Source: Microbacterium croceum (lineage in GTDB: Bacteria > Actinomycetota > Actinomycetes > Actinomycetales > Microbacteriaceae). Taken from it: 64,000 bases of DNA. Positions within the stretch are counted from its first letter, which is position 1. Every line of letters begins with the position of its first letter. The stretch spans positions 2,604,001 through 2,668,000 of the forward strand of contig NZ_JAHWXN010000001.1 of assembly GCF_023091245.1 (NCBI RefSeq), given 5' to 3'. Below the pieces are notes generated by a model, which was given only the letters and a program-made list of their open reading frames with translations, was not told the origin of the DNA and did not search any database. A program made the translations under genes and the position numbers. Below, one piece after another: positions 1-64,000 of this stretch.

Positions 1-2
1 CG

Positions 3-1151
3 CTCACCGGCATCGACCCGGTAGGAGTCCGCACGTACCGCGAGGGAATCGTCGCGAAGAAGTTCAAGGGCCTCGAGGGGCTGGTCAAGGCACGCGGCAT
101 CACCACCGTGGCCGGCACCGGACGCCTCAACGCCGACCGGACGGTGAGCGTCGGCGACGACGTCTACACCGGCACAGACGTCGTGCTGGCGACCGGGTCG
201 TACAGCCGCACGCTCCCCGGCCTCGAGATCGGCGGACGGATCATCACGAGCGAGCAGGCACTCGCTCTCGACGTCATCCCGGAGCGCGTGCTCATCCTCG
301 GTGGCGGCGTGATCGGCGTCGAGTTCGCCAGTGTGTGGCGTTCCTTCGGCTCCGAGGTCACGATCATCGAGGCGCTCCCGCACCTCGTGCCCAACGAGGA
401 CATCGCCCTCAGCAAGGGCCTCGAGCGTGCCTTCCGTCGCCGCGGCATCCAGTACTCCCTCGGTGTCCGCTTCCAGAGCGCGGTCCAGGACGACTCCTCT
501 GTGTCTGTCACGCTCGAAGACGGCAAGGAGTTCTCGGCGGACTACCTGCTGGTCGCCGTCGGACGTGGACCGGTCACCGCGAACCTCGGTTTCGAGGAGG
601 CCGGAGTGACGCTCGACCGCGGATTCGTGACGGTCGACGACGATCTGCGCACCGGGGTCCCCGGCCTCTGGGCCGTCGGCGACATCGTTCCCGGCCTGCA
701 GCTCGCGCACCGTGGGTTCCAGCAGGGCATCGCCGTCGCGGAGCGGATCTCGGGCCTCACCCCCGTGAACGTGCCCGACCTGCAGATCCCGAAAGTGACC
801 TACTCGAGCCCGGAGGTCGCCTCGGTCGGCGTCACCGAAGCCGCGGCGATCGCCGAGCACGGCGCCGACGCCGTTTCGGCATATGAGTACAACCTCGCGG
901 GCAACGGGAAGAGCGAGATCATCGGAACCGGCGGCCTCGTGAAGGTCGTACGTCTCAAGGATGGCCCTGTGATCGGCGTCCACCTTCTGGGTGATCGCGT
1001 CGGCGAGCTCATCACCGAGGGGCAGCTCGCTGTGGCCTGGGAGGCCCACCCCGAGGACATCGCGCCGCTGATCCACGCGCACCCCACGCAGAGCGAGGCG
1101 CTCGGCGAGGCCTTCCTCGCCCTGGCCGGAAAGCCCCTGCACGCCCTCTGA
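3..1151 (+). CDS. lpdA: Dihydrolipoyl dehydrogenase (E3), 5' end missing
   Basis: This is the FAD-dependent E3 subunit that reoxidises the lipoyl groups of pyruvate and 2-oxoglutarate dehydrogenase complexes using NAD+. The frame is open from base 3, so the N-terminus, with the FAD dinucleotide motif and redox-active disulfide, lies upstream of the window. What remains shows the NAD-binding glycine motif (LGGGVIGVEFA), the second FAD motif (LWAVGDIVPG) and the C-terminal dimer-interface motif IHAHPTQSEAL, whose His and Glu form the catalytic acid-base pair. The next gene, 67 bp away, is the E2 subunit sucB, which it would serve. Identification is firm; only its complete length is unknown. Confidence 0.93.
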   Translation, partial: LTGIDPVGVRTYREGIVAKKFKGLEGLVKARGITTVAGTGRLNADRTVSVGDDVYTGTDVVLATGSYSRTLPGLEIGGRIITSEQALALDVIPERVLILGGGVIGVEFASVWRSFGSEVTIIEALPHLVPNEDIALSKGLERAFRRRGIQYSLGVRFQSAVQDDSSVSVTLEDGKEFSADYLLVAVGRGPVTANLGFEEAGVTLDRGFVTVDDDLRTGVPGLWAVGDIVPGLQLAHRGFQQGIAVAERISGLTPVNVPDLQIPKVTYSSPEVASVGVTEAAAIAEHGADAVSAYEYNLAGNGKSEIIGTGGLVKVVRLKDGPVIGVHLLGDRVGELITEGQLAVAWEAHPEDIAPLIHAHPTQSEALGEAFLALAGKPLHAL

Positions 1152-1218
1152 GCACCAACCGGTGCCTGAGTCACTAAGCTAGACAAGCGTCAACACACTT
1201 CCTGAAGGAGACTCCGTC

Positions 1219-2970
1219 ATGAGCACATCCGTCATCCTCCCCGCTCTCGGTGAGAGCGTCACAGAGGGTACGGTCACCCGCTGGCTCAAGCAGGTGGGCG
1301 ACACCGTACAGGCGGACGAGGGCCTGCTGGAGATCTCGACCGACAAGGTCGACACCGAGATCCCCTCCCCCGTCAGCGGCGTTATCGAGGAGATCCTCGT
1401 CGCCGAGGACGAAACCGTCGAGGTCGGCGCCCTGCTGGCCCGCATCGGAGATGGAAGCGCTGCAGCACCTGCTGCGGATGCTCCGGCCGCTGCTGAGCCT
1501 GCCGCAGAAGCAGCCCCCGCACCCGCCGCCGAGGCAGCACCTGCACCCGCCACCGAGGCAGCACCCACACCCGCCGCTGAGCCTGCTCCGGCCGCCGCGC
1601 CCGCTGGCGATGCGACCGACATCGTCCTCCCGGAACTCGGTGAGAGCGTCACCGAGGGCACCGTGACCCGCTGGCTCAAGCAGATCGGTGACACAGTCGC
1701 CGTCGACGAGGCCCTCCTCGAGATCTCGACCGACAAGGTCGACACCGAGATCCCGTCGCCGGTCGCCGGTGTGCTGCAGGAGATCGTCGCCGCCGAGGAC
1801 GAGACAGTTTCCGTCGGCGCTGTGCTGGCACGCGTCGGCTCGGGTGCCGCCCCGGCAGCGCCCGCTCCCGCGGCAGAGGCTCCCGCTGCGGCTCCGGCAC
1901 CTGCTCCCGCTGCGGCTCCGGCACCCGCCGCTGCGGCTCCGGCACCCGCCGCCGCGGCTCCGGCACCCGCCGCCGCGGCCCCCGCACCTGCCGCTCCCGC
2001 TCCGGCCGCGGCTGCTGCCCCGGCACCCGCCGCTCCCGCACTGGCACTGCCGACCGAGAGCGACAACCTGTACGTGACCCCGCTGGTTCGTCGCCTCGCG
2101 TCACAGCAGGGTGTCGACCTCGCTTCCGTCACCGGCACCGGTGTCGGTGGACGCATCCGCAAGGAAGACGTGCTCAAGGCTGCGGAGACGGCCACGGCCG
2201 CCCCGGCAGCGGGTGCTCCGGCAGCTGCCGCTCCTGCACCGCTTGAGGTCTCTCCGCTGCGCGGCACGACCCAGCCGATGTCCCGCCTGCGCAAGGTGCT
2301 CGCCGAGCGGGCGGTCGCGTCGATGCAGCAGACGGCTCAGCTGACCACGGTAGTCGAGGTCGATGTCACCGATCTCGCGAACTACCGCGACAGCGTCAAG
2401 GGATCGTTCCTGGAGAAGACGGGTGACAAGCTCTCGTTCCTGCCGTTCTTCGCTCTGGCCACGGCGGAGGCGCTGCGGGCGTTCCCGATCATCAACGCGA
2501 CGGTGAAGGACGACCAGATCGTCTATCCCGCTACCGAGAACGTGTCGATCGCTGTCGACACCGAGCGCGGTCTGCTCACGCCCGTGCTGCGTGATGCCGC
2601 CTCGAAGAACATCGCTCAGATCGCGCACGAGATCGCCGACCTGGCGGCGCGCACGCGCGACAACAAGCTGAAGCCCGACGAGCTCGCGGGCGGCACGTTC
2701 ACACTGACCAACACCGGTTCGCGTGGCGCGCTGTTCGACACGCCCGTGGTGTTCCTGCCGCAGTCGGCGATCCTCGGCACTGGCACGGTCGTCAAGCGCC
2801 CCGGCCTCGTGAAGGTCGGCGGCTCGGACGCCATCGCGATCCGCTCGTACGTGTACCTCGCGCTCTCGTACGACCACCGGATCATCGACGGTGCCGACGC
2901 TGCCCGCTTCCTCGGCGCGGTCAAGGCCCGCCTCGAGGCTGCGCAGTTCGCCGCACAGCTCGGCGCCTGA
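1219..2970 (+). CDS. sucB: Dihydrolipoamide acyltransferase (E2), two lipoyl domains
   Basis: This is the core acyltransferase of a 2-oxoacid dehydrogenase complex, 583 residues. In order it has a lipoyl domain (about 1-78, lipoyl Lys43 in STDKVDTE), an Ala/Pro linker, a second nearly identical lipoyl domain (about 136-213, Lys173), a long Ala/Pro linker, the E3/E1 binding domain (about 279-315, with [13 protein letters not shown]) and the catalytic domain ending in SYDHRIIDG with catalytic His553. AAGGAG lies 9 nt before the ATG. In actinobacteria one E2 can serve both pyruvate and 2-oxoglutarate dehydrogenase, so the symbol sucB may understate its role. A hairpin with a T tail just after the stop should end transcription. 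Confidence 0.95.
1909..1992 (+). repeat. Four tandem 21-bp units in the sucB linker
   Basis: Four consecutive 21-bp units begin at 1909, 1930, 1951 and 1972. The first two are identical and the others differ by a few bases. Each encodes seven residues of the pattern AAAPAPA, the flexible linker that lets the lipoyl arms swing. The copy number could vary by slippage without breaking the frame. Confidence 0.85.
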
Positions 2971-2979
2971 TCCGACCCA

Positions 2980-4506
2980 TCATTCTGGCTGGTCCGCGAC
3001 GTCATACACGCCGCGGACCAGCCATTTTTCGTTGATCCGCACCAGCACCAGCACCCGTCCGGCTCGCGAATCCGCACCACGGCGCACATCCGCCTTCCCC
3101 TGCTGCTCCGGAGTCAGCCGGATGACGGCTGCATCCCCGTATTCATCGACGAGCTCCATCTGCGAGGAATCCGTTGCCTCCCCGCCGCGGGCACCCTCCC
3201 CGCCGAGCGATGCAAGCACGTCGGACGATCCGTCCGCGACGGCCTGGGCGCACACCTCGTCGCCGATGTCGAAGCACTTCGAGATCTCCCGGAGCAACCG
3301 GGCTGCTGCGTTCACCGGGTCCTCTTCCGACCCGATCGGCGCCGATTCGGCAGCGGACGGCGACGGCGTCGCGTCGGCCTCTCGCCCACGAGGATCGGCG
3401 CGAGGAGCAGACGCAGGGGCGTTCCCTCCCTCTGCATCGGATGTCTGAACCGCCCCGGCCCGATCCGTCGCACCGTCGGCCACCTCGCTGGTCGCACCAC
3501 GGGGCCAGAGAAGCCCGATGAGCAGCACGGCGATCGCCGCCCCTCCCGCCACGAACAGCGATCGGCGACGAGGCCGGAGCGAACTACGGCGCTTCGCCGC
3601 CCGTGCCTCCGCATGCCCACGAACGAACCGAGCACGAGACACCTCCGCGCGCTCGCGGACCCGCATCGCAATGCCCGCGGCCAAAGCCGCCCCGCCCGAG
3701 AACGGCCCCCCTCGTCCCGCGCGGTCTTCGCGACTGCGCTGCGGTGTGCTCCGTCGCAGAGTCGCACGACCGTCTCGACGCGAAGGCGTCGACGAGCGAT
3801 CGCCCCGCAACGCCGCGATCGCGGGACTCTCCGCGGGAACCGGCGCGAACCCTTCACGCCGGAGGACCCTCGGCGCGGCGATCTCGAGCACCTCCCGTTC
3901 CCACTTCTCGAGCAGCAGCGATGGCACACGACGCTGCTGCTCGAGGTTCGTGCGCAGCCCCTCCTCCACGACACCCAGCAGGCGCCTCTGCATCTTCTCG
4001 GTGCAGCTCTCCCCGAGCTGTGCTACCAGCAGCACGACCCCCGCGCGCGCCTCGTCCCCCTCACCCAGCACGAAGACGGGTCTCCCCTCGTCCGTCAGCC
4101 ACCAGGCGCCGGTCGTCTCCTCGACCGCGTCGCCGCGTCCGAGCTCGGCCAGGGCTCGGAGCAGACTCACCACCAAGGTGCTGCACTCTCCCGGTGACAG
4201 AGCCTCGCCAGCCGCCGCGCGGCGTCCCAGGAACGTCGACGCCCGCTCCGTGCACCAGGGAAGCAGCACGTCATGCCCCTGCGCCCGACGCACGATATCG
4301 AGGGGGCCGGCCACATGCTCCGACCCTCCGAACCGCCATCCTTCCCAGCCGGCCAGAGCCGCCGCATCGACCCGGACGGCCACGGCGTCCCCTCGCGTGA
4401 CCAGAACCCCGGCGAACGGACCCTCCTCCGACTCGATCACGCGGATCACGCGATGCACCCCCGGGACGAGCGGGGGTGCAGGGACATCGGTGGCGGCGGC
4501 TGGCAT
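2980..4506 (-). CDS. Membrane protein with kinase-like N-terminal region
   Basis: I do not recognise a named family for this 508-residue protein. Residues about 1-215 are hydrophilic and read like a degraded protein-kinase fold, with LSPGECSTLVVSLLRALAEL followed by a WLTDEGRPVFVLGEG stretch, but I see no HRD or DFG motif. A basic, low-complexity region leads to one membrane segment (about 325-347), then a Ser/Ala-rich spacer and a C-terminal part ending in VLVLVRINEKWLVRGVYDV, reminiscent of an NTF2-like extracellular domain. The frame is open further upstream, but the ATG at 4506 is preferred because the upstream residues look non-coding. Its 3' end carries the sucB terminator. Function unknown. 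Confidence 0.7.
   Translation of the reverse strand: MPAAATDVPAPPLVPGVHRVIRVIESEEGPFAGVLVTRGDAVAVRVDAAALAGWEGWRFGGSEHVAGPLDIVRRAQGHDVLLPWCTERASTFLGRRAAAGEALSPGECSTLVVSLLRALAELGRGDAVEETTGAWWLTDEGRPVFVLGEGDEARAGVVLLVAQLGESCTEKMQRRLLGVVEEGLRTNLEQQRRVPSLLLEKWEREVLEIAAPRVLRREGFAPVPAESPAIAALRGDRSSTPSRRDGRATLRRSTPQRSREDRAGRGGPFSGGAALAAGIAMRVRERAEVSRARFVRGHAEARAAKRRSSLRPRRRSLFVAGGAAIAVLLIGLLWPRGATSEVADGATDRAGAVQTSDAEGGNAPASAPRADPRGREADATPSPSAAESAPIGSEEDPVNAAARLLREISKCFDIGDEVCAQAVADGSSDVLASLGGEGARGGEATDSSQMELVDEYGDAAVIRLTPEQQGKADVRRGADSRAGRVLVLVRINEKWLVRGVYDVADQPE
2986..3029 (+). terminator. Rho-independent terminator of sucB inside the convergent gene
   Basis: A perfect 13-bp stem (2986-2998 with 3012-3024) encloses a 13-nt loop and is followed on the plus strand by TTTTT. 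It lies 15 bp after the sucB stop. It also lies wholly within the last codons of the convergent gene at 2980-4506. Confidence 0.85.
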
Positions 4507-4681
4507 GTCTCCATCAGAGCCGAACGGAGCGCAGTGCGGAGCCGATCCGATCCGATGTGCAGGAATCCTCTGCGATCGACGACCTGTGCAGGAGCCGTCG
4601 ATCACCCCTCCGACGCCGAGGACGCTCCGCTGGACGCGAACGCCGTCAATCACGGCCTCCGGACTCGGTAGGCTGGTGCGC

Positions 4682-5392
4682 ATGGCAAAGCGTGCTCCCG
4701 AACCCGAAAAGCGTCCTGGGTTCTTCTCCCAGATCAAGTCCCTCTTCCGGTTCACCCGTGAGGCGTACGCCTGGCTGCCGTGGGCACAGATCGGAATCCT
4801 GATCGGCGGCGTCCTGCTCGGACTCATCGCCGGCTACCTCATCCCTCCGTTCCAGATCTGGACGCTCATCCTCTGGGGCATCAGCGGACTGATGTTCGGC
4901 GTACTCGGCGCGATGTTCCTCATGACGCGACTCTCCACGTCGGCGATGTACTCGAAGATCGACGGCATGCCCGGAGCCACCGGCCACGTGCTCAGCACGA
5001 GCCTCGGCCGCCGCTGGCAGGCCTCCGAGACGCCTGTCGGGATCAACCCGAAGACCCAGGAGGCGGTCTACCGCACTGTCGGTCGCGGCGGCGTCGTGAT
5101 CGTCGGCGAAGGCGCGCGCGGTCGTCTCACCCGTCTCGTCAACGAAGAGCGCAGCAAGGTGCAGCGCGTCGCGAACGGCGTCCCTGTGACGGTGCTCTAC
5201 GTCGGACACGGCGAAGACGACGTGACCATCGCCGACCTCGCCAAGACCATCAAGAAGCTCCCGAAGGCGATCGACAAGGCCACTCTCGCTGCTGTCATCC
5301 GCCGCATCGAGTCGGTGTCCCAGTCGCTCTCCTCGCTCCCGATCCCCAAGGGGATCGACCCGACGAAGGTCCGCGCGCAGCGCCCGCGCTGA
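4682..5392 (+). CDS. DUF4191 family membrane protein
   Basis: This 236-residue protein matches the actinobacterial DUF4191 family (Rv2219 type). After a basic start it has two hydrophobic segments (about 33-58 and 63-84), then a soluble part containing GRGGVVIVGEGARGRLTRL and a Lys-rich KTIKKLPKAIDK stretch. The molecular role is unknown. In mycobacteria it precedes RDD and glnA1; here the rimK pair intervenes. The -10-like TAGGCT at 4669-4674 ends 7 nt before the ATG and there is no Shine-Dalgarno, which suggests leaderless translation and fixes this start although the frame is open far upstream. Confidence 0.85.
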   Translation: MAKRAPEPEKRPGFFSQIKSLFRFTREAYAWLPWAQIGILIGGVLLGLIAGYLIPPFQIWTLILWGISGLMFGVLGAMFLMTRLSTSAMYSKIDGMPGATGHVLSTSLGRRWQASETPVGINPKTQEAVYRTVGRGGVVIVGEGARGRLTRLVNEERSKVQRVANGVPVTVLYVGHGEDDVTIADLAKTIKKLPKAIDKATLAAVIRRIESVSQSLSSLPIPKGIDPTKVRAQRPR

Positions 5393-5414
5393 CCCGCAGT
5401 TTGCACTGGACGAC

Positions 5415-5453
5415 GAAGCGCGGCCGCCCTCCTCGGAGGTGCGGCCGCGCTTC
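5415..5453. terminator. Bidirectional hairpin between DUF4191 and rimK
   Basis: A 13-bp GC-rich stem (5415-5427 with 5441-5453) continues into an inner CCTCC/GGAGG stem. It sits between the convergent ends of the DUF4191 gene and the RimK gene and can serve both. Confidence 0.75.
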
Positions 5454-5460
5454 TGTCATG

Positions 5461-6648
5461 TCACTCCGAGAGCGGCTGCCGCGGGAGACGTCGCACCTTC
5501 GCGCGCCGGCGACGGCGCTCCGGGATCATCGAGCGCATCTCGTCGAGCTTCCCGAAGCAGAACAGACGATCCTCGGCCTCGAGCACGACGTGCTTGCGCG
5601 GGTTGGGGATCACGCTGGCGCCACGGTGCAGCGTCAGCACCGTGATGTCACGCTCCCAGAGACCGGCCTCACCCAGGGTCTTGCCCACGAGGTCGACCGC
5701 CCCGTGCACCATCAGCTCCGCCACGCCGTAGCCCGTGGACACCGTCAAGCGCTGCCGCACGTCGATCTCGGGGAATGCCACCTGCCCCGCGATGTAGTCG
5801 ATGATCGCGCCGGCGACATCGAGCTTCGTCGCGGTCTCGATGCCCTGGAGCCCCGGCGAGGAGTTCACCTCCATGACGAGCGGACCATCGTCGCCCTCCA
5901 GCATGTCGACGCCGGCGACACGCAGACCCATGATCTGAGCGGAGCGCACAGCGGCCCGCTCATACACCGGATCGAGCTCGATCGCCTCGACCGAACCACC
6001 GCGGTGCACATTCGAGCGGAACTCATCTCCTGCTGCGGAGCGTCGCATCGCCGCGACCACGCGATCGCCCACGACCAGTGCGCGGATATCGCGCCCGCGG
6101 CTCTCCGCGATGAACTTCTGGATCAGCACGTTCTGCTTCGTGGAGTGCAGCGTCTCGATGATCGCCTCCGCGACCTTCACCTGCGGAGCGAGGATCACCC
6201 CGATCCCCTGCGTGCCCTCGAGGAGCTTGATGACCACCGGCGCACCTCCCACCCGCTCGATCGCCGGGCGCACGTCGGCCCGATTGCGCACGAAGGCGGT
6301 CGGCGGCATCGCGATGTTGTGACGGGACAGGATCTGGTTGGCGCGGAGCTTGTCGCGCGCGCTGGAGATGCCGTTCGCCGTGTTCGGCGTGTACACGTCC
6401 ATCTGCTCGAACTGGCGCACCACGGCGGTGCCAAAGTAGGTGATCGAGTTGCCGATGCGCGGCAGGATGGCGTCATAGTCGCTGAGCTGTCTGCCGCGGT
6501 AGTGCAGGTCCGGTTCATCTGCGGTGAGGTCGATCGCGAAGCGCAGGGTGTTGAGCACCTTGACGTTGTGGCCGCGCTGGAGGGCAGCCGCACGCAGTCG
6601 CTGGGTGGAGTACGCCTGAGGCGCACGGGAGAGCACTGCGATCTTCAC
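5461..6648 (-). CDS. rimK: RimK-type glutamate ligase with C-terminal RCK_C-like domain
   Basis: This ATP-grasp ligase (395 residues) belongs to the RimK family, which adds glutamates to the C-terminus of ribosomal protein S6 in other bacteria. Residues about 1-95 form the pre-ATP-grasp domain. Residues 96-290 are ATP-grasp, with the ATP-binding stretch VVIKLLEGTQGIGV and the Mg-binding MEVNSSPGLQGIE near 259-271. RimK is usually about 300 residues; here about 305-367 add a TrkA-C/RCK_C-like domain (GKTLGEAGLWERDITVL, then VLEAEDRLFCFG) and a basic tail. The GTG at 6648 is the start because KIAVLSRAP matches the family N-terminus. A RimB-like peptidase gene diverges 25 bp away. The true substrate is untested. 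Confidence 0.85.
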   Translation of the reverse strand: MKIAVLSRAPQAYSTQRLRAAALQRGHNVKVLNTLRFAIDLTADEPDLHYRGRQLSDYDAILPRIGNSITYFGTAVVRQFEQMDVYTPNTANGISSARDKLRANQILSRHNIAMPPTAFVRNRADVRPAIERVGGAPVVIKLLEGTQGIGVILAPQVKVAEAIIETLHSTKQNVLIQKFIAESRGRDIRALVVGDRVVAAMRRSAAGDEFRSNVHRGGSVEAIELDPVYERAAVRSAQIMGLRVAGVDMLEGDDGPLVMEVNSSPGLQGIETATKLDVAGAIIDYIAGQVAFPEIDVRQRLTVSTGYGVAELMVHGAVDLVGKTLGEAGLWERDITVLTLHRGASVIPNPRKHVVLEAEDRLFCFGKLDEMRSMIPERRRRRAKVRRLPRQPLSE

Positions 6649-6673
6649 GGAGAATTCCTGCCAGGATGGTCGG

Positions 6674-7153
6674 GTGACTAAGACATCCCATTCAAACACT
6701 CTTACAGGGTGGCGAGAATGGGTTGCGTTGCCCGATCTCGGCGTCGACTGGATCAAAGCCAAGATCGACACCGGCGCGCGCACATCGTCGCTGCACGCAT
6801 TCGACATCCAGGAGTTCGACCGCGAGGGCGAGTCCTGGGTGAGATTCCGCGTCAAGCCCTGGCAGGACAGCCAGGAGGACACGGTGGTGGTCGAGACCCC
6901 CGTGCACGATAGACGCGCCGTACGCAGCTCGTCGGGCCATGCCCAGGAGCGCTTGGTCGTCATGCTGCTGATCCGCCTCGTCGACCGCGAGGTGCTGGCC
7001 GAGGTCACTCTAAGCAACCGTGACGAGATGGGCTTCCGCATGCTCATCGGCCGAGAAGCGCTGCGACGCGGATACACCGTGGACCCCGCGCGCTCGTTCC
7101 TGGGCGGACGAGCGCCGCGAGAAGCCCGTCGCCGCAACCGCGGCAAGGCCTGA
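6674..7153 (+). CDS. RimB-like retropepsin-type peptidase (COG4067)
   Basis: This 159-residue protein belongs to the family often annotated as ATP-dependent zinc protease (COG4067, PF05618). The motif DTGARTSSLHA around Asp32 is the DTG signature of retropepsin-like aspartic peptidases, and I see no zinc-binding His motif. The C-terminal part contains MLIGREALRRGYTVDP, typical of the family. In Pseudomonas a member (RimB) is encoded with RimK, so the divergent arrangement here, with only 25 bp between GTG starts, suggests that both act on the same glutamylated substrate. That is inference. CAGGAT at 6662-6667 lies 6 nt before the GTG. Confidence 0.8.
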   Translation: MTKTSHSNTLTGWREWVALPDLGVDWIKAKIDTGARTSSLHAFDIQEFDREGESWVRFRVKPWQDSQEDTVVVETPVHDRRAVRSSSGHAQERLVVMLLIRLVDREVLAEVTLSNRDEMGFRMLIGREALRRGYTVDPARSFLGGRAPREARRRNRGKA

Positions 7154-7166
7154 TCGCCAGACGACG

Positions 7167-7595
7167 TCAGGCGCGGATCAGGACCGTGCCGACGGCCTTG
7201 TCGTGCAGGCCGCGCTGGTCGGCGTCCCAGATGACAGCCGGAATCACGACGATCAGCAGCAGAGTGCGCACGATGGGGCGCCACACCCCGATCCATCCGC
7301 CGTCCATCCGCACGAGACGCAGGCCCACGATGCGATGGCCAGGGCTGCCGCCAACGACGGGGATGAAGACCACCTGCAGCAGCGCGAAGACGAGCAGCGG
7401 GGCGAACTGCGTGAGTCCGGCCTCGGTCGGAAGCGCGAACTGGTTGAAGCCGAGGAAGCCGGTCGCGATGATCGTCGCGGCGGTGTAGTCGATCAAGAGG
7501 GCTCCGATTCGACGCCCGATGCGGCCGATGCTCCGAGATCCTGAGTCCGGGAGTCCGAGTCGCTCACCGGGGTACATGTTCGCTGCATCCGTCAC
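7167..7595 (-). CDS. RDD family membrane protein
   Basis: This 142-residue protein carries the RDD pattern: [12 protein letters not shown] near the N-terminus (Arg and Asp), a hydrophobic segment, a second segment [19 protein letters not shown], then the conserved [14 protein letters not shown] and a C-terminal helix ending with [13 protein letters not shown] proteins are small membrane proteins, some acting as ion transporters; the role here is unknown. TAGGCT (7602-7607 on the minus strand) lies exactly 6 nt before GTG 7595, which makes that leaderless start better than the in-frame ATG at 7577. In mycobacteria the RDD gene also sits next to glnA1. Confidence 0.85.
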
Positions 7596-7626
7596 CTCCC
7601 CAGCCTACCGATGCGCTCCGGGCGCT

Positions 7627-7664
7627 GTAACAAGCCCGAAACAAAGCGGACACTCTGGAGAAAT
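7627..7664 (+). promoter_or_regulatory. GlnR-type box upstream of glnA1
   Basis: Four pentamers recur with an exact 11-bp period: GTAAC (7627), GAAAC (7638), GACAC (7649) and GAAAT (7660). This fits the known actinobacterial GlnR consensus gTnAc-n6-GaAAc repeated twice. A -10-like TACTGT follows at 7675-7680. The box predicts nitrogen control of glnA1 by GlnR. Confidence 0.75.
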
Positions 7665-7724
7665 CCCTCAGCCGTACTGTGCAGAATGGCCGTAAGCCAT
7701 CGATCCGCTACACAGGAGTCGTAC

Positions 7725-9149
7725 ATGTTCAAAGATTCGTCCGAGGTGCTGAGCTACATCAAGGAGAACGACGTCAAGTTCCTTGACATCCGTTTCACCG
7801 ATCTTCCTGGTGTGCAGCAGCACTTCAACATTCCTGCGTCAACGGTCGACGAGGCGTTCTTCACGGAAGGACAGCTGTTCGACGGCTCCTCGATCCGTGG
7901 TTTCGCCAGCATTCACGAATCCGACATGCAGCTGATCCCGGACGTGACGACGGCTTATGTCGACCCGTTCCGCGAGGCGAGCACGCTCGTGATGATCTTC
8001 GACATCTACAACCCGCGCACTGGCGAGATCTATTCGAAGGACCCGCGTCAGGTCGCCAAGAAGGCGGAGAAGTACCTCACGTCGACCGGCATCGCCGACA
8101 CCGCGTTCTTCGCCCCTGAGGCCGAGTTCTACATCTTCGACGATGTCCGTTACTCGGTCACCTCGAACTCCAGCTTCTACAGCGTCGACTCGGAAGAGGG
8201 CGCCTGGAACACCGGCCGCGAGGAAGAAGGCGGAAACCTCGCCAACAAGACCCCCTACAAGGGCGGCTACTTCCCCGTGAGCCCCGTCGACAAGACGGCC
8301 GACCTTCGCGACGACATCACCCTGAAGCTGATCGACGCCGGGTTCATCCTCGAGCGCTCGCACCACGAGGTCGGCACCGGCGGTCAGCAGGAGATCAACT
8401 ACCGCTTCGACACGATGGTCCACGCGGCGGACGACATCCTGAAGTTCAAGTACATCGTCAAGAACACCGCCGAGGAATGGGGCAAGGTCGCGACCTTCAT
8501 GCCCAAGCCGCTCTATGGCGACAACGGCTCCGGTATGCACACCCACCAGTCGCTGTGGAGCGACGGAAAGCCGCTGTTCTACGATGAGGCGGGCTACGGC
8601 CAGCTCAGCGACATCGCGCGCTGGTACATCGGCGGCATCCTGGCGCACGCGCCTGCTCTGCTCGCCTTCACCAACCCGACGCTGAACAGCTACCACCGTC
8701 TGGTCAAGGGCTTCGAGGCTCCGGTCAACCTGGTCTACTCGGCCGGTAACCGTTCCGCCGCGATCCGCATCCCGATCACGGGCTCGAACCCGAAGGCCAA
8801 GCGCATCGAATTCCGTGCGCCCGACGCCTCCGGCAACCCGTATCTCGCCTTCGCCGCCCAGCTCATGGCCGGCCTCGACGGCATCAAGAACCGCATCGAG
8901 CCGCACGAGCCGGTCGACAAGGACCTCTACGAGCTTCCCCCCGAGGAGGCGAAGGACATCCCGCAGGTTCCCAACTCCTTGCTGGACTCGCTGGACGCCC
9001 TCGCGGCCGACCACCAGTTCCTCCTCGAGGGTGGCGTGTTCACCAAGGAGCTCATCGAGACCTGGATCTCCTACAAGTACGAGAACGAGATCCTGCCGAT
9101 GGCCCAGCGTCCGCACCCGTTCGAGTACGAGCTGTACTTCGGAGTCTGA
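7725..9149 (+). CDS. glnA: Glutamine synthetase type I, adenylylatable
   Basis: This enzyme makes glutamine from glutamate, ammonia and ATP in the cytoplasm as a dodecamer. At 474 residues it has the normal GSI-beta length. Visible signatures are FDGSSIRGF near residue 50, the [12 protein letters not shown] active-site segment, the ATP-binding [18 protein letters not shown] region, and the adenylylation site [10 protein letters not shown] with Tyr402. That tyrosine is the target of GlnE, encoded 6 kb downstream. AGGAG at 7714-7718 sets the ATG. The upstream GlnR-type box predicts nitrogen regulation and a strong hairpin ends the transcript. The order with glnE and glnA2 resembles mycobacteria. 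Confidence 0.97.
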
Positions 9150-9201
9150 CCTGATCCCGCCGATCCCCTGCGGCTGATCCGCAGGAAGTCCGCTGAATCG
9201 A

Positions 9202-9235
9202 AAGAGCCCGTCACGGTCCGCCGTGACGGGCTCTT
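9202..9235 (+). terminator. Terminator hairpin of glnA
   Basis: A perfect 15-bp stem (9202-9216 with 9221-9235) closes a TCCG tetraloop, 52 bp after the glnA stop. No long T run follows, as is common at this GC content. Confidence 0.85.
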
Positions 9236-9462
9236 CGTGGTTCCTGGGCTGCGCGTATCCTCCGCGCACGTGCACCTCATCCTCGGGTTCGCGGATGCGC
9301 CGGCGGTCGCCACGGTCGCCATCATCGACGTGAGGCGACGTTCTGCGACGTCGCGCCCCGCCGAGCCGTCGCGAATGGGCGCTTCCGATGCTCGGAGGCG
9401 GCGTTCTGGGGCTTCCCAGTGGCAGCGCGTGCGGCATCTCTCGATGCATCCGAGGGATCACC
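9236..9462. other. Intergenic spacer, no supported feature
   Basis: Between the glnA terminator and the next gene the reading frames have no family resemblance and no ribosome-binding signals. I see no RNA gene or repeat here. Confidence 0.6.
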
Positions 9463-9891
9463 TCACGCGGGTGTGATCGCTCTGACGCGGTTGTTGCGAG
9501 GATTGTGCTCGAGCTCGACGAGACCCAGGGCTTCGAGAAGCGGGGGAAGGTACATGCCGAAGCGGCCTCGATACCCGTTCCGCTGGCCGTACCACCCACC
9601 GACGGGGTTGTCCGAAGCTCGCCCCCATGCCTCCACCGACTCCGGGGGTGGATCCTTCTTCTCATCCGATGCTCCCAAGAGCACCCAGTCTCCTCGTCGC
9701 ACGAGTTCCGCGTGGAGATCGTCGACCGCGCGGGCGAGATAGGTGAGCCTGGTCGCGCCGACCTGGCAGACCAGGAGAGGCGGATCGCTGTCTTCATCCC
9801 GGTACATCGCGTACTCGGACGACAGGGGCGCCGTCTTCAGAACCCACGGGTCCGCCTGAGTGCCCGCCCCTGACCAGTGCTGTTCGCCCAT
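9463..9891 (-). CDS. DUF6855-like protein
   Basis: This 142-residue soluble protein resembles a small actinobacterial family that I recall as DUF6855. It has WSGAGTQADPWVLKT at the N-terminus, then SEYAMYRDE, LVCQVGATRLTYL, RGDWVLLG, GGWYGQRNGYRGRFGMYL, and a basic C-terminus. No catalytic motif or membrane segment is visible and the function is unknown. A GTG at 9894 directly precedes the ATG at 9891. The GGAGGG upstream is better spaced for the ATG. Its downstream neighbour on the same strand is absent, so it is probably monocistronic. Confidence 0.72.
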   Translation of the reverse strand: MGEQHWSGAGTQADPWVLKTAPLSSEYAMYRDEDSDPPLLVCQVGATRLTYLARAVDDLHAELVRRGDWVLLGASDEKKDPPPESVEAWGRASDNPVGGWYGQRNGYRGRFGMYLPPLLEALGLVELEHNPRNNRVRAITPA

Positions 9892-10045
9892 CACCCTGCT
9901 CCCTCCGTCGCGACCAGTCCGACGGTCGCTCTGCGGCGAGCATACGCGCCTGACACCCGCCCTGGACAGGCCGGGAACGGGCCGTGGTCAGCGGCGCGAG
10001 GAGGCGTCGACGAAACGGTCCCGCAACAGCCGGAGATGTTCCGGC

Positions 10046-10681
10046 GTGAGCCGCCGAGTCGTCTCCGCATGGCTGTCGCACGCCGAGGGCAGGGCCGATC
10101 GCGCGCTCGCCCTTGCAGCGCCGGTACTCGCGAGCGGAACGGGGGCTCCCGTGGCACACGCCCGACTCGCCGAGCTCTATCGCGTGCTGGGGGAACCCGC
10201 GCTCGCCACTAAGGCGCTCCGGCTCGCGAACACCGTCGCGCTTCCCCGCTACGCACTGGTCAACACCCTCGTCACCTCCGCAGCGCTCAACGCGGAAGCC
10301 GGCCGCGGGCGCCAGGCGCATGAGCAGCTCGACCGCGCACTGGAAGCGGCGACGGCGGAGCGGGTCCTCGCGCCCTTCCTGGCGGACGACGAGGTGATCG
10401 GCGACCTTCTCGGCGCCCACGCGCACCGCGGCTCCCGCCACCACGTGCTCCTGCAAAGCATCCTGGAGCGCCGTGGGCATCTCACGAGCCTGCTCGGCGG
10501 CGTCCTCACCCGGCGCGAGAACGAGATCCTCGTCTGCCTGCGCACCGAGCTGACGGCGGAGGAGATCGCGTCGCACCTGGGCATCACCTACCCGACCGTG
10601 AAGACGCACATCCGGTCCGTCTATCGCAAGCTCGGCGTGAGCAGTCGGCGGGCGGCCGTCCATGCGATCGACGCCCGCTAG
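10046..10681 (+). CDS. Short LuxR-type regulator, possibly a truncated remnant
   Basis: The last 65 residues form a clear LuxR/GerE helix-turn-helix (LTRRENEILVCLRTELTAEEI, then GITYPTVKTHIRSVYRKLGV). The preceding 140 residues look like tetratricopeptide-type helices (RLAELYRVLGEPALATKAL). Full-length regulators of this kind (MalT/LAL type) are 500-900 residues with an N-terminal ATPase, which is missing. The GTG at 10046, with CGGAG 10 nt upstream, gives a 211-residue protein; the frame is open upstream to about 9860 but that part looks non-coding. It may be a stand-alone small regulator or the 3' end of a decayed gene. Confidence 0.55.
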   Translation: MSRRVVSAWLSHAEGRADRALALAAPVLASGTGAPVAHARLAELYRVLGEPALATKALRLANTVALPRYALVNTLVTSAALNAEAGRGRQAHEQLDRALEAATAERVLAPFLADDEVIGDLLGAHAHRGSRHHVLLQSILERRGHLTSLLGGVLTRRENEILVCLRTELTAEEIASHLGITYPTVKTHIRSVYRKLGVSSRRAAVHAIDAR

Positions 10682-10789
10682 CCCGTAACGCGGGTGCTGC
10701 GGAATCGCAACCCCCTCGGCGGCCGCCCGTCGCACCGTGATGATGGGATCTCCGCCCGGACACGGGCCTGCGCGAAAGGGACGACCCTC

Positions 10790-11278
10790 ATGACCGACAC
10801 CACCCCCACCCAGCGCGTCGCGGAGCTGATCAAGGACTTCCGCTTCGCGATGCTCACCACTCGCGACGCAGAGGGCCGGCTGGTCGCACACCCGCTCACC
10901 GTGCAGGAGGCGGAGTTCGATGGCGACCTCTGGTTCCTCGTGTCCCGGAGCGCGTCGTTCGTGGCCGACCTCCGACGAGACGACCGCGTCGGCGTCTCAC
11001 TCAGCTCCAACGACTCGTGGGTCTCGCTCTCCGGCACCGCCGAGCTCGTGGACGACCCGGCCAAGGTCCGGGAGCTGTGGAGCCCGACCGTCGAGGCATG
11101 GTTCACGAATGGCCCCGACGACCCCGATGTGGGACTCCTCACGTTCTCCGCCGACTCCGCGGAGTACTGGGACAGCCCGGGAGGAAAGATCGCCTCCCTC
11201 TTCAGCTTCGTCAAGGCCAAGGTCACGGGAGAGCCGTACGACGCCGAGAACGAGAAGGTGGAACTCCCCCGCGACTGA
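10790..11278 (+). CDS. General stress protein 26-like FMN-binding protein
   Basis: This 162-residue protein belongs to the pyridoxamine-phosphate-oxidase-like split-barrel family (COG3871, general stress protein 26). It begins with VAELIKDFRFAMLTTRDAEG, followed by LVAHPLTVQEAEFDGDLWFL, the usual flavin-barrel strands, and ends with GGKIASLFSFVKAKVTG, typical of this group. Such proteins bind flavin and are linked to stress responses, but their substrates are unknown. A GAAAGGGA sequence lies about 10 nt before the ATG. The gene stands alone, ended by a long hairpin shared with the convergent exported-protein gene. Confidence 0.85.
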   Translation: MTDTTPTQRVAELIKDFRFAMLTTRDAEGRLVAHPLTVQEAEFDGDLWFLVSRSASFVADLRRDDRVGVSLSSNDSWVSLSGTAELVDDPAKVRELWSPTVEAWFTNGPDDPDVGLLTFSADSAEYWDSPGGKIASLFSFVKAKVTGEPYDAENEKVELPRD

Positions 11279-11294
11279 CGTACCGCAGACGCGG

Positions 11295-11334
11295 AAGGAG
11301 CCCGTGCTCGACGATCGACGAGCACGGGCTCCTT
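11295..11334. terminator. Bidirectional terminator hairpin
   Basis: A perfect 16-bp stem (11295-11310 with 11319-11334) with an 8-nt loop lies between the stop codons of two convergent genes. Confidence 0.85.
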
Positions 11335-11353
11335 GCGGATGCGAGGTGGGAGC

Positions 11354-11956
11354 TTACGGAACCTTCGCGCCCGACGTCTTCTCGCTCAGGTACTCCGAGG
11401 AGAGCGTCGTGTTGACGTAGCTCGGGGTCAGCACGCCGCCCGCGGTCGGGTAGAGCCAGACGACCGGCAGAGAGACGATGTTCGACGCTCCGTTGAGGAT
11501 GCCCGTGTAGACGTACTGGACAGAGCCGGTCGTGCCGGCCTCGGGAAACGCGCCCACACGAACCCAGCCGTTGAGCGTGCGCTCCTCGAGACGATAGCTG
11601 GTCGGCGTGGTGACACCGTTACCGGCTCCCCACTGGACCGTCACGGTCACGGCACCGGACGAGTAGAGTCCTGCCGGCTCGATGTCACCCGTGTCGGGGT
11701 TCAGGACATTGAATCCGACGCTCTGGCCGGTGTTGATCTGCACGCGGTTCGGCTGCGTGACCGTCCACGTCCCCACCGACGTGCTGCCCTGCCATTCGGA
11801 CAATCCGCCAGCCGGAGCAGGCTGCGGGGTGTTGATGCTCGCCGCGGCGAGCGGCGTTGCCACGGCGACAGCGATCACCGGAGCGGACCAGGCCGCCGCC
11901 TTGATCACGGTGCGGCGGTTCATGCCCGCGCCGTTCTCTTTGTCGATGGTGCTCAT
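11354..11956 (-). CDS. Exported protein with Tat-like signal, unknown function
   Basis: This 200-residue protein starts with a signal sequence: a twin arginine (NRRTVIKAA) at about residues 12-20, a hydrophobic core and an alanine-rich end around residue 40 (ATPLAAAS). The pattern suits Tat export. The mature part is rich in Thr, Val, Gly and aromatic residues with alternating beta-like stretches (AVTVTVQWG, SLPVVWLYP), suggesting a beta-sandwich surface protein. I see no sortase motif or enzyme motif. GAGGAG lies 10 nt before ATG 11956; an internal ATG at residue 12 is a possible alternative. It is probably transcribed alone. Confidence 0.7.
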   Translation of the reverse strand: MSTIDKENGAGMNRRTVIKAAAWSAPVIAVAVATPLAAASINTPQPAPAGGLSEWQGSTSVGTWTVTQPNRVQINTGQSVGFNVLNPDTGDIEPAGLYSSGAVTVTVQWGAGNGVTTPTSYRLEERTLNGWVRVGAFPEAGTTGSVQYVYTGILNGASNIVSLPVVWLYPTAGGVLTPSYVNTTLSSEYLSEKTSGAKVP

Positions 11957-12256
11957 TGCGATGTACTCCTCAGGGGTCGAGTCCCGGCACGATGGCGACG
12001 CACACCACGAATGACGGCTGCGGACACGAGGGCGATCCGCACGAGACGTGCGGGGCACCGAACCGCGTCAGCGCGGGCATGCTGCAGGCGGACGGACTCC
12101 GCACTGCGGGCGACAGGTCGCGCGCCGGGTGGCTCGACCTGCACCTGCCATGCTGTCGCCAGCGCCCCCTCCCCCGGCGCCCAGACGGGGATCTTGTCGC
12201 CAGCGGCCCATCGATTGTCGCTCTGGGTATCGCCGCGCCTGTCAGGAGGAATACCG
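11957..12256. other. 300-bp spacer, promoter of the exported protein only
   Basis: This stretch separates the exported-protein gene from the AraC gene, both on the minus strand. Apart from GAGGAG close to 11956 I see no gene, hairpin or repeat that I can support. Confidence 0.5.
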
Positions 12257-13072
12257 TCACGCGGCAATCGAGCGACGGACCGCCGAGGGCGAGGGTCGCC
12301 CCTCCTGCGCCATCGCTCTGGCCAGGCTCGAACCACCGGAGAAGCCGGAGTACTGCCCGATCTCGGCGATGCTCAGTCCGTCGTAGGTCCGATCCGTGAG
12401 CAGATCGAGAGCATGCTCCACGCGCGAGCGACGGATGGCGCGCTCCGGCGTCATCTCACGCGAGCGGAATGCACGCTGCAGCTGTCGCAGCGATACCTTC
12501 AACTGGTCTGCGATGCCGCGGGGGGTGAGGTTCGGGTCCGAGCGCTGAGCGAGGATCGTGCTCATCGCATCGCGATACACGTCGGACGCGGGCCCCACGC
12601 GGGGCGAACGGGTCCCTTCCACCGCCACTCCGAGCACCATCTCTTGGAGCAGCCTCTCGAAGTAGTAGTTGCCGAATCCACTGACGGGCTCGGCATCGGC
12701 TGCCGCGGCACGCTCGGCGAAGGCGACCGCAGGATCGAGAAGCGCGCTCGCGGAAGCGATCGGACGCACCTCGCCTGGCCCTGGCGCAGGGTAGCCGGTC
12801 AGTGCCTCAGCGGGGATGACGATAGAGAGAAGGCGCAGGTCATCCCGCGGCGATGCGAGCAGCGGCGCGTCGTGACTCGACAGGAATGCGTCGTTCTTCC
12901 GGAGGCGAAGTGTGCCTGCCGCGGAACCGATGTCCATTCCGCCTGCTCTGACGCTGTGGAGGCCGATGAGACCGGCGACGCGTTCGAGACGGGACTTTCC
13001 CTCGTCCCGGCTCTTGACGAACTCACGGATGCGCACACTGCCGAACACAGCCAGTGTGCGTGCTTTGGTCAC
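12257..13072 (-). CDS. AraC-family transcriptional regulator
   Basis: The C-terminal 100 residues form a two-part AraC helix-turn-helix: the first helix pair in LTPRGIADQLKVSLRQLQRAF, the second in LSIAEIGQYSGFSGGSSLARA, ending a few residues before the stop. The N-terminal part (about 170 residues) resembles the sensor region of AraC-ligand-binding proteins, but no ligand can be read from it. The frame is open to 13381. The GTG at 13072 (or 13078) is the likely start because residues upstream are low-complexity and arginine-rich; its ribosome site is weak, so the start is uncertain. It diverges from the AI-2E-type transporter across an intergenic region with two dyads. Confidence 0.72.
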   Translation of the reverse strand: MTKARTLAVFGSVRIREFVKSRDEGKSRLERVAGLIGLHSVRAGGMDIGSAAGTLRLRKNDAFLSSHDAPLLASPRDDLRLLSIVIPAEALTGYPAPGPGEVRPIASASALLDPAVAFAERAAAADAEPVSGFGNYYFERLLQEMVLGVAVEGTRSPRVGPASDVYRDAMSTILAQRSDPNLTPRGIADQLKVSLRQLQRAFRSREMTPERAIRRSRVEHALDLLTDRTYDGLSIAEIGQYSGFSGGSSLARAMAQEGRPSPSAVRRSIAA

Positions 13073-13180
13073 CGGCACGGGCCCCCCGAACCGATGTGTG
13101 CGAATACGCGCTCGGCGCGCGCTCGAACACCCCTCATATGACCCTTCCCCTACGGATCCCCACGGTTCCCTGCCGTGGCC

Positions 13181-13220
13181 GTGTCCCCCAAAGGGGGGAC
13201 ACACCCCCAATACTAGGGGT
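13181..13220. promoter_or_regulatory. Two adjacent GC-rich dyads between divergent genes
   Basis: GTGTCCCCC (13181-13189) pairs with GGGGGACAC (13194-13202) around a 4-nt centre. Immediately next to it, ACCCC (13203-13207) pairs with GGGGT (13216-13220). They lie between the AraC regulator and the transporter gene and may be operator sites for either. No hairpin terminator is needed in this divergent position. Confidence 0.45.
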
Positions 13221-13361
13221 ACCGAAGCGGAAGATTCCGCAGATGAAGAACATGCAACGGAATGCAGTTGATTGCACCGAGCGCCCTCACGGCGCGGCTC
13301 GCTTGACCGCACCGCATGCGGGTGATCAACTGAGGGGTCGGACAGTCGAGTGGGGGACATC

Positions 13362-14510
13362 ATGCGTCGGAAGTCGAACAACGATCACGTCGAACCGGTG
13401 AAGCCTGCACCCTCACCCTCCCGCCCCTCCGCGGCCGTCGCCTCACTCGCGCGGGCCAACCCGTTCATGCTCGGACTCCTCGGCGCGCTCGGCGTGCTGG
13501 TGGCGCTGGTGATCGGCGGAATCGTCGACCAACTCGCCACGGTTCTCGTCTACATCGGCGTCGCGATCTTCCTGGCACTCGGACTCGACCCCATCGTCCG
13601 ATTCATCGAACGAAAGCTCCCCCGCCCCGCGGCTGTCGCGATCGTGGTGACCGGAGTGGTCCTGGCGTTCGCCGGCATCATCCTCGCGATCGTCCCGATC
13701 CTGGTGCAACAGGTCACCAACCTGATCGAGGACGGGCCGCAGATGGTCAAGGACATCCAGGCGTCCGGATGGTTCAAAGATCTGAACAACCAGTTCGGAT
13801 CGACGTTCGAGGACGCGGCGAACGGCATCCTCTCCTTTCTGAAGGACCCCGGCAACCTGGCCGACATCGGTGGAGGGGTGTTCGCGGTGGGGGCCGGGAT
13901 CGCCGGCGGATTCACCGGAGTCACGATCGTCCTGATCCTCACCCTGTACTTCATGGCTTCGCTGCACGGTATCAAGCGCACCGCGGCCCGTTTCGTGCCC
14001 GCGTACCAGCGCGACACGTTCAGCGAACTATTGGAAGACGTCTCCGGCGCCGTCGGGCGCTACGTGATCGGACAGGCCAGCCTCGCGCTGATCAACGGCG
14101 TGTTGAGCCTGATCATGCTCAGCATCATCGGCGCGCCTGTTCCTGCGCTCCTCGCCTTGATCGCCTTCATCGGGTCGATGATCCCGCTGGTGGGAACCCT
14201 CTCCGCGTCGATCATCAACTCCTTGATCTGCCTCTTCATCAGTCCGCTGACCGCCCTCATCGCGATCATCTACTACCTCGTCTACATGCAGATCGAGGCA
14301 TACGTCCTGTCGCCGCGCATCATGAGCAAGGCAGTCGCGGTTCCCGGAGCACTCGTCGTCATCGCGGCGGTTGCCGGTGGAGCACTCGGCGGGATCCTCG
14401 GCGCGCTGGTCGCCATCCCGGTCGCTGCGAGCATCATCATCATCGTCCAGAAGGTGCTGTTCCCTGCCCAGGACCGCAAGACGGCTCCCCCCGTGCTCAC
14501 GGCGCCCTGA
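13362..14510 (+). CDS. AI-2E family transporter
   Basis: This 382-residue integral membrane protein belongs to PF01594, named after E. coli TqsA but mostly of unknown substrate. Two N-terminal helices (about 28-75), a third near 88-112, a soluble loop with amphipathic helices (about 115-180), and a cluster of helices from 185 to 365 match the family layout. LSIIGAPVPALLALIAFIGS and the P-L-V-G-T stretch near 285 are typical. GGGGGA lies just before ATG 13362; a GTG at 13350 is the alternative start. A role in autoinducer-2 transport is not implied; some family members exchange sodium. Confidence 0.87.
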   Translation: MRRKSNNDHVEPVKPAPSPSRPSAAVASLARANPFMLGLLGALGVLVALVIGGIVDQLATVLVYIGVAIFLALGLDPIVRFIERKLPRPAAVAIVVTGVVLAFAGIILAIVPILVQQVTNLIEDGPQMVKDIQASGWFKDLNNQFGSTFEDAANGILSFLKDPGNLADIGGGVFAVGAGIAGGFTGVTIVLILTLYFMASLHGIKRTAARFVPAYQRDTFSELLEDVSGAVGRYVIGQASLALINGVLSLIMLSIIGAPVPALLALIAFIGSMIPLVGTLSASIINSLICLFISPLTALIAIIYYLVYMQIEAYVLSPRIMSKAVAVPGALVVIAAVAGGALGGILGALVAIPVAASIIIIVQKVLFPAQDRKTAPPVLTAP

Positions 14511-14531
14511 GCGGGGCCGGGCTGGAGGGGA

Positions 14532-15452
14532 TCAGCGAACGAGCAGAGCACCCGCCTCGACGCGCACGTCGAACGAGGTGACATCGCCCATCTCCTCGCC
14601 GTCGATCTCGAAGGCGAGCGGGGTCTCCAGCTCGACAGAGATCGTCTCGAGTGCGATGTGCTGCGCCGACTCCGTGCTGACGGCCTCATCGCCCCCGGCG
14701 AAGAACCGGCGGATACCGTTGTCCCAGACGAACGAGCGGAAGGTGTCGAGCCACTGCAGCGGGCCGTCGGCACTCACCATCAGCACATCGAGCTTGCCAT
14801 CGTCGAGCACGGCGTCAGGCAACAGTCGGATGCCGCCCTGCACCATGCCGCAATTGCCGATCAGCATGGTGTGACCACGCACCGCGACGGGATTACCCCC
14901 GTCGACCGACACCGTGATGTCGGTCATCTCCGTGCCGGCCAGTGCGCGCCCCATCGCCTCGACATAGGCGAGCCAACCGGCCTTGGATTTCAGATCGTCA
15001 TCGGTTTCGACCAGCATCTGCGCGTCGATCCCGAACCCGACCATCACGGCGAAGGCGTGCTCGGCACCGTCGTGCGACACCCATCCCAGATCTATCCGCC
15101 GCGGCTCCCCGTCGCGCACCCGCTCGAGCGCCGCCGTGATGTCGTTCAGCGGCACCTCGAGGTTGCGGGCGAGCAGGTTGCCCGTGCCCTGCGGCACGAT
15201 ACCGAGAGCGACATCCGAACCAGCGAGCGACTCCGCCACCGCACGGACCGTCCCGTCGCCGCCCACCGCGATCACGATGTCCCGGCTGTCCTCCCGCGCT
15301 TCCTCGGCCATGCCGCGACCGGGGTCTTCCGGTGTGGTCTCCCACCAGCGGATGTCCTGCTCGTCCCCGAACACGCCGCTGACGGCACTCTGCAGCACCT
15401 CCTGCTCGACCTTGGAAGGGTTCCAGACGATGCCGATGCGTGCGTGGGTCAT
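14532..15452 (-). CDS. Diacylglycerol/lipid kinase family protein
   Basis: This 306-residue enzyme belongs to the DgkB/YegS lipid kinase family, which phosphorylates diacylglycerol or related lipids at the membrane. Visible are the N-terminal IGIVWNPSK strand, the nucleotide motif AVGGDGTVRAVAE (about residues 63-75), GIVPQGTGNLLARNL, and GFGIDAQML in the C-terminal beta domain. CAAGCT (15459-15464, minus strand) is 6 nt before the ATG and there is no Shine-Dalgarno, so it is probably leaderless and transcribed separately from glnE, 50 bp upstream. The exact lipid substrate cannot be read from the sequence. Confidence 0.88.
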   Translation of the reverse strand: MTHARIGIVWNPSKVEQEVLQSAVSGVFGDEQDIRWWETTPEDPGRGMAEEAREDSRDIVIAVGGDGTVRAVAESLAGSDVALGIVPQGTGNLLARNLEVPLNDITAALERVRDGEPRRIDLGWVSHDGAEHAFAVMVGFGIDAQMLVETDDDLKSKAGWLAYVEAMGRALAGTEMTDITVSVDGGNPVAVRGHTMLIGNCGMVQGGIRLLPDAVLDDGKLDVLMVSADGPLQWLDTFRSFVWDNGIRRFFAGGDEAVSTESAQHIALETISVELETPLAFEIDGEEMGDVTSFDVRVEAGALLVR

Positions 15453-15502
15453 AGCGTCAGCTTGAGCGACAGCGACGGATACTGCAACTCGACCCGCACG
15501 TG

Positions 15503-18481
15503 TCAGCCGTAGAACAGGTGCTCGAACGCCTTGCGCGCCCGTCTCGTGACCCCGAGATAGTCTTCTTCGAGTTCGGTCGCGGAGCGATCAGGGTAGCCCA
15601 GGAGGCGACCGATCGCGTCGAGCTCACGGCGGTCTGCCGGCAGCACATCCGTCGTCTGTCCCGTGAGCAGGGTGATCGCCGAACGCAGTCTGCTCGCCAA
15701 CCGCCAGGCCTCACGCAGCCGTTCCGCGGAGACCTCGTCGACCAGCTCGGCCGCCACCGCGGCATCCAGTGCCGCGATGGTGGAGGTGGTCCGCATCCCC
15801 GGGATACGGTGCGCATGCTGCAGCTGCAGGAGCTGGACCAGCCATTCGACATCGCTCAACGTTCCCGGCCCGAGCTTCAGATGCCGTCTCGGATCGGCCC
15901 CCTGGGGCAACCGCTCCCCCTCGACCCGTGCCTTGATGCGCTTGATCTCGCGCAGCCCCTGCTGGTCCACGGTCTCGGGGTAGCGGATCGAATCGGCGAG
16001 CTCCGTGAACTTCTCGATCAGCTTGGCGCTGCCCGCCACACCGCGCCCCCGCAGCAGCGCCTGTGCCTCCCAGGAGAGCGACCAGCGGCGGTAGTAGGCG
16101 GTGTACGCCTCGATAGAACGCACGACAGGGCCACTGCGCCCCTCCGGACGCAGGTCGGCATCGAGGTCGAGCGGCAGCCGATGGTCCGTCAGATGCTCGC
16201 GAAGGCGTGTGACGATCTGGGTGGCGAGCGTCTGCGCGCGCTGCGGATCCACGCCGTTCGCATCGTAGACGTAGAGGATGTCGGCGTCCGATCCGAACCC
16301 GAGCTCGGCGCCGCCGAATCGGCCCATGCCGATCACGGCGAAATCCAGCGCCTCGTCCTCGGGCGGGACGACCTCCCGGAACACCGCCCGCAACGCCGCC
16401 TGGATCGTCGTCTCGGTGATCTCGGTGAGCGCGGTCGCGATCTCCTCGATCGTCACCACGTCGAGCACCGCTCCCATGGCGGTGCGCAGAAGCTCACGGC
16501 GTCGGTTGGCCCTGACGGCCCGGAGCGCGTCACCGACGGTCTCATGCCGGGTCTGGATCGCCCGCGCTTCCTCATCGAGTGCGACCCCGCCGCGTGGGCG
16601 GAGCAGGTCGGTGCTGTCCAGCCAGGCCACGGATTCCGGGATCCACTCCATCAGCTCGCCGATGTAGCGCGAGGACGACAGCAGACGTGTCAGGCTCTCG
16701 GCGGCTCCGGAGGAGTCGCGCAGCATGCGGAGGAACCAGGGGGTGTCGCCGAGACGCTCGCTGATGCGGCGGAAGGCGATCAGCCCGTAGTCGGGGTCGC
16801 TGCCGTCCGCGAACCAGCGCACCATGATCGGCATCAGGTGCCGCTGGATCGTCGCCTTACGGCTGAGGCCGGTGGTGAGCGCGCCGATGTGACGGAGCGC
16901 CCCCGCCGGGTCACGGAATCCGATCGCCGCCAGACGGTCGTGCGCCTGGGCGGCCGAGAGCGTGCGCTCCTCCTCGGGCAGCGCGGCCACTGCGCTGAGC
17001 AGCGGACGGTAGAAGAGGCGGGTGTGGATCTCGCGCACCTCGCGGCGCACGGTCTCCCAACGCGCCCAGATCCCGTCGCCGGTGTCTGCCAGGCCGGTGC
17101 TGCGCGCGAGCACCCGAAGCCCGGCGGGGGTGCGCGGCATCAGGTGGGTCCTGCTGAGCTCGCGGAGTTGCAGGCGATGCTCCATCAGACGCAGGATGCA
17201 GTAGTCCTGCGCGAACGCTGCCGCCTCTACGCGACCGATGTAGCCCCCCGCGACCAGCGCATCGAGGCTCTCCAGCGTGCCACGGGTGCGCAGTGTGGGA
17301 TCGGTGAGACCGTGCACGAGCTGTAGCAGCTGCACGGTGAACTCGATATCGCGGATGCCGCCGGCGCCGAGCTTGATCTGATACGGGACGTCTTCCGGGT
17401 CGATGTGCTCCATCACGCGTTCCCGCATGCGCTGGACGCTGTCGACGAAATCTTTGCGCGCGGCGCTGGACCAGATCTTCGGCTGAACCGCGGCAATGTA
17501 GTCGTCACCGAGTTCTGCGTCACCGGCGAGTGGCCGCGCCTTCAACAGAGCCTGGAACTCCCAACTCTTCGCCCAGCGGTCGTAGTACGCCAGGTGTGAG
17601 GCGAGCGAACGCACCAACGCGCCCTGCTTCCCCTCCGGCCGGAGGGCGGCGTCGACCTCCCACAGGGGCGGCTCGACTTCGATCCCACTGAGTCCGCGCA
17701 TGGTCTCGCGGGCGAGCCGGGTCGCGATATCGATCGCCCTCGCCTCGCTGACCGCATCTTCGTCGGCCGTGCCACCGACGAAGATGACGTCGACGTCGCT
17801 CACGTAGTTCAGTTCGCGGGCACCGGACTTGCCCATGCCGATGATCGCGAGTCGCGTCGCCGCGATCTGTTCCCGAGACGTCGATCCTTCGAGGCGGGCA
17901 CGTGCCACCGCGAGAGAGGCTTCGAGCGCGGCACCGGCCGCATCTGCGAGAGCAGCAGCCACCCCTCCGACGACGGTGGTGGGCGCCGGATGCATCAGGT
18001 CGAACGCCGCGATCCTCGCCAGGCTCGCTCGGTAGGCGACGCGCAGGGCGACGACCGCGGAATCCTCTCCGGAGGCCGCGAACCCGTCGACGGTACCGAC
18101 CGAGGAGAGCATCGCGTCGCGCAGCTCCGTCGACGACGGCAGCGCGTCGATCTCCCCGCTGAGCACCGAGAGGCGGTCGGGATGACGCAGGAAGAAGTCC
18201 GCCAGCCCCTCCGATGCACCGAGGACACGCCACACCCGTCGGCGTTCCTGGTCGCCGTCCAGCAACCGCTTCAGCGGCCCGGGATCACGTCGAGCGACCC
18301 GCAGCATTCCGCGCACCGCCGCATCGGCATCCGGAGCCCCCGCCGCACCGTCCAGTATCTCGGCACGGGGGACGCCGAGGATCGTGGACAGTTCGGCGAG
18401 CTCGGCGGCCGCTTCGCTCAGCTCCGCGAAACCGAGCCTGGCCAGCGCAGAGAGCGAGACGGAATCGTCCGGACGGGCCAT
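15503..18481 (-). CDS. glnE: Bifunctional glutamine synthetase adenylyltransferase/deadenylylase
   Basis: GlnE adds and removes AMP on glutamine synthetase, switching it off when nitrogen is plentiful. The 992 residues contain two nucleotidyltransferase domains. The N-terminal, deadenylylating one has GMGKSGARELNYVSDVDVIF near 210-230. The C-terminal, adenylylating one has GMGRFGGAELGFGSDADILY near 725-745. Each carries the GxSDxD metal site and is followed by a helical domain. It starts 7 nt after the stop of glnA2, so the two are co-transcribed and probably translationally coupled. Its proven type of target, the tyrosine of [10 protein letters not shown], is present in glnA at 7725. Confidence 0.96.
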   Translation of the reverse strand: MARPDDSVSLSALARLGFAELSEAAAELAELSTILGVPRAEILDGAAGAPDADAAVRGMLRVARRDPGPLKRLLDGDQERRRVWRVLGASEGLADFFLRHPDRLSVLSGEIDALPSSTELRDAMLSSVGTVDGFAASGEDSAVVALRVAYRASLARIAAFDLMHPAPTTVVGGVAAALADAAGAALEASLAVARARLEGSTSREQIAATRLAIIGMGKSGARELNYVSDVDVIFVGGTADEDAVSEARAIDIATRLARETMRGLSGIEVEPPLWEVDAALRPEGKQGALVRSLASHLAYYDRWAKSWEFQALLKARPLAGDAELGDDYIAAVQPKIWSSAARKDFVDSVQRMRERVMEHIDPEDVPYQIKLGAGGIRDIEFTVQLLQLVHGLTDPTLRTRGTLESLDALVAGGYIGRVEAAAFAQDYCILRLMEHRLQLRELSRTHLMPRTPAGLRVLARSTGLADTGDGIWARWETVRREVREIHTRLFYRPLLSAVAALPEEERTLSAAQAHDRLAAIGFRDPAGALRHIGALTTGLSRKATIQRHLMPIMVRWFADGSDPDYGLIAFRRISERLGDTPWFLRMLRDSSGAAESLTRLLSSSRYIGELMEWIPESVAWLDSTDLLRPRGGVALDEEARAIQTRHETVGDALRAVRANRRRELLRTAMGAVLDVVTIEEIATALTEITETTIQAALRAVFREVVPPEDEALDFAVIGMGRFGGAELGFGSDADILYVYDANGVDPQRAQTLATQIVTRLREHLTDHRLPLDLDADLRPEGRSGPVVRSIEAYTAYYRRWSLSWEAQALLRGRGVAGSAKLIEKFTELADSIRYPETVDQQGLREIKRIKARVEGERLPQGADPRRHLKLGPGTLSDVEWLVQLLQLQHAHRIPGMRTTSTIAALDAAVAAELVDEVSAERLREAWRLASRLRSAITLLTGQTTDVLPADRRELDAIGRLLGYPDRSATELEEDYLGVTRRARKAFEHLFYG

Positions 18482-18488
18482 GCGCGAC

Positions 18489-19826
18489 TCAGAGAAGCTC
18501 GAGGTTGTTCTTCAGCTCCAACGGAGTGACCTGACCACGGTAGGCCTCCCATTCCTTGCGCTTGTTGAGCAGCACGTAGTTGAACACCTGCTCCCCCAGC
18601 GTCTCGGCGACGAGCTCCGAGTCCTCCATGTACTCGAGGGCGTGGTCGAGGCTCGCCGGCAGCGAGGAGTAACCGAGAGCGCGGCGCTCCGCGTCGCTCA
18701 GGGACCACACGTTGTCCTCGGCCTCGGGCGGAAGCTCGTAGCCCTCCTCGATGCCCTTGAGCCCGGCGGCGAGCATCAGCGCGTAGGCGAGATAAGGATT
18801 CGCCGCGGAGTCCAGGGCCCGGTACTCGACGCGCGAGGACTGTCCCTTGTTCGGCTTGTACATCGGTACCCGCACGAGCGCCGAACGATTGTTGTGACCC
18901 CAGGTGACGAAGCTCGGAGCCTCGTCGCCGCCCCAGAGACGCTTGTAGGAGTTGACGAACTGGTTCGTCACCGCCGAGATCTCGTTGGCGTGCTTGAGCA
19001 GCCCCGCGATGAAGTGCCGACCGGTCTTCGAGAGCTGATATTTGGCACCCTCCTCGTAGAAGGCGTTCTGGTCGCCCTCGAAGAGTGACATGTGGGTGTG
19101 CATCCCGCTGCCGGGGTGACCGCTGAGCGGCTTCGGCATGAAAGTGGCGTAGACACCCTGCTCGATCGCCACCTCCTTGATCACGGTGCGGAAGGTCATC
19201 ACGTTGTCCGCCGTCGTCAGAGCGTCGGCGTACCGCAGATCGATCTCGTTCTGACCGGGACCCCCCTCGTGGTGGCTGAACTCCACCGAGATGCCGAGGT
19301 CTTCGAGCATCCGCACCGAGCGCCGACGGAAGTCGTGGGCGGTGCCGCCGGGGACGTTGTCGAAGTAGCCGGCGGAATCCACCGGGATCGGCCCCTCGGG
19401 CCCGTACGACGACGACTTGAGGAGATAGAACTCGATCTCGGGGTGCGTGTAGAACGTGAAGCCGGCATCTGCCGCCTTGGCGAGTGTGCGCTTGAGCACG
19501 TGGCGCGGGTCAGCGACAGCGGGCTGGCCGTCCGGTGTCGTCAGATCGCAGAACATGCGTGCGGTCGGATCGATCTCCCCACGCCACGGCAGCGTCTGGA
19601 ACGTCGTGGGATCCGGCTGCGCCAGCAGGTCGGACTCGTAGCTGCGTGTCAGTCCCTCGATGGCCGAACCGTCGAAGCCGATGCCCTCCGCGAAGGCCCC
19701 TTCGACCTCGGCGGGCGCGATGGCGACCGATTTGAGGGTTCCGATCACGTCGGTGAACCACAGTCGCACGAACTTGACGCCGCGCTCTTCGATCGTCCGG
19801 AGGACGAAATCCCTCTGCTTGTCCAT
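18489..19826 (-). CDS. glnA2: Glutamine synthetase, GlnA2 type
   Basis: This second type I glutamine synthetase (445 residues) matches the shorter actinobacterial GlnA2. It begins MDKQRDFVLRTIEERGVKFV and contains GFDGSAIEGL, the metal-binding HHEGGPGQNEID, the active-site PGSGMHTHMSL and the ATP-site NNRSALVRVP. A tyrosine in GYELPPEAE occupies the adenylylation position. In mycobacteria GlnA2 is dispensable and has weak activity; some paralogues act in polyamine use, so its role here is not certain. It forms a tight operon with the SPOR-like gene upstream (2-nt gap) and glnE downstream (7-nt gap). Confidence 0.94.
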   Translation of the reverse strand: MDKQRDFVLRTIEERGVKFVRLWFTDVIGTLKSVAIAPAEVEGAFAEGIGFDGSAIEGLTRSYESDLLAQPDPTTFQTLPWRGEIDPTARMFCDLTTPDGQPAVADPRHVLKRTLAKAADAGFTFYTHPEIEFYLLKSSSYGPEGPIPVDSAGYFDNVPGGTAHDFRRRSVRMLEDLGISVEFSHHEGGPGQNEIDLRYADALTTADNVMTFRTVIKEVAIEQGVYATFMPKPLSGHPGSGMHTHMSLFEGDQNAFYEEGAKYQLSKTGRHFIAGLLKHANEISAVTNQFVNSYKRLWGGDEAPSFVTWGHNNRSALVRVPMYKPNKGQSSRVEYRALDSAANPYLAYALMLAAGLKGIEEGYELPPEAEDNVWSLSDAERRALGYSSLPASLDHALEYMEDSELVAETLGEQVFNYVLLNKRKEWEAYRGQVTPLELKNNLELL

Positions 19827-19828
19827 GG

Positions 19829-20041
19829 CTACTCTGCGCCCTGGCCTTTCGCGTCCCAGCCCTGCTCGACTGCTTCTTCTTCGGCCCAGGCGCGCGAGCG
19901 CTCCTTGAGCACTTCGGGGGCACGGGCGGCCTCGGCTGCCGTGTCGAAAGGACCGACTCGGTCCGCGGACGGCGAGATCATGCCGAACTCGACCTGCCCG
20001 GTCTCCGAGTTGTACCAGTACTTGTCATCACCGTCAGACAT
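19829..20041 (-). CDS. Small SPOR-like protein
   Basis: This 70-residue protein resembles a short actinobacterial SPOR-type protein: YWYNSETGQVEFGMISP followed by RVGPFDTAAEAARA and a charged C-terminal helix. There is no signal peptide or membrane segment, so unlike classical SPOR proteins it is probably cytoplasmic. The ATG at 20041 is preceded at good spacing by AAGGAGGG, the strongest ribosome site in the area. A TAGGAT -10 box lies further upstream (20072-20077). It heads the glnA2-glnE operon. Confidence 0.8.
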   Translation of the reverse strand: MSDGDDKYWYNSETGQVEFGMISPSADRVGPFDTAAEAARAPEVLKERSRAWAEEEAVEQGWDAKGQGAE

Positions 20042-20110
20042 GTTCCGTCCCTCCTTCACGTGGTGACTCCGATCCTACTGGCGTACGCCGTGGTCGCTAA
20101 GCTATCGCCC

Positions 20111-20857
20111 ATGGCAAAAGCGATCGGCGTCGACATCGGCGGCACGGGAATCAAGGCTGGAATCGTCGACCTCACGCACGGCACGATGGCATCGGATCGA
20201 GTGCGTGTCCCCACCCCGGCGGGCGCATCCCCTCAGGACGTCCTCGAGGCCGTGCAGACGGTGCTCAAGACCCTCGACGTGCACGACTCGACCCTTCCGC
20301 TCGGCGTCGCCTTCCCGGCGATCGTCAAGCGCGGCAAGACCCTGTCCGCCGCGAACGTCTCGAAGGAGTGGGTGGACTTCGACGCGGAGCGTTTCTTCCG
20401 CGACGGCCTCGGCCGTAACATCGTCTTCGTCAACGATGCGGATGCCGCCGGCGTCGCAGAGGCGCGCCATGGCGCGGCCAGGGATGTCCGCGGCCTCACG
20501 CTGCTCACCACCCTCGGCACCGGCATCGGCTCCGCGTTCCTCTACGACGGCGTGCTGATCCCCAATACCGAACTCGGCCACCTGCAGTACGGAACCTATG
20601 AGTCCGTCGAGCAGTGGGCGGCGACCTCGGCGCGCGAGCGCGAGGGGCTCAGCTGGGCGGAGTGGGCCGAACGCCTGCAGGCGTTCTACTCGCACATCGA
20701 GTTCCTGTTCAGCCCCGACCTGTTCGTGGTCGGCGGCGGGGTGTCGAAGAACGCCGGCGATTTCCTCCCGCTGCTCGAGCTCAAGACGCCGATCGTTCCG
20801 GCGATCCACCGCAACAACTCGGGCATCATCGGCGCGGCGTCCCTCGCCGGCGACTGA
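20111..20857 (+). CDS. ppgK: Polyphosphate glucokinase
   Basis: PpgK phosphorylates glucose with polyphosphate (or ATP) as donor and is characteristic of actinobacteria. The 248-residue protein is a ROK-fold kinase: phosphate motif VDIGGTGIKAGIVD at residues 7-20, NDADAAGVAEARHG around 111, TLGTGIGSAFLYDG, and the glucose-binding ELGHLQYGTYESVEQW. PpgK usually lacks the ROK zinc cysteines, and none are seen here. TAAGCT (20098-20103) ends 7 nt before the ATG with no Shine-Dalgarno, so the mRNA is probably leaderless. It diverges from the SPOR-glnA2-glnE operon. Confidence 0.95.
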   Translation: MAKAIGVDIGGTGIKAGIVDLTHGTMASDRVRVPTPAGASPQDVLEAVQTVLKTLDVHDSTLPLGVAFPAIVKRGKTLSAANVSKEWVDFDAERFFRDGLGRNIVFVNDADAAGVAEARHGAARDVRGLTLLTTLGTGIGSAFLYDGVLIPNTELGHLQYGTYESVEQWAATSAREREGLSWAEWAERLQAFYSHIEFLFSPDLFVVGGGVSKNAGDFLPLLELKTPIVPAIHRNNSGIIGAASLAGD

Positions 20858-20906
20858 CCCCGACGACGCTCGGGGCCCGTCCCCAGACCGAGGGCTTCAT
20901 ACAGGA

Positions 20907-20942
20907 CGAGGACCCGACGACTGTGCAGTCGTCGGGTCCTCG
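20907..20942 (+). terminator. Terminator hairpin of ppgK
   Basis: A perfect 17-bp inverted repeat (20907-20923 with 20926-20942), 49 bp after the ppgK stop. The rest of the spacer to 21088 shows no gene. Confidence 0.8.
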
Positions 20943-21088
20943 TGGTCTGAGGCGCATCGGTCGGTCGTCCGGCGCCGCGGTTCGCGCTTCTCATCGCGCG
21001 CCATCTCCTGACCCCGGCGGCCGAAGCCCGCCCTGGACTCGCGGCCCGGGGTCTTGTTCCGCAGCCCGCGAGGAGATGCGTGAGGCCG

Positions 21089-21316
21089 CTACTCCAGCAA
21101 TGCCTCGGGATGAGTACTGTCCTCGGCGGTGTATCGAAGCTGCACAAGAGAGTGATCTTCCTCGCCCGCGGCGATGCGCGCCGCCCGTCGATCGAGCAGG
21201 TCAGCCGCGATGGAGTTGAGGGGAGATTCGATCCCGCCGCCGACATGCTGGCGAAACTCCTTCGCCGAGTCTCGGAGTATCCGCGCCCGGTGGGCCGCCC
21301 GATCGACGTGAGCCAT
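21089..21316 (-). CDS. Small protein, paralogue of the gene at 28482-28727
   Basis: I do not recognise a named family. The 75-residue product is charged and helical, with RILRDSAKEFRQHVGG, then LNSIAADLLDRRAARIAAG and the end motif EEDHSLV. The gene at 28482 encodes a protein with the same pattern (EFR, then AA-LL--RAARI-AGEEDHS-V), which argues that both are real, selected genes. There is no membrane segment or cysteine. The ATG at 21316 has only a weak GGGGGC upstream. A CTAGT/ACTAG dyad lies 47 bp upstream. It sits alone between the ppgK terminator and the 3' end of rnpB. Confidence 0.6.
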   Translation of the reverse strand: MAHVDRAAHRARILRDSAKEFRQHVGGGIESPLNSIAADLLDRRAARIAAGEEDHSLVQLRYTAEDSTHPEALLE

Positions 21317-21362
21317 GTGTGTTGCCCCCGGATCGAATAGCGACGCTGGCGACGCGAGATTC

Positions 21363-21375
21363 CTAGTTTGACTAG
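21363..21375. promoter_or_regulatory. CTAGT-TTG-ACTAG dyad upstream of the small gene
   Basis: A perfect 5-bp inverted repeat around TTG lies 47-59 bp before the start of the gene at 21089-21316. It also forms a direct repeat of CTAGTT. The AT-rich setting is unusual for this window and suggests an operator or promoter element. Confidence 0.4.
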
Positions 21376-21524
21376 TTACACCTCATCTTAGCGAAGTGGC
21401 GGGCGCGAGCGACAGAGCGCGAGGCTGACGTGCGTCCACACACGCTCCCGGTGATCGCGTCCCGATAGCCTTCGGGCGCGCCCACGTAGACGGTCCAGGG
21501 AAACACCCGGTCAGATCGGTTTAT

Positions 21525-21913
21525 GCGAATGGGCCGACCTGTACGCCGGGTTCTGTTCCGGGGTTCTTCGCCCCTTCGACGGCCATCTCTCTCGGCGACA
21601 CGTTGCCGTGCCGCTCCAGCGGTCTACCCGAGGACTCGGCGAGCCGCGTCAACATCCTCTGTCTGACCTTGCTCCGGACGAGGTTTACCTGGCGGGCCAT
21701 GTCACCATGACCCCCGGTGGTCTCTTACACCACCCTTTCACCCTTACCCTTCGGCCCCTTCGACAAGCTCAGGGAACCAAAGGGCGGTCTACTCTCTGTG
21801 GCACTGTCTCGCGGATTGCTCCGGGTGGGTGTTACCCACCGCCCTGCCCTGTGGAGCCCGGACGTTCCTCGGTGCGGTTGCCCGCCACGCGACCGTCCAG
21901 TCGACCCATTCGC
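21525..21913 (-). ncRNA. rnpB: RNase P RNA, class A
   Basis: This is the catalytic RNA of RNase P, which removes the 5' leader of tRNA precursors. On the minus strand it contains the universal GAGGAACGTCCGGGCTCC near the 5' end, GGGCAGGGCGGTGGGTAAC, then AGGTAAACCTCGTCCGG and near the 3' end ACAGAACCCGGCGTACAGG. The closing helix P1 pairs the 9-nt GCGAATGGG (minus strand of 21905-21913) with CCCATTCGC (minus strand of 21525-21533), which defines the ends within a few bases. A REP-like palindrome occupies a variable helix (21755-21779), probably P12. The gene starts about 20 nt after the stop of the polymerase gene. Confidence 0.95.
21755..21779. repeat. REP-like palindrome inside rnpB
   Basis: The core CCCTTCGACAAGCTCAGGG (21756-21774) is a palindromic repeat known to be scattered in many GC-rich actinobacterial genomes. 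Here it forms part of the folded RNase P RNA in a region where the helix is variable between species. A related, weaker copy occurs at 49081-49103. Confidence 0.7.
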
Positions 21914-21933
21914 TCGTCCAGTCTACGGCGCGA

Positions 21934-23631
21934 CTACTTGTCGGCGGACATCGCGATGCGCAGATCGAGCGGCACATCGATCGGGAAGTTGCCGAACAGG
22001 CGCCGTGTCGCGGTGACGGCGGCCTCCTGTACCGCGGCTGCTGCTTCCTCCGCGTGCTGCTCCGGCACATGTAGGATCACCTCGTCGTGCAGGAAGAACG
22101 CGAGATGCGGCATCCGGGAGAACGGGCCGGACGCCTCCGCGGCGGCAAAGGTCTCGTCGAACTGCCGTAGCCGATGCCGGATCTCCGCCAACCAGATGAG
22201 CGACCACTCCGCCGCGGTTCCCTGCACCACGAAATTGCGTGTGAACCGCCCCCAATCGCGGGCGCGCCGACGTGCGAGGGCGACCACTGCCGGGTCGGCG
22301 TCCGCGGACGTCGCCTCGGACTGCAATCGCATCCACTCGTCAGACGGGCGCGGCGACGAGCGACCGAGCCAGGTCGAGACGATGCCACCGTCCTCGCCCG
22401 TGCGCGCAGCGGTATCCACGAGCGCCATGGCCCGCGGATAGACCTTGCGCAGCCGCGGCACCAGGCGTCCGCTGTCGCCGGTGGTCGCCCCATACATCGC
22501 GCCGAGGACCGCGTACTTGGCCTCCTCGCGCGTTCCGACGGCTCCGGACTCCACGACGCCGGCGTAGAGATCTCGACCCTGGGCGGCGCGGGCCATGGCT
22601 TCGTCCGCCGCCATGGCGGCGAGCATGCGCGGCTCGAGCTGCGCGACGTCGGCGACCACGAGTGTCCAGCCCTGGTCCGCGCGCACGGCCGGGCGAAGGC
22701 TCCGCGGCAGTTGCAGCGCTCCCCCTCCGGCCGAGGCCCAGCGCCCGGTGACGACTCCGCCGGGAATGTACACGGGACGGAAACGGCCGTCGTGCACCCA
22801 CTCCGCCAACCAAGCCCACCCGTTCGCACTCAGCAGTCGTGACAGTTTCTTGTAGGCGAGAAGCGGCTCGACGACCGGATGCTCGTGCTGGGCCAGCTCC
22901 CACTTGCTCGTCGACTCGACCTGCACTCCGACGCGATGAAGCGCCCGCAGCAGCTTCTGCTGACTGTCCAGGTGGAGATTCGCATCACCGAGGATTGTGC
23001 GCACCTGATCGGCGAGCTCCACCATCCGGCTCGGCAGGCCTCCCGCCATCGGGCGCGTGCCGAGGGTCTCGGTGAGGATCCGGTCGTGTACCTGCTCGTT
23101 CCACGGGAGTCCGGCGACCCGCATCTCCTCTGCGATCAGCCCGCCGGCGGATTCGGCCGCGCACAGCAGCGTGAGCCGTCCGTCCGTGGCCGCACTCATC
23201 ACGCGCCGCTGCGACCGGAACTGCTCAAGCGCCTCGGCAACCGGATCCTCTCCCCGCTCGTCATCGAACACGTCGAACAGGGCGGGTACCGCATCCGTCG
23301 GCTCCTTCCGCTCCCAGGCGGCCGATGGCGCGAGCGGCGAGGCGACGGTGGCGGTGTCGCGCAGGATCGCGTGACACAGCAGCAGATCATGGGAGCGGGC
23401 GATGTGCACGTCAGCCGCGAGCAACACGGAGTAGATCTCCCTTGCGCTCCGGATGATCCATCGCGGGGAATCGGATGCCTCTGCATCCCGCACCCACCCA
23501 GCCAGCTCTGCCGCGGTGAGGGTGATCCTGGACTGCTCCTCGTCGGCGTCGTCGATCTCGACCGCGGCGTAGCGGCCTCCGCCGATCACGACGAGGGCGA
23601 CCCGTCGTTCCGAGGGCGACCGCACGCTCAT
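21934..23631 (-). CDS. Family A DNA polymerase with exonuclease-like N-terminus
   Basis: This 565-residue protein is the type annotated bifunctional 3'-5' exonuclease/DNA polymerase. It is shorter than PolI (about 880 residues) and lacks the 5'-nuclease domain. The polymerase part is clear: LDSQQKLLRALHRVG, VYIPGGVVTGRWAS (motif near the fingers), VVADVAQLEPRMLAAMA (motif A with Asp), KYAVLGAMYGATTGD (motif B region) and the catalytic HDEVILHVPEQ (motif C) near the C-terminus. The N-terminal 190 residues retain an exonuclease-like fold but the catalytic acids are not obvious. It follows the zinc-ribbon gene by 22 nt and is followed at once by rnpB. Confidence 0.88.
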   Translation of the reverse strand: MSVRSPSERRVALVVIGGGRYAAVEIDDADEEQSRITLTAAELAGWVRDAEASDSPRWIIRSAREIYSVLLAADVHIARSHDLLLCHAILRDTATVASPLAPSAAWERKEPTDAVPALFDVFDDERGEDPVAEALEQFRSQRRVMSAATDGRLTLLCAAESAGGLIAEEMRVAGLPWNEQVHDRILTETLGTRPMAGGLPSRMVELADQVRTILGDANLHLDSQQKLLRALHRVGVQVESTSKWELAQHEHPVVEPLLAYKKLSRLLSANGWAWLAEWVHDGRFRPVYIPGGVVTGRWASAGGGALQLPRSLRPAVRADQGWTLVVADVAQLEPRMLAAMAADEAMARAAQGRDLYAGVVESGAVGTREEAKYAVLGAMYGATTGDSGRLVPRLRKVYPRAMALVDTAARTGEDGGIVSTWLGRSSPRPSDEWMRLQSEATSADADPAVVALARRRARDWGRFTRNFVVQGTAAEWSLIWLAEIRHRLRQFDETFAAAEASGPFSRMPHLAFFLHDEVILHVPEQHAEEAAAAVQEAAVTATRRLFGNFPIDVPLDLRIAMSADK

Positions 23632-23653
23632 CGTCGCCGCACGCGGGCCCCGC

Positions 23654-24391
23654 TCATGCGGAGATGCCGGACTCCTCGGTGCGCACCAGGATGCAGCCGC
23701 ACTCCGGGCAGAACAGGACCGCGTCGTCGGCGGCGCGACGGATGGCGTTCAAATCGGTGCCTGGCAGCACGATGCGGCAACCCTCACAGGTGCCTCGGGT
23801 GAGAAGCGCGGCGCCTGCGCTGTTCGCCACACGGCGGGTGTACTCGGCGAACAGGTCCTCGGGGATACCGGCACTGATGGCGGCGCGGTCTCGTCCGAGT
23901 TGCGCGATGAGGTCGGTCGCAGCGGCGACATCGGCTTTGGCCTGCGTGGTGAGCGCTGTGCCCTCCGCCGTGGTGGTGTCGATCAGCGCCTGCTGTGCGG
24001 CGACAGCCGCCTCCGCCTCCTCCAGACGGCCCATGATGTCGAGCTCAGCGTCTTCCAGGTCGCTCTGACGGCGCGCCAGGCTCGCCAGCTCGTGCTCGAG
24101 GGCCTGCGCCTCCTTCGCGTTGGTCGCCGTCGCGAGGCGTTCGGAGTCGCGTGCTCGGCGCTGTTCGACGAGCGAGACGTCGGACTCGAGCCGCGTGAGC
24201 TCGGTGCGCGCATCGTCTCGCGTTCCGGTCAGGGCGGTCAGCTCGCGGAGCTGCTCCTGACGCTGCGCGACGAGCTCGGTGATGCGCGGACCCTGCGGCG
24301 GCGTGGTGCGGGCACGCTCCGCCTGCGCGATCCGCCGATCCAGGTCGGCGACGTCGAGCAGGATGCGCTGTTTCTCAGGGCTGGAGTTCAC
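23654..24391 (-). CDS. Coiled-coil zinc-ribbon protein (DUF164/zf-RING_7 type)
   Basis: This 245-residue protein has a long helical coiled coil (about 1-175, Glu/Arg/Ala-rich) followed by a C-terminal zinc ribbon: CEGC near 203 and CPECG near 232, giving four cysteines. It matches the widespread family COG1579, whose exact role is not agreed. TAGATT (24398-24403, minus strand) lies 6 nt before the GTG start, so translation is probably leaderless. It leads a two-gene unit with the polymerase gene, which may point to a nucleic-acid-related role. That is inference from context. Confidence 0.87.
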   Translation of the reverse strand: MNSSPEKQRILLDVADLDRRIAQAERARTTPPQGPRITELVAQRQEQLRELTALTGTRDDARTELTRLESDVSLVEQRRARDSERLATATNAKEAQALEHELASLARRQSDLEDAELDIMGRLEEAEAAVAAQQALIDTTTAEGTALTTQAKADVAAATDLIAQLGRDRAAISAGIPEDLFAEYTRRVANSAGAALLTRGTCEGCRIVLPGTDLNAIRRAADDAVLFCPECGCILVRTEESGISA

Positions 24392-24426
24392 TGTCCCAAT
24401 CTATCCTCTGGGATGCCTCTCGCCCA

Positions 24427-24849
24427 TCACCGCACATCGCCGTCGAGGTAGAGCCAACGACGGTCCTCCCGCACGAAGCGGCTGCGCTCACGCAAGGACC
24501 CGCGGTCCTCGCCCTGCCGCCAGTACGCCTCGAACTCCACGACACCCTCATGGTCGAAGGGACCGCCGCCTTCACGGGCAAGGATCACCAGCCGTCGCCA
24601 TTCCAGATCGGGCTCGAGATCGAGCGTCTGCGGCCGCGTCGAAGGATGCCAGGTGGCCCTCAGATACTCGGCATCCGCCACCGCGAATGCCGTGTAACGC
24701 GAACGCATCAACCGCTCCGCGGTCGGCGCGGCAGCACCGCGCAGCAGTGGAGCGCAGCAGGCCCCGAACAGATCGCCCGAGTTGCAGGGGCAGCGCGCGG
24801 AGTCGTCCGGCGCCTCGTCATGTGCCGCAACGCGGCCCGTCGTCGTCAC
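24427..24849 (-). CDS. YchJ family protein
   Basis: This 140-residue protein belongs to the YchJ/UPF0225 family: an N-terminal SEC-C-like cysteine cluster (CPCNSGDLFGACCAPLL), then LMRSRYTAFAVADAEYLRATWHP and an NTF2-like fold ending in WLYLDGDV. The cysteines probably bind zinc; function is unknown. The GTG at 24849 is chosen because TACGCT (24856-24861, minus strand) sits exactly 6 nt before it, the leaderless spacing seen throughout this window. The same palindrome AGCGTACGCT lies upstream of the divergent aldo-keto reductase gene. Confidence 0.85.
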   Translation of the reverse strand: MTTTGRVAAHDEAPDDSARCPCNSGDLFGACCAPLLRGAAAPTAERLMRSRYTAFAVADAEYLRATWHPSTRPQTLDLEPDLEWRRLVILAREGGGPFDHEGVVEFEAYWRQGEDRGSLRERSRFVREDRRWLYLDGDVR

Positions 24850-24890
24850 CGCCCCAGCGTACGCTGAGGGCACACATCAGAAGGAGCATC

Positions 24891-25739
24891 GTGAGCACTC
24901 AGCCCGTCATCCCCTCGTTCACCGCGCACAACGGCTTCGCCCTGCCGGCGATCGGTCTGGGCACCTACGCCCTGAACGGCGATGCCGGAGCGGCAGCCGT
25001 CGCCGGTGCGATCGGCGCAGGATACCGGCTGATCGATTCCGCCTTCAACTACGAGAACGAGGGCTCCGTCGGGCGCGGCGTCGCCGAGTCCGACGTCGCC
25101 CGTGACGAGATCATCGTGACGACCAAGCTGCCCGGTCGCCACCATCCCTCCGAGAAGGCACGCACGAGCATCGAGGAGAGCCGTTCGCGACTCGGCCTCG
25201 ACGTCACAGATCTGCACCTGATCCACTGGCCGAACCCCAGCCAGGACGAGTATGTGCAGGCGTGGGCCGCGCTGGTCGACGCGCAGGCTCGCGGCGTCGT
25301 CCGGCAGATCGGCGTCTCGAACTTCCTGCCCGAGCACCTGGAGCGCATCGAGAAGGAGACCGGCGTGAGACCGGTCGTGAACCAGATCGAGGTCCACCCG
25401 TTCTTCCCGCAGGAGGAGCAGATCGCGTATCACCGCGAGCGCGGCATCCTCACCGAAGCGTGGAGCCCACTCGGACGAGCCCGTGCGCTCCTGGAGGAGC
25501 AGGCGATCATCGAGATCGCCTCCGCGCACGACATCACCCCGGCGCAGACCGTGCTGGCCTGGCATGTCGCCCGCGGCACCGTCTCGATCCCGAAGGCCTC
25601 ATCGCTCGAGCACCAGGTCTCCAACCTGGCCGCTGCCGAAGTGGTGCTCGATGACGCGGAGGTCGCAGCGATCACCGCACTCGGCCGTGCGGACGGACGG
25701 CTGTTCGGCGCCGATCCCCGCACGCACGAGGAGTCCTGA
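24891..25739 (+). CDS. Aldo/keto reductase
   Basis: This 282-residue NADPH-dependent oxidoreductase has the AKR barrel and catalytic tetrad: Asp and Tyr in LIDSAFNYENE, Lys in VTTKLPGRHHP and His in DLHLIHWPNP. ISVSNF-type and IPKASS coenzyme motifs (QIGVSNFLPEHL, SIPKASS) are present, and it resembles AKR5-type enzymes such as 2,5-diketo-gluconate reductases. The substrate cannot be told. AAGGAG 5 nt before GTG 24891 fixes the start. It diverges from YchJ and converges on the MmyB-type regulator. Confidence 0.92.
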   Translation: MSTQPVIPSFTAHNGFALPAIGLGTYALNGDAGAAAVAGAIGAGYRLIDSAFNYENEGSVGRGVAESDVARDEIIVTTKLPGRHHPSEKARTSIEESRSRLGLDVTDLHLIHWPNPSQDEYVQAWAALVDAQARGVVRQIGVSNFLPEHLERIEKETGVRPVVNQIEVHPFFPQEEQIAYHRERGILTEAWSPLGRARALLEEQAIIEIASAHDITPAQTVLAWHVARGTVSIPKASSLEHQVSNLAAAEVVLDDAEVAAITALGRADGRLFGADPRTHEES

Positions 25740-25751
25740 GACGGGTCGCGC

Positions 25752-26588
25752 TCAGACGACCTGGGTGCCGATCACGCGGAGGAGCTCGAGCTTGCTCGCC
25801 GCTTCGCTGCCTGGGGCGGCGGTGAGGACGATGAGAGCCTGCGACTCGTCTTCCGTGAACAGCGACTGGCAGTCCACCTCGATCGCTCCGAGCTCGGGGT
25901 GGATCAGCACCTTGTGCTGCTCGAAGCGGCGCCCGACCTCGTGGATGCCCCAGAGCTCTGCGAACTCCGCACTGCGGTCGACGAGCTCCTTGGCGATGTC
26001 CGCCGCGCGGGAGCGGGTGCCGAGAACGCCGTGCGCCGCGCGCAAGGAGGCGACGAGCGCACGGCTCTGACGCGCGTGCGCCTCTTCGGGATACCGCCGA
26101 CGTTCCTCCTCCGGGCGCGCGAACCAGCGGTAGATGCCGCTGCGGTCGAGGCCGGTCAACGCACTCGCATCGCCGAGCAGGGCACGGGCGGTCTCGTTCT
26201 GCACCAGTACTTCATCGAGCACCGAGACCACGAAGGCGGGGGTATCGTGCAGACGGTCGAGCACACGAAGGATGCCGGGCCGCACGTAGTCGGTGGCACC
26301 CGCCCTGTCAGGGGCACTGTGACCGCAGACGCGGTAGAGGTAGTCGCGCTCGTCCGACGTCAATCGCAATGCCCGAGCGAGTGAAGCCAGAATCTGGGCG
26401 CTCGGCTGGGGACCACGTCGCTGCTCGAGGCGCGTGTAGTAGTCCGTCGACATCGCGGCCAGCTGCGCAACCTCCTCACGGCGCAACCCGACCGTACGTC
26501 GTCGTGCCCCTGGGCTCAGGCCTACGTCGGAGGGGCTCAGGGCCTCGCGCCGCCGTAGCAGGAACTCGGCCAGTGCATCTCGATCCAT
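25752..26588 (-). CDS. XRE-type regulator with MmyB-like ligand domain
   Basis: This 278-residue regulator has an N-terminal helix-turn-helix (RRRTVGLRREEVAQLAAMS, then YYTRLEQRRGPQPS) and a C-terminal MmyB-like ligand-binding domain (about 105-270, ending in a PGSEAASKLELLRVIG pattern). Members commonly repress a neighbouring oxidoreductase gene, and here it faces an SDR gene. GATACT (26595-26600, minus strand) lies 6 nt before the ATG, consistent with a leaderless message. A 25-bp palindrome between the two genes is the likely operator. The ligand, perhaps a fatty acid as in MmyB structures, is inference. Confidence 0.9.
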   Translation of the reverse strand: MDRDALAEFLLRRREALSPSDVGLSPGARRRTVGLRREEVAQLAAMSTDYYTRLEQRRGPQPSAQILASLARALRLTSDERDYLYRVCGHSAPDRAGATDYVRPGILRVLDRLHDTPAFVVSVLDEVLVQNETARALLGDASALTGLDRSGIYRWFARPEEERRRYPEEAHARQSRALVASLRAAHGVLGTRSRAADIAKELVDRSAEFAELWGIHEVGRRFEQHKVLIHPELGAIEVDCQSLFTEDESQALIVLTAAPGSEAASKLELLRVIGTQVV

Positions 26589-26618
26589 CCCTGCAGTATC
26601 CCCCGCGCCGCCGACGGC

Positions 26619-26643
26619 ATCCAGGGACGGCCGGTCCCTGGAT
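26619..26643. promoter_or_regulatory. Perfect 25-bp palindrome, likely operator of the MmyB-type regulator
   Basis: ATCCAGGGAC (26619-26628) and GTCCCTGGAT (26634-26643) are exact inverted repeats around GGCCG. The site lies in the intergenic region between the regulator and the SDR gene, upstream of the -10-like GACAGT (26677-26682) of the latter. Confidence 0.7.
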
Positions 26644-26688
26644 CGACGCTCTCTGGAGCGATCCTGAGCCCCGCTGGACAGTGGTGTC

Positions 26689-27453
26689 ATGAACATCAGC
26701 GGAAACACCATCTTCATCCCCGGGGCGACCAGCGGCATCGGACTCGCCCTCGCTCACCGGCTTCACGCCAAAGGCAACACCGTGATCGTCGGCGGCCGGC
26801 GTACCACGCTGCTCGACGCGATCGCCGCGGAGGGGTCCGGCCTGCACACGGTGCAGATCGACACGACCGATGCCGTCAGCATCGCGACCGCCGCCCGGGT
26901 GGTGATCGACGCACATCCGGAGCTGAACGTGATCATCACCATGGCGGGCATCATGCGCGTCGAGGACTGGTCGACGCCGTCCGGTTTCCTGGAGACGGCG
27001 GAGCAGACCGTCACGACCAACGTGCTGGGGCCGATCCGGCTCATCGGCGCGTTCATCGAGCACCTGCGCAGCATGCCGGATGCCACGATCATGACCGTCT
27101 CCTCCGGCCTCGCCTTCACCCCGCTGCGCGCGACGCCGACGTACAACGCCAGCAAGGCTGCGATCCACATGCTGAGCGAATCGCTCCGTCTGCAGCTCGC
27201 CGGATCCAGCGTGAAGGTGGTCGAGCTCGAACCGCCGGCTGTGCGGACGTCGTTGATGCCGGGGCAGGAGGAGAGTGCGTTCGCGATGCCGCTCGACGAC
27301 TTCGTCAGCGAGGTCGTCGAGTTGATCGAGACACGCCCCGAGGCGACCGAGATCCAGGTCGAGAACGTCAAGTTCCTCCGATACGGAGAAGCCCGCGGCG
27401 ACTATGCGCAGGTGGTGGCGACACTGAACCACCTCGACCCGCACGGGAGATGA
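26689..27453 (+). CDS. Short-chain dehydrogenase/reductase, DltE-like
   Basis: This 254-residue SDR has the cofactor motif PGATSGIGLALA at residues 11-22, the NNAG-equivalent TMAGIM, the catalytic Ser in VSSGLAF and YxxxK in YNASK near 151-155. The sequence style (IFIPGATSGIGLALA, ELEPPAVRTSLMPGQ) matches the DltE-like group annotated COG3967. The substrate is unknown. GACAGT ends 6 nt before the ATG. It is probably controlled by the divergent MmyB-type regulator through the 25-bp palindrome. Confidence 0.9.
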   Translation: MNISGNTIFIPGATSGIGLALAHRLHAKGNTVIVGGRRTTLLDAIAAEGSGLHTVQIDTTDAVSIATAARVVIDAHPELNVIITMAGIMRVEDWSTPSGFLETAEQTVTTNVLGPIRLIGAFIEHLRSMPDATIMTVSSGLAFTPLRATPTYNASKAAIHMLSESLRLQLAGSSVKVVELEPPAVRTSLMPGQEESAFAMPLDDFVSEVVELIETRPEATEIQVENVKFLRYGEARGDYAQVVATLNHLDPHGR

Positions 27454-27478
27454 CCGCGCCTTCGGGCCCTGGTCGGAC

Positions 27479-28432
27479 TCAGCTGCGTAACGACGCGGCG
27501 ACACCGGCCAGGGCATCGGCGGAATGACGCAGGAGCCCGAGCTCCTCATCGGAGAAGGTCGTGTTCCGGATCGGGATGGCACCGGTCGCGCTGACGATCG
27601 ACGGCACCGAGAGAGCCACGCCGTCCAGGCCATGGAAGTCGCGCAGCACCGTGCTCACGGGCATCACGGCATGCTCGTCGCGCAGGATAGCTTCGACGAT
27701 GCGGGCGCTCGACAGGCCGATCGCGTAGTTCGTGGCACCCTTGCCCTGGATCACCTTGTAGGCGGCGTCGCGCACGTCGATGGCGATCGCGTCGAGCTCC
27801 TCCCGGCTGATCCGCGGGTACCCCGGCATCTCCCAGTCCAGGATCGGAACGGTCCCGATCGTGGCGCGCGACCACAACGGGAACTCGGTGTCGCCGTGCT
27901 CGCCGATGATGTGCGCATGCACACTCGCCGTCGACACGCCGGCACGCTCCGCGAGCTTCCACCGCAGCCGGGAAGTGTCGAGCACCGTTCCGGAGGCGAA
28001 GATCCGCTCGGGCGGAAGCCCGGTCTCCTCCTGGGCCAGCACCGTCAGCACGTCACAGGGATTCGTGACGATCACGTACACGGCGTTCGGCGCGACCTCG
28101 AGCAGCTGAGGCATCATCGTGCGGATGATGCCGGCATTGACCTCCGCGAGCTCAATGCGCGTCTGTCCAGGGCGCTGCTTCGCGCCGGCCGTGATCACGA
28201 CGACGTGCGAGCCGGCCACCACTGAGATGTCACTGCCGCCGACGATGTCGCTCGTTCCGGTGAACTGCGTGCCGTGGGCGAGGTCGAGCACCTCGGCCTC
28301 CACCTTCTCGGTCGCGATGTCGTAGAGCGCGACGTGTCGGGCGGAACCGCGGATGAGGGCGGCGTAGGCGACGCTGGATCCCACGCTCCCCGCGCCGACG
28401 ACGGTGAGCTTCGAGTTCTCGATGATCTCCAT
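27479..28432 (-). CDS. ldh: L-lactate dehydrogenase
   Basis: This cytoplasmic enzyme interconverts pyruvate and lactate with NAD(H). It has 317 residues, normal for bacterial LDH. Signatures are the NAD motif VVGAGSVGSSVAYA (11-24), the specificity loop AGAKQRPGQTR with Gln86, which favours lactate over malate, substrate Arg155 in DTSRLR, and catalytic His179 in GEHGDTEF. GAGACT (28439-28444, minus strand) lies 6 nt before the ATG, so it is probably leaderless. Malate dehydrogenase is excluded by Gln86. Confidence 0.94.
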   Translation of the reverse strand: MEIIENSKLTVVGAGSVGSSVAYAALIRGSARHVALYDIATEKVEAEVLDLAHGTQFTGTSDIVGGSDISVVAGSHVVVITAGAKQRPGQTRIELAEVNAGIIRTMMPQLLEVAPNAVYVIVTNPCDVLTVLAQEETGLPPERIFASGTVLDTSRLRWKLAERAGVSTASVHAHIIGEHGDTEFPLWSRATIGTVPILDWEMPGYPRISREELDAIAIDVRDAAYKVIQGKGATNYAIGLSSARIVEAILRDEHAVMPVSTVLRDFHGLDGVALSVPSIVSATGAIPIRNTTFSDEELGLLRHSADALAGVAASLRS

Positions 28433-28481
28433 GGCCACAGTCTCGCAGCAGCGCGCGCTCCGACTCCAGCGCGGCTCGGGA

Positions 28482-28727
28482 TCAGTCCGCGTCGGCGGCT
28501 CCTTCTTGCCGCCCATGGTCAACGCGCAATTCGGCATCGATCTCCATCGCAGAGACCTGGGAGTGATCTTCCTCCCCCGCCTCTATGCGCGCGGCGCGCT
28601 GCTCCAGCAGAGCGGCGGCCACGAGATTCGGTTCCGATTCCCCTCCGGCCGCGGCAGCGCGACGGAACTCATCGGCCGCCGTGCGGAGAACCTCCGCCTT
28701 GGCCGCGCGGATGTCGTCGTCGTGCAC
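28482..28727 (-). CDS. Small protein, paralogue of the gene at 21089-21316
   Basis: This 81-residue protein has no recognised family. It shares with the product of 21089-21316 the order EFR, a Gly/Glu-rich turn, AA-LL-RAARI-AGEEDHS-V. The N-terminus here is acidic (HDDDIRAAKAEVLRTAADEF). It is charged, probably alpha-helical, without membrane segment or cysteines. The GTG start at 28727 has AAGAGA close upstream but no ideal ribosome site. It lies 49 bp upstream of ldh on the same strand. Confidence 0.6.
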   Translation of the reverse strand: MHDDDIRAAKAEVLRTAADEFRRAAAAGGESEPNLVAAALLEQRAARIEAGEEDHSQVSAMEIDAELRVDHGRQEGAADAD

Positions 28728-29284
28728 TTCTCTTTACCAACTTCGTGTTCAGGGGGCGGGAGTACTTCATCGGATCCGGCCCCTGATCCACTTATCGTGC
28801 AGTTCACTTCATCACGCGCCACCGCGTCGACATCTCGCGACGGCACACCGATTAGCGCTCCGAGAATGGACGCGACCCCTCCGCCGCGCGCATCCCGAGC
28901 AGTTCGGAGTCGAGTCGATAACGGTTCTCCGCGTTCCGATCGCTCGTGAGCAGGAGAACACACGCAGAAACTCCGCGATTCGACAACGCTTCCCAGACAT
29001 GCAGCTACATGGCTTCGACCCTCTGTGCAGAGCCTCCGCAGAAAGAGCGTACGTCAAGAAAGTGTCGGAGACCAGCAAGAAGTTCGTCTTGAGGGCTCCT
29101 CGAGGGGGCGGAACCGGGGGCTTCCCAGCGGTTCCTCACCCGTTCCGCCGTCCCTGCCGTACTGCACACGGTTGCCCCTTGTGCGTCTCCGGTTTGAGCT
29201 TTCCGATGTTCGCGAGCGTCACGGTGCGGTCCTGACTGGCGCGGTCGAGCAGTTCGTCTCGCACAAGAGAATCGTCGCCGGCAT
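28728..29284. other. 557-bp region without a supported gene
   Basis: Open frames exist on both strands, but they show no family resemblance, biased composition or start signals. I see no tRNA, strong hairpin or long repeat. Codon-like GC periodicity appears weaker than in the neighbours, so it may be decayed sequence. Confidence 0.5.
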
Positions 29285-30001
29285 TCAGGCGACACCGCTC
29301 GTTCCCAGCAAGGTGCCGATGCCGAAGGTGACTCCCAGCGCGAGCGCCCCGCCGATCACCACACGGATGGTCGGCCTGATCGCGGGGTTCCCGCCGATTC
29401 TCGCGCTGATGAATCCGGTCAGTGCGAGAGCCACCAGCACCACCGCGAACGCGACCTGCACGCGGACTTCCGGAGGAGGCAACAGGATCGCCAGCAGCGG
29501 AAGCAGCGCCCCGAGGGCGAATGCCAGCGCCGACGAACCGGCCGCCGCCCACGGGCTGACGATGTGATCTTCGGTGATGCCCAGCTCCGCTTCGAGGTGC
29601 GCCGTCAGCGGATCGTGCGCGGTCAGTTCCTCCGCCACGAGCCGTGCAGTCTCCGGTCGGAGGCCTTTCGCCTCATATATCCCCGTCAGCTCGTCCAGCT
29701 CAGTCGCCGGGTCGGCAGCCAGCTCACCGCGCTCCTTCTCGATCAGCGCCTGCTGGCTGTCCCGCTGGCTGCTCACCGACACGTACTCCCCCAGCGCCAT
29801 CGAGATCGCACCGCCTACGAGTCCGGCCACGCCCGCCGCGAGCAACGGTGCGGAGTCGGTCGTCGCGCCGGCGACGCCCACCACGAGTGATGCGACCGAG
29901 ACGATGCCGTCGTTCGCACCCAGCACGCCCGCCCTGAGCCAGTTCAGCCGCCCGGCGAGATCACCACGATGCGGTTCTCCGGGATGTGTCGTCGATGTCA
30001 T
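29285..30001 (-). CDS. VIT1/CCC1 family metal transporter
   Basis: This 238-residue membrane protein belongs to the VIT1/CCC1 family, which moves Fe2+ or Mn2+ out of the cytoplasm. Five membrane segments are visible: LRAGVLGANDGIVSVASLVVG (conserved N-terminal helix with Asn-Asp-Gly), a second near 52-72 with MALGEYVSVSSQRD (metal-site helix), and three C-terminal ones (about 145-235). The cytoplasmic helical region (80-135) is Glu-rich, as in metal-binding members. Its start overlaps the DUF1003 gene by 4 bp (ATGA), so both belong to one operon. Confidence 0.9.
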   Translation of the reverse strand: MTSTTHPGEPHRGDLAGRLNWLRAGVLGANDGIVSVASLVVGVAGATTDSAPLLAAGVAGLVGGAISMALGEYVSVSSQRDSQQALIEKERGELAADPATELDELTGIYEAKGLRPETARLVAEELTAHDPLTAHLEAELGITEDHIVSPWAAAGSSALAFALGALLPLLAILLPPPEVRVQVAFAVVLVALALTGFISARIGGNPAIRPTIRVVIGGALALGVTFGIGTLLGTSGVA

Positions 30002-30426
30002 GAGCCCGCCCCTTCCTCTTGCGCCACGTGAGACGGAAGACCCACGCGAAGCTCCTGCAGCAGTGTCAGCTGCATCCTATTGATCTCCATCAGCTCCTCG
30101 ATCTCCTTCTTCGCCGCGAGGTTCGTCTCGTAGTCGTGCTGGGCGAGGGCCGCCGCGATGGCATCCTGCCGCTTCGCTGCGATCAGCAGGATCGCACCCT
30201 GGAGACCGGCAAGCATGCTGAGGAACAGGTTGAGCAGGATGTACGGATACGGATCCCACTTCACCGCGGTGATGTTGATCGCGGCCCACGCGACCATGAA
30301 CAGCACGAACCCGCCGATGAACAACCACGAGCCCATGCCGTTTCGGAGCCGGTCAGCCGCCCGCTCGCCGCGCGTGAGCTGCTCTGCCTGTGCGGAATGC
30401 CAGTTCGTGAGAGGTCGGGTCGTCAT
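29998..30426 (-). CDS. DUF1003 membrane protein
   Basis: This 142-residue protein matches DUF1003: a basic N-terminal part (GERAADRLRNGMGSW), two membrane helices (about 33-52 and 62-88, with WDPYPYILLNLFLSMLAGLQGAI split between loop and helix) and a helical C-terminus (KKEIEELMEINRMQ). TACTCT (30433-30438, minus strand) ends 6 nt before ATG 30426, indicating a leaderless start; the frame is open further upstream. It is translationally coupled to the VIT1-type transporter. Function unknown, perhaps an accessory membrane subunit. Confidence 0.87.
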   Translation of the reverse strand: MTTRPLTNWHSAQAEQLTRGERAADRLRNGMGSWLFIGGFVLFMVAWAAINITAVKWDPYPYILLNLFLSMLAGLQGAILLIAAKRQDAIAAALAQHDYETNLAAKKEIEELMEINRMQLTLLQELRVGLPSHVAQEEGAGS

Positions 30427-30533
30427 CGGCCCAGAGTACGCCCGGGCCCTCATCCGGCATCGCTGCGGAAGCCTACCCAACATCAACCCGTGGGTGGTGG
30501 TCAGCGGTCCGGACCGTTTCTACCGTTGACAAC

Positions 30534-31265
30534 ATGGCGAGAATCAGCGCTCAAGGGCCTGCGCAGGCGCAGACCGACATCACGCGCATAGCTGCCGCCG
30601 ACGTGTCGCATCGCTACGGGGCGACCGTCGCGCTGGCGGACGTCGCACTCTCGATCCGGGACGGAGAGTCGGTGGCGATCATGGGACCGTCCGGATCAGG
30701 AAAGAGCACGCTGCTTCACATCCTCGCCGGGATCGTTCGTCCCGACGCCGGCACGGTGATGCTGCGCACATCACGAGGCACCGTGGACGTCGCGACGATG
30801 AAGGATCGCGAGCGGTCCGCGCTGAGGTTGACGGAGTTCGGCTTCGTCTTCCAACAGGGGATGCTCATTCCGGAGCTGACGGCTGCCGAGAACGTCGCTC
30901 TGCCGTTGCTGTTGAACGGCGCGCGCAGGGCGGAAGCCGCTCACACCGCCGAGAACCTCCTCGACGAGCTGGGACTTCACGGGATCAGCGGGCGACGGAT
31001 CGGGCAGCTCTCCGGTGGGCAGGCGCAGCGTGTGGCCATCGCGAGAGCGCGGGCGACCCAGGCGCAGGTGATCTTCGCTGACGAGCCGACCGGCGCGCTC
31101 GATTCACGCACGGCAACCGACGTTCTCGGCGCGCTTCTCGCCGCCACCGCGGAGCGCGGGCGCTCGTTGGTCGTGGGGACGCACGACGAGCGCGTGGCAG
31201 CGCGGTGCGATCGGGTGGTCCGTCTGCGCGACGGACGGATCGACAGTGACGAGGCGCCCCGATGA
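30534..31265 (+). CDS. ABC transporter ATP-binding protein, LolD/MacB type
   Basis: This 243-residue ATPase has Walker A GPSGSGKST, the Q-loop FVFQQGMLIPE, the signature LSGGQAQRVAIARA, Walker B VIFADEPTGALD and the H-loop VVGTHD. The sequence resembles the ATPases that partner FtsX-like permeases in peptide or antibiotic export. TACCGT (30521-30526) ends 7 nt before the ATG. It overlaps the next gene by 4 bp (ATGA). Because the permease partner downstream is truncated and fused, this ATPase may have lost its normal partner. Confidence 0.93.
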   Translation: MARISAQGPAQAQTDITRIAAADVSHRYGATVALADVALSIRDGESVAIMGPSGSGKSTLLHILAGIVRPDAGTVMLRTSRGTVDVATMKDRERSALRLTEFGFVFQQGMLIPELTAAENVALPLLLNGARRAEAAHTAENLLDELGLHGISGRRIGQLSGGQAQRVAIARARATQAQVIFADEPTGALDSRTATDVLGALLAATAERGRSLVVGTHDERVAARCDRVVRLRDGRIDSDEAPR

Positions 31266-32428
31266 GGTGGCAGGTGCTCTCGGTGCTTCTTCGCCCCCCA
31301 TCCGGCGATGCGTCCACGCTGGTGCTGCCCGTCGTCGCGTCCGCGATGGTCGGGACGGTGACGTACTTCGCGGTGGCGTTGGCCAGACTGTTCTGGGTCG
31401 CGCCCGACGACGGTTTCGGGCAGTACAAGATCCTCGCAGCAGGCCTTCTGGCCGTGCTCGTGGTGCCGGCGGCGACCGTGGGAACCTCGGCGGCCCGGCT
31501 CTCCGTGCGCCGCAGGGAAGACCGGCTGGCGGTGCTCCGTCTGCTCGGCGCATCATCGGGGTGGGTGCGCGGCGTCACCATGATCGAAGCCTCGCTGTTG
31601 GCTCTGGTGGGGGCGATCACGGGGCTTCTCGGATACGCAGCACTGGCCCCCGCCCTCACCTTCATCCCGGTCGCGGGGAGGTCCGCTCCGCTGGCGGAGA
31701 TATGGCTTCCGGTGTGGGGGCTCTGCCTGTTGCTCGTCGCGCTGACAGGCGTGTCCACGTTCAGCGCCGCGGCCGGGCTACGCCGAGTGATCGTCTCGCC
31801 GCTGGGTGTCCGGATGCGGGTGAACGCTCCCCGGCTGCATCGGGTCCGGCTTCTCGTGGGCGTCGCGATCCTCGTCGGGGGGATCATCCTGCTGCAGCTG
31901 CCGTCCGCGAGCTGGGGCGCTGTCGGGATCACCGTGGCGATCGTGGTCGTGCTGGTGGCGGTGATGGCCGCGCTGAACATCGTCGGGCCGTTCCTGACCG
32001 GAGTGGTCGCGCGGCGACGGCTCGCTCGTGTCAGGAACGCTGAGGGCCTGATCGCCGCGCGCAGCGTGCTCGAGTCGCCCGTGATCCGCGTCGGCACGGC
32101 GATCCCGGACGACCCGACGCTGAGCACCACGATCTACCGCATCACCCAGGAAGCTCTCACGAATGCCCTGCGATACGCCGCAGGAGCAACCCGGGTCGAC
32201 GTGCGGATCGAGTCCGACGGGACCGCGGTCTCGCTGACGGTCACCGACGACGGACACGCGACAGCCGCGGATGCACCGCCCCAGGGCAGCGGCAGAGGGT
32301 TGCAGGGCATCGCTGAACGCGCAGCCGCGTTCGCGGGAGCCGCCAGCAGCGGACCGCTCCCCGCCGGCGGGTGGCGCACCACGGCGACCCTGCGGCTCGA
32401 CGACGAAAGCGAGACGGATCCCTCATGA
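31262..32428 (+). CDS. In-frame fusion: truncated ABC permease with histidine-kinase ATPase domain
   Basis: Residues 1-272 are the N-terminal part of an FtsX-like ABC permease, with hydrophobic segments near 20-45, 60-82, 106-132, 148-170, 200-218 and 226-250 and the permease phrase LAVLRLLGASSGWVRGVTMIE. From about residue 275 the sequence switches, without stop or frameshift, to the C-terminal ATPase of a NarL-type histidine kinase: N box YRITQEALTNALRYA, G1 VTDDGHA, G2 GSGRGLQGIAERA. The dimerisation/phospho-acceptor domain (HisKA_3) and the kinase sensor are missing, and so is the C-terminal part of the permease. The junction lies near 32078-32100. It looks like a deletion between neighbouring permease and kinase genes; assembly error is the alternative. 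Confidence 0.85.
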   Translation: MRWQVLSVLLRPPSGDASTLVLPVVASAMVGTVTYFAVALARLFWVAPDDGFGQYKILAAGLLAVLVVPAATVGTSAARLSVRRREDRLAVLRLLGASSGWVRGVTMIEASLLALVGAITGLLGYAALAPALTFIPVAGRSAPLAEIWLPVWGLCLLLVALTGVSTFSAAAGLRRVIVSPLGVRMRVNAPRLHRVRLLVGVAILVGGIILLQLPSASWGAVGITVAIVVVLVAVMAALNIVGPFLTGVVARRRLARVRNAEGLIAARSVLESPVIRVGTAIPDDPTLSTTIYRITQEALTNALRYAAGATRVDVRIESDGTAVSLTVTDDGHATAADAPPQGSGRGLQGIAERAAAFAGAASSGPLPAGGWRTTATLRLDDESETDPS

Positions 32429-33087
32429 GTCCGGCTCCGGTGCGCGTCCTCGTCGTCGACGATCAGCCCCTCGTGCGCATGGGCAACGCGCTCGTCCTCG
32501 ACAGCGCCGACGATATCGAGGTGGTCGCAGAAGCAGGCAGCGGCGAAGAGGGCATCGCCATGGCGGAGATGTGCAGGCCCGACGTCGTGCTGATGGACGT
32601 ACGCATGCCGGGCATCGGAGGCATCGCCGCCACCCGAGAGATCACCGCCGCACATCCCGACATCAGGGTCATCATCCTCACCACCTTCGACATCGACGAG
32701 TACGCCTTCGGCGGCCTCCAGGCGGGTGCGAGCGCCTTCCTCCTCAAGAGCAGCACGCCCGAGGCGCTCACCGCCGCCGTCCGCACCGTCGCCTCCGGAG
32801 ACGGGGTCGTCGAGCCGCGCATCACCAAGCGGCTCATCGATCACTACGCACAACGCGCCCCCGCGTCCGGGGGCGACCGTCGGCCTCCGCCGCTGGACCG
32901 TCTCACTCCGCGCGAGCACGACGTGTTCCTGGCGATCGCCACGGGACTCACCAATCCCGAGATCAGCGCGCAGCTGCACCTCACGCCGGCGACGGTGAAG
33001 ACGCACGTCAACCGCATCTTCGCGAAGCTCGGCGTGCGGGATCGCGTCCACGCGGTCATCCTGGCCTACACGCTCGAAATCGTCTGA
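32425..33087 (+). CDS. NarL/LuxR-family response regulator
   Basis: This 220-residue regulator has a receiver domain (VRVLVVDDQPLVRMG, phospho-acceptor Asp58 in VVLMDVRMPG, TTFDIDEYAFGGLQAGASAFLLK) and a C-terminal LuxR helix-turn-helix (LTPREHDVFLAIATGLTNPEI, then LTPATVKTHVNRIFAKLGVRDR). Its ATG overlaps the stop of the permease-kinase fusion (ATGA). Its natural kinase would be the protein whose ATPase domain survives in that fusion; without the phospho-acceptor histidine it may be phosphorylated by another kinase or not at all. Confidence 0.93.
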   Translation: MSPAPVRVLVVDDQPLVRMGNALVLDSADDIEVVAEAGSGEEGIAMAEMCRPDVVLMDVRMPGIGGIAATREITAAHPDIRVIILTTFDIDEYAFGGLQAGASAFLLKSSTPEALTAAVRTVASGDGVVEPRITKRLIDHYAQRAPASGGDRRPPPLDRLTPREHDVFLAIATGLTNPEISAQLHLTPATVKTHVNRIFAKLGVRDRVHAVILAYTLEIV

Positions 33088-33130
33088 CGGTGCTCGTCCG
33101 GCGTGGCGCAGGCGGGTGGAGAAGAAACGG

Positions 33131-33203
33131 TGGGCCCTGCCGGGATCGAACCGACGACATCCACGGTGTAAACGTGGCGCTCTACCAGCTGAGCTAAAGG
33201 CCC
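33131..33203 (-). tRNA. tRNA-Val (UAC anticodon)
   Basis: The 73-nt minus-strand sequence folds as a cloverleaf: acceptor GGGCCTT pairing with AGGGCCC, D arm with AGCTCAGCTGGTAGAGC, anticodon stem CCACG/CGTGG around loop TTTACAC (anticodon TAC) and T arm with GGTTCGATCC. No complete CCA is encoded at the 3' end. Confidence 0.96.
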
Positions 33204-33258
33204 TGACACTCGACAGTCTATCGGGCGATCGATGCGCGCCGGTGTCGTGGAAGAGGGA

Positions 33259-33264
33259 TAGGCT
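33259..33264 (+). promoter_or_regulatory. Probable -10 box of aceE
   Basis: TAGGCT lies 93 bp before the aceE start codon, downstream of the tRNA gene on the other strand. Unlike most genes here, aceE would then have a leader and a Shine-Dalgarno sequence. Confidence 0.45.
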
Positions 33265-33357
33265 GAGGGCGGCACGCGTTGTGCACAGCCGACAAGGCTG
33301 CCCGCGTCGCTTCCCGTTTCATTGGCATGACCTGCCAGCTTGACGAAAGGCTCCCCC

Positions 33358-36084
33358 GTGACTGTGCACGACCAGGATCCGTATTCCCAGGGCCCCCAAG
33401 ACAGCGATCCGGAAGAGACCGGCGAGTGGCAGCAGTCGCTCGATGAGCTGGTTGAGGCCAAGGGCCACGGCCGTGGCCGCGAGATCATGCTCAGCCTGCT
33501 CAAGCGTTCCAAGGAGCTGCACCTGGGCGTGCCGATGGTCCCGACGACGGACTACATCAACACGATCGCAGCCGAGAACGAGCCGGAGTTCCCCGGCGAC
33601 GAAGAGGTCGAGCGTCGTTACCGGGCCTGGATCCGCTGGAACGCCGCGATCACGGTCCACCGTGCGCAGCGTCCCGGCATCGGCGTCGGCGGACACATCT
33701 CCACCTACGCGTCCTCGGCTGCTCTGTACGAGGTCGGCTTCAACCACTTCTTCAAGGGCGCGGACCACCCCGGCGGCGGAGACCAGATCTTCATCCAGGG
33801 CCACGCCTCCCCCGGCACCTACGCACGCTCCTTCCTCGAAGGACGCCTGAGCGAGAACGAGCTCGACGGTTTCCGCCAGGAGAAGTCGCGCGCGCCGCAC
33901 GGCATCCCCTCGTACCCGCACCCGCGTCTCATGCCGGACTACTGGCAGTTCCCGACCGTGTCGATGGGCCTCGGCCCGATCAACGCCATCTACCAGGCGA
34001 TGTCGAACAAGTACGTCGAGAACCGCGGCATCAAGGACACGTCTGCCTCTCATGTCTGGGCCTTCCTCGGCGATGGCGAGATGGACGAGGTCGAGAGCCG
34101 CGGACAGCTCCAGGTCGCAGCCAACGAGGGGCTCGACAACCTCACCTTCGTCGTCAACTGCAACCTGCAGCGCCTCGACGGCCCTGTGCGCGGAAACGGC
34201 AAGATCGTCCAGGAACTCGAGTCCTTCTTCCGCGGCGCCGGCTGGAACGTCATCAAGGTGATCTGGGGTCGCGAGTGGGACGACCTGCTCACCCGCGACA
34301 CCGAGGGTGCACTGCTCAACCTCATGAATGTCACCCCCGACGGTGACTTCCAGACGTACAAGGCCGAGTCCGGCGCGTACATCCGCGAGCACTTCTTCGG
34401 CCGCGACGAGCGCGCCGCTGCACTGGTCAAGGATTACTCCGACGACGACATCTGGAACCTCAAGCGCGGTGGCCACGATTACCGCAAGGTCTACGCCGCT
34501 TTCAAGGCCGCGACCGAGCACAAGGGCAAGCCCACCGTCATCCTCGCGAAGACCGTCAAGGGCTACGGTCTCGGTCCGCACTTCGAGGGCCGCAACGCGA
34601 CCCACCAGATGAAGAAGATGACGCTGGACAACCTCAAGACGTTCCGCGACGCGATGCACATCCCGATCACGGATGCGCAGCTCGAGGAGAACCCGTACCT
34701 GCCCCCGTACTACAACCCGGGCCCTCAGGACGAGACCATCCAGTACATGCTCGAGCGTCGCCAGGCTCTGGGCGGCTTCCTCCCGGAGCGCCGCTCGACC
34801 CACGTCGGGCTCTCGCTGCCGGACGACGCGGCCTACGCCCTGCCCAAGAAGGGCTCCGGCACGCAGGAGATCGCCACGACCATGGCGTTCGTCCGTCTGC
34901 TGAAGGACCTGCTGCGCACGAAGGACTTCGGCCACCGCATCGTGCCGATCATCCCCGACGAGGCGCGCACGTTCGGTATGGACGCGTACTTCCCGACCGC
35001 GAAGATCTACAACCCGAACGGCCAGCACTACACGTCGGTCGACCGTGAGCTCCTCCTCGCCTACAAGGAGAGCCCGCAGGGCCAGATCGTGCACGTCGGC
35101 ATCAACGAGGCCGGCGCCCTCGCGGCCTTCACGGCCGCCGGCACGTCGTATGCCACGCACGGCGAGCCGCTGATCCCGATCTACATCTTCTACTCGATGT
35201 TCGGCTTCCAGCGCACGGGCGATGCCCAGTGGGCCGCCGGCGACCAGATGGCTCGCGGGTTCATCATGGGCGCCACCGCCGGTCGCACCACCCTCACGGG
35301 TGAGGGCCTGCAGCACGCCGACGGACACTCGCACCTGCTCGCCGCCACCAACCCGGCGACGGTCTCGTACGACCCGGCCTACGGCTACGAGATCGCGCAC
35401 ATCGTGCGCTCGGGTCTCGAGCGCATGTACGGCGGACAGCACGAGGACCCGAACGTGATGTACTACATCACGCTCTACAACGAACCCCTCGTGATGCCCG
35501 CAGAGCCGGCGGATGTCGACGTCGACGGCATCGTCCGTGGCATCCACCGCATCTCGGTCGGCGAGGGAGAGGGCCCCCGCGCCCAGCTCTTCTCCTCCGG
35601 AGTCGGGGTGCCCTGGGTTCTCGAAGCCCAGCAGCTGCTGAAGGACGACTGGGGCGTCGTGGCAGACGTGTGGTCCGTGACCTCGTGGACCGAGCTGCGC
35701 CGCGACGGCCTGGCCGCCGACGAGCACAACTTCCTGCACCCGGAGGCCGAGCCGCGCACCGCGTACCTGACGCAGAAGCTGCAGGGCGCCGAGGGCCCTG
35801 TCATCGCCGTCAGCGACTACATGCACGCGGTCCAGGACCAGATCCGCCCGTGGGTGCCGCAGCGCTTCGCCACGCTGGGCGCGGATGGCTTCGGATTCTC
35901 CGATACCCGTGCAGCCGCGCGTCGCTTCTTCAAGATCGACGGCCCCTCGGTCGTCGTACGCACCCTGCAGTCGCTCGCCGAGGATGGCGTCGTGGACCGC
36001 TCGCTCGCCGCGCAGGCGATCGAGAAGTACCGGCTGCACGACGTGAACGCCGGCACCAGCGGCAACGCAGGTGGCGAAAGCTGA
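33358..36084 (+). CDS. aceE: Pyruvate dehydrogenase E1, homodimeric type
   Basis: AceE decarboxylates pyruvate with thiamine diphosphate and passes the acetyl group to the lipoyl arm of E2. The 908-residue length fits the homodimeric E1 of actinobacteria and enterobacteria. The thiamine motif [14 protein letters not shown] begins near residue 238 and ends at [27 protein letters not shown] and the transketolase-like C-terminal half ([13 protein letters not shown], then [15 protein letters not shown]) are all present. GAAAGG 7 nt before GTG 33358 fixes the start; a TTG at 33340 is in frame but poorer. The next gene overlaps its end by 14 bp. Confidence 0.97.
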
Positions 36085-37318
36085 GCCCTCGGTGACAGGT
36101 TCTTCGCCACGCGGAATGGACAAGACCGCGACGCTCACCTGGTTGCGCCGGATCTCCGGTGACATCGCCTCGGTGACGATCAAGCGGTTGGAGGACACCC
36201 TCCCCTGGTACGCCGACATGCCACCGGCCCGACGCTCTGCGGTCGGGCTGGTGGCTCAGGCCGGCATAACCTCGTTCATCCAGTGGTACGAAGACCCCAC
36301 CTCGACTCCGTGGATCGCGGCGGACATCTTCGCCGCGGCTCCTCGGGAACTGCTGCGCAGCGTCAGCCTCCAGCAGACCCTGCAGCTGATCCGTGTGACG
36401 GTCGAGGTCACGGAGGAGCGCGTCGCGGGACGAGGCGATGACCTCCGCGAGGCGATACTGCTGTACTCGCGCGACGTCGCCTTCGCCGCGGCCGACGTGT
36501 ACGCCCGTGCCGCCGAAGCGCGCGGGCTCTGGGACGCCCGGCTGGAAGCACTCGTCGTCGACTCGATCCTCACCGGCGAAGCCGACGAGGAACTCCCCAG
36601 CCGCATCGCCGCCCTCGGCTGGCATGGCCACGGCGAGGTCGCGGTGCTGGTCGGCACGACTCCCCCGCAGTTCGACGTGGATCAGGTGCGCCGCACGGCC
36701 CGCAAGCTCGCGGTCGACGTGCTGATCGGCGTGCAGGGCTCCCGCCTGGTGCTGGTCCTCGGACGCGCCAGGATCGCCGGACAGGAAGACGAGGAAGACG
36801 ACGACGAGCTCGGCTTCCTCGAGATCGCGACCCGTCTCGAACCGTCCTTCGGCCCCGGCTACGTCGTGCTCGGCCCGGCGGTCGCCGCACTGGTCGATGC
36901 GAGCCAGAGTGCGCGGGCGGCACTGGCCGGATTCGCCGTCGCCCGGGCCTGGCGCAACGCTCCGCGCCCCGTCGAGGCCGACGATCTGCTACCCGAGCGC
37001 GCCCTCGCCGGTGACCCGTTGGCGAAGCAGACGCTGATCGAGCGGATCTTCCGCCCGCTGCAGGCCCATTCGACCGATCTGGTGACCACGCTGTGGAGCT
37101 ACCTCGACAACGGCCGCTCGCTGGAGGCCACCGCTCGCGAGCTGTTCGTGCACCCGAACACGGTGCGCTACCGGCTCAAGCGGGTCAGCGAGGTCATCGG
37201 CTGGGACGCCACCGGGCCCCGCGAAGCGCTCATCCTGCAGACCGCGCTGATCCTCGGATCGATCGGCGCCGCGGAGCAAGGACGTCGACGCCCAGCTCTG
37301 CGTCGCCCGACCCGCTGA
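36071..37318 (+). CDS. PucR-type regulator, FasR-like
   Basis: This 415-residue protein ends in a PucR-type helix-turn-helix ([20 protein letters not shown], then [17 protein letters not shown]); the middle holds a GGDEF-like fold typical of this family. In Streptomyces coelicolor the PucR-like FasR gene sits directly before fabD-fabH-acpP-fabF and activates that operon; the position here is the same, which supports the same role. It overlaps aceE by 14 bp (GTG 36071), so it is co-transcribed with pyruvate dehydrogenase. Repeats in the 97-bp gap before fabD may be its binding site. An acidic stretch (EDEEDDDE) near 240 is notable. Confidence 0.85.
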
Positions 37319-37345
37319 GTCCGCCCTCGGGCGCTGTGCGCCACA

Positions 37346-37398
37346 CACAAGGGTTTCGCGCAATCTTGTGATGGATCATCCACCGCTCACGCGCAATC
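37346..37398 (+). promoter_or_regulatory. Repeats before fabD, candidate FasR site
   Basis: CGCGCAATC occurs at 37357-37365 and again at 37390-37398, exactly 33 bp (three helical turns) apart. The first copy sits within an inverted repeat CACAAG (37346-37351) and CTTGTG (37365-37370). The second copy ends 5 bp before the -10-like CAGACT (37404-37409). Confidence 0.55.
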
Positions 37399-37415
37399 GT
37401 TGGCAGACTGGACTG

Positions 37416-38336
37416 GTGATTGTCGTCGTCTGCCCTGGTCAGGGCTCGCAGACCCCCGGTTTCCTCTCCCCTTGGCTGGAGCTCGACGGTGTGGCTGATC
37501 GCCTCGCCGCCTACTCCGAGGCCGCGGAGGTCGATCTCCACGCGCACGGCACCGTCTCGGATGCCGACACGATCCGCGACACACGTGTCGCTCAGCCGCT
37601 GATCGTCGCCGCTTCGCTCATCGCCGCTGACGCCATCCGCGCGCACGGCGGCCGCACCGCCGACGGCATCGCAGGCCACTCGGTGGGTGAGATCGCCGCC
37701 CTGGTCGGCAGCGGTGTCATCGACGCCGAGACCGGAATGCGCCTCGTCGGCATCCGTGGACGCGCGATGGCCGATGCCGCGGCGCAGACCCCCACGGGCA
37801 TGAGCGCGGTCCTGGGCGGTGACGAGGAGCTCATCCTCTCCCGCGTCGCCGAGCTCGAACTCTCACCGGCCAACTACAACGGCGGCGGCCAGCTCGTGGT
37901 CGCCGGCTCCCTCCCCGCGCTGGCCGCGCTGGCCGAGGAGCCGGTCAAGGGCTCGCGCGTGATCCCCCTGCAGGTCGCCGGCGCATTCCACACCGGCTAC
38001 ATGGCCTCCGCCGTCGCCGCCCTGCGCGACGCGGTCGCCTCCGTGACTCCTGCCGACCCGCAGATCACCCTGTGGACGAACCGCGACGGCTCCGTCGTCT
38101 CCGACGGCGCACAGGCGCTCGCGTACCTGGTCGACCAGGTCTCCTCGCCCGTGCGCTGGGACAGGTGCATGACGTCCTTCGCCGAGCACGGCATCACCGG
38201 ACTCATCGAGCTGGCCCCGGCCGGCGCGCTGACCGGTCTCGCCAAGCGCGGCCTGCGCGGCGTCCCCACCGTCGCCGTCAAGACCCCTGAAGACCTCGAT
38301 GCAGCCGTCGCGCTGCTGAACGGAGAAGCCGCATGA
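37416..38336 (+). CDS. fabD: Malonyl-CoA:ACP transacylase
   Basis: FabD transfers malonyl groups from CoA to acyl carrier protein, supplying chain-extension units. The 306-residue protein shows PGQGSQTPGFL at 7-17, catalytic Ser89 in GHSVGE and His192 in GAFHTGYM. The GTG at 37416 is chosen because CAGACT ends 6 nt before it and because VIVVVCPGQG matches the family start; the frame is open 48 nt further upstream. It overlaps fabH by 4 bp (ATGA) and heads the fabD-fabH-acpP-fabF operon. Confidence 0.95.
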   Translation: MIVVVCPGQGSQTPGFLSPWLELDGVADRLAAYSEAAEVDLHAHGTVSDADTIRDTRVAQPLIVAASLIAADAIRAHGGRTADGIAGHSVGEIAALVGSGVIDAETGMRLVGIRGRAMADAAAQTPTGMSAVLGGDEELILSRVAELELSPANYNGGGQLVVAGSLPALAALAEEPVKGSRVIPLQVAGAFHTGYMASAVAALRDAVASVTPADPQITLWTNRDGSVVSDGAQALAYLVDQVSSPVRWDRCMTSFAEHGITGLIELAPAGALTGLAKRGLRGVPTVAVKTPEDLDAAVALLNGEAA

Positions 38337-39334
38337 GCGCCACCCTGACCCAGATCACGGGCCCCGCCTACACGCGCATCTACTCCTACGGCGCGGCGCG
38401 CGGCGAGAACTTCGTGCCGAACGACGATCTGATCGGCCCGATCGACTCGAGCGACGAGTGGATCCGTCAGCGCACGGGCATCATCACCCGCGTCCGCGCC
38501 GACAAGGGCACCGACGCGATCGACCTCGCCGCCATCGCCGGCGCAGAGGCCATCGAGAAGTCCGGCGTTCCTGCCGACCAGATCGACCTGGTGATCGTGG
38601 CCACGATCAGCAACCCTAAGCAGTCCCCCTCGGTCTCGGCGATCGTCGCCGACCGCGTGGGCGCGAACCCCGCTGCCGCGTACGACATCAACGCCGCGTG
38701 CGCCGGGTACTCCTACGCGGTAGCCCAGGCGGATGCGCTGATCCGGGCCGGAGCGGCCCGCTACGCGCTCGTGATCGGCGCGGAGAAGCTGTCCGACGTG
38801 GTCGACCCCGCCGACCGCAGCATCTCCTTCCTGCTCGGCGACGGTGCCGGCGCAGCCGTGATCGGCCCGAGCGACACGCCCGGCATCTCCCCTGCGGTGT
38901 GGGGTTCCGACGGCTCGAAGGCCGACGCGGTGGGCATGAACGGGACCCTGACGCAGTTCCGCGACGGCGAGGTGCCATGGCCGACGCTCCGCCAGGAGGG
39001 TCAGACCGTGTTCCGCTGGGCGGTGTGGGAGATGGCGAAGGTCGCCCGTGAGGCGCTCGACAAGGCCGGCGTCGAGCCGACCGACATCGCCGCGTTCATC
39101 CCGCACCAGGCGAACATGCGCATCATCGACGAGTTCGCCAAGCAGCTCAAGCTGCCCGAGACCACCGTGATCGCGCGCGACATCGAAACGACCGGCAACA
39201 CTTCGGCCGCCTCGATCCCGCTCGCCAGCCACCGCCTGATGGCCGAGCATCCCGAGCTCTCGGGCGGCCTGGCACTGCAGATCGGCTTCGGCGCGGGTCT
39301 CGTGTTCGCCGCTCAGGTCGTCGTCCTCCCCTGA
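38333..39334 (+). CDS. fabH: Beta-ketoacyl-ACP synthase III
   Basis: FabH starts fatty acid chains by condensing acyl-CoA with malonyl-ACP. The 333-residue protein has the full catalytic triad: Cys123 in DINAACAGYSYAV, His258 in AFIPHQANMRII and Asn289 in TTGNTSAAS. The usual SSDEWIRQRTGI N-terminal stretch is present. In Gram-positive bacteria with branched lipids FabH prefers branched short acyl-CoA primers, which would fit the anteiso and iso acids of Microbacterium; that is inference. Coupled to fabD by ATGA overlap. Confidence 0.95.
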   Translation: MSATLTQITGPAYTRIYSYGAARGENFVPNDDLIGPIDSSDEWIRQRTGIITRVRADKGTDAIDLAAIAGAEAIEKSGVPADQIDLVIVATISNPKQSPSVSAIVADRVGANPAAAYDINAACAGYSYAVAQADALIRAGAARYALVIGAEKLSDVVDPADRSISFLLGDGAGAAVIGPSDTPGISPAVWGSDGSKADAVGMNGTLTQFRDGEVPWPTLRQEGQTVFRWAVWEMAKVAREALDKAGVEPTDIAAFIPHQANMRIIDEFAKQLKLPETTVIARDIETTGNTSAASIPLASHRLMAEHPELSGGLALQIGFGAGLVFAAQVVVLP

Positions 39335-39402
39335 GAACGACCCGACCTTCCCTAGACTGTTCCACGGTTCCGAATACAACCCGCAAGAAAGAGGAAGACC
39401 AC

Positions 39403-39651
39403 ATGGCTTTCACCAACGATGAGGTCCTCGCAGGCCTCGCAGAGCTGATCACCGACGAGACCGGCATCAACGCTTCCGAGGTCGCCCTCGAGAAGTCGTT
39501 CACGGACGACCTGGACATCGACTCGATCTCCATGATGACGATCGTCGTCAACGCCGAGGAGAAGTTCGGCGTCACCATCCCCGACGACGAGGTCAAGAAC
39601 CTGAAGACCGTCGGCGACGCCGTCAGCTTCATCGTCGCAGGCCAGGAGTAA
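39403..39651 (+). CDS. acpP: Acyl carrier protein
   Basis: This 82-residue acidic protein carries the growing fatty acid on a phosphopantetheine arm. The attachment serine is Ser41 in LDIDSISMM, followed by the conserved helix III region (FGVTIPDDEVKNLKTVGDAV). AAGAAAGAGGA upstream of the ATG provides a ribosome site. It has its own 68-bp leader after fabH and is followed by a strong intercistronic hairpin before fabF, which may make acpP more abundant than its neighbours. Confidence 0.96.
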   Translation: MAFTNDEVLAGLAELITDETGINASEVALEKSFTDDLDIDSISMMTIVVNAEEKFGVTIPDDEVKNLKTVGDAVSFIVAGQE

Positions 39652-39658
39652 TCCCCGC

Positions 39659-39695
39659 AGGATGCCACCCCCGCGCCTGCGGGGCGTGGCATCCT
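39659..39695 (+). terminator. Intercistronic hairpin between acpP and fabF
   Basis: AGGATGCCAC (39659-39668) pairs with GTGGCATCCT (39686-39695), with an inner CCCCG/CGGGG stem. It begins 8 bp after the acpP stop, within the fab operon. It may act as a partial terminator or as an RNA-stabilising 3' end for acpP. Confidence 0.65.
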
Positions 39696-39745
39696 CCGCC
39701 TTGCCCGCAATCCGCTCGAACCACCGCTCGACAAGGAACCACACC

Positions 39746-40984
39746 ATGACCAAGCGCATCGTCGTCACCGGCATCGGCGCCACTTCCGCCATCGGCGGAA
39801 CCGCTCCGGAGAACTGGGCCAACCTGCTCGCAGGCGTGTCCGGCGCCCGCACACTCGAGCACGACTGGGTGCAGCAGTACGAGCTGCCCGTCACCTTCGC
39901 CGCCGAGGCCATCGTGCGCCCCGAAGAGGTCCTGCCCCGCCACGAGGCGAAGCGGCTCGACCCCTCGTCGCAGTTCGCCCTCATCGCCGCGCGCGAGGCG
40001 TGGGCGGATGCCGGCTCCCCCGAAGTCGAGCCCGAGCGCCTCGGCGTCGACTTCGCCACTGGAATCGGCGGACTCTGGACGCTCCTCGACGCGTGGGACA
40101 CCCTGCGCGAGAAGGGTCCGCGTCGCGTCATGCCGCTGACCGTGCCGATGCTGATGGCCAACGCCGCTGCCGGCAACCTGTCGCTCCAGTTCCAGGCCCG
40201 CGCCTATGCGCAGACCGTCGTGAGCGCCTGCGCCTCGAGCACCGAGTCGCTCATCCACGCTTTCCACCACCTGCAGGACGGCCTCGCCGATGTGGTAATC
40301 GCCGGAGGGACGGAGTCCGCGATCCACCCCATCACCATGGCGTCGTTCTCGTCGGCACAAGCGCTGTCGCGTCGCAACGACGACCCGGCCACGGCTTCCC
40401 GCCCCGGCGCGATCGACCGCGACGGCTTCGTCATGGGCGAAGGCGCCGCCGCGCTCATCCTCGAGACCGAGGAGCACGCCAAGGCGCGTGGCGCGAAGAT
40501 CTACGCCTATCTGATCGGCGGCGGCATCACCGCCGACTCGTACCACATCACCGGGAACGACCCCGAGGGCACCGGAGCCGCACGTGCGGTGACGCAGGCC
40601 CTCGAGGAAGCCGGGGTCACCCCCGACCAGGTCACGCACATCAACGCGCACGCCACGTCGACCCCGGTGGGCGACCCGAACGAGTACGTCGCCCTCAAGC
40701 GCGTCTTCGGCGAGCGTCTCAACGAGATCCCCGTGTCGGCGACCAAGGCTTCCACCGGCCACCTGCTGGGAGGCACCGGAGCGCTCGAGGCGATCTTCTC
40801 GATCCTCGCGCTGCGCGACCGCGTCGCCCCGCCGACGATCAACATGACCGAGCCCGACCCGGCCGTGCCGTTCCGTCTCTCCGGCGAGCCCACTCCGCTC
40901 GGCGACGGCCCGCAGATCGCGATCAGCAACTCGTTCGGCTTCGGTGGGCACAACGCCGTCGTCGCCTTCGCCAGCGTCGACTGA
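39746..40984 (+). CDS. fabF: Beta-ketoacyl-ACP synthase II
   Basis: FabF elongates acyl-ACP chains with malonyl-ACP. The 412-residue protein contains the active-site Cys162 in VVSACASSTES, His302 in INAHATSTPVGD and His339 in KASTGHLLGG. GGFGGHNAVVAF near the C-terminus is also typical. ATG 39746 gives the normal family start MTKRIVVTGIGATSAIGG; the frame runs upstream into the hairpin but without support. It is the last gene of the fab operon, ended by a hairpin. Confidence 0.96.
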   Translation: MTKRIVVTGIGATSAIGGTAPENWANLLAGVSGARTLEHDWVQQYELPVTFAAEAIVRPEEVLPRHEAKRLDPSSQFALIAAREAWADAGSPEVEPERLGVDFATGIGGLWTLLDAWDTLREKGPRRVMPLTVPMLMANAAAGNLSLQFQARAYAQTVVSACASSTESLIHAFHHLQDGLADVVIAGGTESAIHPITMASFSSAQALSRRNDDPATASRPGAIDRDGFVMGEGAAALILETEEHAKARGAKIYAYLIGGGITADSYHITGNDPEGTGAARAVTQALEEAGVTPDQVTHINAHATSTPVGDPNEYVALKRVFGERLNEIPVSATKASTGHLLGGTGALEAIFSILALRDRVAPPTINMTEPDPAVPFRLSGEPTPLGDGPQIAISNSFGFGGHNAVVAFASVD

Positions 40985-40996
40985 CGATCGCACGTG

Positions 40997-41030
40997 AGAG
41001 GCCCTCGGAGCTGCTGCTCCGAGGGCCTCT
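40997..41030. terminator. Bidirectional terminator after fabF
   Basis: A perfect 14-bp stem (40997-41010 with 41017-41030) with a 6-nt loop lies between convergent fabF and the YczE gene. Confidence 0.85.
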
Positions 41031-41046
41031 TGCATGGGGTCGAACG

Positions 41047-41712
41047 CTACGCCGCCGGCGTACGCTCGAGCCGAAGCGAACGCGCCTCACGGAGCGCCGT
41101 GATCCGCGGGAGGAACCATCCGACCAGGGGCCCGATGCCCAGCGCGAAGAGCACGGTGCCGACGCCCACCGGGCCCCCGAGCACGAAACCGACGACGAGC
41201 ACGCTGCCCTCGATGAGGGTGCGCACGAGCCAGACCGGCCAACCGGTACGACGCACCAGACCCGTCATCAGTCCGTCCCGCGGCCCCGGTCCGAAGTTCG
41301 CCGCGATGTAGAGGCCGGTCGCGAACGCCAGCAGCACCAGGCCGAGCAGGAACATCGGAGCACCCACCCAGATCGACGGCGGCGCAGGGAGGACGGCGAG
41401 AGTCAGGTCGGCGCTCGGACCGATCAGGAGCGCATTGAGGAGCGTGCCCAGCCCGACGCGCTGCCGCAGCGGGATCCACAGCAGCAGCACCACGACCGCC
41501 ACGAGGTTCGTCACGACCCCGTAGCCGAGACCTGACTGCCCCGCGATGCCGAGCGCGAGCACATCCCAGGGCGAGACGCCGATGCCGCCGCGCACCATCA
41601 ACCCCAGCGCGACCCCGTACAGGAACAGACCGAGGATGAGCTGCAGTGCGCGCTCGGCCAGGTCCCGAGGGCTGGTCGCGGCGACGGGCAGGAAGAGGGA
41701 ACGAAGGTGCAT
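41047..41712 (-). CDS. YczE/YitT-type membrane protein
   Basis: This 221-residue membrane protein has five or six hydrophobic segments (about 19-42, 50-75, 82-100, 112-133, 160-185) and the motif GGIGVSPWDVLALGIAGQSG, characteristic of the YczE group, and NFGPGPRDGLMTGL. Bacillus YczE supports surfactin production through an unknown mechanism, and members are typically encoded next to a MocR regulator called YczR, as here. It is therefore probably the target of the divergent regulator. The ATG at 41712 has GGAGGG just before it and CACCAT 6 nt upstream. Confidence 0.85.
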   Translation of the reverse strand: MHLRSLFLPVAATSPRDLAERALQLILGLFLYGVALGLMVRGGIGVSPWDVLALGIAGQSGLGYGVVTNLVAVVVLLLWIPLRQRVGLGTLLNALLIGPSADLTLAVLPAPPSIWVGAPMFLLGLVLLAFATGLYIAANFGPGPRDGLMTGLVRRTGWPVWLVRTLIEGSVLVVGFVLGGPVGVGTVLFALGIGPLVGWFLPRITALREARSLRLERTPAA

Positions 41713-41748
41713 CCCTCCATGGTGGCTGCCGATCACCGGTCGCACCCG

Positions 41749-41794
41749 AGTCCACTCTGCGAGAAGTGGCCTCGCTGAACCAGTCCACTTTGCG
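41749..41794. promoter_or_regulatory. Direct and inverted repeats between yczE-like and mocR genes
   Basis: AGTCCACTCTGCG (41749-41761) and AGTCCACTTTGCG (41782-41794) are direct repeats exactly 33 bp apart, with an inverted half-site AAGTGG at 41764-41769. They lie between the divergent genes and resemble the repeated sites reported for YczR-type MocR regulators. Confidence 0.65.
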
Positions 41795-41807
41795 GCATCC
41801 TGGAGAT

Positions 41808-43211
41808 ATGACCTCTCGACTCGTCGCGCACCTCGGAGCGCAGAACGTCGCCGGGGCGACGGCGACGGCACTCGCCGGCCACATCCGAGCCCTGATCCTC
41901 GACGGACGCCTCACGGTCGGCGAGCGGCTGCCCAGCGAGCGGTCGCTGGCGCTCGAGCTGCGCCGATCGCGGTCGACCATCACCCGCGTGTACGGGATCC
42001 TCGAATCCGACGGCTACGTGACCCGTCTGCACGGTGGCAGCACTCGCGTGACGCTCCCCCGAACCCCGCTCGCGCCCGACGCACCGGAGCAGGAATCCGC
42101 GATCGATCTCTCGATCGCCTCGATGGACTCGACGCCTGGCCTGTACGACGCCACCGTGCGGTCGCTGCCGCGCCTGGCCGCGCTGCGGGGCACCAGCGGC
42201 TACTCGCTGCGCGGTCTCCCCGAACTGCGCGACGCCGTGGCCCGACGATTCACGCAGCGAGGTGTGGAGACCTCGGCCGATGAGATCATCATCACCTCCG
42301 GCGCCCTGAACGCCCTCAACCTCGTGCTCGCCACGATCGGACGACGCGGAGAGCGCGTTCTCGTCGAACAGCCGACGTTCCCGCACGCCTTGGAGGCACT
42401 GCAGCGTCACGGCTATCGGATGCTGCCCACGCCGGTCGACGTCGACGGATGGGACGCAAGGCACCTCACGGACGTGCTGCTCGCCGACCGCCCGCACCTG
42501 GCATACCTGATCCCCGACTTCCACAACCCCACGGGCGCGACGCTGCCGGACCTCGAGCGCCAGCGCATCGCGACCACGGCTCGCAGCGCCGGCACGCTCC
42601 TGATCGTGGACGAGACGACAGCGGAACTCGACATCGATCGGGGATGGGCTCCGCTGCCGATGGCGGCGTACAACCCGCACGCGATCACGGTCGGATCGAT
42701 GTCGAAGATCGCCTGGGGCGGCATGCGCCTCGGCTGGATCCGCGCGGAACCCTCGCTCATCACACGCCTGCTCGCGGTGCGCCCCAGCTTCGAGCTCGGC
42801 ACGGCGCTCCTGGAGCAGTGCATCGCCGTGGAGCTGCTCGCCGACATGCCGGCACTCACCGCCCACGTCCGCGAACGCCTGCGTGCGGGCCGGGCGGCGG
42901 TCATCGACGGCCTCGACGCCATTGAGGGGATTCGGATGCCGCAGACAGCGGGAGGGCTGTCCGCCTGGGTCGACCTGGGAGCACCCGTGTCCACGCAGCT
43001 CTCCCTTGCCGCGCGCGAGCGTGAACTCCTCCTGCCACCCGGGCCTCGATTCGCCACCGGTGGAGTCCTGGAACGTCGACTACGGATCCCGATCACCCTG
43101 CCGCCCGACCGTACGGCCGCGGCGATGCACCGGCTGCGGCTCGCGTGGGACGACCTCCACGGCGGAACGGTTCCTCGACCGGAGGAACTCCCGCAGACGG
43201 CGGTGATCTGA
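41808..43211 (+). CDS. MocR-family (GntR-aminotransferase) regulator, YczR type
   Basis: This 467-residue protein combines an N-terminal GntR winged helix (about 10-80, LPSERSLALELRRSRSTITR) with an aminotransferase-like fold-type I domain (about 110-460). The PLP lysine is expected in GSMSKIAWGGMRLGWI near 298. DFHNPTGATLP and IIITSGALNALNLVL are typical. MocR regulators use pyridoxal phosphate to sense metabolites. Facing a YczE-like gene identifies the YczR subgroup. CATCCT ends 6 nt before the ATG, next to the second direct repeat, so it probably autoregulates. Confidence 0.9.
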   Translation: MTSRLVAHLGAQNVAGATATALAGHIRALILDGRLTVGERLPSERSLALELRRSRSTITRVYGILESDGYVTRLHGGSTRVTLPRTPLAPDAPEQESAIDLSIASMDSTPGLYDATVRSLPRLAALRGTSGYSLRGLPELRDAVARRFTQRGVETSADEIIITSGALNALNLVLATIGRRGERVLVEQPTFPHALEALQRHGYRMLPTPVDVDGWDARHLTDVLLADRPHLAYLIPDFHNPTGATLPDLERQRIATTARSAGTLLIVDETTAELDIDRGWAPLPMAAYNPHAITVGSMSKIAWGGMRLGWIRAEPSLITRLLAVRPSFELGTALLEQCIAVELLADMPALTAHVRERLRAGRAAVIDGLDAIEGIRMPQTAGGLSAWVDLGAPVSTQLSLAARERELLLPPGPRFATGGVLERRLRIPITLPPDRTAAAMHRLRLAWDDLHGGTVPRPEELPQTAVI

Positions 43212-43233
43212 GATACCGCCGCACCCCCGCGCA

Positions 43234-43275
43234 GACGAGGACCCCGTCGCTGTCTCCAGGGGCGGGGTCCTCGTC
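43234..43275 (+). terminator. Terminator-like hairpin after the mocR gene
   Basis: A 12-bp stem (43234-43245 with 43264-43275) encloses an 18-nt loop, about 23 bp after the stop. It lies between this gene and the convergent DUF3145 gene. Confidence 0.6.
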
Positions 43276-43366
43276 ATGTGGAGCGGGGAAACGTCTTCTC
43301 AGCGTCCGGGATGAATCACCGGCATCCGATACTCACGCCTCCCCCGCTCCAGGTCTGTGTCGCGAA

Positions 43367-43870
43367 CTAGCCGACCTTGTGGAGCCAGACGACACGCGCA
43401 TCGTCGCTGGCGTGGCGGAACGGCTCCAGTTCCTCGTCCCAGGCGGATCCGAGCGCGATGTCCAGCTCGCGCTGCAGCTCGATCGCACTCCCGGCCGCGA
43501 TCTCCATCGCGTAGCGGATGCGGTCCTCGCCGATCACGATGTTGCCGGCTGCATCGGTCTGCGCATAGTGGATGCCGAGATCCGGCGTGTGCAGCCAGCG
43601 TCCGCCGTCACTGCGAGGTGTCGGGTCCTCCGTCACCTCGAACCGGAGGTGCTCCCACCCGCGGATCGCGGTCGCGAGAGCGGCGCCGGTGCCGACGGGA
43701 CCATCCCAGTAGAACTCCGCACGGCGAGCACCGTCGAGCACCGGCTGGTCAGTCCAGTCGAAGTTCACCGCACGCCCGATAGCGCGACCCACCGCCCATT
43801 CCAGGTGCGGGCAGAGCGCGCGAGGCGCAGAGTGGATGTACACCACTCCGCGTGCGTAAGCCGTCGCCAT
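43367..43870 (-). CDS. DUF3145 protein
   Basis: This 167-residue soluble protein matches the actinobacterial DUF3145 family: RGVVYIHSAPRALCPHLEWA at the N-terminus, the RAEFYWDGPVGTGAALA stretch, GWEHLRFEVTEDP, and the C-terminal GSAWDEELEPFRHA, DARVVWLHKVG. A DUF3145 gene also lies close to the fab operon in Streptomyces, so a link to lipid metabolism is possible but unproven. GGAGAG lies 7 nt before the ATG. Confidence 0.88.
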   Translation of the reverse strand: MATAYARGVVYIHSAPRALCPHLEWAVGRAIGRAVNFDWTDQPVLDGARRAEFYWDGPVGTGAALATAIRGWEHLRFEVTEDPTPRSDGGRWLHTPDLGIHYAQTDAAGNIVIGEDRIRYAMEIAAGSAIELQRELDIALGSAWDEELEPFRHASDDARVVWLHKVG

Positions 43871-43999
43871 GATCTCTCCGTTTCATCAGGTGCGTCTTCC
43901 CCAACGACCTGAACCACGAAGTGGCGAGAATATGCGGTTGTGGGCCCATTCTCGCCCACAGCGGACGAAACCACAAGCATGTAGTTCCGACGGTGGACG

Positions 44000-44033
44000 A
44001 CGAAGGCCCCGGTCTCGAGACCGGGGCCTTCGT
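44000..44033. terminator. Perfect palindromic hairpin
   Basis: A 34-bp perfect palindrome (17-bp arms, centre CTCGAG) lies 55 bp after the end of the dioxygenase-like gene on the minus strand and 130 bp before the DUF3145 start. It most likely ends transcription of the former. Confidence 0.75.
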
Positions 44034-44087
44034 GCAGCGGCAGGCTCGGCGACCGAGAGGTCGGAGCCGACGATCACTCAGTGAGGC

Positions 44088-44861
44088 TCAGGCCTCGCTC
44101 ATCGCCTGCTTCACCTGCTGGCCCTTGGCCGCGTAGTAGGCGGCGCGTGCGGCGTCCTTACGGGCCTGCTCGGCGTAGCCGTGCTCCAACACGTCCTGGG
44201 CGACCTCGTAGTTGGGGACGTCATCGGTGCCGTGGTACTTCTCGATGTAGGCATCGAGCTCAGGACCGGAGGTCCATGAGGTGATGAGGCAGTAGCGCGG
44301 CTCGTCGCCGTTGTGAGTCGCGGCGTGCCACAGACGCTGCGTGTCGACGATGAGCTGGGCTCCGGCCGGAAGCGCGATGCGATACTCGATGCTCGGGTCG
44401 GTGCGGTTCTCACGCAGGACGAAGTAGCTGTCCTTGTCGTCGGTCAGGTTGAAGAAACCGCGCACGACCCAGCCGGTGCCATCCGGGTTCAGACGGTTGT
44501 TGTCGTCCTGGTGAAGGTTGTAGAGGCAGTCGCCGTACGGCGTGGGCTGCAGCTCGATCACGCGGCAGCGGCCGACGTTCGCACCGGGCTCCTGCGCGCG
44601 ACGCGTCAGGTTCGGAGCCTTCTCGGTCTGCGAGTCGATCCAGACGCCGTCCTTGTCGGTGCGCGGCGGCTTGTGGTTCCAGAAGCCGTTGCACTCGATG
44701 TCGCCGAAGGCACTCGCGAGCGGAGCGAACCGGGTGTCACCCGACGACTTCCAGTCGTTGTACTCGAGATCGAGCCACTCCTTGGGGTCGAGCTCCTGGT
44801 TATAGCTGTCGAGGACGACGAAGCCCTTTTCCTCGAGTGCAGCGGATTTGATGTATCCCAT
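44088..44861 (-). CDS. Putative Fe(II)/2-oxoglutarate dioxygenase
   Basis: This 257-residue protein has no family name that I know, but it shows the iron-binding triad of double-stranded beta-helix dioxygenases. His117 and Asp119 are in YNLHQDDNN, His179 is in RLWHAATH, and Arg189 in GDEPRYCLITSW is in place to bind 2-oxoglutarate. The 60-residue spacing between HxD and the distal His is normal. The GRCRVIELQPTPYGDCLYNLH stretch before the motif is beta-rich. A Lys/Ala-rich helix ends the protein. An IdeR/DtxR-like box lies 53 bp upstream, suggesting iron control. The ATG at 44861 follows a two-codon minicistron. The substrate is unknown. Confidence 0.72.
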   Translation of the reverse strand: MGYIKSAALEEKGFVVLDSYNQELDPKEWLDLEYNDWKSSGDTRFAPLASAFGDIECNGFWNHKPPRTDKDGVWIDSQTEKAPNLTRRAQEPGANVGRCRVIELQPTPYGDCLYNLHQDDNNRLNPDGTGWVVRGFFNLTDDKDSYFVLRENRTDPSIEYRIALPAGAQLIVDTQRLWHAATHNGDEPRYCLITSWTSGPELDAYIEKYHGTDDVPNYEVAQDVLEHGYAEQARKDAARAAYYAAKGQQVKQAMSEA

Positions 44862-44913
44862 GATCTAGGTCATGTCCTTTCATCGGGGGCCAGCACGTTT
44901 TAACAGGCCCTGA

Positions 44914-44932
44914 TAAGGCAAGCCTAACAGCG
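44914..44932. promoter_or_regulatory. DtxR/IdeR-type iron box
   Basis: TAAGGCAAGCCTAAC within this site matches 12 of the first 15 positions of the known box TTAGGTTAGSCTAACC and is a near-palindrome. It lies between the divergent dioxygenase-like gene and the DUF262 gene, 53 bp from the former's start. Confidence 0.6.
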
Positions 44933-44973
44933 CCCCCTGTGCACCCCTCCGAGGGCCGCCGTGAATAACCGAA

Positions 44974-44979
44974 TAGACT
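44974..44979 (+). promoter_or_regulatory. Possible -10 box of the DUF262 gene
   Basis: TAGACT lies 57 bp before the ATG at 45037. The gene would have a leader carrying GGAGG, in contrast to the leaderless genes nearby. Confidence 0.4.
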
Positions 44980-45036
44980 GAATCGGGCGCCCGGCGAGTC
45001 CTCGGCGCCGGCGCTACGGGAGGACGAGACACCAGC

Positions 45037-47049
45037 ATGAGCACCGCCACCAACGTCGAGGCGACAGCAGTCAACACGATCGAGTGGCTTGCAGCAGGTT
45101 CCACCACCATCGTCGTGCCGGTGTACCAGCGTCAGTATCGCTGGGACATCGGCGGATGCGAACGCCTCCTCTCGGATGTGCGCGCCGTGGCCGCGGAAGA
45201 CGACGCCCACCGGCATTTCATCGGCTCGATCCTCTCCGCCCACGACTCCGCTGACGGCTCCGCACCCGACAGCGACCTGATCCTCATCGACGGCCAGCAG
45301 CGCATCACCACCCTGATGCTCCTGATAGCCGCGCTGCATCACGCCGTGCGGGATTCCGACCCCGTGCTCGCAGCAGACCTCGAGCGTGTGCTGGTCCGAC
45401 AGGACGATCCGACCCGCACCAAGCTGCGTCCGCACGACGCCTGGGCGGAGCTGTACGAGTCCGTGGTGCTGGATCACCGCGGGGACGCGGATCGCGAATC
45501 GCGGTTCGACGACAACTACGCCTTCTTCCGCAGCCAGATCCACGCGGAGGAGGCGCCGTCGGTCTGGCGGGGTCTGCAGAAGCTCGAGCACGTGTCGATC
45601 ACGCTCGGCGCCGAGGCGAACGCGCAGCAGATCTTCGAGAGCCTCAACTCCACGGGCGAACCGCTGCGCGATCACGAGCTGATCCACAACTACATCCTGA
45701 TGGGTCTCACCCACTCGGAGCAGCTCGACGTCGAGGCGCGGTTCTGGTTGCCGATCGAGCGACACACCGGCGAGGCGATCGGTGCCTTCTGGCGCCACTA
45801 CCTCGTCATGACCACGGGCCGGGAACTGGCCGCGAACGGCGAGCACGGCGTCTACAGCGCATTCCGCCAGTCGTTCCCGCACGTCGACGTCGACCACCTC
45901 CAGGCGCACGCCGAGATCTGGCGCCACCACGCCGAGATCTACGGCATCCTGCTCGATCCCTCGCGGGAGGGCGATCCCGAGATCGCGCGTCAGCTGCGGT
46001 ACGTCAACACCTTCGGACGTGCGGCCTACCCGCTGGTGCTGAGCGTGTACAGCGACTATTCCCGCGGCATCGTCGGGCGGGATGAGCTCATCGAGACGCT
46101 CGACTGGATCCAGGCGCTCTACCTCCGCCGCACACTGGTGAACCTCCCCACGGAGCGGTTGATCGCACGGCTCTGCCGAGCCCGGGCCCAGGGTCGCGAT
46201 GCGCTCGCGCGCGCACTCGCCCGCATCACCCCGTCCGACGAGCGCGTGAGCGCCGTGCTGAAGTACAGCCAACTCCCCCACGCCGCCTATGTGCTCAGCC
46301 GACTACAGGGCGTGGACGACACGGACGGCTTCGACATCGAACACATCGTCCCCCCGGTTCCCGGTGACGCCTGGTCCGGCGACGGCGCACGGATGTGGAG
46401 CGAGTACAGCGACGATGAGCAGAACAGCCACCGCGCCCTCGCCCCCACGCTGGGCAACCTGACGCTTCTCGAGCAGCCGCTCACCGAGCGCGTGTTCGGC
46501 GCCTCTTTTCCAGAGAAGCGCGCGGACGCGTATGCACGCAGCGGGGTACCCGCGACCCGCGATCTCGAGAGCGTCCCCCGGTGGGACACCGCTGCCATCA
46601 CGAGCCGCACCGTGCGCCTCACCGCAGACCTTCTCCGGATCTGGGCGCGACCGGCTCTCCCCGAGATCGACGACGACGGGCTGACTCCGATCCTGGACGC
46701 CGTGCGCCGACGCGGCTGGCCGGCGGGGTGGGAGCGCGAGTTCGACTACGTGGAGTATCGCGGCGAGCGGTGGGAGGTGTACGACGTCAAGCACCTCTTC
46801 AATCGCGTGTTCCGACGTGCGTGGACCGACACGCGTGCAGCCGCCGTCAGCTACTGTGCGGCGCATGGCGGGCCGATCTACGACGCGATGGCGTGGAAGG
46901 GCCAGTGGGATGCTCTGAACGACTCGCACTTCCTCTACATGGGCTGGGACTCCAACTACATGATGAACGCCGTGCAGGGCGTGCTGGACGAAGCGGGCAT
47001 CGCCGCCGAGGTGTTCGTCAAGTACTCCTACATCGGCAACGTGATGTAG
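45037..47049 (+). CDS. GmrSD-like DUF262/DUF1524 protein
   Basis: This 670-residue protein joins the two halves of GmrSD-type enzymes. The N-terminal DUF262 part (about 12-235) has VPVYQRQYRWDIGGCERLL and the nucleotide-site motif IDGQQRITTLMLL with Asp85. The C-terminal DUF1524 part (about 425-545) has the HNH-like IEHIVPP with His436 and GNLTLLEQPLTERVFG. GmrSD cuts modified phage DNA, and related proteins act in phage defence, so a type IV restriction role is likely. About 110 more residues follow (from WPAGWEREFDYVEYRGERW) that I cannot assign. It stands alone without other defence genes. The iron box upstream might affect it too. Confidence 0.87.
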   Translation: MSTATNVEATAVNTIEWLAAGSTTIVVPVYQRQYRWDIGGCERLLSDVRAVAAEDDAHRHFIGSILSAHDSADGSAPDSDLILIDGQQRITTLMLLIAALHHAVRDSDPVLAADLERVLVRQDDPTRTKLRPHDAWAELYESVVLDHRGDADRESRFDDNYAFFRSQIHAEEAPSVWRGLQKLEHVSITLGAEANAQQIFESLNSTGEPLRDHELIHNYILMGLTHSEQLDVEARFWLPIERHTGEAIGAFWRHYLVMTTGRELAANGEHGVYSAFRQSFPHVDVDHLQAHAEIWRHHAEIYGILLDPSREGDPEIARQLRYVNTFGRAAYPLVLSVYSDYSRGIVGRDELIETLDWIQALYLRRTLVNLPTERLIARLCRARAQGRDALARALARITPSDERVSAVLKYSQLPHAAYVLSRLQGVDDTDGFDIEHIVPPVPGDAWSGDGARMWSEYSDDEQNSHRALAPTLGNLTLLEQPLTERVFGASFPEKRADAYARSGVPATRDLESVPRWDTAAITSRTVRLTADLLRIWARPALPEIDDDGLTPILDAVRRRGWPAGWEREFDYVEYRGERWEVYDVKHLFNRVFRRAWTDTRAAAVSYCAAHGGPIYDAMAWKGQWDALNDSHFLYMGWDSNYMMNAVQGVLDEAGIAAEVFVKYSYIGNVM

Positions 47050-47095
47050 TCGAGGCGACCTGCGGATGCGGCGGCTCGGACGCTAGGCTCGACGG

Positions 47096-48343
47096 GTGAG
47101 CACCGTTGTCCGTCATCTGCTGGATCTGACCGTCGAAGAGCACACGCTCACCGTTCCGCTGGTCTGGGGTGATCCCTCGGACGGGCGCACGATCGACGTC
47201 TTCGCCGCCGTCGTATCGCGCGAGGGCGGGGAGTCGCTCCCTTACCTGGTCTTCCTGCAGGGAGGACCAGGGCATGAGGCACCGCGTCCGTTCCACCGCT
47301 CCACGGCGCCGGCGTGGCTCGACGAGGCGCTCGCACACTACCGCCTCGTCCTGCTCGACCAGCGCGGAACGGGGCGCTCCACTCCGGTGGGCGACGCCGA
47401 CCTGGAACGCGGTGCGGCCGCGGTCGCCGAACACCTGACCCACCTGCGCGCCGATGCCATCGTCCGCGACTGCGAGGCGATGCGCGCGCACCTGGGAGCG
47501 GACACCTGGAGCGTGCTCGGACAATCGTTCGGCGGCTTCACGACGCTCGCCTACCTCTCCACAGACGGCTCCTCGCTCGCCGACGTCTACATCACGGGCG
47601 GCCTCAGTGCGGTCGGTCGGCACCCGGACGACGTGTACGCCCTCTGCTACGACAAGATGCGCAGCGCGTCGGAGCAGTACTACCGACGCTTCCCCGAGCA
47701 TCGGGACGTGATGCGCGGCCTCGTCGACCTCGCGGATGCCGGCGAGATCGTGCTCCCGGACGGCGAGATCGTGTCGCCGTCGCGGCTGCGGTCGGTCGGC
47801 TCGGCGCTCGGCACCGACGACGGCTGGCAGACCGTATGGTCACTGCTGGAGCGCGACCCCGCCTCGAACGCGTTCCGCTACGACCTCATGCATGCGATGC
47901 CCTACAACGGCCGCAATCCGCTGTACTTCGCGTTCCACGAGTCCAGCTACGCCGACGGTCATGCCACGCGATGGTCGGCAGAACGCACCGAACCAGCGGA
48001 CTTCCGGGATGACGTCACGCTCTTCACCGGTGAGCACATCCGCCGCGACTGGACCGAGACGGTGCCGGCGTTCCAGCCCTGGCGTGAGGTCGCACTCGAA
48101 CTGGCGGAGTTCGAATGGCCGCAAATCTACGACGCGGCAGCCATCGCGGCGTCCGGCGCCACCGGCGCCGCTGCCGTCTACGTGAACGACGTCTACGTGC
48201 CGATGGAGTTCTCGCTCGAGACGGCGCGTCTGCTCCCGGGGGTACACCTCTGGGTGACCAGCGAGCACGAGCACAACGGCCTCCGCTCCGGGCCGGTGCT
48301 GAGCCGGCTGATCGACCTCGCCCAGGGGCGCCGCATCCGCTGA
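47096..48343 (+). CDS. Alpha/beta hydrolase, proline iminopeptidase-like
   Basis: This 415-residue protein belongs to the S33 peptidase group: FLQGGPGHEAPRP (oxyanion region) near 54-66, LLDQRGTGRSTPV near 86-98, nucleophile Ser144 in LGQSFGGFTT, and the probable catalytic His in SEHEHNGLRSGPV near the C-terminus. The length and motifs fit proline iminopeptidases that act on short peptides in the cytoplasm. No signal peptide is seen. TAGGCT (47084-47089) ends 6 nt before the GTG, so it is leaderless and has its own promoter. Confidence 0.9.
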   Translation: MSTVVRHLLDLTVEEHTLTVPLVWGDPSDGRTIDVFAAVVSREGGESLPYLVFLQGGPGHEAPRPFHRSTAPAWLDEALAHYRLVLLDQRGTGRSTPVGDADLERGAAAVAEHLTHLRADAIVRDCEAMRAHLGADTWSVLGQSFGGFTTLAYLSTDGSSLADVYITGGLSAVGRHPDDVYALCYDKMRSASEQYYRRFPEHRDVMRGLVDLADAGEIVLPDGEIVSPSRLRSVGSALGTDDGWQTVWSLLERDPASNAFRYDLMHAMPYNGRNPLYFAFHESSYADGHATRWSAERTEPADFRDDVTLFTGEHIRRDWTETVPAFQPWREVALELAEFEWPQIYDAAAIAASGATGAAAVYVNDVYVPMEFSLETARLLPGVHLWVTSEHEHNGLRSGPVLSRLIDLAQGRRIR

Positions 48344-48399
48344 GCACGATCCCCCGCGCGGGGGATGTCGTGCGCAGAACGGCGGCCTATCCTGGCCAC

Positions 48400-48684
48400 A
48401 TGCGCGATGTGCTGGGCTGGGCGACCGTGATCGGGGTGCTGATCGCGGGTCCCGGGCTGCTCATCTTCGGCCTGATGCACACCTTCTCGCGGAAACCGGT
48501 GGAGAAGAAGTACGAGGGGCTCAGCTCCGGCGGCCTCGGCGGCGCTTTCGACGCCATCTGGTCTCCGTCGGCGCACGAAGCGGGGATGGAACGAGACCGC
48601 CAGACGCAGCGTACCGCGCCGGCGCCCGCCCCCGGCGACCCGCCGAGTCCGATCGCCGATGGGCACATCAGCCTCGACCTCTGA
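48400..48684 (+). CDS. Small single-pass membrane protein
   Basis: This 94-residue protein has one membrane helix right at the N-terminus (about 6-25, VLGWATVIGVLIAGPGLLIF) and a soluble tail with a Gly-rich patch (LSSGGLGGAFDAIWSP) and proline-rich C-terminus. I do not recognise a family. TATCCT (48388-48393) ends 6 nt before the ATG, the leaderless pattern that supports this start over the upstream open frame. A strong hairpin follows the stop. Confidence 0.7.
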   Translation: MRDVLGWATVIGVLIAGPGLLIFGLMHTFSRKPVEKKYEGLSSGGLGGAFDAIWSPSAHEAGMERDRQTQRTAPAPAPGDPPSPIADGHISLDL

Positions 48685-48689
48685 GGACG

Positions 48690-48729
48690 ACGAAGGCCCC
48701 GCCACTGCGAGGAGTGGCGGGGCCTTCGT
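48690..48729. terminator. Bidirectional terminator hairpin
   Basis: A 17-bp stem (48690-48706 with 48713-48729) with loop GCGAGG lies between the small membrane protein gene and the convergent L31 gene. Confidence 0.85.
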
Positions 48730-48739
48730 GTGACGGACC

Positions 48740-48997
48740 TCAGTTGGAGGAGCCGCCGAAGCCCTTGAAGCGCTGGTTGAACTTCTCGACGCGACCGGCC
48801 GAGTCCATGATGCGCTGCTTGCCCGTGTAGAACGGGTGCGAGGCAGAGGAGATCTCGACGTCGATGACGGGGTACTCCACGCCGTCCAGCTCGATGGTCT
48901 TGTCGCTCGTGACGGTGGAGCGGGTGAGGAAGGTCTCGCCCGAACCGAGGTCGCGGAAAACGATGGCCCGGTACTCGGGGTGGATGTCAGTCTTCAT
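48740..48997 (-). CDS. rpmE2: Ribosomal protein L31, type B
   Basis: This 85-residue protein of the large ribosomal subunit begins [20 protein letters not shown] and contains the typical [29 protein letters not shown] split across its length. It lacks the cysteines of zinc-binding L31, so it is the zinc-free form. In many actinobacteria such paralogues are induced by zinc starvation through Zur. I cannot point to a clear Zur box here. Confidence 0.96.
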
Positions 48998-49080
48998 GGG
49001 ATTCCTTAGTTGCTGCCCTGGATTGTGCCAGGGACGAGGGAAGTCTGCGGTGCAGAGAGCACCAAGGATCGATTCTAACA

Positions 49081-49103
49081 GTACTTCGACGGGCTCAGTA
49101 ACC
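49081..49103. repeat. Degenerate REP-like palindrome
   Basis: TACTTCGACGGGCTCAGTA (49082-49100) has the same core (TTCGAC, then GCTCAG) as the REP-like element inside rnpB, with TACT/AGTA arms instead of CCCT/AGGG. It lies immediately after the stop of the ABC ATPase gene and before rpmE2. Confidence 0.5.
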
Positions 49104-49107
49104 CGAG

Positions 49108-49893
49108 TCAGGATGCCGCGCGAGCGGCGTAGCGGCCGTCGTCGCTGCTGAGTACGATCGGCATGCCGAAGGCTTCGGTGAGGGCCTCGGCCGTCAGCGT
49201 CTCCGCGATCGGGCCGGCGGCGACCACTCGGCCTTCGCGCAGCAGCATCACATGCGTGAACCCGACCGGGATCTCCTCCACGTGGTGGGTGACCATGAGC
49301 ATCGCCGGGGTTGTCGGCGCCGAGGCGTAGCCGCTGAGCAGCGCGAGCAGCTCTTCACGCGAGCCCAGATCGAGCGAGGCGGTCGGCTCGTCCAGCAGCA
49401 GCAACTCGGGGTCAGTCATGACGGCGCGGGCGATCTGCACCCGCTTCTGCTCCCCGTCGCTGAGGGTGCCGAAGGTGCGCTCGGCCAGGTGCGCGAGACG
49501 CCACTCGCCGAGCACGCGCAGCGCCCGGCGCTCGTCGATGTCCTCGTAGCTCTCGTTCCAACGCCCGAGCACCGAGTAGGCGGCGGTCAGCACCGTGTTC
49601 AGCACCGTCTCGTCGCGCGGAACGCGCTTGGCCATCGCGGAAGACGCGAATCCGATGCGCGGGCGCACCTCGAAGACGTCCGTGCGCCCCAGGGTCTCCC
49701 CCAGCACCGAGACGGTGCCGGCAGTCGGATGCATGAGCGTGTCGGCGAGCTGGAGCAGCGTCGTCTTTCCTGCACCGTTGGGTCCGAGGATCACCCACCG
49801 CTGATCGTCCGCGACCTGCCAGGTCACGTGATCGATGATGTTGCGCCCCTCGCGGCGCACGACGACGTCGGTGAATTCCAGGGCGCTCGACAT
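49108..49893 (-). CDS. ABC transporter ATP-binding protein
   Basis: This 261-residue ATPase has Walker [13 protein letters not shown], signature [15 protein letters not shown] (Asp instead of the second Gly), Walker [13 protein letters not shown] and H-loop VTHHVEE. No permease gene adjoins it, so its partner is encoded elsewhere or it acts alone. The style resembles ModF/PhnC-like stand-alone ATPases. TAGGCT (49900-49905, minus strand) lies 6 nt before the ATG, so it is leaderless although glgM, transcribed the same way, ends just 17 bp upstream. Confidence 0.9.
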
Positions 49894-49910
49894 ACCCCCA
49901 GCCTATCGGC

Positions 49911-51095
49911 TCAGTGGGTCAGCTCCGCGTACAGCGCGCTCGTCGTGTCGGCGATCGCACCCCAGCTGAAGTCCTGCCGCGCACGCTCCCGGCCCGCTGC
50001 TCCGTACTCGCGGGCGCGCTCGGGATCGGACGTCACCTCGGTCATCACAGCGGCGAGATCCGCGACGTACTGCTCGGGGTCCACCGGCGTACCGGTGCCA
50101 TCCTGCACCTGCTCGATCGGCACCAGCCGACCGGTGACGTGGTCGGCGACGACTTCGGGGATGCCGCCGGTCGCCGTGCCGACGACCGCGGCGCCGCAGG
50201 CCATCGCCTCGAGGTTCACGATGCCCAGCGGCTCGTAGACGGACGGGCAGACGAAGGTCGTGGCGGCGGTCAGGATCGCCGACAGCTCGTCACGCGGCAG
50301 CATCTTCTCGATCCAGATGACGCCGTCTCGCGTCTGCTGCAGAAGGCGCACGCCCTCCTGCACCTCGGCCATGATCTCCGGAGTGTCCGGAGCTCCGGCG
50401 CACAGCACGAGCTGGACTTCGGGTGGGAGCAGACGCGCAGCCTGGAGCAGGTAGGGCAGCCCCTTCTGTCGCGTGATGCGGCCGACGAAGACGACGGACG
50501 GCCGCTGCGGGTCCATGCCGACCGACGCCAGGAAGGCGTCGTCGTGCACCGGACGCCAGCGATCCACATCGATGCCGTTGTGGATCACACGAACCTTGGC
50601 CGGATCGACCTGCGGGTAGCTGCGCAGGATGTCGGCGCGCATGCCGGCGCTGACGGCGATCACTGCGGCCGCGTTCTCGTAGGCGAGCTTCTCGATGCCG
50701 ATGGAGACGGCGTAGCCGCCGCCGAGCTGCTCCGCCTTCCACGGGCGCAGCGGTTCCAGGCTGTGCGCGGTGAGCACGTGCGGGATGCCGTGCAGCTGCG
50801 AGGCGAGGTGACCGGCGAAGTTGGCATACCAGGTGTGGCTGTGCACGATGTCGGCGTCGGCGATCGCCGAGACGATCTCCAGATCGGTGCCCAGAGTCTG
50901 CAGCGCCGCGTTCGCCGAGGCGAGTTCGGCAGGTGCGCGATACGCGAAGGTGCCTTCCTCATCGCGGGGTGCGCCGAAGGCGCGGACCCGCACGTCGATG
51001 CTCTCGCGCAGCGCCGTGACGAGCTCCGCGACGTGCACTCCGGCACCGCCGTAGATCTCCGGCGGATACTCCTTCGTGATCATTTCAACTCGCAT
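49911..51095 (-). CDS. glgM: Glycogen synthase family glycosyltransferase (GlgM/GlgA)
   Basis: This GT4-type transferase has 394 residues, as in the actinobacterial glycogen synthase family (TIGR02149). It has EYPPEIYGGAGVHVAEL at the N-terminus, GRITRQKGLPYLLQAARLL, and the nucleotide-sugar motif YEPLGIVNLEAMACGAAVV. Mycobacterial orthologues (GlgM) use ADP-glucose to make maltose-1-phosphate for the GlgE pathway, so the older name glycogen synthase may be inexact. It faces glgC, which makes ADP-glucose, across 46 bp. TAGCGT (51102-51107, minus strand) lies 6 nt before the ATG. Confidence 0.93.
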   Translation of the reverse strand: MRVEMITKEYPPEIYGGAGVHVAELVTALRESIDVRVRAFGAPRDEEGTFAYRAPAELASANAALQTLGTDLEIVSAIADADIVHSHTWYANFAGHLASQLHGIPHVLTAHSLEPLRPWKAEQLGGGYAVSIGIEKLAYENAAAVIAVSAGMRADILRSYPQVDPAKVRVIHNGIDVDRWRPVHDDAFLASVGMDPQRPSVVFVGRITRQKGLPYLLQAARLLPPEVQLVLCAGAPDTPEIMAEVQEGVRLLQQTRDGVIWIEKMLPRDELSAILTAATTFVCPSVYEPLGIVNLEAMACGAAVVGTATGGIPEVVADHVTGRLVPIEQVQDGTGTPVDPEQYVADLAAVMTEVTSDPERAREYGAAGRERARQDFSWGAIADTTSALYAELTH

Positions 51096-51141
51096 GTCTG
51101 AACGCTAGTACAGCGAGCCGGATCGCATCTATGGTGGAGCC

Positions 51142-52383
51142 ATGTCCGCTCCAAAGAAGGTCTTCGGGATCATCCTCGCCGGTGGCGAGGGCAAGCGCCT
51201 CATGCCCCTCACGGCCGATCGCGCCAAACCTGCAGTGCCCTTCGGCGGACAGTACCGGTTGATCGATTTCGCCATCTCGAACCTCATCAACTCCGGCCTC
51301 CGTCAGGTCGTCGTGCTGACGCAGTACAAATCGCACAGCCTCGACCGACACATCTCGCAGACCTGGCGCATGTCCGCCCTGCTCGACTCGTATGTGACGT
51401 CGGTGCCGGCGCAGCAGCGTCTCGGAAAGCGGTGGTTCTCCGGATCCGCCGACGCGATCCTGCAGAGCATGAACCTGATCAACGATGAGAAGCCCGACAT
51501 CGTCGTGGTGATCGGTGCCGACCACGTCTACCGCATGGACTTCCGCCAGATGCTCGAGGCGCACATCGCATCCGGAGCGAAGGCGACGGTGGCCGGCATC
51601 CGCCAGCCGCTCGCGCTCGCATCGCAGTTCGGCGTGATCGACGCCGACCCGAGCACCGGGCGGATCAAGCAGTTCCTGGAGAAGCCGACCGATGCCGCCG
51701 GGCTCGAGGACTCGCCCCACGAGGTGCTCGCCTCGATGGGCAACTACATCTTCGACGCGGATGCACTGATCGCCGCTGTCGAGGCAGACGGGGAGTCCCC
51801 CACCTCCGGCCACGACATGGGCGGTGACATCGTCCCCTACTTCGTCGACCGCGGTGAGGCCGGCTACTACGACATGAAGCAGAACGAGGTTCCGGGGTCG
51901 TCCCCGCGGGACCGGTCCTACTGGCGTGACGTCGGCACGATCGACTCGTTCTACGACGCCCACCGCGACCTGATCTCGACGCTGCCGATCTTCAACCTCT
52001 ACAACATGGAGTGGCCGATCCACTCGCAGGCGGTCAACTCCCCGCCCGCGAAGTTCGTACGGGATTCGGTCGGCCGCATCGGCAATGCGATCGACTCGAT
52101 CGTGTCGCTGGGATCGGTGCTGTCCGGCACGCATCTGGAGCGCAGCGTCGTCGGGCCGTGGACCCTCGCGGGCGGCGGCTCGACGATCACCGACTCCGTG
52201 GTCTTCGATCACGTGCAGGTGGGCGCCGGCTCTCGCGTTCACAGGGCGATCCTCGACAAGAATGTTGTTCTGGCCGATGGCGCGACCGTCGGCGTCGACC
52301 GCGAACGCGACCTGGCCCGGGGCTTCACCGTCACCGAGTCGGGCATCACGGTGGTCGGCAAGGGCGTGTTCATCGAGCGCTGA
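51142..52383 (+). CDS. glgC: Glucose-1-phosphate adenylyltransferase
   Basis: GlgC makes ADP-glucose from glucose-1-phosphate and ATP, the committed step to glycogen. The 413-residue protein has the nucleotidyltransferase motif [25 protein letters not shown] in IKQFLEKPT and [10 protein letters not shown], with a C-terminal left-handed helix region starting about 290. It faces glgM and supplies its substrate. TATGGT (51130-51135) ends 6 nt before the ATG, so both divergent genes appear to start without leaders from a shared 46-bp region. Confidence 0.96.
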
Positions 52384-52447
52384 GGATTCGACCCCTCGCG
52401 CGTCACGCGGTCTCTCGCAGGGCGGCGCGGTCGCTAGGCTCGTTCGC

Positions 52448-53083
52448 GTGACTGCTGCGCGCTTCCTCGTCGTCCTCGATGCCGATTCCACCCTCATTCG
52501 CAACGAGGTGATCGAGTTGCTCGCAGATGAGGCGGGACGGCGCGACGAGGTGCAGGCCGCCACGGAGGCAGCGATGCGCGGCGAGGTCGACTTCTCCACC
52601 AGCCTGCGCTCGCGCGTCGCCGCCCTGCGCGGTGTCCCGGTGGAGGCGTTCGCCCGGGTGCTCGGCCGGATCGAACCCACCCCCGGCGTGCGAGAGCTCA
52701 CGGCGGCCGTGCACGAACGCGGCGGAGTCGTGGGCGTCGTGTCGGGCGGGTTCCACGAGATCCTCGATTCCGTCGCTCCTGAGCTCGGCGTCGACCGGTG
52801 GCGGGCGAATCGCCTCCAGGTGGCGGACGGCGCCCTGAGCGGTGACGTCGACGGACCGATCGTCGATGGCGCAGCCAAGGCGGCATCGCTGCAGGAGTGG
52901 GCGGCGGAGCTCGGCGTCCCCGCCCACGCCACGATCGCGATCGGAGACGGCGCGAACGACCTCGCCATGATGGCCGTCGCTGGCCTGGGACTCGCGTTCA
53001 ACGCCAAGCCCGCCGTGCGCGCGGCCGCGAGCCTCGTCATCGGTCCGCAGGACCTGTCGCAGGTCATCCCGCTGCTGCCATAG
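52448..53083 (+). CDS. serB: Phosphoserine phosphatase
   Basis: SerB performs the last step of serine synthesis. This 211-residue HAD-type enzyme has motif I VVLDADSTL with Asp11 and Asp13, VVSGGFHEIL (motif II) and GDGANDLAMM (motif III). It is short because it lacks an N-terminal ACT domain. TAGGCT (52435-52440) ends 7 nt before GTG 52448. The start is chosen because the frame upstream overlaps the end of glgC in another frame. An imperfect hairpin (53085-53111) follows the stop. Confidence 0.92.
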   Translation: MTAARFLVVLDADSTLIRNEVIELLADEAGRRDEVQAATEAAMRGEVDFSTSLRSRVAALRGVPVEAFARVLGRIEPTPGVRELTAAVHERGGVVGVVSGGFHEILDSVAPELGVDRWRANRLQVADGALSGDVDGPIVDGAAKAASLQEWAAELGVPAHATIAIGDGANDLAMMAVAGLGLAFNAKPAVRAAASLVIGPQDLSQVIPLLP

Positions 53084-53084
53084 C

Positions 53085-53111
53085 CGTGGTCGCGCGACGC
53101 GCGCAACCACG
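53085..53111 (+). terminator. Hairpin after serB
   Basis: A stem of six plus five base pairs with one mismatch (53085-53096 with 53100-53111) and a 3-nt loop begins 2 bp after the serB stop. Confidence 0.65.
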
Positions 53112-53113
53112 AG

Positions 53114-53144
53114 TTGACTCTCACACGGTGTCAGGTGCGAGCAT
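53114..53144 (+). promoter_or_regulatory. MerR-type promoter with 19-bp spacer
   Basis: TTGACT (53114-53119) and GAGCAT (53139-53144) are separated by 19 bp, the long spacer that MerR regulators act on. The spacer contains a dyad ACAC-G-GTGT (53123-53131) with outer CT/AG matches. The -10 box ends 6 nt before the ATG of the MerR gene. Confidence 0.6.
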
Positions 53145-53150
53145 GGGTTC

Positions 53151-53978
53151 ATGGCCGAGACCTGGAACCTCATGACGATCGGTCGATTCAGTTCCCTGAG
53201 TCGACTGTCGGTGCGGATGCTGCGCCACTACGACGCGCACGGCGTGCTGGTGCCCGCCGGCATCGACCCTGCCAGCGGGTACCGCAGGTACTCCGCGGAC
53301 CAGCTGGTCGATGCGATCGACATCCGCAACCTCCGCGATGTCGGGTTCGGCGTCTCCGCCATCGGCGCGCTCCTCGCCGCCCGCGGCACCCCGACTTGGC
53401 TCCACGCGTTGCGGCTGCAGCGCGAGAGCCTCGTCGAGGAGCAGCGCGCAGCCCAGGGACGGGTATCCCTCATCAATCGATTGCTCGAACCAGGAGACAA
53501 CCCCATGTCGATCACCATCCACCGGACCACCATCCCCGCCATGACCGTCGTCGCCCTCCGCGGAACCGTTCCCACCTATGCCGATGAGCACCTGCTGTGG
53601 GACCGGATGCTACCGCTGCTCGATACCGGCTCGATCGCCACCATCGGCCCGTGCGGAGTGATCGAGCACGACGAGCAATTCACCGAACGCGACGTGGATC
53701 TGTCGATCTTCTTCCCGGTCGCGCCGGGAACCCCTGCCGCGTCACCGCTCGAGGTGCATGAGCTGCCCGAGCGGGACTGCCTCGTCGCTCGCGTGGAGGG
53801 CTCGTACGGTCAGATCACCGAGGCGCACGACAGGATCGGCGCCCACATCGTCGCCGATGGCTTGTCCGTGCGAAGCGACCGGACGCTCGCAGCCAAGGTC
53901 TTCAACCGATATCTGATCACTCCCTCGGATGCCGATGACGACGATCTGCTGACCGAGGTCTGCGTGCCGCTCGCCTGA
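53151..53978 (+). CDS. MerR-family regulator with GyrI-like effector domain
   Basis: This 275-residue regulator starts with a MerR winged helix (TIGRFSSLSRLSVRMLRHYDAH, then GYRRYSADQL), followed by a helix and, from about residue 120, a GyrI-like/AraC effector-binding domain (MSITIHRTTIPAMTVVAL, ending in LEVHELPERDCLVARVEGSY). Such proteins (BmrR/TipA type) sense drugs or other small molecules and activate transcription. The promoter upstream has the 19-bp spacer that MerR activators need, so it probably regulates itself. Its other target may be the hydrolase gene downstream. Confidence 0.9.
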   Translation: MAETWNLMTIGRFSSLSRLSVRMLRHYDAHGVLVPAGIDPASGYRRYSADQLVDAIDIRNLRDVGFGVSAIGALLAARGTPTWLHALRLQRESLVEEQRAAQGRVSLINRLLEPGDNPMSITIHRTTIPAMTVVALRGTVPTYADEHLLWDRMLPLLDTGSIATIGPCGVIEHDEQFTERDVDLSIFFPVAPGTPAASPLEVHELPERDCLVARVEGSYGQITEAHDRIGAHIVADGLSVRSDRTLAAKVFNRYLITPSDADDDDLLTEVCVPLA

Positions 53979-54006
53979 GGCCGGCTCCGCGGCTCAGCGA
54001 GTGCCC

Positions 54007-54046
54007 GTCTATGGGCCGACCGTCGTGCGACGGTCGGCCCATAGAC
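54007..54046. terminator. Strong terminator hairpin
   Basis: A perfect 19-bp stem (54007-54025 with 54028-54046) with a 2-nt loop follows the MerR gene by 29 bp. It makes it unlikely that the downstream hydrolase gene is co-transcribed. Confidence 0.85.
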
Positions 54047-54096
54047 GCTCGTCACGCACCCTCGCGAATGTCGGAGGGCCGGGCTAACGTCGACGC

Positions 54097-54792
54097 ATGG
54101 ACATCATCCTGATCCCCGGACTCTGGCTCGACGCGTCCAGTTGGGACGAGGTGATCCCCGGGCTCGAAGCCGCGGGGCATCGCGTGTACCCGCTGACGAT
54201 GCCGGGTGTCGGAGCCCCGGCTTCCGAGTCCGCCGACATCGGCATCGCCGACTGGGTCGATGCTGCGGTCCAGGTCGTCGACTCCCTGCCCGATTCCTGT
54301 GTCGTGGTCGGACACAGCGGCGGCGGCAACGTCGCGTGGGGCGTGGCCGATGCGCGCCCCGACCGTGTCGCCCGCGTGGTCTTCGTCGACACGGTGCCTC
54401 CGCCTCCCGGGTTCGACATCAGCGAGTTCCCCGTGCACGACGGTGTCGTCCCGTTCCCCGGCTGGGACCACTTCCCCGACGAAGACGTGCACGACCTCGA
54501 CCGCGAGACACGAGAGCGTACGGCACCGTTGACGTCCAGCGTGCCCGCACGTGTGCCGACGGATCCGATCGCACTGGAGAACCGCGCACGCTATGACGTA
54601 CCGGTGACACTGCTCATGGGCAGGCTCGATCAGGACGCGTTCACAGCCGAGATCGATCAGTGGGAGCCGTTTGCCGCTGAGTTCCATGCCATCAGCGACG
54701 CGGAGGTCGTCCGCATCGGGTCTGCGCACTGGCCGCAGTTCTCCGTACCCTCGCGGCTGACCGAGCTCCTCAACGCCGCTGTCGCACACTGA
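54097..54792 (+). CDS. Alpha/beta fold hydrolase
   Basis: This 231-residue hydrolase begins with ILIPGLWLDASSWDEVI (HG-type oxyanion region without the usual His), has nucleophile Ser74 in VVGHSGGGNVAW, an acid candidate in LMGRLDQDAFT and the final His in IGSAHWPQFSVPSRL. It resembles the EstA/salicylate-esterase-like group. The substrate is unknown and there is no signal peptide. TAACGT (54085-54090) ends 6 nt before the ATG. A strong hairpin separates it from the MerR gene. Confidence 0.88.
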   Translation: MDIILIPGLWLDASSWDEVIPGLEAAGHRVYPLTMPGVGAPASESADIGIADWVDAAVQVVDSLPDSCVVVGHSGGGNVAWGVADARPDRVARVVFVDTVPPPPGFDISEFPVHDGVVPFPGWDHFPDEDVHDLDRETRERTAPLTSSVPARVPTDPIALENRARYDVPVTLLMGRLDQDAFTAEIDQWEPFAAEFHAISDAEVVRIGSAHWPQFSVPSRLTELLNAAVAH

Positions 54793-54853
54793 AGCACCGC
54801 TGTCCTGTGCGGAGACGCGGGTCCGGCTGCGGTGATGCGGCGCTGGCGCGGGA

Positions 54854-55564
54854 TCAGTGCCCCATGCCGAGACCGCCGTCGACGGGAATGACCGCGCCGG
54901 AGATGTATCCGGCATCGTCACCGGCGAGCCAGGTCACGACACCCGCGACCTCGTCCGCAGTGGCGAAACGCCCGGCCGGGATGTTGGCCTTGTACTGCTT
55001 CTGGGTCTCTTCCGGCAGCTCCGCCGTCATGTCGGTCTCGATGAATCCGGGGGCCACGACATTCGCGGTGATCCCTCGTCCGCCGAGCTCACGGGTCAGC
55101 GAGCGGGCGAAACCGACGAGAGCGCTCTTGGAAGCCGAGTAGTTGACCTGACCGGCGGAGCCGTAGAGGCCGACGACGCTCGAGATGAGGATGACACGTC
55201 CGAAACGGGCGCGCAGCATGCCCTTCGACGCGCGCTTGACCACACGGAACGTACCGCCGAGGTTCGTCGCGACCACGCTGTCGAAGTCGTCCTCGGTCAT
55301 CCGGAGCAGGAGCGTGTCCTTGGTGATCCCCGCGTTCGCGACCACGATCTCGACCGGACCGAGCTGCTGCTCCACCTCGGTGAACGCCGCATCGAGGGCG
55401 GCGGCATCGGTGACATCCGCGCGCACGGTCAGCGTACCTTCCGGACCTTCGCCGCTGCGCGCCGTGACGGCGACGCGGTAGCCGTCACGCATGAAGCGCT
55501 CGGCGATCGCGCGGCCGATGCCGCGGTTGCCTCCGGTGATGAGGACGACGCGCTGAGCACTCAT
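54854..55564 (-). CDS. fabG: 3-oxoacyl-ACP reductase (FabG/MabA type)
   Basis: FabG reduces beta-ketoacyl-ACP with NADPH in fatty acid elongation. The 236-residue SDR has VVLITGGNRGIGRAIAE at 5-21, NAGIT in the NNAG position, catalytic Ser in ISSVVGLYG and YSASK. GFIETDMTAEL and DDAGYISGAVIPVDGGLGMGH are typical of FabG/MabA. It is not in the fab operon 14 kb away, but next to DUF3099-SURF1, an arrangement that I recall from other actinobacteria. AGGAG lies 9 nt before the ATG. Confidence 0.93.
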   Translation of the reverse strand: MSAQRVVLITGGNRGIGRAIAERFMRDGYRVAVTARSGEGPEGTLTVRADVTDAAALDAAFTEVEQQLGPVEIVVANAGITKDTLLLRMTEDDFDSVVATNLGGTFRVVKRASKGMLRARFGRVILISSVVGLYGSAGQVNYSASKSALVGFARSLTRELGGRGITANVVAPGFIETDMTAELPEETQKQYKANIPAGRFATADEVAGVVTWLAGDDAGYISGAVIPVDGGLGMGH

Positions 55565-55705
55565 GGGGGGACACTCCTGATCTGGCTTGTGGGCGGCGGA
55601 AGAGCCGACAACGATCTTATCCACCCCGCTCCGCTCAGTGCCCTGCGAGAGGTTTGACAGATACGTGCCGTGCTGAAACGCTGAAGGAGACGAAAGGGCA
55701 CCACC

Positions 55706-56374
55706 ATGAGCGATGACAGCACTCCCTCTTCCGCAGGCGAGCAGCCGCTCATTCCGCCGGTTCCCCCTGCTCCACCCACCGCCCATCCGGCAGCGCCGCC
55801 CGCGTATCCCGCGGCACCCGCTGCGGCTCCGGTGTACCCGACCACGGCACCGCCCGCCGCTCCCGCACCCGTCCAGGCCTACCCCGGCGCCGCACCCGCG
55901 TACGGACAGATGCCAGCCGCACCGACATACGGCGCGCCCGCATATCCGACCGCTCCGGGGTACCCGAGCACGCCGCAGCAGCCCGGCTATGCGGTCGCAC
56001 CACAGCAGCCCGGGTACAGCGCTCCCGGCGCGCAGCCCGGCCCGTACCCGGTGTACGGGTCGCCGGCATATCCGGTCGCCCCTGCCCGCCCCACGAGCGG
56101 ACTCGCGATCACCTCGCTCATCTGCGCGATCGTGAGCGTCGTCTTCAGCTGGCTCGCGTTTCCGATCCTTGCCGCGATCGCCGCCGTGATCACCGGCCAC
56201 ATGGCTCTGAAGCAGACTAGGAACAACCCCGCGATCGGGGGGCGCGGCGTCGCGTTCGCCGGCCTCATCATCGGCTACATCATGCTGGGCTTCCTCGCAC
56301 TGGGAGTCGTCATGACGATTATCAGCTTCGTGGCGTTCGGGGCGTTCACGCTGCCCTTCCTCTACAACTCCTGA
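55706..56374 (+). CDS. DUF4190 proline-rich membrane protein
   Basis: This 222-residue protein has an N-terminal half rich in Pro, Ala, Tyr and Gly (PAAPAYP-type repeats, about 10-125) and a C-terminal DUF4190-like pair of helices: LAITSLICAIVSVVFSWLAFPI, then GHMALKQTR and GGRGVAFAGLIIGYIMLGFLA. The repetitive half is probably cytoplasmic and disordered. Function unknown. AAAGGG before the ATG serves as ribosome site. It diverges from fabG. Confidence 0.85.
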   Translation: MSDDSTPSSAGEQPLIPPVPPAPPTAHPAAPPAYPAAPAAAPVYPTTAPPAAPAPVQAYPGAAPAYGQMPAAPTYGAPAYPTAPGYPSTPQQPGYAVAPQQPGYSAPGAQPGPYPVYGSPAYPVAPARPTSGLAITSLICAIVSVVFSWLAFPILAAIAAVITGHMALKQTRNNPAIGGRGVAFAGLIIGYIMLGFLALGVVMTIISFVAFGAFTLPFLYNS

Positions 56375-56426
56375 ACATCCTCCTCGGCACGCCGCGAGGC
56401 CGGCACCGGCGTAGGCTGGAGGCATC

Positions 56427-56777
56427 GTGAAGAGCAAGCGCGCCGTTCCCGCTGTCACCTCCCTGCCGCAATCGCCGCAGGCCGAAGGCGACCATCGAGT
56501 GCGCCGTTACGCCCTCACCATGACGATCCGCATCATCTGCTTCGGACTGATGGTGTTCGTCCAGCCGTATGGCTGGTACACCTGGATCTTCGCGATCGCC
56601 GCGGCCGTGCTCCCCTACATCGCCGTGGTGTTCGCGAATGCCGGCAGCGACAGCACCGAGACGACCGCGGAGTCCCCCACATTGGAGATCGACGCACCGC
56701 GCCCGTTCATCGCGCCGCTCGACGACGCGGGCCCCGCGGTGTTCCGCATCGACGAGAGCCGGCGGGACGAGTCGTGA
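56427..56777 (+). CDS. DUF3099 membrane protein
   Basis: This 116-residue protein matches actinobacterial DUF3099: a basic N-terminus (RYALTMTIRIICF), two helices (about 32-50 and 55-72, with VQPYGWYTWIFAIAAAVLPY across the turn) and an acidic, proline-rich tail. Function unknown. TAGGCT (56412-56417) lies 9 nt before the GTG and GGAGG lies between, so both leaderless and Shine-Dalgarno starts are possible. It overlaps the next gene by 4 bp (GTGA) and opens a three-gene operon ending in SURF1. Confidence 0.88.
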   Translation: MKSKRAVPAVTSLPQSPQAEGDHRVRRYALTMTIRIICFGLMVFVQPYGWYTWIFAIAAAVLPYIAVVFANAGSDSTETTAESPTLEIDAPRPFIAPLDDAGPAVFRIDESRRDES

Positions 56778-56968
56778 CCGAGATCGAATGCTCGCGTGCC
56801 GGTTGCCGGAACGCGGCGACGCACCACGTCGTGTGGCGCAACCCCCGCATCCACCCTGTCGACCGCGAGAAGATCTGGCTCGCGTGCGACGAGCATGTCG
56901 CATTCTTGCATGACTACCTCGCCGCACGAGACTTCCCCGTCGCCGTACGAGAAGGCGTTCCTGCATGA
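56774..56968 (+). CDS. Small Cys/His protein, probably zinc-binding
   Basis: This 64-residue protein has cysteines at 6 and 11 (CSRAGC), two His near 17-18 and a C-terminal CDEH. This is a pattern that could hold one zinc ion. Similar small proteins lie before SURF1 in other actinobacteria. Function is unknown. It overlaps DUF3099 (GTGA) and SURF1 (ATGA) by 4 bp each, so all three are translationally coupled. Confidence 0.78.
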   Translation: MTEIECSRAGCRNAATHHVVWRNPRIHPVDREKIWLACDEHVAFLHDYLAARDFPVAVREGVPA

Positions 56969-57780
56969 GTCGACGGATGATGCGGTGGTGCGTGTACGTG
57001 CTCATCGCGATCGGTTTCGCCATCGCGTGCGTGTTCCTGTCCAACTGGCAGTTCGACCGCAACGAGACGCGCTCCGAGCAGATCGCGCTCGTGGAGCAGA
57101 ACTACGACGCCGATCCCGTGCCCCTCGCCGATCTCATCGGGGCCGACGGGGAGCTGTCCCCCGGCGACGAGTGGCACCCGGTGATCCTTCGCGGCGAGTA
57201 CCTGACGGATCAGCAGCTCCTGGTGCGCAACCGGCCGCACGGCGGAACGAGCGCCTTCGAGGTGCTGGTTCCCTTCCGAGACGCCGACGGCCGTGTGTTC
57301 ATCGTCGACCGCGGCTGGGTCCCACCCGGCGACGGCGACTCGCCCGACTCGGTGGCGAGCCCTCCCGCCGGTGAGGTCGAGGTCATCGTCCGGCTGCGTC
57401 CGAGCGAGCAGCTCCCCGCTTCGGGTCGGGGTGCCCCTGAGGGCCAGGTACCCACGATCAACCTCCCGACGGTCGCGAAGCTCGTCGACGGCGACGTGAT
57501 CACCGGCGCCTACGGACAGCTGATCAGTGAGGATCCCGCAGCGGCGAACGCGCTGGGCGGTTTCTCGTCCCCCACCGACGACCCGGGGCCTCACCTGTCG
57601 TACGCGATCCAGTGGATCCTGTTCGCCATCATGGGCTTCGTCTTCATCGGGTACATCATCCGCACCGAGATCGTGAAGCATCGCGAAGAGGTCGAGGGCG
57701 TGCCGGCACCGGTGAAGAAGTCGCGTCGCCGCGACAAGGACGCCGACGTCGAGGACGAACTCCTCGACGCGAACGTCTGA
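56965..57780 (+). CDS. SURF1 family protein
   Basis: SURF1 proteins assist assembly of haem-copper oxidases (cytochrome c oxidase) in the membrane. The 271-residue protein has the usual topology: an N-terminal helix (about 7-26), a large extracytoplasmic domain with WHPVILRGEYL, LVRNRPHGG, FIVDRGWVPPG, and a C-terminal helix (about 213-234, YAIQWILFAIMGFVFIGYII) with the conserved Tyr-x-x-Gln-Trp, then a basic tail. It is coupled by ATGA overlap to the small Cys protein. Confidence 0.93.
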   Translation: MSRRMMRWCVYVLIAIGFAIACVFLSNWQFDRNETRSEQIALVEQNYDADPVPLADLIGADGELSPGDEWHPVILRGEYLTDQQLLVRNRPHGGTSAFEVLVPFRDADGRVFIVDRGWVPPGDGDSPDSVASPPAGEVEVIVRLRPSEQLPASGRGAPEGQVPTINLPTVAKLVDGDVITGAYGQLISEDPAAANALGGFSSPTDDPGPHLSYAIQWILFAIMGFVFIGYIIRTEIVKHREEVEGVPAPVKKSRRRDKDADVEDELLDANV

Positions 57781-57804
57781 TCCGCCCCGCAGCAGCCGCG
57801 GTGA

Positions 57805-58389
57805 TCAGTCGCGATTGATCGTGCGCGTCCACCCGTCCTCGTGCGGCACATAGACCACACGCGTGTGGCGGCGATCCCGCGACCCCTGCCAGAACTCGAT
57901 GCGGCTCGGGACGACACGCCACAGCACCCAGTCGCCGTCGGCCACGTCCGCGCGCGCCGCAGCCGAGCGGGCGGCGAGGTCAGCGGCGCTCTCCGATGCC
58001 GGCGCTTCCCTTACGCGCCCCCGCACGCGCACGGCACGCACCTGCGGCTGCCACCAGAAGTTCAGGGCTGCGGCCGGTGCGTCCGCCAGCTGCCGCCCCT
58101 TGCGGGAGGACCTCGTGCTCGCGAACGCCCAGCCCTGGTCGTCGACCCGTTTCAGTATCAGCGTGCGCGCATCAGGGACGCCATCGGCGTCCACGGTCGC
58201 GAGAGTGACGGTGTGCGGCTCGGCGACGCCGGCGTCCGCCGCACCCTGCACCCACGTCGCGAACAGTGCGCGGGGATCGTCGGGCAGCGCGTCGAGATCC
58301 CACTCGGGGGCGACGCCGGTGAGGGCATGCCTCCCCCGCAACCAGTCGTTGATCGGAACAGCGGCGGGATTCGGTTCGTCAGGCGTCAC
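57805..58389 (-). CDS. Pyridoxamine 5'-phosphate oxidase family protein
   Basis: This 194-residue protein resembles PdxH, the FMN enzyme that makes pyridoxal phosphate. It has HTVTLATVDADGVPDARTLILKRVD, FASTRSSRKGRQLADAPAAAL and the C-terminal PNPOx dimerisation motif PSRIEFWQGSRDRRHTRVVY. It lacks about 20 N-terminal residues compared with E. coli PdxH and its C-terminus ends in INRD instead of the usual RLAP, so PdxH activity is plausible but not certain. The GTG at 58389 has CATAGT 7 nt upstream. It lies 31 bp downstream of the ABC-F gene. Confidence 0.88.
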   Translation of the reverse strand: MTPDEPNPAAVPINDWLRGRHALTGVAPEWDLDALPDDPRALFATWVQGAADAGVAEPHTVTLATVDADGVPDARTLILKRVDDQGWAFASTRSSRKGRQLADAPAAALNFWWQPQVRAVRVRGRVREAPASESAADLAARSAAARADVADGDWVLWRVVPSRIEFWQGSRDRRHTRVVYVPHEDGWTRTINRD

Positions 58390-58420
58390 CCTCTCGACTA
58401 TGCCACGAGAGGATGAGGGG

Positions 58421-60019
58421 TCAGGCGAGCTCGATCAGATCCTGGTACTCCTGGCTCCAGATGTCCTCGACACCGTCGGGCAGGATCAGCACGCGCTCGG
58501 GGTTGAGTGACTGCACGGCACCCGGGTCGTGCGAGACCAGGACGACGGCCCCCTCGTAGTGCGCCAGCGCGCCCAGGATCTCCTCGCGGGACGCGGGGTC
58601 GAGGTTGTTCGTGGGCTCGTCGAGGAGCAGCAGGTTCGCGGACGAGACGACCAGCGTCGCGAGCGACAGACGCGTCTTCTCCCCACCGGAGAGCACCCCG
58701 GCGGGCTTGAGCACGTCGTCGCCGGTGAACAGGAACGACCCCAGCACCTTGCGCGCCTCGGTCTCGGTGATGTGCGGGGCGGCGGAGACCATGTTCTCCA
58801 GCACCGAACGGTTCACATCGAGATTCTCGTGCTCCTGGGCGTAGTAGCCGACCTTGAGGCCGTGCCCCGGCTCGAGCTGCCCCGTGTCGGGCTGATCGAC
58901 GCCGGCGAGCATCCGCAGCAACGTGGTCTTGCCGGCACCGTTGAGTCCGAGCACGACGACCTTGGATCCGCGGTCGATCGCGAGGTCGACGTCGGTGAAG
59001 ATCTCCAGCGAACCGTAGGACTTCGACAGACCGGATGCCATCATCGGCGTCTTGCCGCAGGGAGCGGGCTTCGGGAACCGCAGCTTCGCGACGCGATCCT
59101 CCTGACGCACGTCATCGAGACCGGCCAGCATCTTCTCGGCACGGGCGACCATCTGATGGGCGGCGGCCGCCTTCGAGGCCTTCGCGCCGAAGCGGGCGGC
59201 CTGCAGCTGCAGCGTCGTCGCCTTCTTCTCGACGTTGGCGCGCTCCTTCTTGCGCCGCTCTTCGTCGGCCACCCGCTGGCGCAGGTAGTTCTTCCAGTTC
59301 ATGTTGTACGTGTCGATGACCTGGCGGTTGGCGTCGAGGTAGAACACACGGTTCACGGTCTCGCCGACGAGCTCCACATCGTGGCTGATCACGATCAGCC
59401 CACCCTTGTAGCCCTTCAGGAACTCGCGCAGCCACACGACGCTGTCTGCGTCGAGGTGGTTGGTCGGCTCATCGAGGATCATCGTCTGCGCGTCCGAGAA
59501 CAGGATGCGCGCGAGTTCGATTCGGCGACGCTGCCCGCCCGAGAGGGTGGAGAGAGGCTGATCGAGGATGCGGTCGGGCAGCGAGAGGTTGTGCGCGATC
59601 GAGGCCGCCTGCGCCTCCGCGGCGTATCCGCCCTGCGCCTCGAACTGCTCGGTCAGCTGTGCGTAGCGCTTCATCGCCTTCGCGGCGACGGCGGGATCAT
59701 CCGATCCCATGTCGAGCGAGGCTTCGGTCATGCCGAGGTTCAGCTGGCCCAGACCACGGGCGTCCAGGATGCGCGTGCGTGCGAGATCTTCCGGGTTTCC
59801 GGAGCGCGGGTCCTGCGGCAGGTACCCCAGCTCACCCGAACGCGTGACGGTTCCGTCTGCGGGGAGCAGGTCTCCCGCGAGCACCTTGGTCAGAGTCGTC
59901 TTCCCGGCGCCGTTGCGACCGACGAGCCCGATCTTGTCGCCATCGGCGACGCGGAACGAGACGTTCTCCATGAGCAGGCGTGCGCCCACGCGGATCTCGA
60001 GGTCGTGCACGGCGAGCAC
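58421..60019 (-). CDS. ABC-F family ATPase
   Basis: This 532-residue protein has two ABC ATPase domains and no membrane segments, as in ABC-F proteins that act on ribosomes. Each domain has Walker A ([10 protein letters not shown] and [11 protein letters not shown]), a signature (LSGGQRRRIELARI and LSGGEKTRLSLATL) and Walker B (MILDEPTNHLDADS and LLLDEPTNNLDPAS). The basic P-site linker region lies about 245-310 (RRKKERANVEKKATTLQ). Some members give antibiotic resistance; others tune translation. TATACT (60070-60075, minus strand) is a good -10 box, leaving a leader of about 45 nt before GTG 60019. Confidence 0.93.
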   Translation of the reverse strand: MLAVHDLEIRVGARLLMENVSFRVADGDKIGLVGRNGAGKTTLTKVLAGDLLPADGTVTRSGELGYLPQDPRSGNPEDLARTRILDARGLGQLNLGMTEASLDMGSDDPAVAAKAMKRYAQLTEQFEAQGGYAAEAQAASIAHNLSLPDRILDQPLSTLSGGQRRRIELARILFSDAQTMILDEPTNHLDADSVVWLREFLKGYKGGLIVISHDVELVGETVNRVFYLDANRQVIDTYNMNWKNYLRQRVADEERRKKERANVEKKATTLQLQAARFGAKASKAAAAHQMVARAEKMLAGLDDVRQEDRVAKLRFPKPAPCGKTPMMASGLSKSYGSLEIFTDVDLAIDRGSKVVVLGLNGAGKTTLLRMLAGVDQPDTGQLEPGHGLKVGYYAQEHENLDVNRSVLENMVSAAPHITETEARKVLGSFLFTGDDVLKPAGVLSGGEKTRLSLATLVVSSANLLLLDEPTNNLDPASREEILGALAHYEGAVVLVSHDPGAVQSLNPERVLILPDGVEDIWSQEYQDLIELA

Positions 60020-60069
60020 AGCGGATGTCCGTTCTTTCGGGTGGAAGTCGGCCGAGGGGCCAGCCTCCC

Positions 60070-60075
60070 AGTATA
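60070..60075 (-). promoter_or_regulatory. -10 box of the ABC-F gene
   Basis: TATACT on the minus strand is the best -10 match in the window. It gives the ABC-F transcript a leader of about 45 nt, in contrast to the leaderless genes around it; leaders of ABC-F genes can carry attenuators. Confidence 0.5.
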
Positions 60076-60191
60076 AGCGGGTCGGGCTGGGCGCGGACCG
60101 ACCGTGTACTCAGCAAGATCACCCTTGAGAGTGAGGACCTCGATACCGGAGAGGGATGCTCCGCGCGGCATGCTCCTCGTAGCGTGCAGGG

Positions 60192-60809
60192 GTGGATGTC
60201 ATCAATGAGCTGATCATGCAGGTTGTCGCCTCCCCCTGGCTGTACCTGGTCCTGTTCGGGGTGACGATCCTCGATGGGTTCTTCCCCCCTGTTCCCAGTG
60301 AGACCGTGCTGGTCGCGGCCGCCGCCGTCGCAGTGTCCACGGGAGGTGCCGACCTGCTCCTGCTCGGCGTGGTCGCCGCGATCGGAGCCGCGATCGGCGA
60401 CAACATCGCCTTCCTGATCGGCCGCAGAGTGGGCACGGTGCGCTTCTCCTGGATGCGCCGACCGCGCATCGTCGCGGTGTTCGCCTCGGCACAGCGCGCT
60501 CTCGAGAACCGCAGCGCCGTGCTGATCCTGGGCGCCAGGTACATCCCGGTCGGACGCGTCGCCGTGAACATGTCGGCCGGCGCCCTGGGGTTCGCGTGGC
60601 GTCGCTTCCTGCCGCTCAGCCTCATCGGCGGCCTCAGCTGGAGCGCGTTCAGTCTGGCGATCGGACTGCTCGCCGGGTCGTGGATCACGGGCCAACCCCT
60701 GCTGAGCGCAGCACTCGGCATCGCGATCGCCTTGCTCGTCGGACTGGTGATCGACCGGCTCGTGGCCGCTCGACGCCGCCGCGTCACCGCCGTCCAACTG
60801 GCAGGATGA
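60192..60809 (+). CDS. DedA family membrane protein
   Basis: This 205-residue protein matches DedA/SNARE-associated proteins, which include flippases for undecaprenyl phosphate and phospholipids. Visible are the FPPVPSETVLVAAAAVA re-entrant helix with the conserved Glu near 38, GAAIGDNIAFLIGRRVG, the basic motif GARYIPVGRVAVNMSAGA with its conserved Arg, and two C-terminal helices. TAGCGT (60180-60185) ends 6 nt before GTG 60192. Its stop overlaps the ATG of the histidine kinase, so it heads a three-gene operon. Confidence 0.9.
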   Translation: MDVINELIMQVVASPWLYLVLFGVTILDGFFPPVPSETVLVAAAAVAVSTGGADLLLLGVVAAIGAAIGDNIAFLIGRRVGTVRFSWMRRPRIVAVFASAQRALENRSAVLILGARYIPVGRVAVNMSAGALGFAWRRFLPLSLIGGLSWSAFSLAIGLLAGSWITGQPLLSAALGIAIALLVGLVIDRLVAARRRRVTAVQLAG

Positions 60810-62098
60810 CAGACATGGCCCGTCGCCGACCGCGTCCAGCACGCACCCCCAGGATCGCGCGACGCACCGCTGCCCTCGTGGCGCTGTGTGCCGCGACGAT
60901 CGCGCTCTACGCGACCCTCGTTCCCCTGCAGACGACGCTGTCGGGCACCCCGCTCCCTCTCTCCTTCATCCTCGGCGCGGCCATCTGCGCCGCGCCCCTG
61001 CTCTCGCTCACCCGGCCACGGACGGCGGTCGCGATGTTCGGCGCCGCTGCATTCCTGCTCCCGTTGACCGTCGATTCCGCCCTTGCCGTCTCCGCACCCT
61101 GGCCGTGGTCGGTCTCCGCTCTGCTGACGTTCGTCTTGTTCGTCGGGCTCATGACGTTCGTGCACGGAGCACGACACGGGGCCTATGCGCTCGTCATCGG
61201 TGTGATCTGTTCCCTCACCGCCCCGCTGCTGCGTCCCGATATGGTGGCGACTCCCGGCTCGTCCGCGAGCGCCACCGCAGTGCTGATCGTGACATCATCC
61301 GTCGCGGTGGCGATGTACCTCATCGCCGCACTGGCCGCTGGGCGCCTCCGGCTCGGCGCGGAGCTCACCCGTGAGCGCGCGCACAGCGCCCTCGAGGAGT
61401 CCCGTCGCGCCCTCGTCGAGGAACGCACCCGCATCGCCCGCGAGCTGCACGACGTGGTCGCCCACAGCATGTCCGTGATCCAGGTTCAGGCGTCGACAGC
61501 GCGCTATCGGCTGCCCGAGATCGGCGACGTGGCCGCGTCCGAGTTCGACGACATCGCCGCGACGGCGCGCACCTCGCTCGCCGAGATGCGACGCATGCTG
61601 GGTGTGCTGCGCACGGAGGACCAGACGGCGGAGCTCGCCCCGCAGCACGGTATCGATGACATCCCCCGCCTGGTCGACAGCATCCGTCGCGCCGGCGTGG
61701 ACGTCGGGCTCGCCATCGAGGGCGGCCATGCCGTCGCCGGAGCCGATGCGGCCGTGCAGATCGCCGCCTACCGGATCGTGCAGGAGGCGCTGAGCAATGC
61801 GGTCAGGCATTCCCCGGGTGCGCGCGTCACGGTGCGGGTGCATGCCGATCCGGCCGCGATCCGCATCCGTGTGCACAACGAGGCCTCGCCGGAGACTCCG
61901 AGCGACCAGAGCGGCGGTTACGGCCTGCGCGGGATGCGGGAGCGAGCCGAGCTCCTCGGCGGCAGCCTCCGCGCGGGTCCAGACCCCGATGGCGCCTGGA
62001 CCGTCGATGCCGTGCTCCCGCTGACATCCGCTCCCTCGACTCCCCTCCCAGACGATCCCGGGGCCGACCTGCGCGCCACCGACAAGGAGAACACGTGA
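60806..62098 (+). CDS. NarL-type sensor histidine kinase
   Basis: This 430-residue kinase has five or six N-terminal membrane helices (about 22-180) without a large extracellular domain, a HisKA_3 domain with the phospho-acceptor His215 in ARELHDVVAHSMSVIQVQA, and the ATPase domain (N box YRIVQEALSNAVRHS, G2 GGYGLRGMRERAELLGG). This type often senses membrane or cell-wall stress (LiaS/DesK-like). ATG 60806 overlaps the DedA stop (ATGA), and its own stop overlaps the response regulator (GTGA). Confidence 0.93.
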   Translation: MTDMARRRPRPARTPRIARRTAALVALCAATIALYATLVPLQTTLSGTPLPLSFILGAAICAAPLLSLTRPRTAVAMFGAAAFLLPLTVDSALAVSAPWPWSVSALLTFVLFVGLMTFVHGARHGAYALVIGVICSLTAPLLRPDMVATPGSSASATAVLIVTSSVAVAMYLIAALAAGRLRLGAELTRERAHSALEESRRALVEERTRIARELHDVVAHSMSVIQVQASTARYRLPEIGDVAASEFDDIAATARTSLAEMRRMLGVLRTEDQTAELAPQHGIDDIPRLVDSIRRAGVDVGLAIEGGHAVAGADAAVQIAAYRIVQEALSNAVRHSPGARVTVRVHADPAAIRIRVHNEASPETPSDQSGGYGLRGMRERAELLGGSLRAGPDPDGAWTVDAVLPLTSAPSTPLPDDPGADLRATDKENT

Positions 62099-62766
62099 CG
62101 ATCAGCGTCCTCATCGCCGACGACCAGGCCATGGTGCGCGCGGGTTTCGCCGCCCTCCTCGACGCCCACGAGGGCATCCACGTCGTCGGCCAGGCGGCCA
62201 CAGGCGCAGAGGCGGTGACGCTCTCGGCGCGCGTCGACCCCGATGTCATCCTGATGGATGTCCGGATGCCGGAGCTGGACGGCATCGAGGCGACGCGCCG
62301 CATCCTCGGCCCGTCGTACCCGGCGGCCCACGTGCCCCGGATCCTGATGCTCACGACCTTCGACATCGACGACTACGTGTACGACGCCCTCGCCGCCGGC
62401 GCGAGTGGATTCCTGCTCAAGGACGCACTTCCGGAGGAGCTCGTACATGCGGTGCGTGTCGTCGCCGCGGGTGACGCGCTCCTCGCCCCGAGCGTGACAC
62501 GGCGGATGATCGAGCAGTTCGCGGGACGCCGCCCGCAGGGGAACCGATCGTCCACGGCACTGGCCGAGCTGACCGATCGCGAACGCGAGGTGCTGGTGCT
62601 GATCGGACGCGGCAGATCCAACACCGAGATCGCCGCCGACCTGTTCATCGCCGAGCAGACCGTGAAGACGCACGTCGGCAAGGTGCTCGCGAAACTGCAG
62701 CTGCGCGATCGCGTGCACGCGGTCATCCTCGCCTACGACACGGGGCTGGTCGAACCCTCATCCTGA
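62095..62766 (+). CDS. NarL/LuxR-family response regulator
   Basis: This 223-residue regulator has a receiver domain (SVLIADDQAMVRAGF, phospho-acceptor Asp55 in VILMDVRMPELDG, TTFDIDDYVYDALAAGASGFLLKD) and a LuxR-type helix-turn-helix (LTDREREVLVLIGRGRSNTEI, then IAEQTVKTHVGKVLAKLQLRDR). It is the cognate partner of the preceding kinase (GTGA overlap) and resembles the regulator at 32425-33087. A nested dyad 18 bp downstream of its stop, before the acyltransferase, is a candidate binding site. Confidence 0.94.
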   Translation: MTISVLIADDQAMVRAGFAALLDAHEGIHVVGQAATGAEAVTLSARVDPDVILMDVRMPELDGIEATRRILGPSYPAAHVPRILMLTTFDIDDYVYDALAAGASGFLLKDALPEELVHAVRVVAAGDALLAPSVTRRMIEQFAGRRPQGNRSSTALAELTDREREVLVLIGRGRSNTEIAADLFIAEQTVKTHVGKVLAKLQLRDRVHAVILAYDTGLVEPSS

Positions 62767-62783
62767 CTCCCTCCGCGGTAGGG

Positions 62784-62817
62784 GGTCGAGACAGCACCCG
62801 AGGGTGATGTCCCGACC
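62784..62817. promoter_or_regulatory. Nested dyad before the acyltransferase gene
   Basis: GGTCGAGAC (62784-62792) pairs with GTCCCGACC (62809-62817) in 8 of 9 positions, and inside it CACCC (62795-62799) pairs with GGGTG (62802-62806). TAGTCT (62831-62836) downstream may be the -10 box of the acyltransferase. The arrangement suggests a response-regulator operator. Confidence 0.45.
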
Positions 62818-62864
62818 AACACCGGCTCCATAGTCTCCGGGGACACCGTTCCCCAGGAGGACTC

Positions 62865-64000
62865 ATGACCATCGCCCCGGCGCCGTTCACCACCGCTCCG
62901 TCACAGCCGTCGCGAGGTGTCCGTGACACCGGCATCGACTTCGTCCGCGCGCTCTGTGTGATCGGAGTCGTGCTGCTCCACGCGATCATGGTCGGGGTCA
63001 CCGTGGTCGACGGTAGCCCGGTCTTCGCGAACGCCAGCGAGGGCTCCGCGTGGATCACTCCGCTCAGCTGGGTGCTGCAGGTCATGCCGATGTTCTTCGT
63101 GATCGGAGGCTTCTCCGGGCTCATCGCCTACCGCCGCGCACGCGAGCGGGGCGGTAGCGCCCGTTCGTTCGTCGCCGCCCGACTGCATCGACTGCTGCGC
63201 CCGACTGTCGTCACCATCGGCGTCGTGGCCCTCGCGCTCGCGGTGCTCACCGTGCTCGGCGTCCCTGCCGACCTGCTCGCCATCGCCGGGTTCCGCTACG
63301 GACAGCCGCTCTGGTTCCTCGCCGTCTTCCTGATGTGCCAGGCGCTGCTCCCTGCCCTCGTCGCCGCACACGAGCGCGCGCCGCTGCGCACGATCGGTCT
63401 GCTCACCACCACCGCGATCGCCGTCGACGGACTCCGGGCGATCACCGGCGTCGAAGCGTTGGGCTTCCTGAACCTCGCCTTCGTCTGGATGACGCTCCAG
63501 CAGCTCGGCTTCTTCCTCGCCGACGGCCGGATCGATGCCCTGTCACGCCGCACGCGCGTCGTCACAGGGGTCATCGCGCTGGCAGTGCTCATCCTCACCT
63601 TCGTCTCGGGGGTCTACTCCCCCGACCTGATCGCGAACATCAACCCGCCGACCGCCGCGCTGCTGTTGGTCGGGATCGTACACACCAGCGTCCTGTCGCT
63701 GATGCGTGACCGGGTGGAGACGATCAGCCGCCGCCCCGCGCCGTCCGCACTCACCGCGTTCGTGACGCCGCGCACGATGAGCATCTATCTGTGGCACATG
63801 CCCGTGCTGCTCCTGATGGCCGGCGTGATGGCCATGTTCTCGCTGCTGAGCGGCCGCGACCTGCCGTCACCCGGCAGTCTGGATTGGTGGGCTGCGCGCC
63901 CGCTCTGGCTCGCACTCGCGCTGAGCCTGACCGCGCTGGTCGCGGTGCTCGTCACGCGCTTCGAGAGGCTGCCCGCGCCCGACTGCTCGACCTCGTCTGC
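62865..64000 (+). CDS. Acyltransferase 3 family membrane protein, 3' end missing
   Basis: The frame is open from ATG 62865 to the end of the window, giving at least 378 residues. It matches the acyltransferase 3 family (OafA/YrhL type), which transfers acyl groups onto cell-surface sugars. IDFVRALCVIGVVLLHAIM near 25-43 has the catalytic His, and MPMFFVIGGFSGLIAYRRARERGG the typical second helix and Arg-rich loop. ARLHRLLRPTVV and SIYLWHMPVLLL follow. About ten membrane helices are visible. AGGAGG lies 6 nt before the ATG. It may be regulated by the two-component system just upstream. Confidence 0.88.
   Translation, partial: MTIAPAPFTTAPSQPSRGVRDTGIDFVRALCVIGVVLLHAIMVGVTVVDGSPVFANASEGSAWITPLSWVLQVMPMFFVIGGFSGLIAYRRARERGGSARSFVAARLHRLLRPTVVTIGVVALALAVLTVLGVPADLLAIAGFRYGQPLWFLAVFLMCQALLPALVAAHERAPLRTIGLLTTTAIAVDGLRAITGVEALGFLNLAFVWMTLQQLGFFLADGRIDALSRRTRVVTGVIALAVLILTFVSGVYSPDLIANINPPTAALLLVGIVHTSVLSLMRDRVETISRRPAPSALTAFVTPRTMSIYLWHMPVLLLMAGVMAMFSLLSGRDLPSPGSLDWWAARPLWLALALSLTALVAVLVTRFERLPAPDCSTSS

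Follow-up and report, generated by a model that had tools for sequence, protein, structure and literature searches.

A natural permease–kinase chimera in Microbacterium croceum, probably left by a single deletion within a six-gene transporter and two-component operon

Among the closest described counterparts of the locus analysed here are the BceAB-BceRS antimicrobial-peptide modules of Firmicutes, in which a large extracellular domain is placed between TM7 and TM8 of the permease. Such a domain is absent from P0003, a 442-residue intact relative of our permease: in its structure model helices 269–301 and 308–346 adjoin, and both are missing from the M. croceum protein. The relatives of our locus also differ from the Bce modules in having a kinase with DUF7134 and HisKA_3 domains and a NarL-type regulator, which we take to be of another type than the Bce kinase and regulator, and the M. 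croceum copy differs further in that it has only six membrane helices and no DHp domain. In comparison with DesK/VraS/LiaS-type kinases of the HisKA_3 family, it lacks the sensor and the HisKA_3 domain with its histidine. VirAB-VirRS-AnrAB of Listeria is likewise reported to tie two ABC transporters to one two-component system (PMC7828314); the likeness is one of layout, and in the relatives described below both transporters and the two-component system stand in one gene row. Transporter domains fused to kinase parts also occur in the SLC5–kinase fusions CbrA and CrbS, which are described as sensor-kinase families, whereas the fusion reported here is a lone deletion product without phospho-acceptor. 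A damaged kinase is exemplified by the pseudokinase ChrS, whose regulator is reported to control the exporter HrtBA (PMC9491836), with HrtB belonging to the MacB-like class (PMC5985334). The damage in ChrS affects the ATPase domain and spares DHp; here the reverse applies. Among the titles and abstract openings listed in our literature search, none described a kinase ATPase domain joined to an FtsX permease, although this is no proof of absence.

The window, a stretch of 64,000 nucleotides, belongs to contig 1 (2.95 Mb) in a genome of three contigs and 3.68 Mb. The chimeric gene is placed between an ABC ATPase gene and a response regulator gene (Table 1). It shares a 4-bp ATGA overlap with either neighbour: its ATG at 31262 overlaps the ATPase stop codon at 31263–31265, and its own stop codon at 32426–32428 overlaps the ATG of the regulator at 32425. 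An earlier sequence-only reading of this DNA had described both overlaps as preserved, and the coordinates bear this out.

Table 1. Positions, within the window, of the chimeric gene, its parts and its neighbours
Feature	Coordinates	Strand	Basis
Dyad motif TCAACCCGTGGGTGG, candidate operator of the regulator	30483..30497	+	Similarity to sites in relatives; shuffles
TACCGT, -10-like box between dyad and start codon (putative)	30521..30526	+	Location; resemblance between loci
ABC ATPase of transporter module 1 (LolD/MacB/FtsE class)	30534..31265	+	PF00005, E 1e-32
Fusion ORF, 388 aa	31262..32428	+	ORF list; Pfam
Permease part: first six membrane helices of the ancestral ten-helix permease	31262..32079	+	DNA match to relatives stops at 32079; model helices
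Deletion junction (4 bases that align with L036 on neither side)	32080..32083	+	Alignment to L036
Kinase part: HATPase_c domain only, starting at residue 283 of the L036 kinase	32084..32428	+	Pfam; alignment to relatives
NarL-type response regulator, receiver and HTH present	32425..33087	+	PF00072, E 2.3e-26; PF00196, E 1e-17; ATG 32425

Translation of the fusion ORF revealed no internal stop. Pfam places an FtsX domain (PF02687) at residues 64–175 (E 5.9e-7; 30.0 bits against a cut-off of 25.5) and a HATPase_c domain (PF02518) at residues 289–379 (E 4.3e-9; 37.2 bits against a cut-off of 26.4). HisKA_3, the DHp domain with the phospho-acceptor histidine, has no Pfam match in the fusion protein and is found in its unfused relatives, the L036 kinase and P0039. 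All three ATPase boxes, which the sequence-only reading had called intact, are present, at residues 295–306, 328–333 and 342–354; we take them to be the N, G1 and G2 boxes, respectively. That reading had also placed the end of the permease at about residue 272 and the start of the kinase ATPase at about residue 275. The break in the DNA match to relatives at 32079–32084 and the Pfam domains agree with it, and residues 1–272 are assigned to an FtsX-type permease and residues 275–388 to the ATPase domain of a DesK/VraS-like kinase. In the structure model, six long helices are followed by a linker (residues 272–283, pLDDT <50) and a confidently modelled ATPase domain, whereas the model of P0003 has ten helices (the assignment of model helices to the membrane is our own reading). 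The two four-helix halves plus two joining helices of an FtsX-type double permease of the BceB/YbbP-like kind are therefore not complete, while the FtsX domain of the first half is in place; of a HisKA_3-type histidine kinase, the HATPase_c domain is retained and the DHp domain is not. The ABC ATPase is 79% identical in amino acid sequence to its L036 counterpart, and its best NCBIfam match, LolD, stays under the cut-off; the receiver and the LuxR/GerE-type HTH domain that mark a NarL-type regulator both score above the Pfam cut-offs.

The unfused state of the two halves is found in other members of the genus. By protein search of 149 genus genomes, a full-length match was listed for one genome only, that of the window itself. 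In G117, G060, G023 and G083 the query is split into a permease match and a kinase match on one contig, 3.24–3.31 kb apart; the former ends at residue 274 (55–72% identity) and the latter starts at residue 271 or 273 (58–76%), with both halves at 69–76% in three genomes and at 55–58% in G083. A DNA search of 366 genus genomes again returned the fusion once (1/366) and the split also in G257, G258 and, by the matches listed, G227. An unbroken match would, in both searches, have headed the matches listed. Among 398 family genomes, which include some of the genus again, 26 matched (E up to 1e-40), and a full-length match came only from the own genome; the three genome sets overlap. Matches that run from the permease past residue 276 in the 149- and 398-genome searches are 35–40% identical and end at residues 301–331, before most of the ATPase domain, and those covering about residues 151–377 (32–34% identity) lie in open frames of 384–402 aa, taken to be kinases (all among the matches listed).

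A fusion shared by a whole family was considered as well and rejected: within the best 120 of 495 database proteins (8000 candidates scored), P0002, the window's own protein, is the only one with both the FtsX and the HATPase Pfam domain. The nearest unfused proteins in that set are P0003 for the permease part (91%) and P0039 for the kinase part (90%), both from JGI records that may come from different organisms. A 329-aa Saccharopolyspora protein, P0057, for which an FtsX and an ABC ATPase domain are both listed, is another fusion of usually separate parts.

Alignment with L036, the corresponding locus of G117, delimits what the window lacks. Both flanks of the window operon are shared with L036 (presumably a lactate/malate-dehydrogenase-like gene upstream and a pyruvate-dehydrogenase-E1-like gene downstream), and the same comparison finds these flanks absent from L037 and L039. 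The window aligns up to 32079 (L036 4558) and again from 32084 (L036 7817), and 3,258 bp (L036 4559–7816) are missing. This segment comprises the last third of the permease with its last four helices, two genes in full, an internal promoter region and residues 1–282 of the kinase, phospho-acceptor included; the C-terminal permease part and the sensor and phospho-acceptor part of the kinase, whose loss the sequence-only reading had noted, both fall within it. In L036 the permease has 441–449 aa, depending on the start chosen, and the kinase 397 aa with DUF7134, HisKA_3 and HATPase_c domains. Of the two intervening genes, one encodes a second ABC ATPase, whose best NCBIfam matches are of the lantibiotic-protection, GldA and DrrA types, none of them reaching the cut-off, and the other an ABC-2 type permease. 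The order ABC ATPase, permease, second ABC ATPase, second ABC permease, kinase, NarL-type regulator is common to L036, L037, L076, L077 and L039, and to L038 as far as its contig reaches, which breaks off inside the permease gene at one end and inside the regulator gene at the other. Thus an origin by in-frame deletion in a permease, kinase and regulator operon is supported in kind, but permease and kinase, supposed earlier to be direct neighbours in that order, are separated in the nearest relatives by two complete ABC-2 genes, and the loss, about 3.26 kb with two whole genes by this alignment, had been understated. Little microhomology is apparent at the break.

If permease and kinase had stood side by side in the immediate ancestor, a loss of only about 1.4–1.5 kb would have sufficed. 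Such a four-gene operon exists in a more distant genome, where L088 comprises ABC ATPase, permease, kinase and regulator, and nothing in it matches the second transporter; its permease, however, is only 55% identical to that of the window, as against 70–72% in the six-gene relatives G060, G117 and G023, and the syntenic relative L036 has six genes. We therefore regard a four-gene ancestor as most improbable. The four-gene version itself (L088 2285–6406) suggests that the ABC-2 pair may be a removable or inserted part of this operon.

That the junction occurs in one genome only would also be expected of an assembly error hiding a true six-gene operon. Against this, the join is clean and in frame with both halves open, and around it none of fifty 16-mers and one of fifty-two 14-mers recur in the window. 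In addition, the missing 3.26 kb have no close copy on any of the three contigs of a genome rated 100% complete with 0.03% contamination (the tool's figures). The best own-genome match to the missing stretch is 71% over 592 bases, and the others are 73–75% over 121–216 bases or 72–89% over 36–100 bases, all of which we class as paralogues and short matches; likewise, a close second copy of either fusion half was not found in the own genome. Misassembly is thus very unlikely. By contrast, we consider it highly probable that the chimera stems from one lineage-specific deletion of about 3.26 kb within a six-gene operon, and that it is most likely a non-working relic accompanied by an orphan regulator.

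The comparison also points to a shared operator-like element. In L036, L037, L076, L077 and L039, each of the two transporter modules is preceded by a dyad, TCAACCC(C/G)TGGTTGG, with at most one mismatch; L038 has the second copy with one mismatch, the first region being outside its contig. In the lineage of the window the second copy lay inside the deletion and the first is left. The remaining copy departs at base 30494 from the consensus TCAACCCNTGGTTGG, having G where all 14 other sites compared have T, a conservation figure biased upwards by the choice of sites for their likeness to the consensus. When seven genomes were scanned, the eight exact matches were all at this operon (two each in G117, G258 and G083, one each in G060 and G257, none in G023 and the own genome). 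Sites with one mismatch are not specific: 5 of 21 were at the operon and 16 away from it, and three matches came from the reversed control pattern. The 15-base form was met with at most one mismatch in 0 of 100 shuffles of the window, and a 13-base form matches the window once elsewhere, at 53104 on the minus strand, with one mismatch. L088, without the second transporter, has an exact first copy, L089 has only the second site within one mismatch, and L090 none within this limit. Within the own genome, the paralogous locus L079 has no dyad within two mismatches, and L078 has a single site with two mismatches inside another gene region. Taken together, the placement of the dyad suggests that it is probably the operator of the NarL-type regulator at two promoters. 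A third copy in L037 (position 1895) precedes an ORF with what we read as a lipoprotein-like start, possibly a further target or helper of the same regulator.

Some features of the surroundings deserve mention. Between the dehydrogenase-like gene and the operon the window has a VIT1 gene and a DUF1003 gene (29285–30486, minus strand), and the stretch 29082–30477 has no blastn match in L036; it was either gained in the window genome or lost in L036. A tRNA-Val gene (anticodon tac; 33129–33203, minus strand) lies just downstream of the regulator. Given that location, and since strong operon matches occur in few genus genomes among the matches listed, a tRNA-side insertion site for the operon is possible.

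We propose that the ancestral operon encoded an ABC ATPase, a ten-helix permease, a second ABC ATPase, a second ABC permease, a DesK-family kinase and a NarL-type regulator, and that one deletion removed its middle, joining the front of the permease in frame to the tail of the kinase. The product is a clean, naturally occurring deletion chimera. It would no longer work as a permease, since the last four helices, the counterpart of BceB's MacB-like half, are gone, nor as a kinase, since it lacks phospho-acceptor, dimerisation domain and sensor. The intact regulator would now be transcribed from the first promoter only, without a cognate kinase or phosphatase; if active at all, it would have to work unphosphorylated or be served by small phospho-donors or by a different kinase of the cell.

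Whether the chimera is decaying was addressed by counting lineage-specific changes. With L036 as outgroup, the permease part has 9 window-specific changes against 7 specific to P0003 (263 columns, 239 identical, 8 further differing in all three), and the ATPase part has 3 against 5 specific to P0039 (114 columns, 103 identical, 3 further differing in all three). Compared with L036, with L037 and L076 in agreement as outgroup, the counts are 11 v 8 for the ABC ATPase, 31 v 18 for the permease (p 0.085), 9 v 7 for the ATPase part and 18 v 11 for the regulator (p 0.27). In neither comparison is the acceleration of either half significant, which leaves three options: a young deletion, a tolerated ORF or a selected one. 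Three of seven window-specific permease changes, at sites where four outgroups and P0003 agree, lie directly ahead of the junction, at residues 257, 259 and 262 (chance 0.007 if evenly spread), a cluster spotted after the fact. The dN/dS ratios of 0.17–0.34 for pairs with the window reflect mostly pre-deletion time and are silent on the fusion itself. The view of a decaying module, offered earlier, remains the best fit among the sequence-only readings, with no decay measurable in either half. What speaks against a relic is that both halves are open and not accelerated, and that the frame and both overlaps are kept, which is unlikely in a long-dead gene; a very recent event would also account for this, as would selection favouring the product. 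Loss of the whole module is probably under way.

A functional fusion would retain the permease half that faces the kinase in BceAB-S, and its tethered ATPase could act in trans on another DesK-type kinase or on the regulator, or serve as a decoy for them. Without DHp, however, it has no known means of docking or dimerisation. For ChrS, the growth advantage is reported to be abolished when DHp is deleted too (PMC9491836), a finding that argues against any part for a remnant without DHp, and direct protein contact in BceAB-S is described as small and mostly lipid-mediated. Moreover, a second genome with the fusion was not found among the matches listed for the overlapping sets of 149, 366 and 398 genomes, and no sign of selection for it is measurable. 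We thus judge a functional fusion very unlikely, and no result favours the membrane-tethered ATPase acting on another kinase, as suggested before, over a relic. A bolder proposal, in our estimate very improbable, is that the deletion gave rise at a stroke to a new component of signalling: an ATPase domain devoid of the histidine, anchored in the membrane by the half of a Bce-like permease that faces the kinase, would feed or block a paralogous DesK-type kinase and thereby re-wire the orphan regulator.

The own genome has seven further kinase-like matches. One locus, L078 on own contig 2, has, at its positions 6612–10270, an ABC ATPase of the second type, an ABC permease, a kinase and a regulator in a row, the latter two being 30% and 51% identical to their L036 counterparts, respectively; another, L079 on contig 1, has a paralogous ABC ATPase and permease, and the two parts of the operon thus have their paralogues in separate places. 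With these kinase-like matches, among them the kinase of the L078 row, cross-talk of a paralogous kinase with the orphan regulator is possible. A precedent is Corynebacterium glutamicum without ChrS, where the regulator is reported to be driven by a paralogous kinase (PMC9491836).

Even if only a relic, the chimera would be a record of how an operon for a transporter and a two-component system breaks down and leaves an orphan regulator behind, and the comparison with loci of the L036 type reveals how the operon is normally laid out, with an operator-like motif that both transporter modules share and that stands before each. Should the chimera turn out to be functional, it would show in a natural case whether the ATPase domain of a kinase can act in the absence of DHp once it is attached to the half of a transporter facing the kinase.
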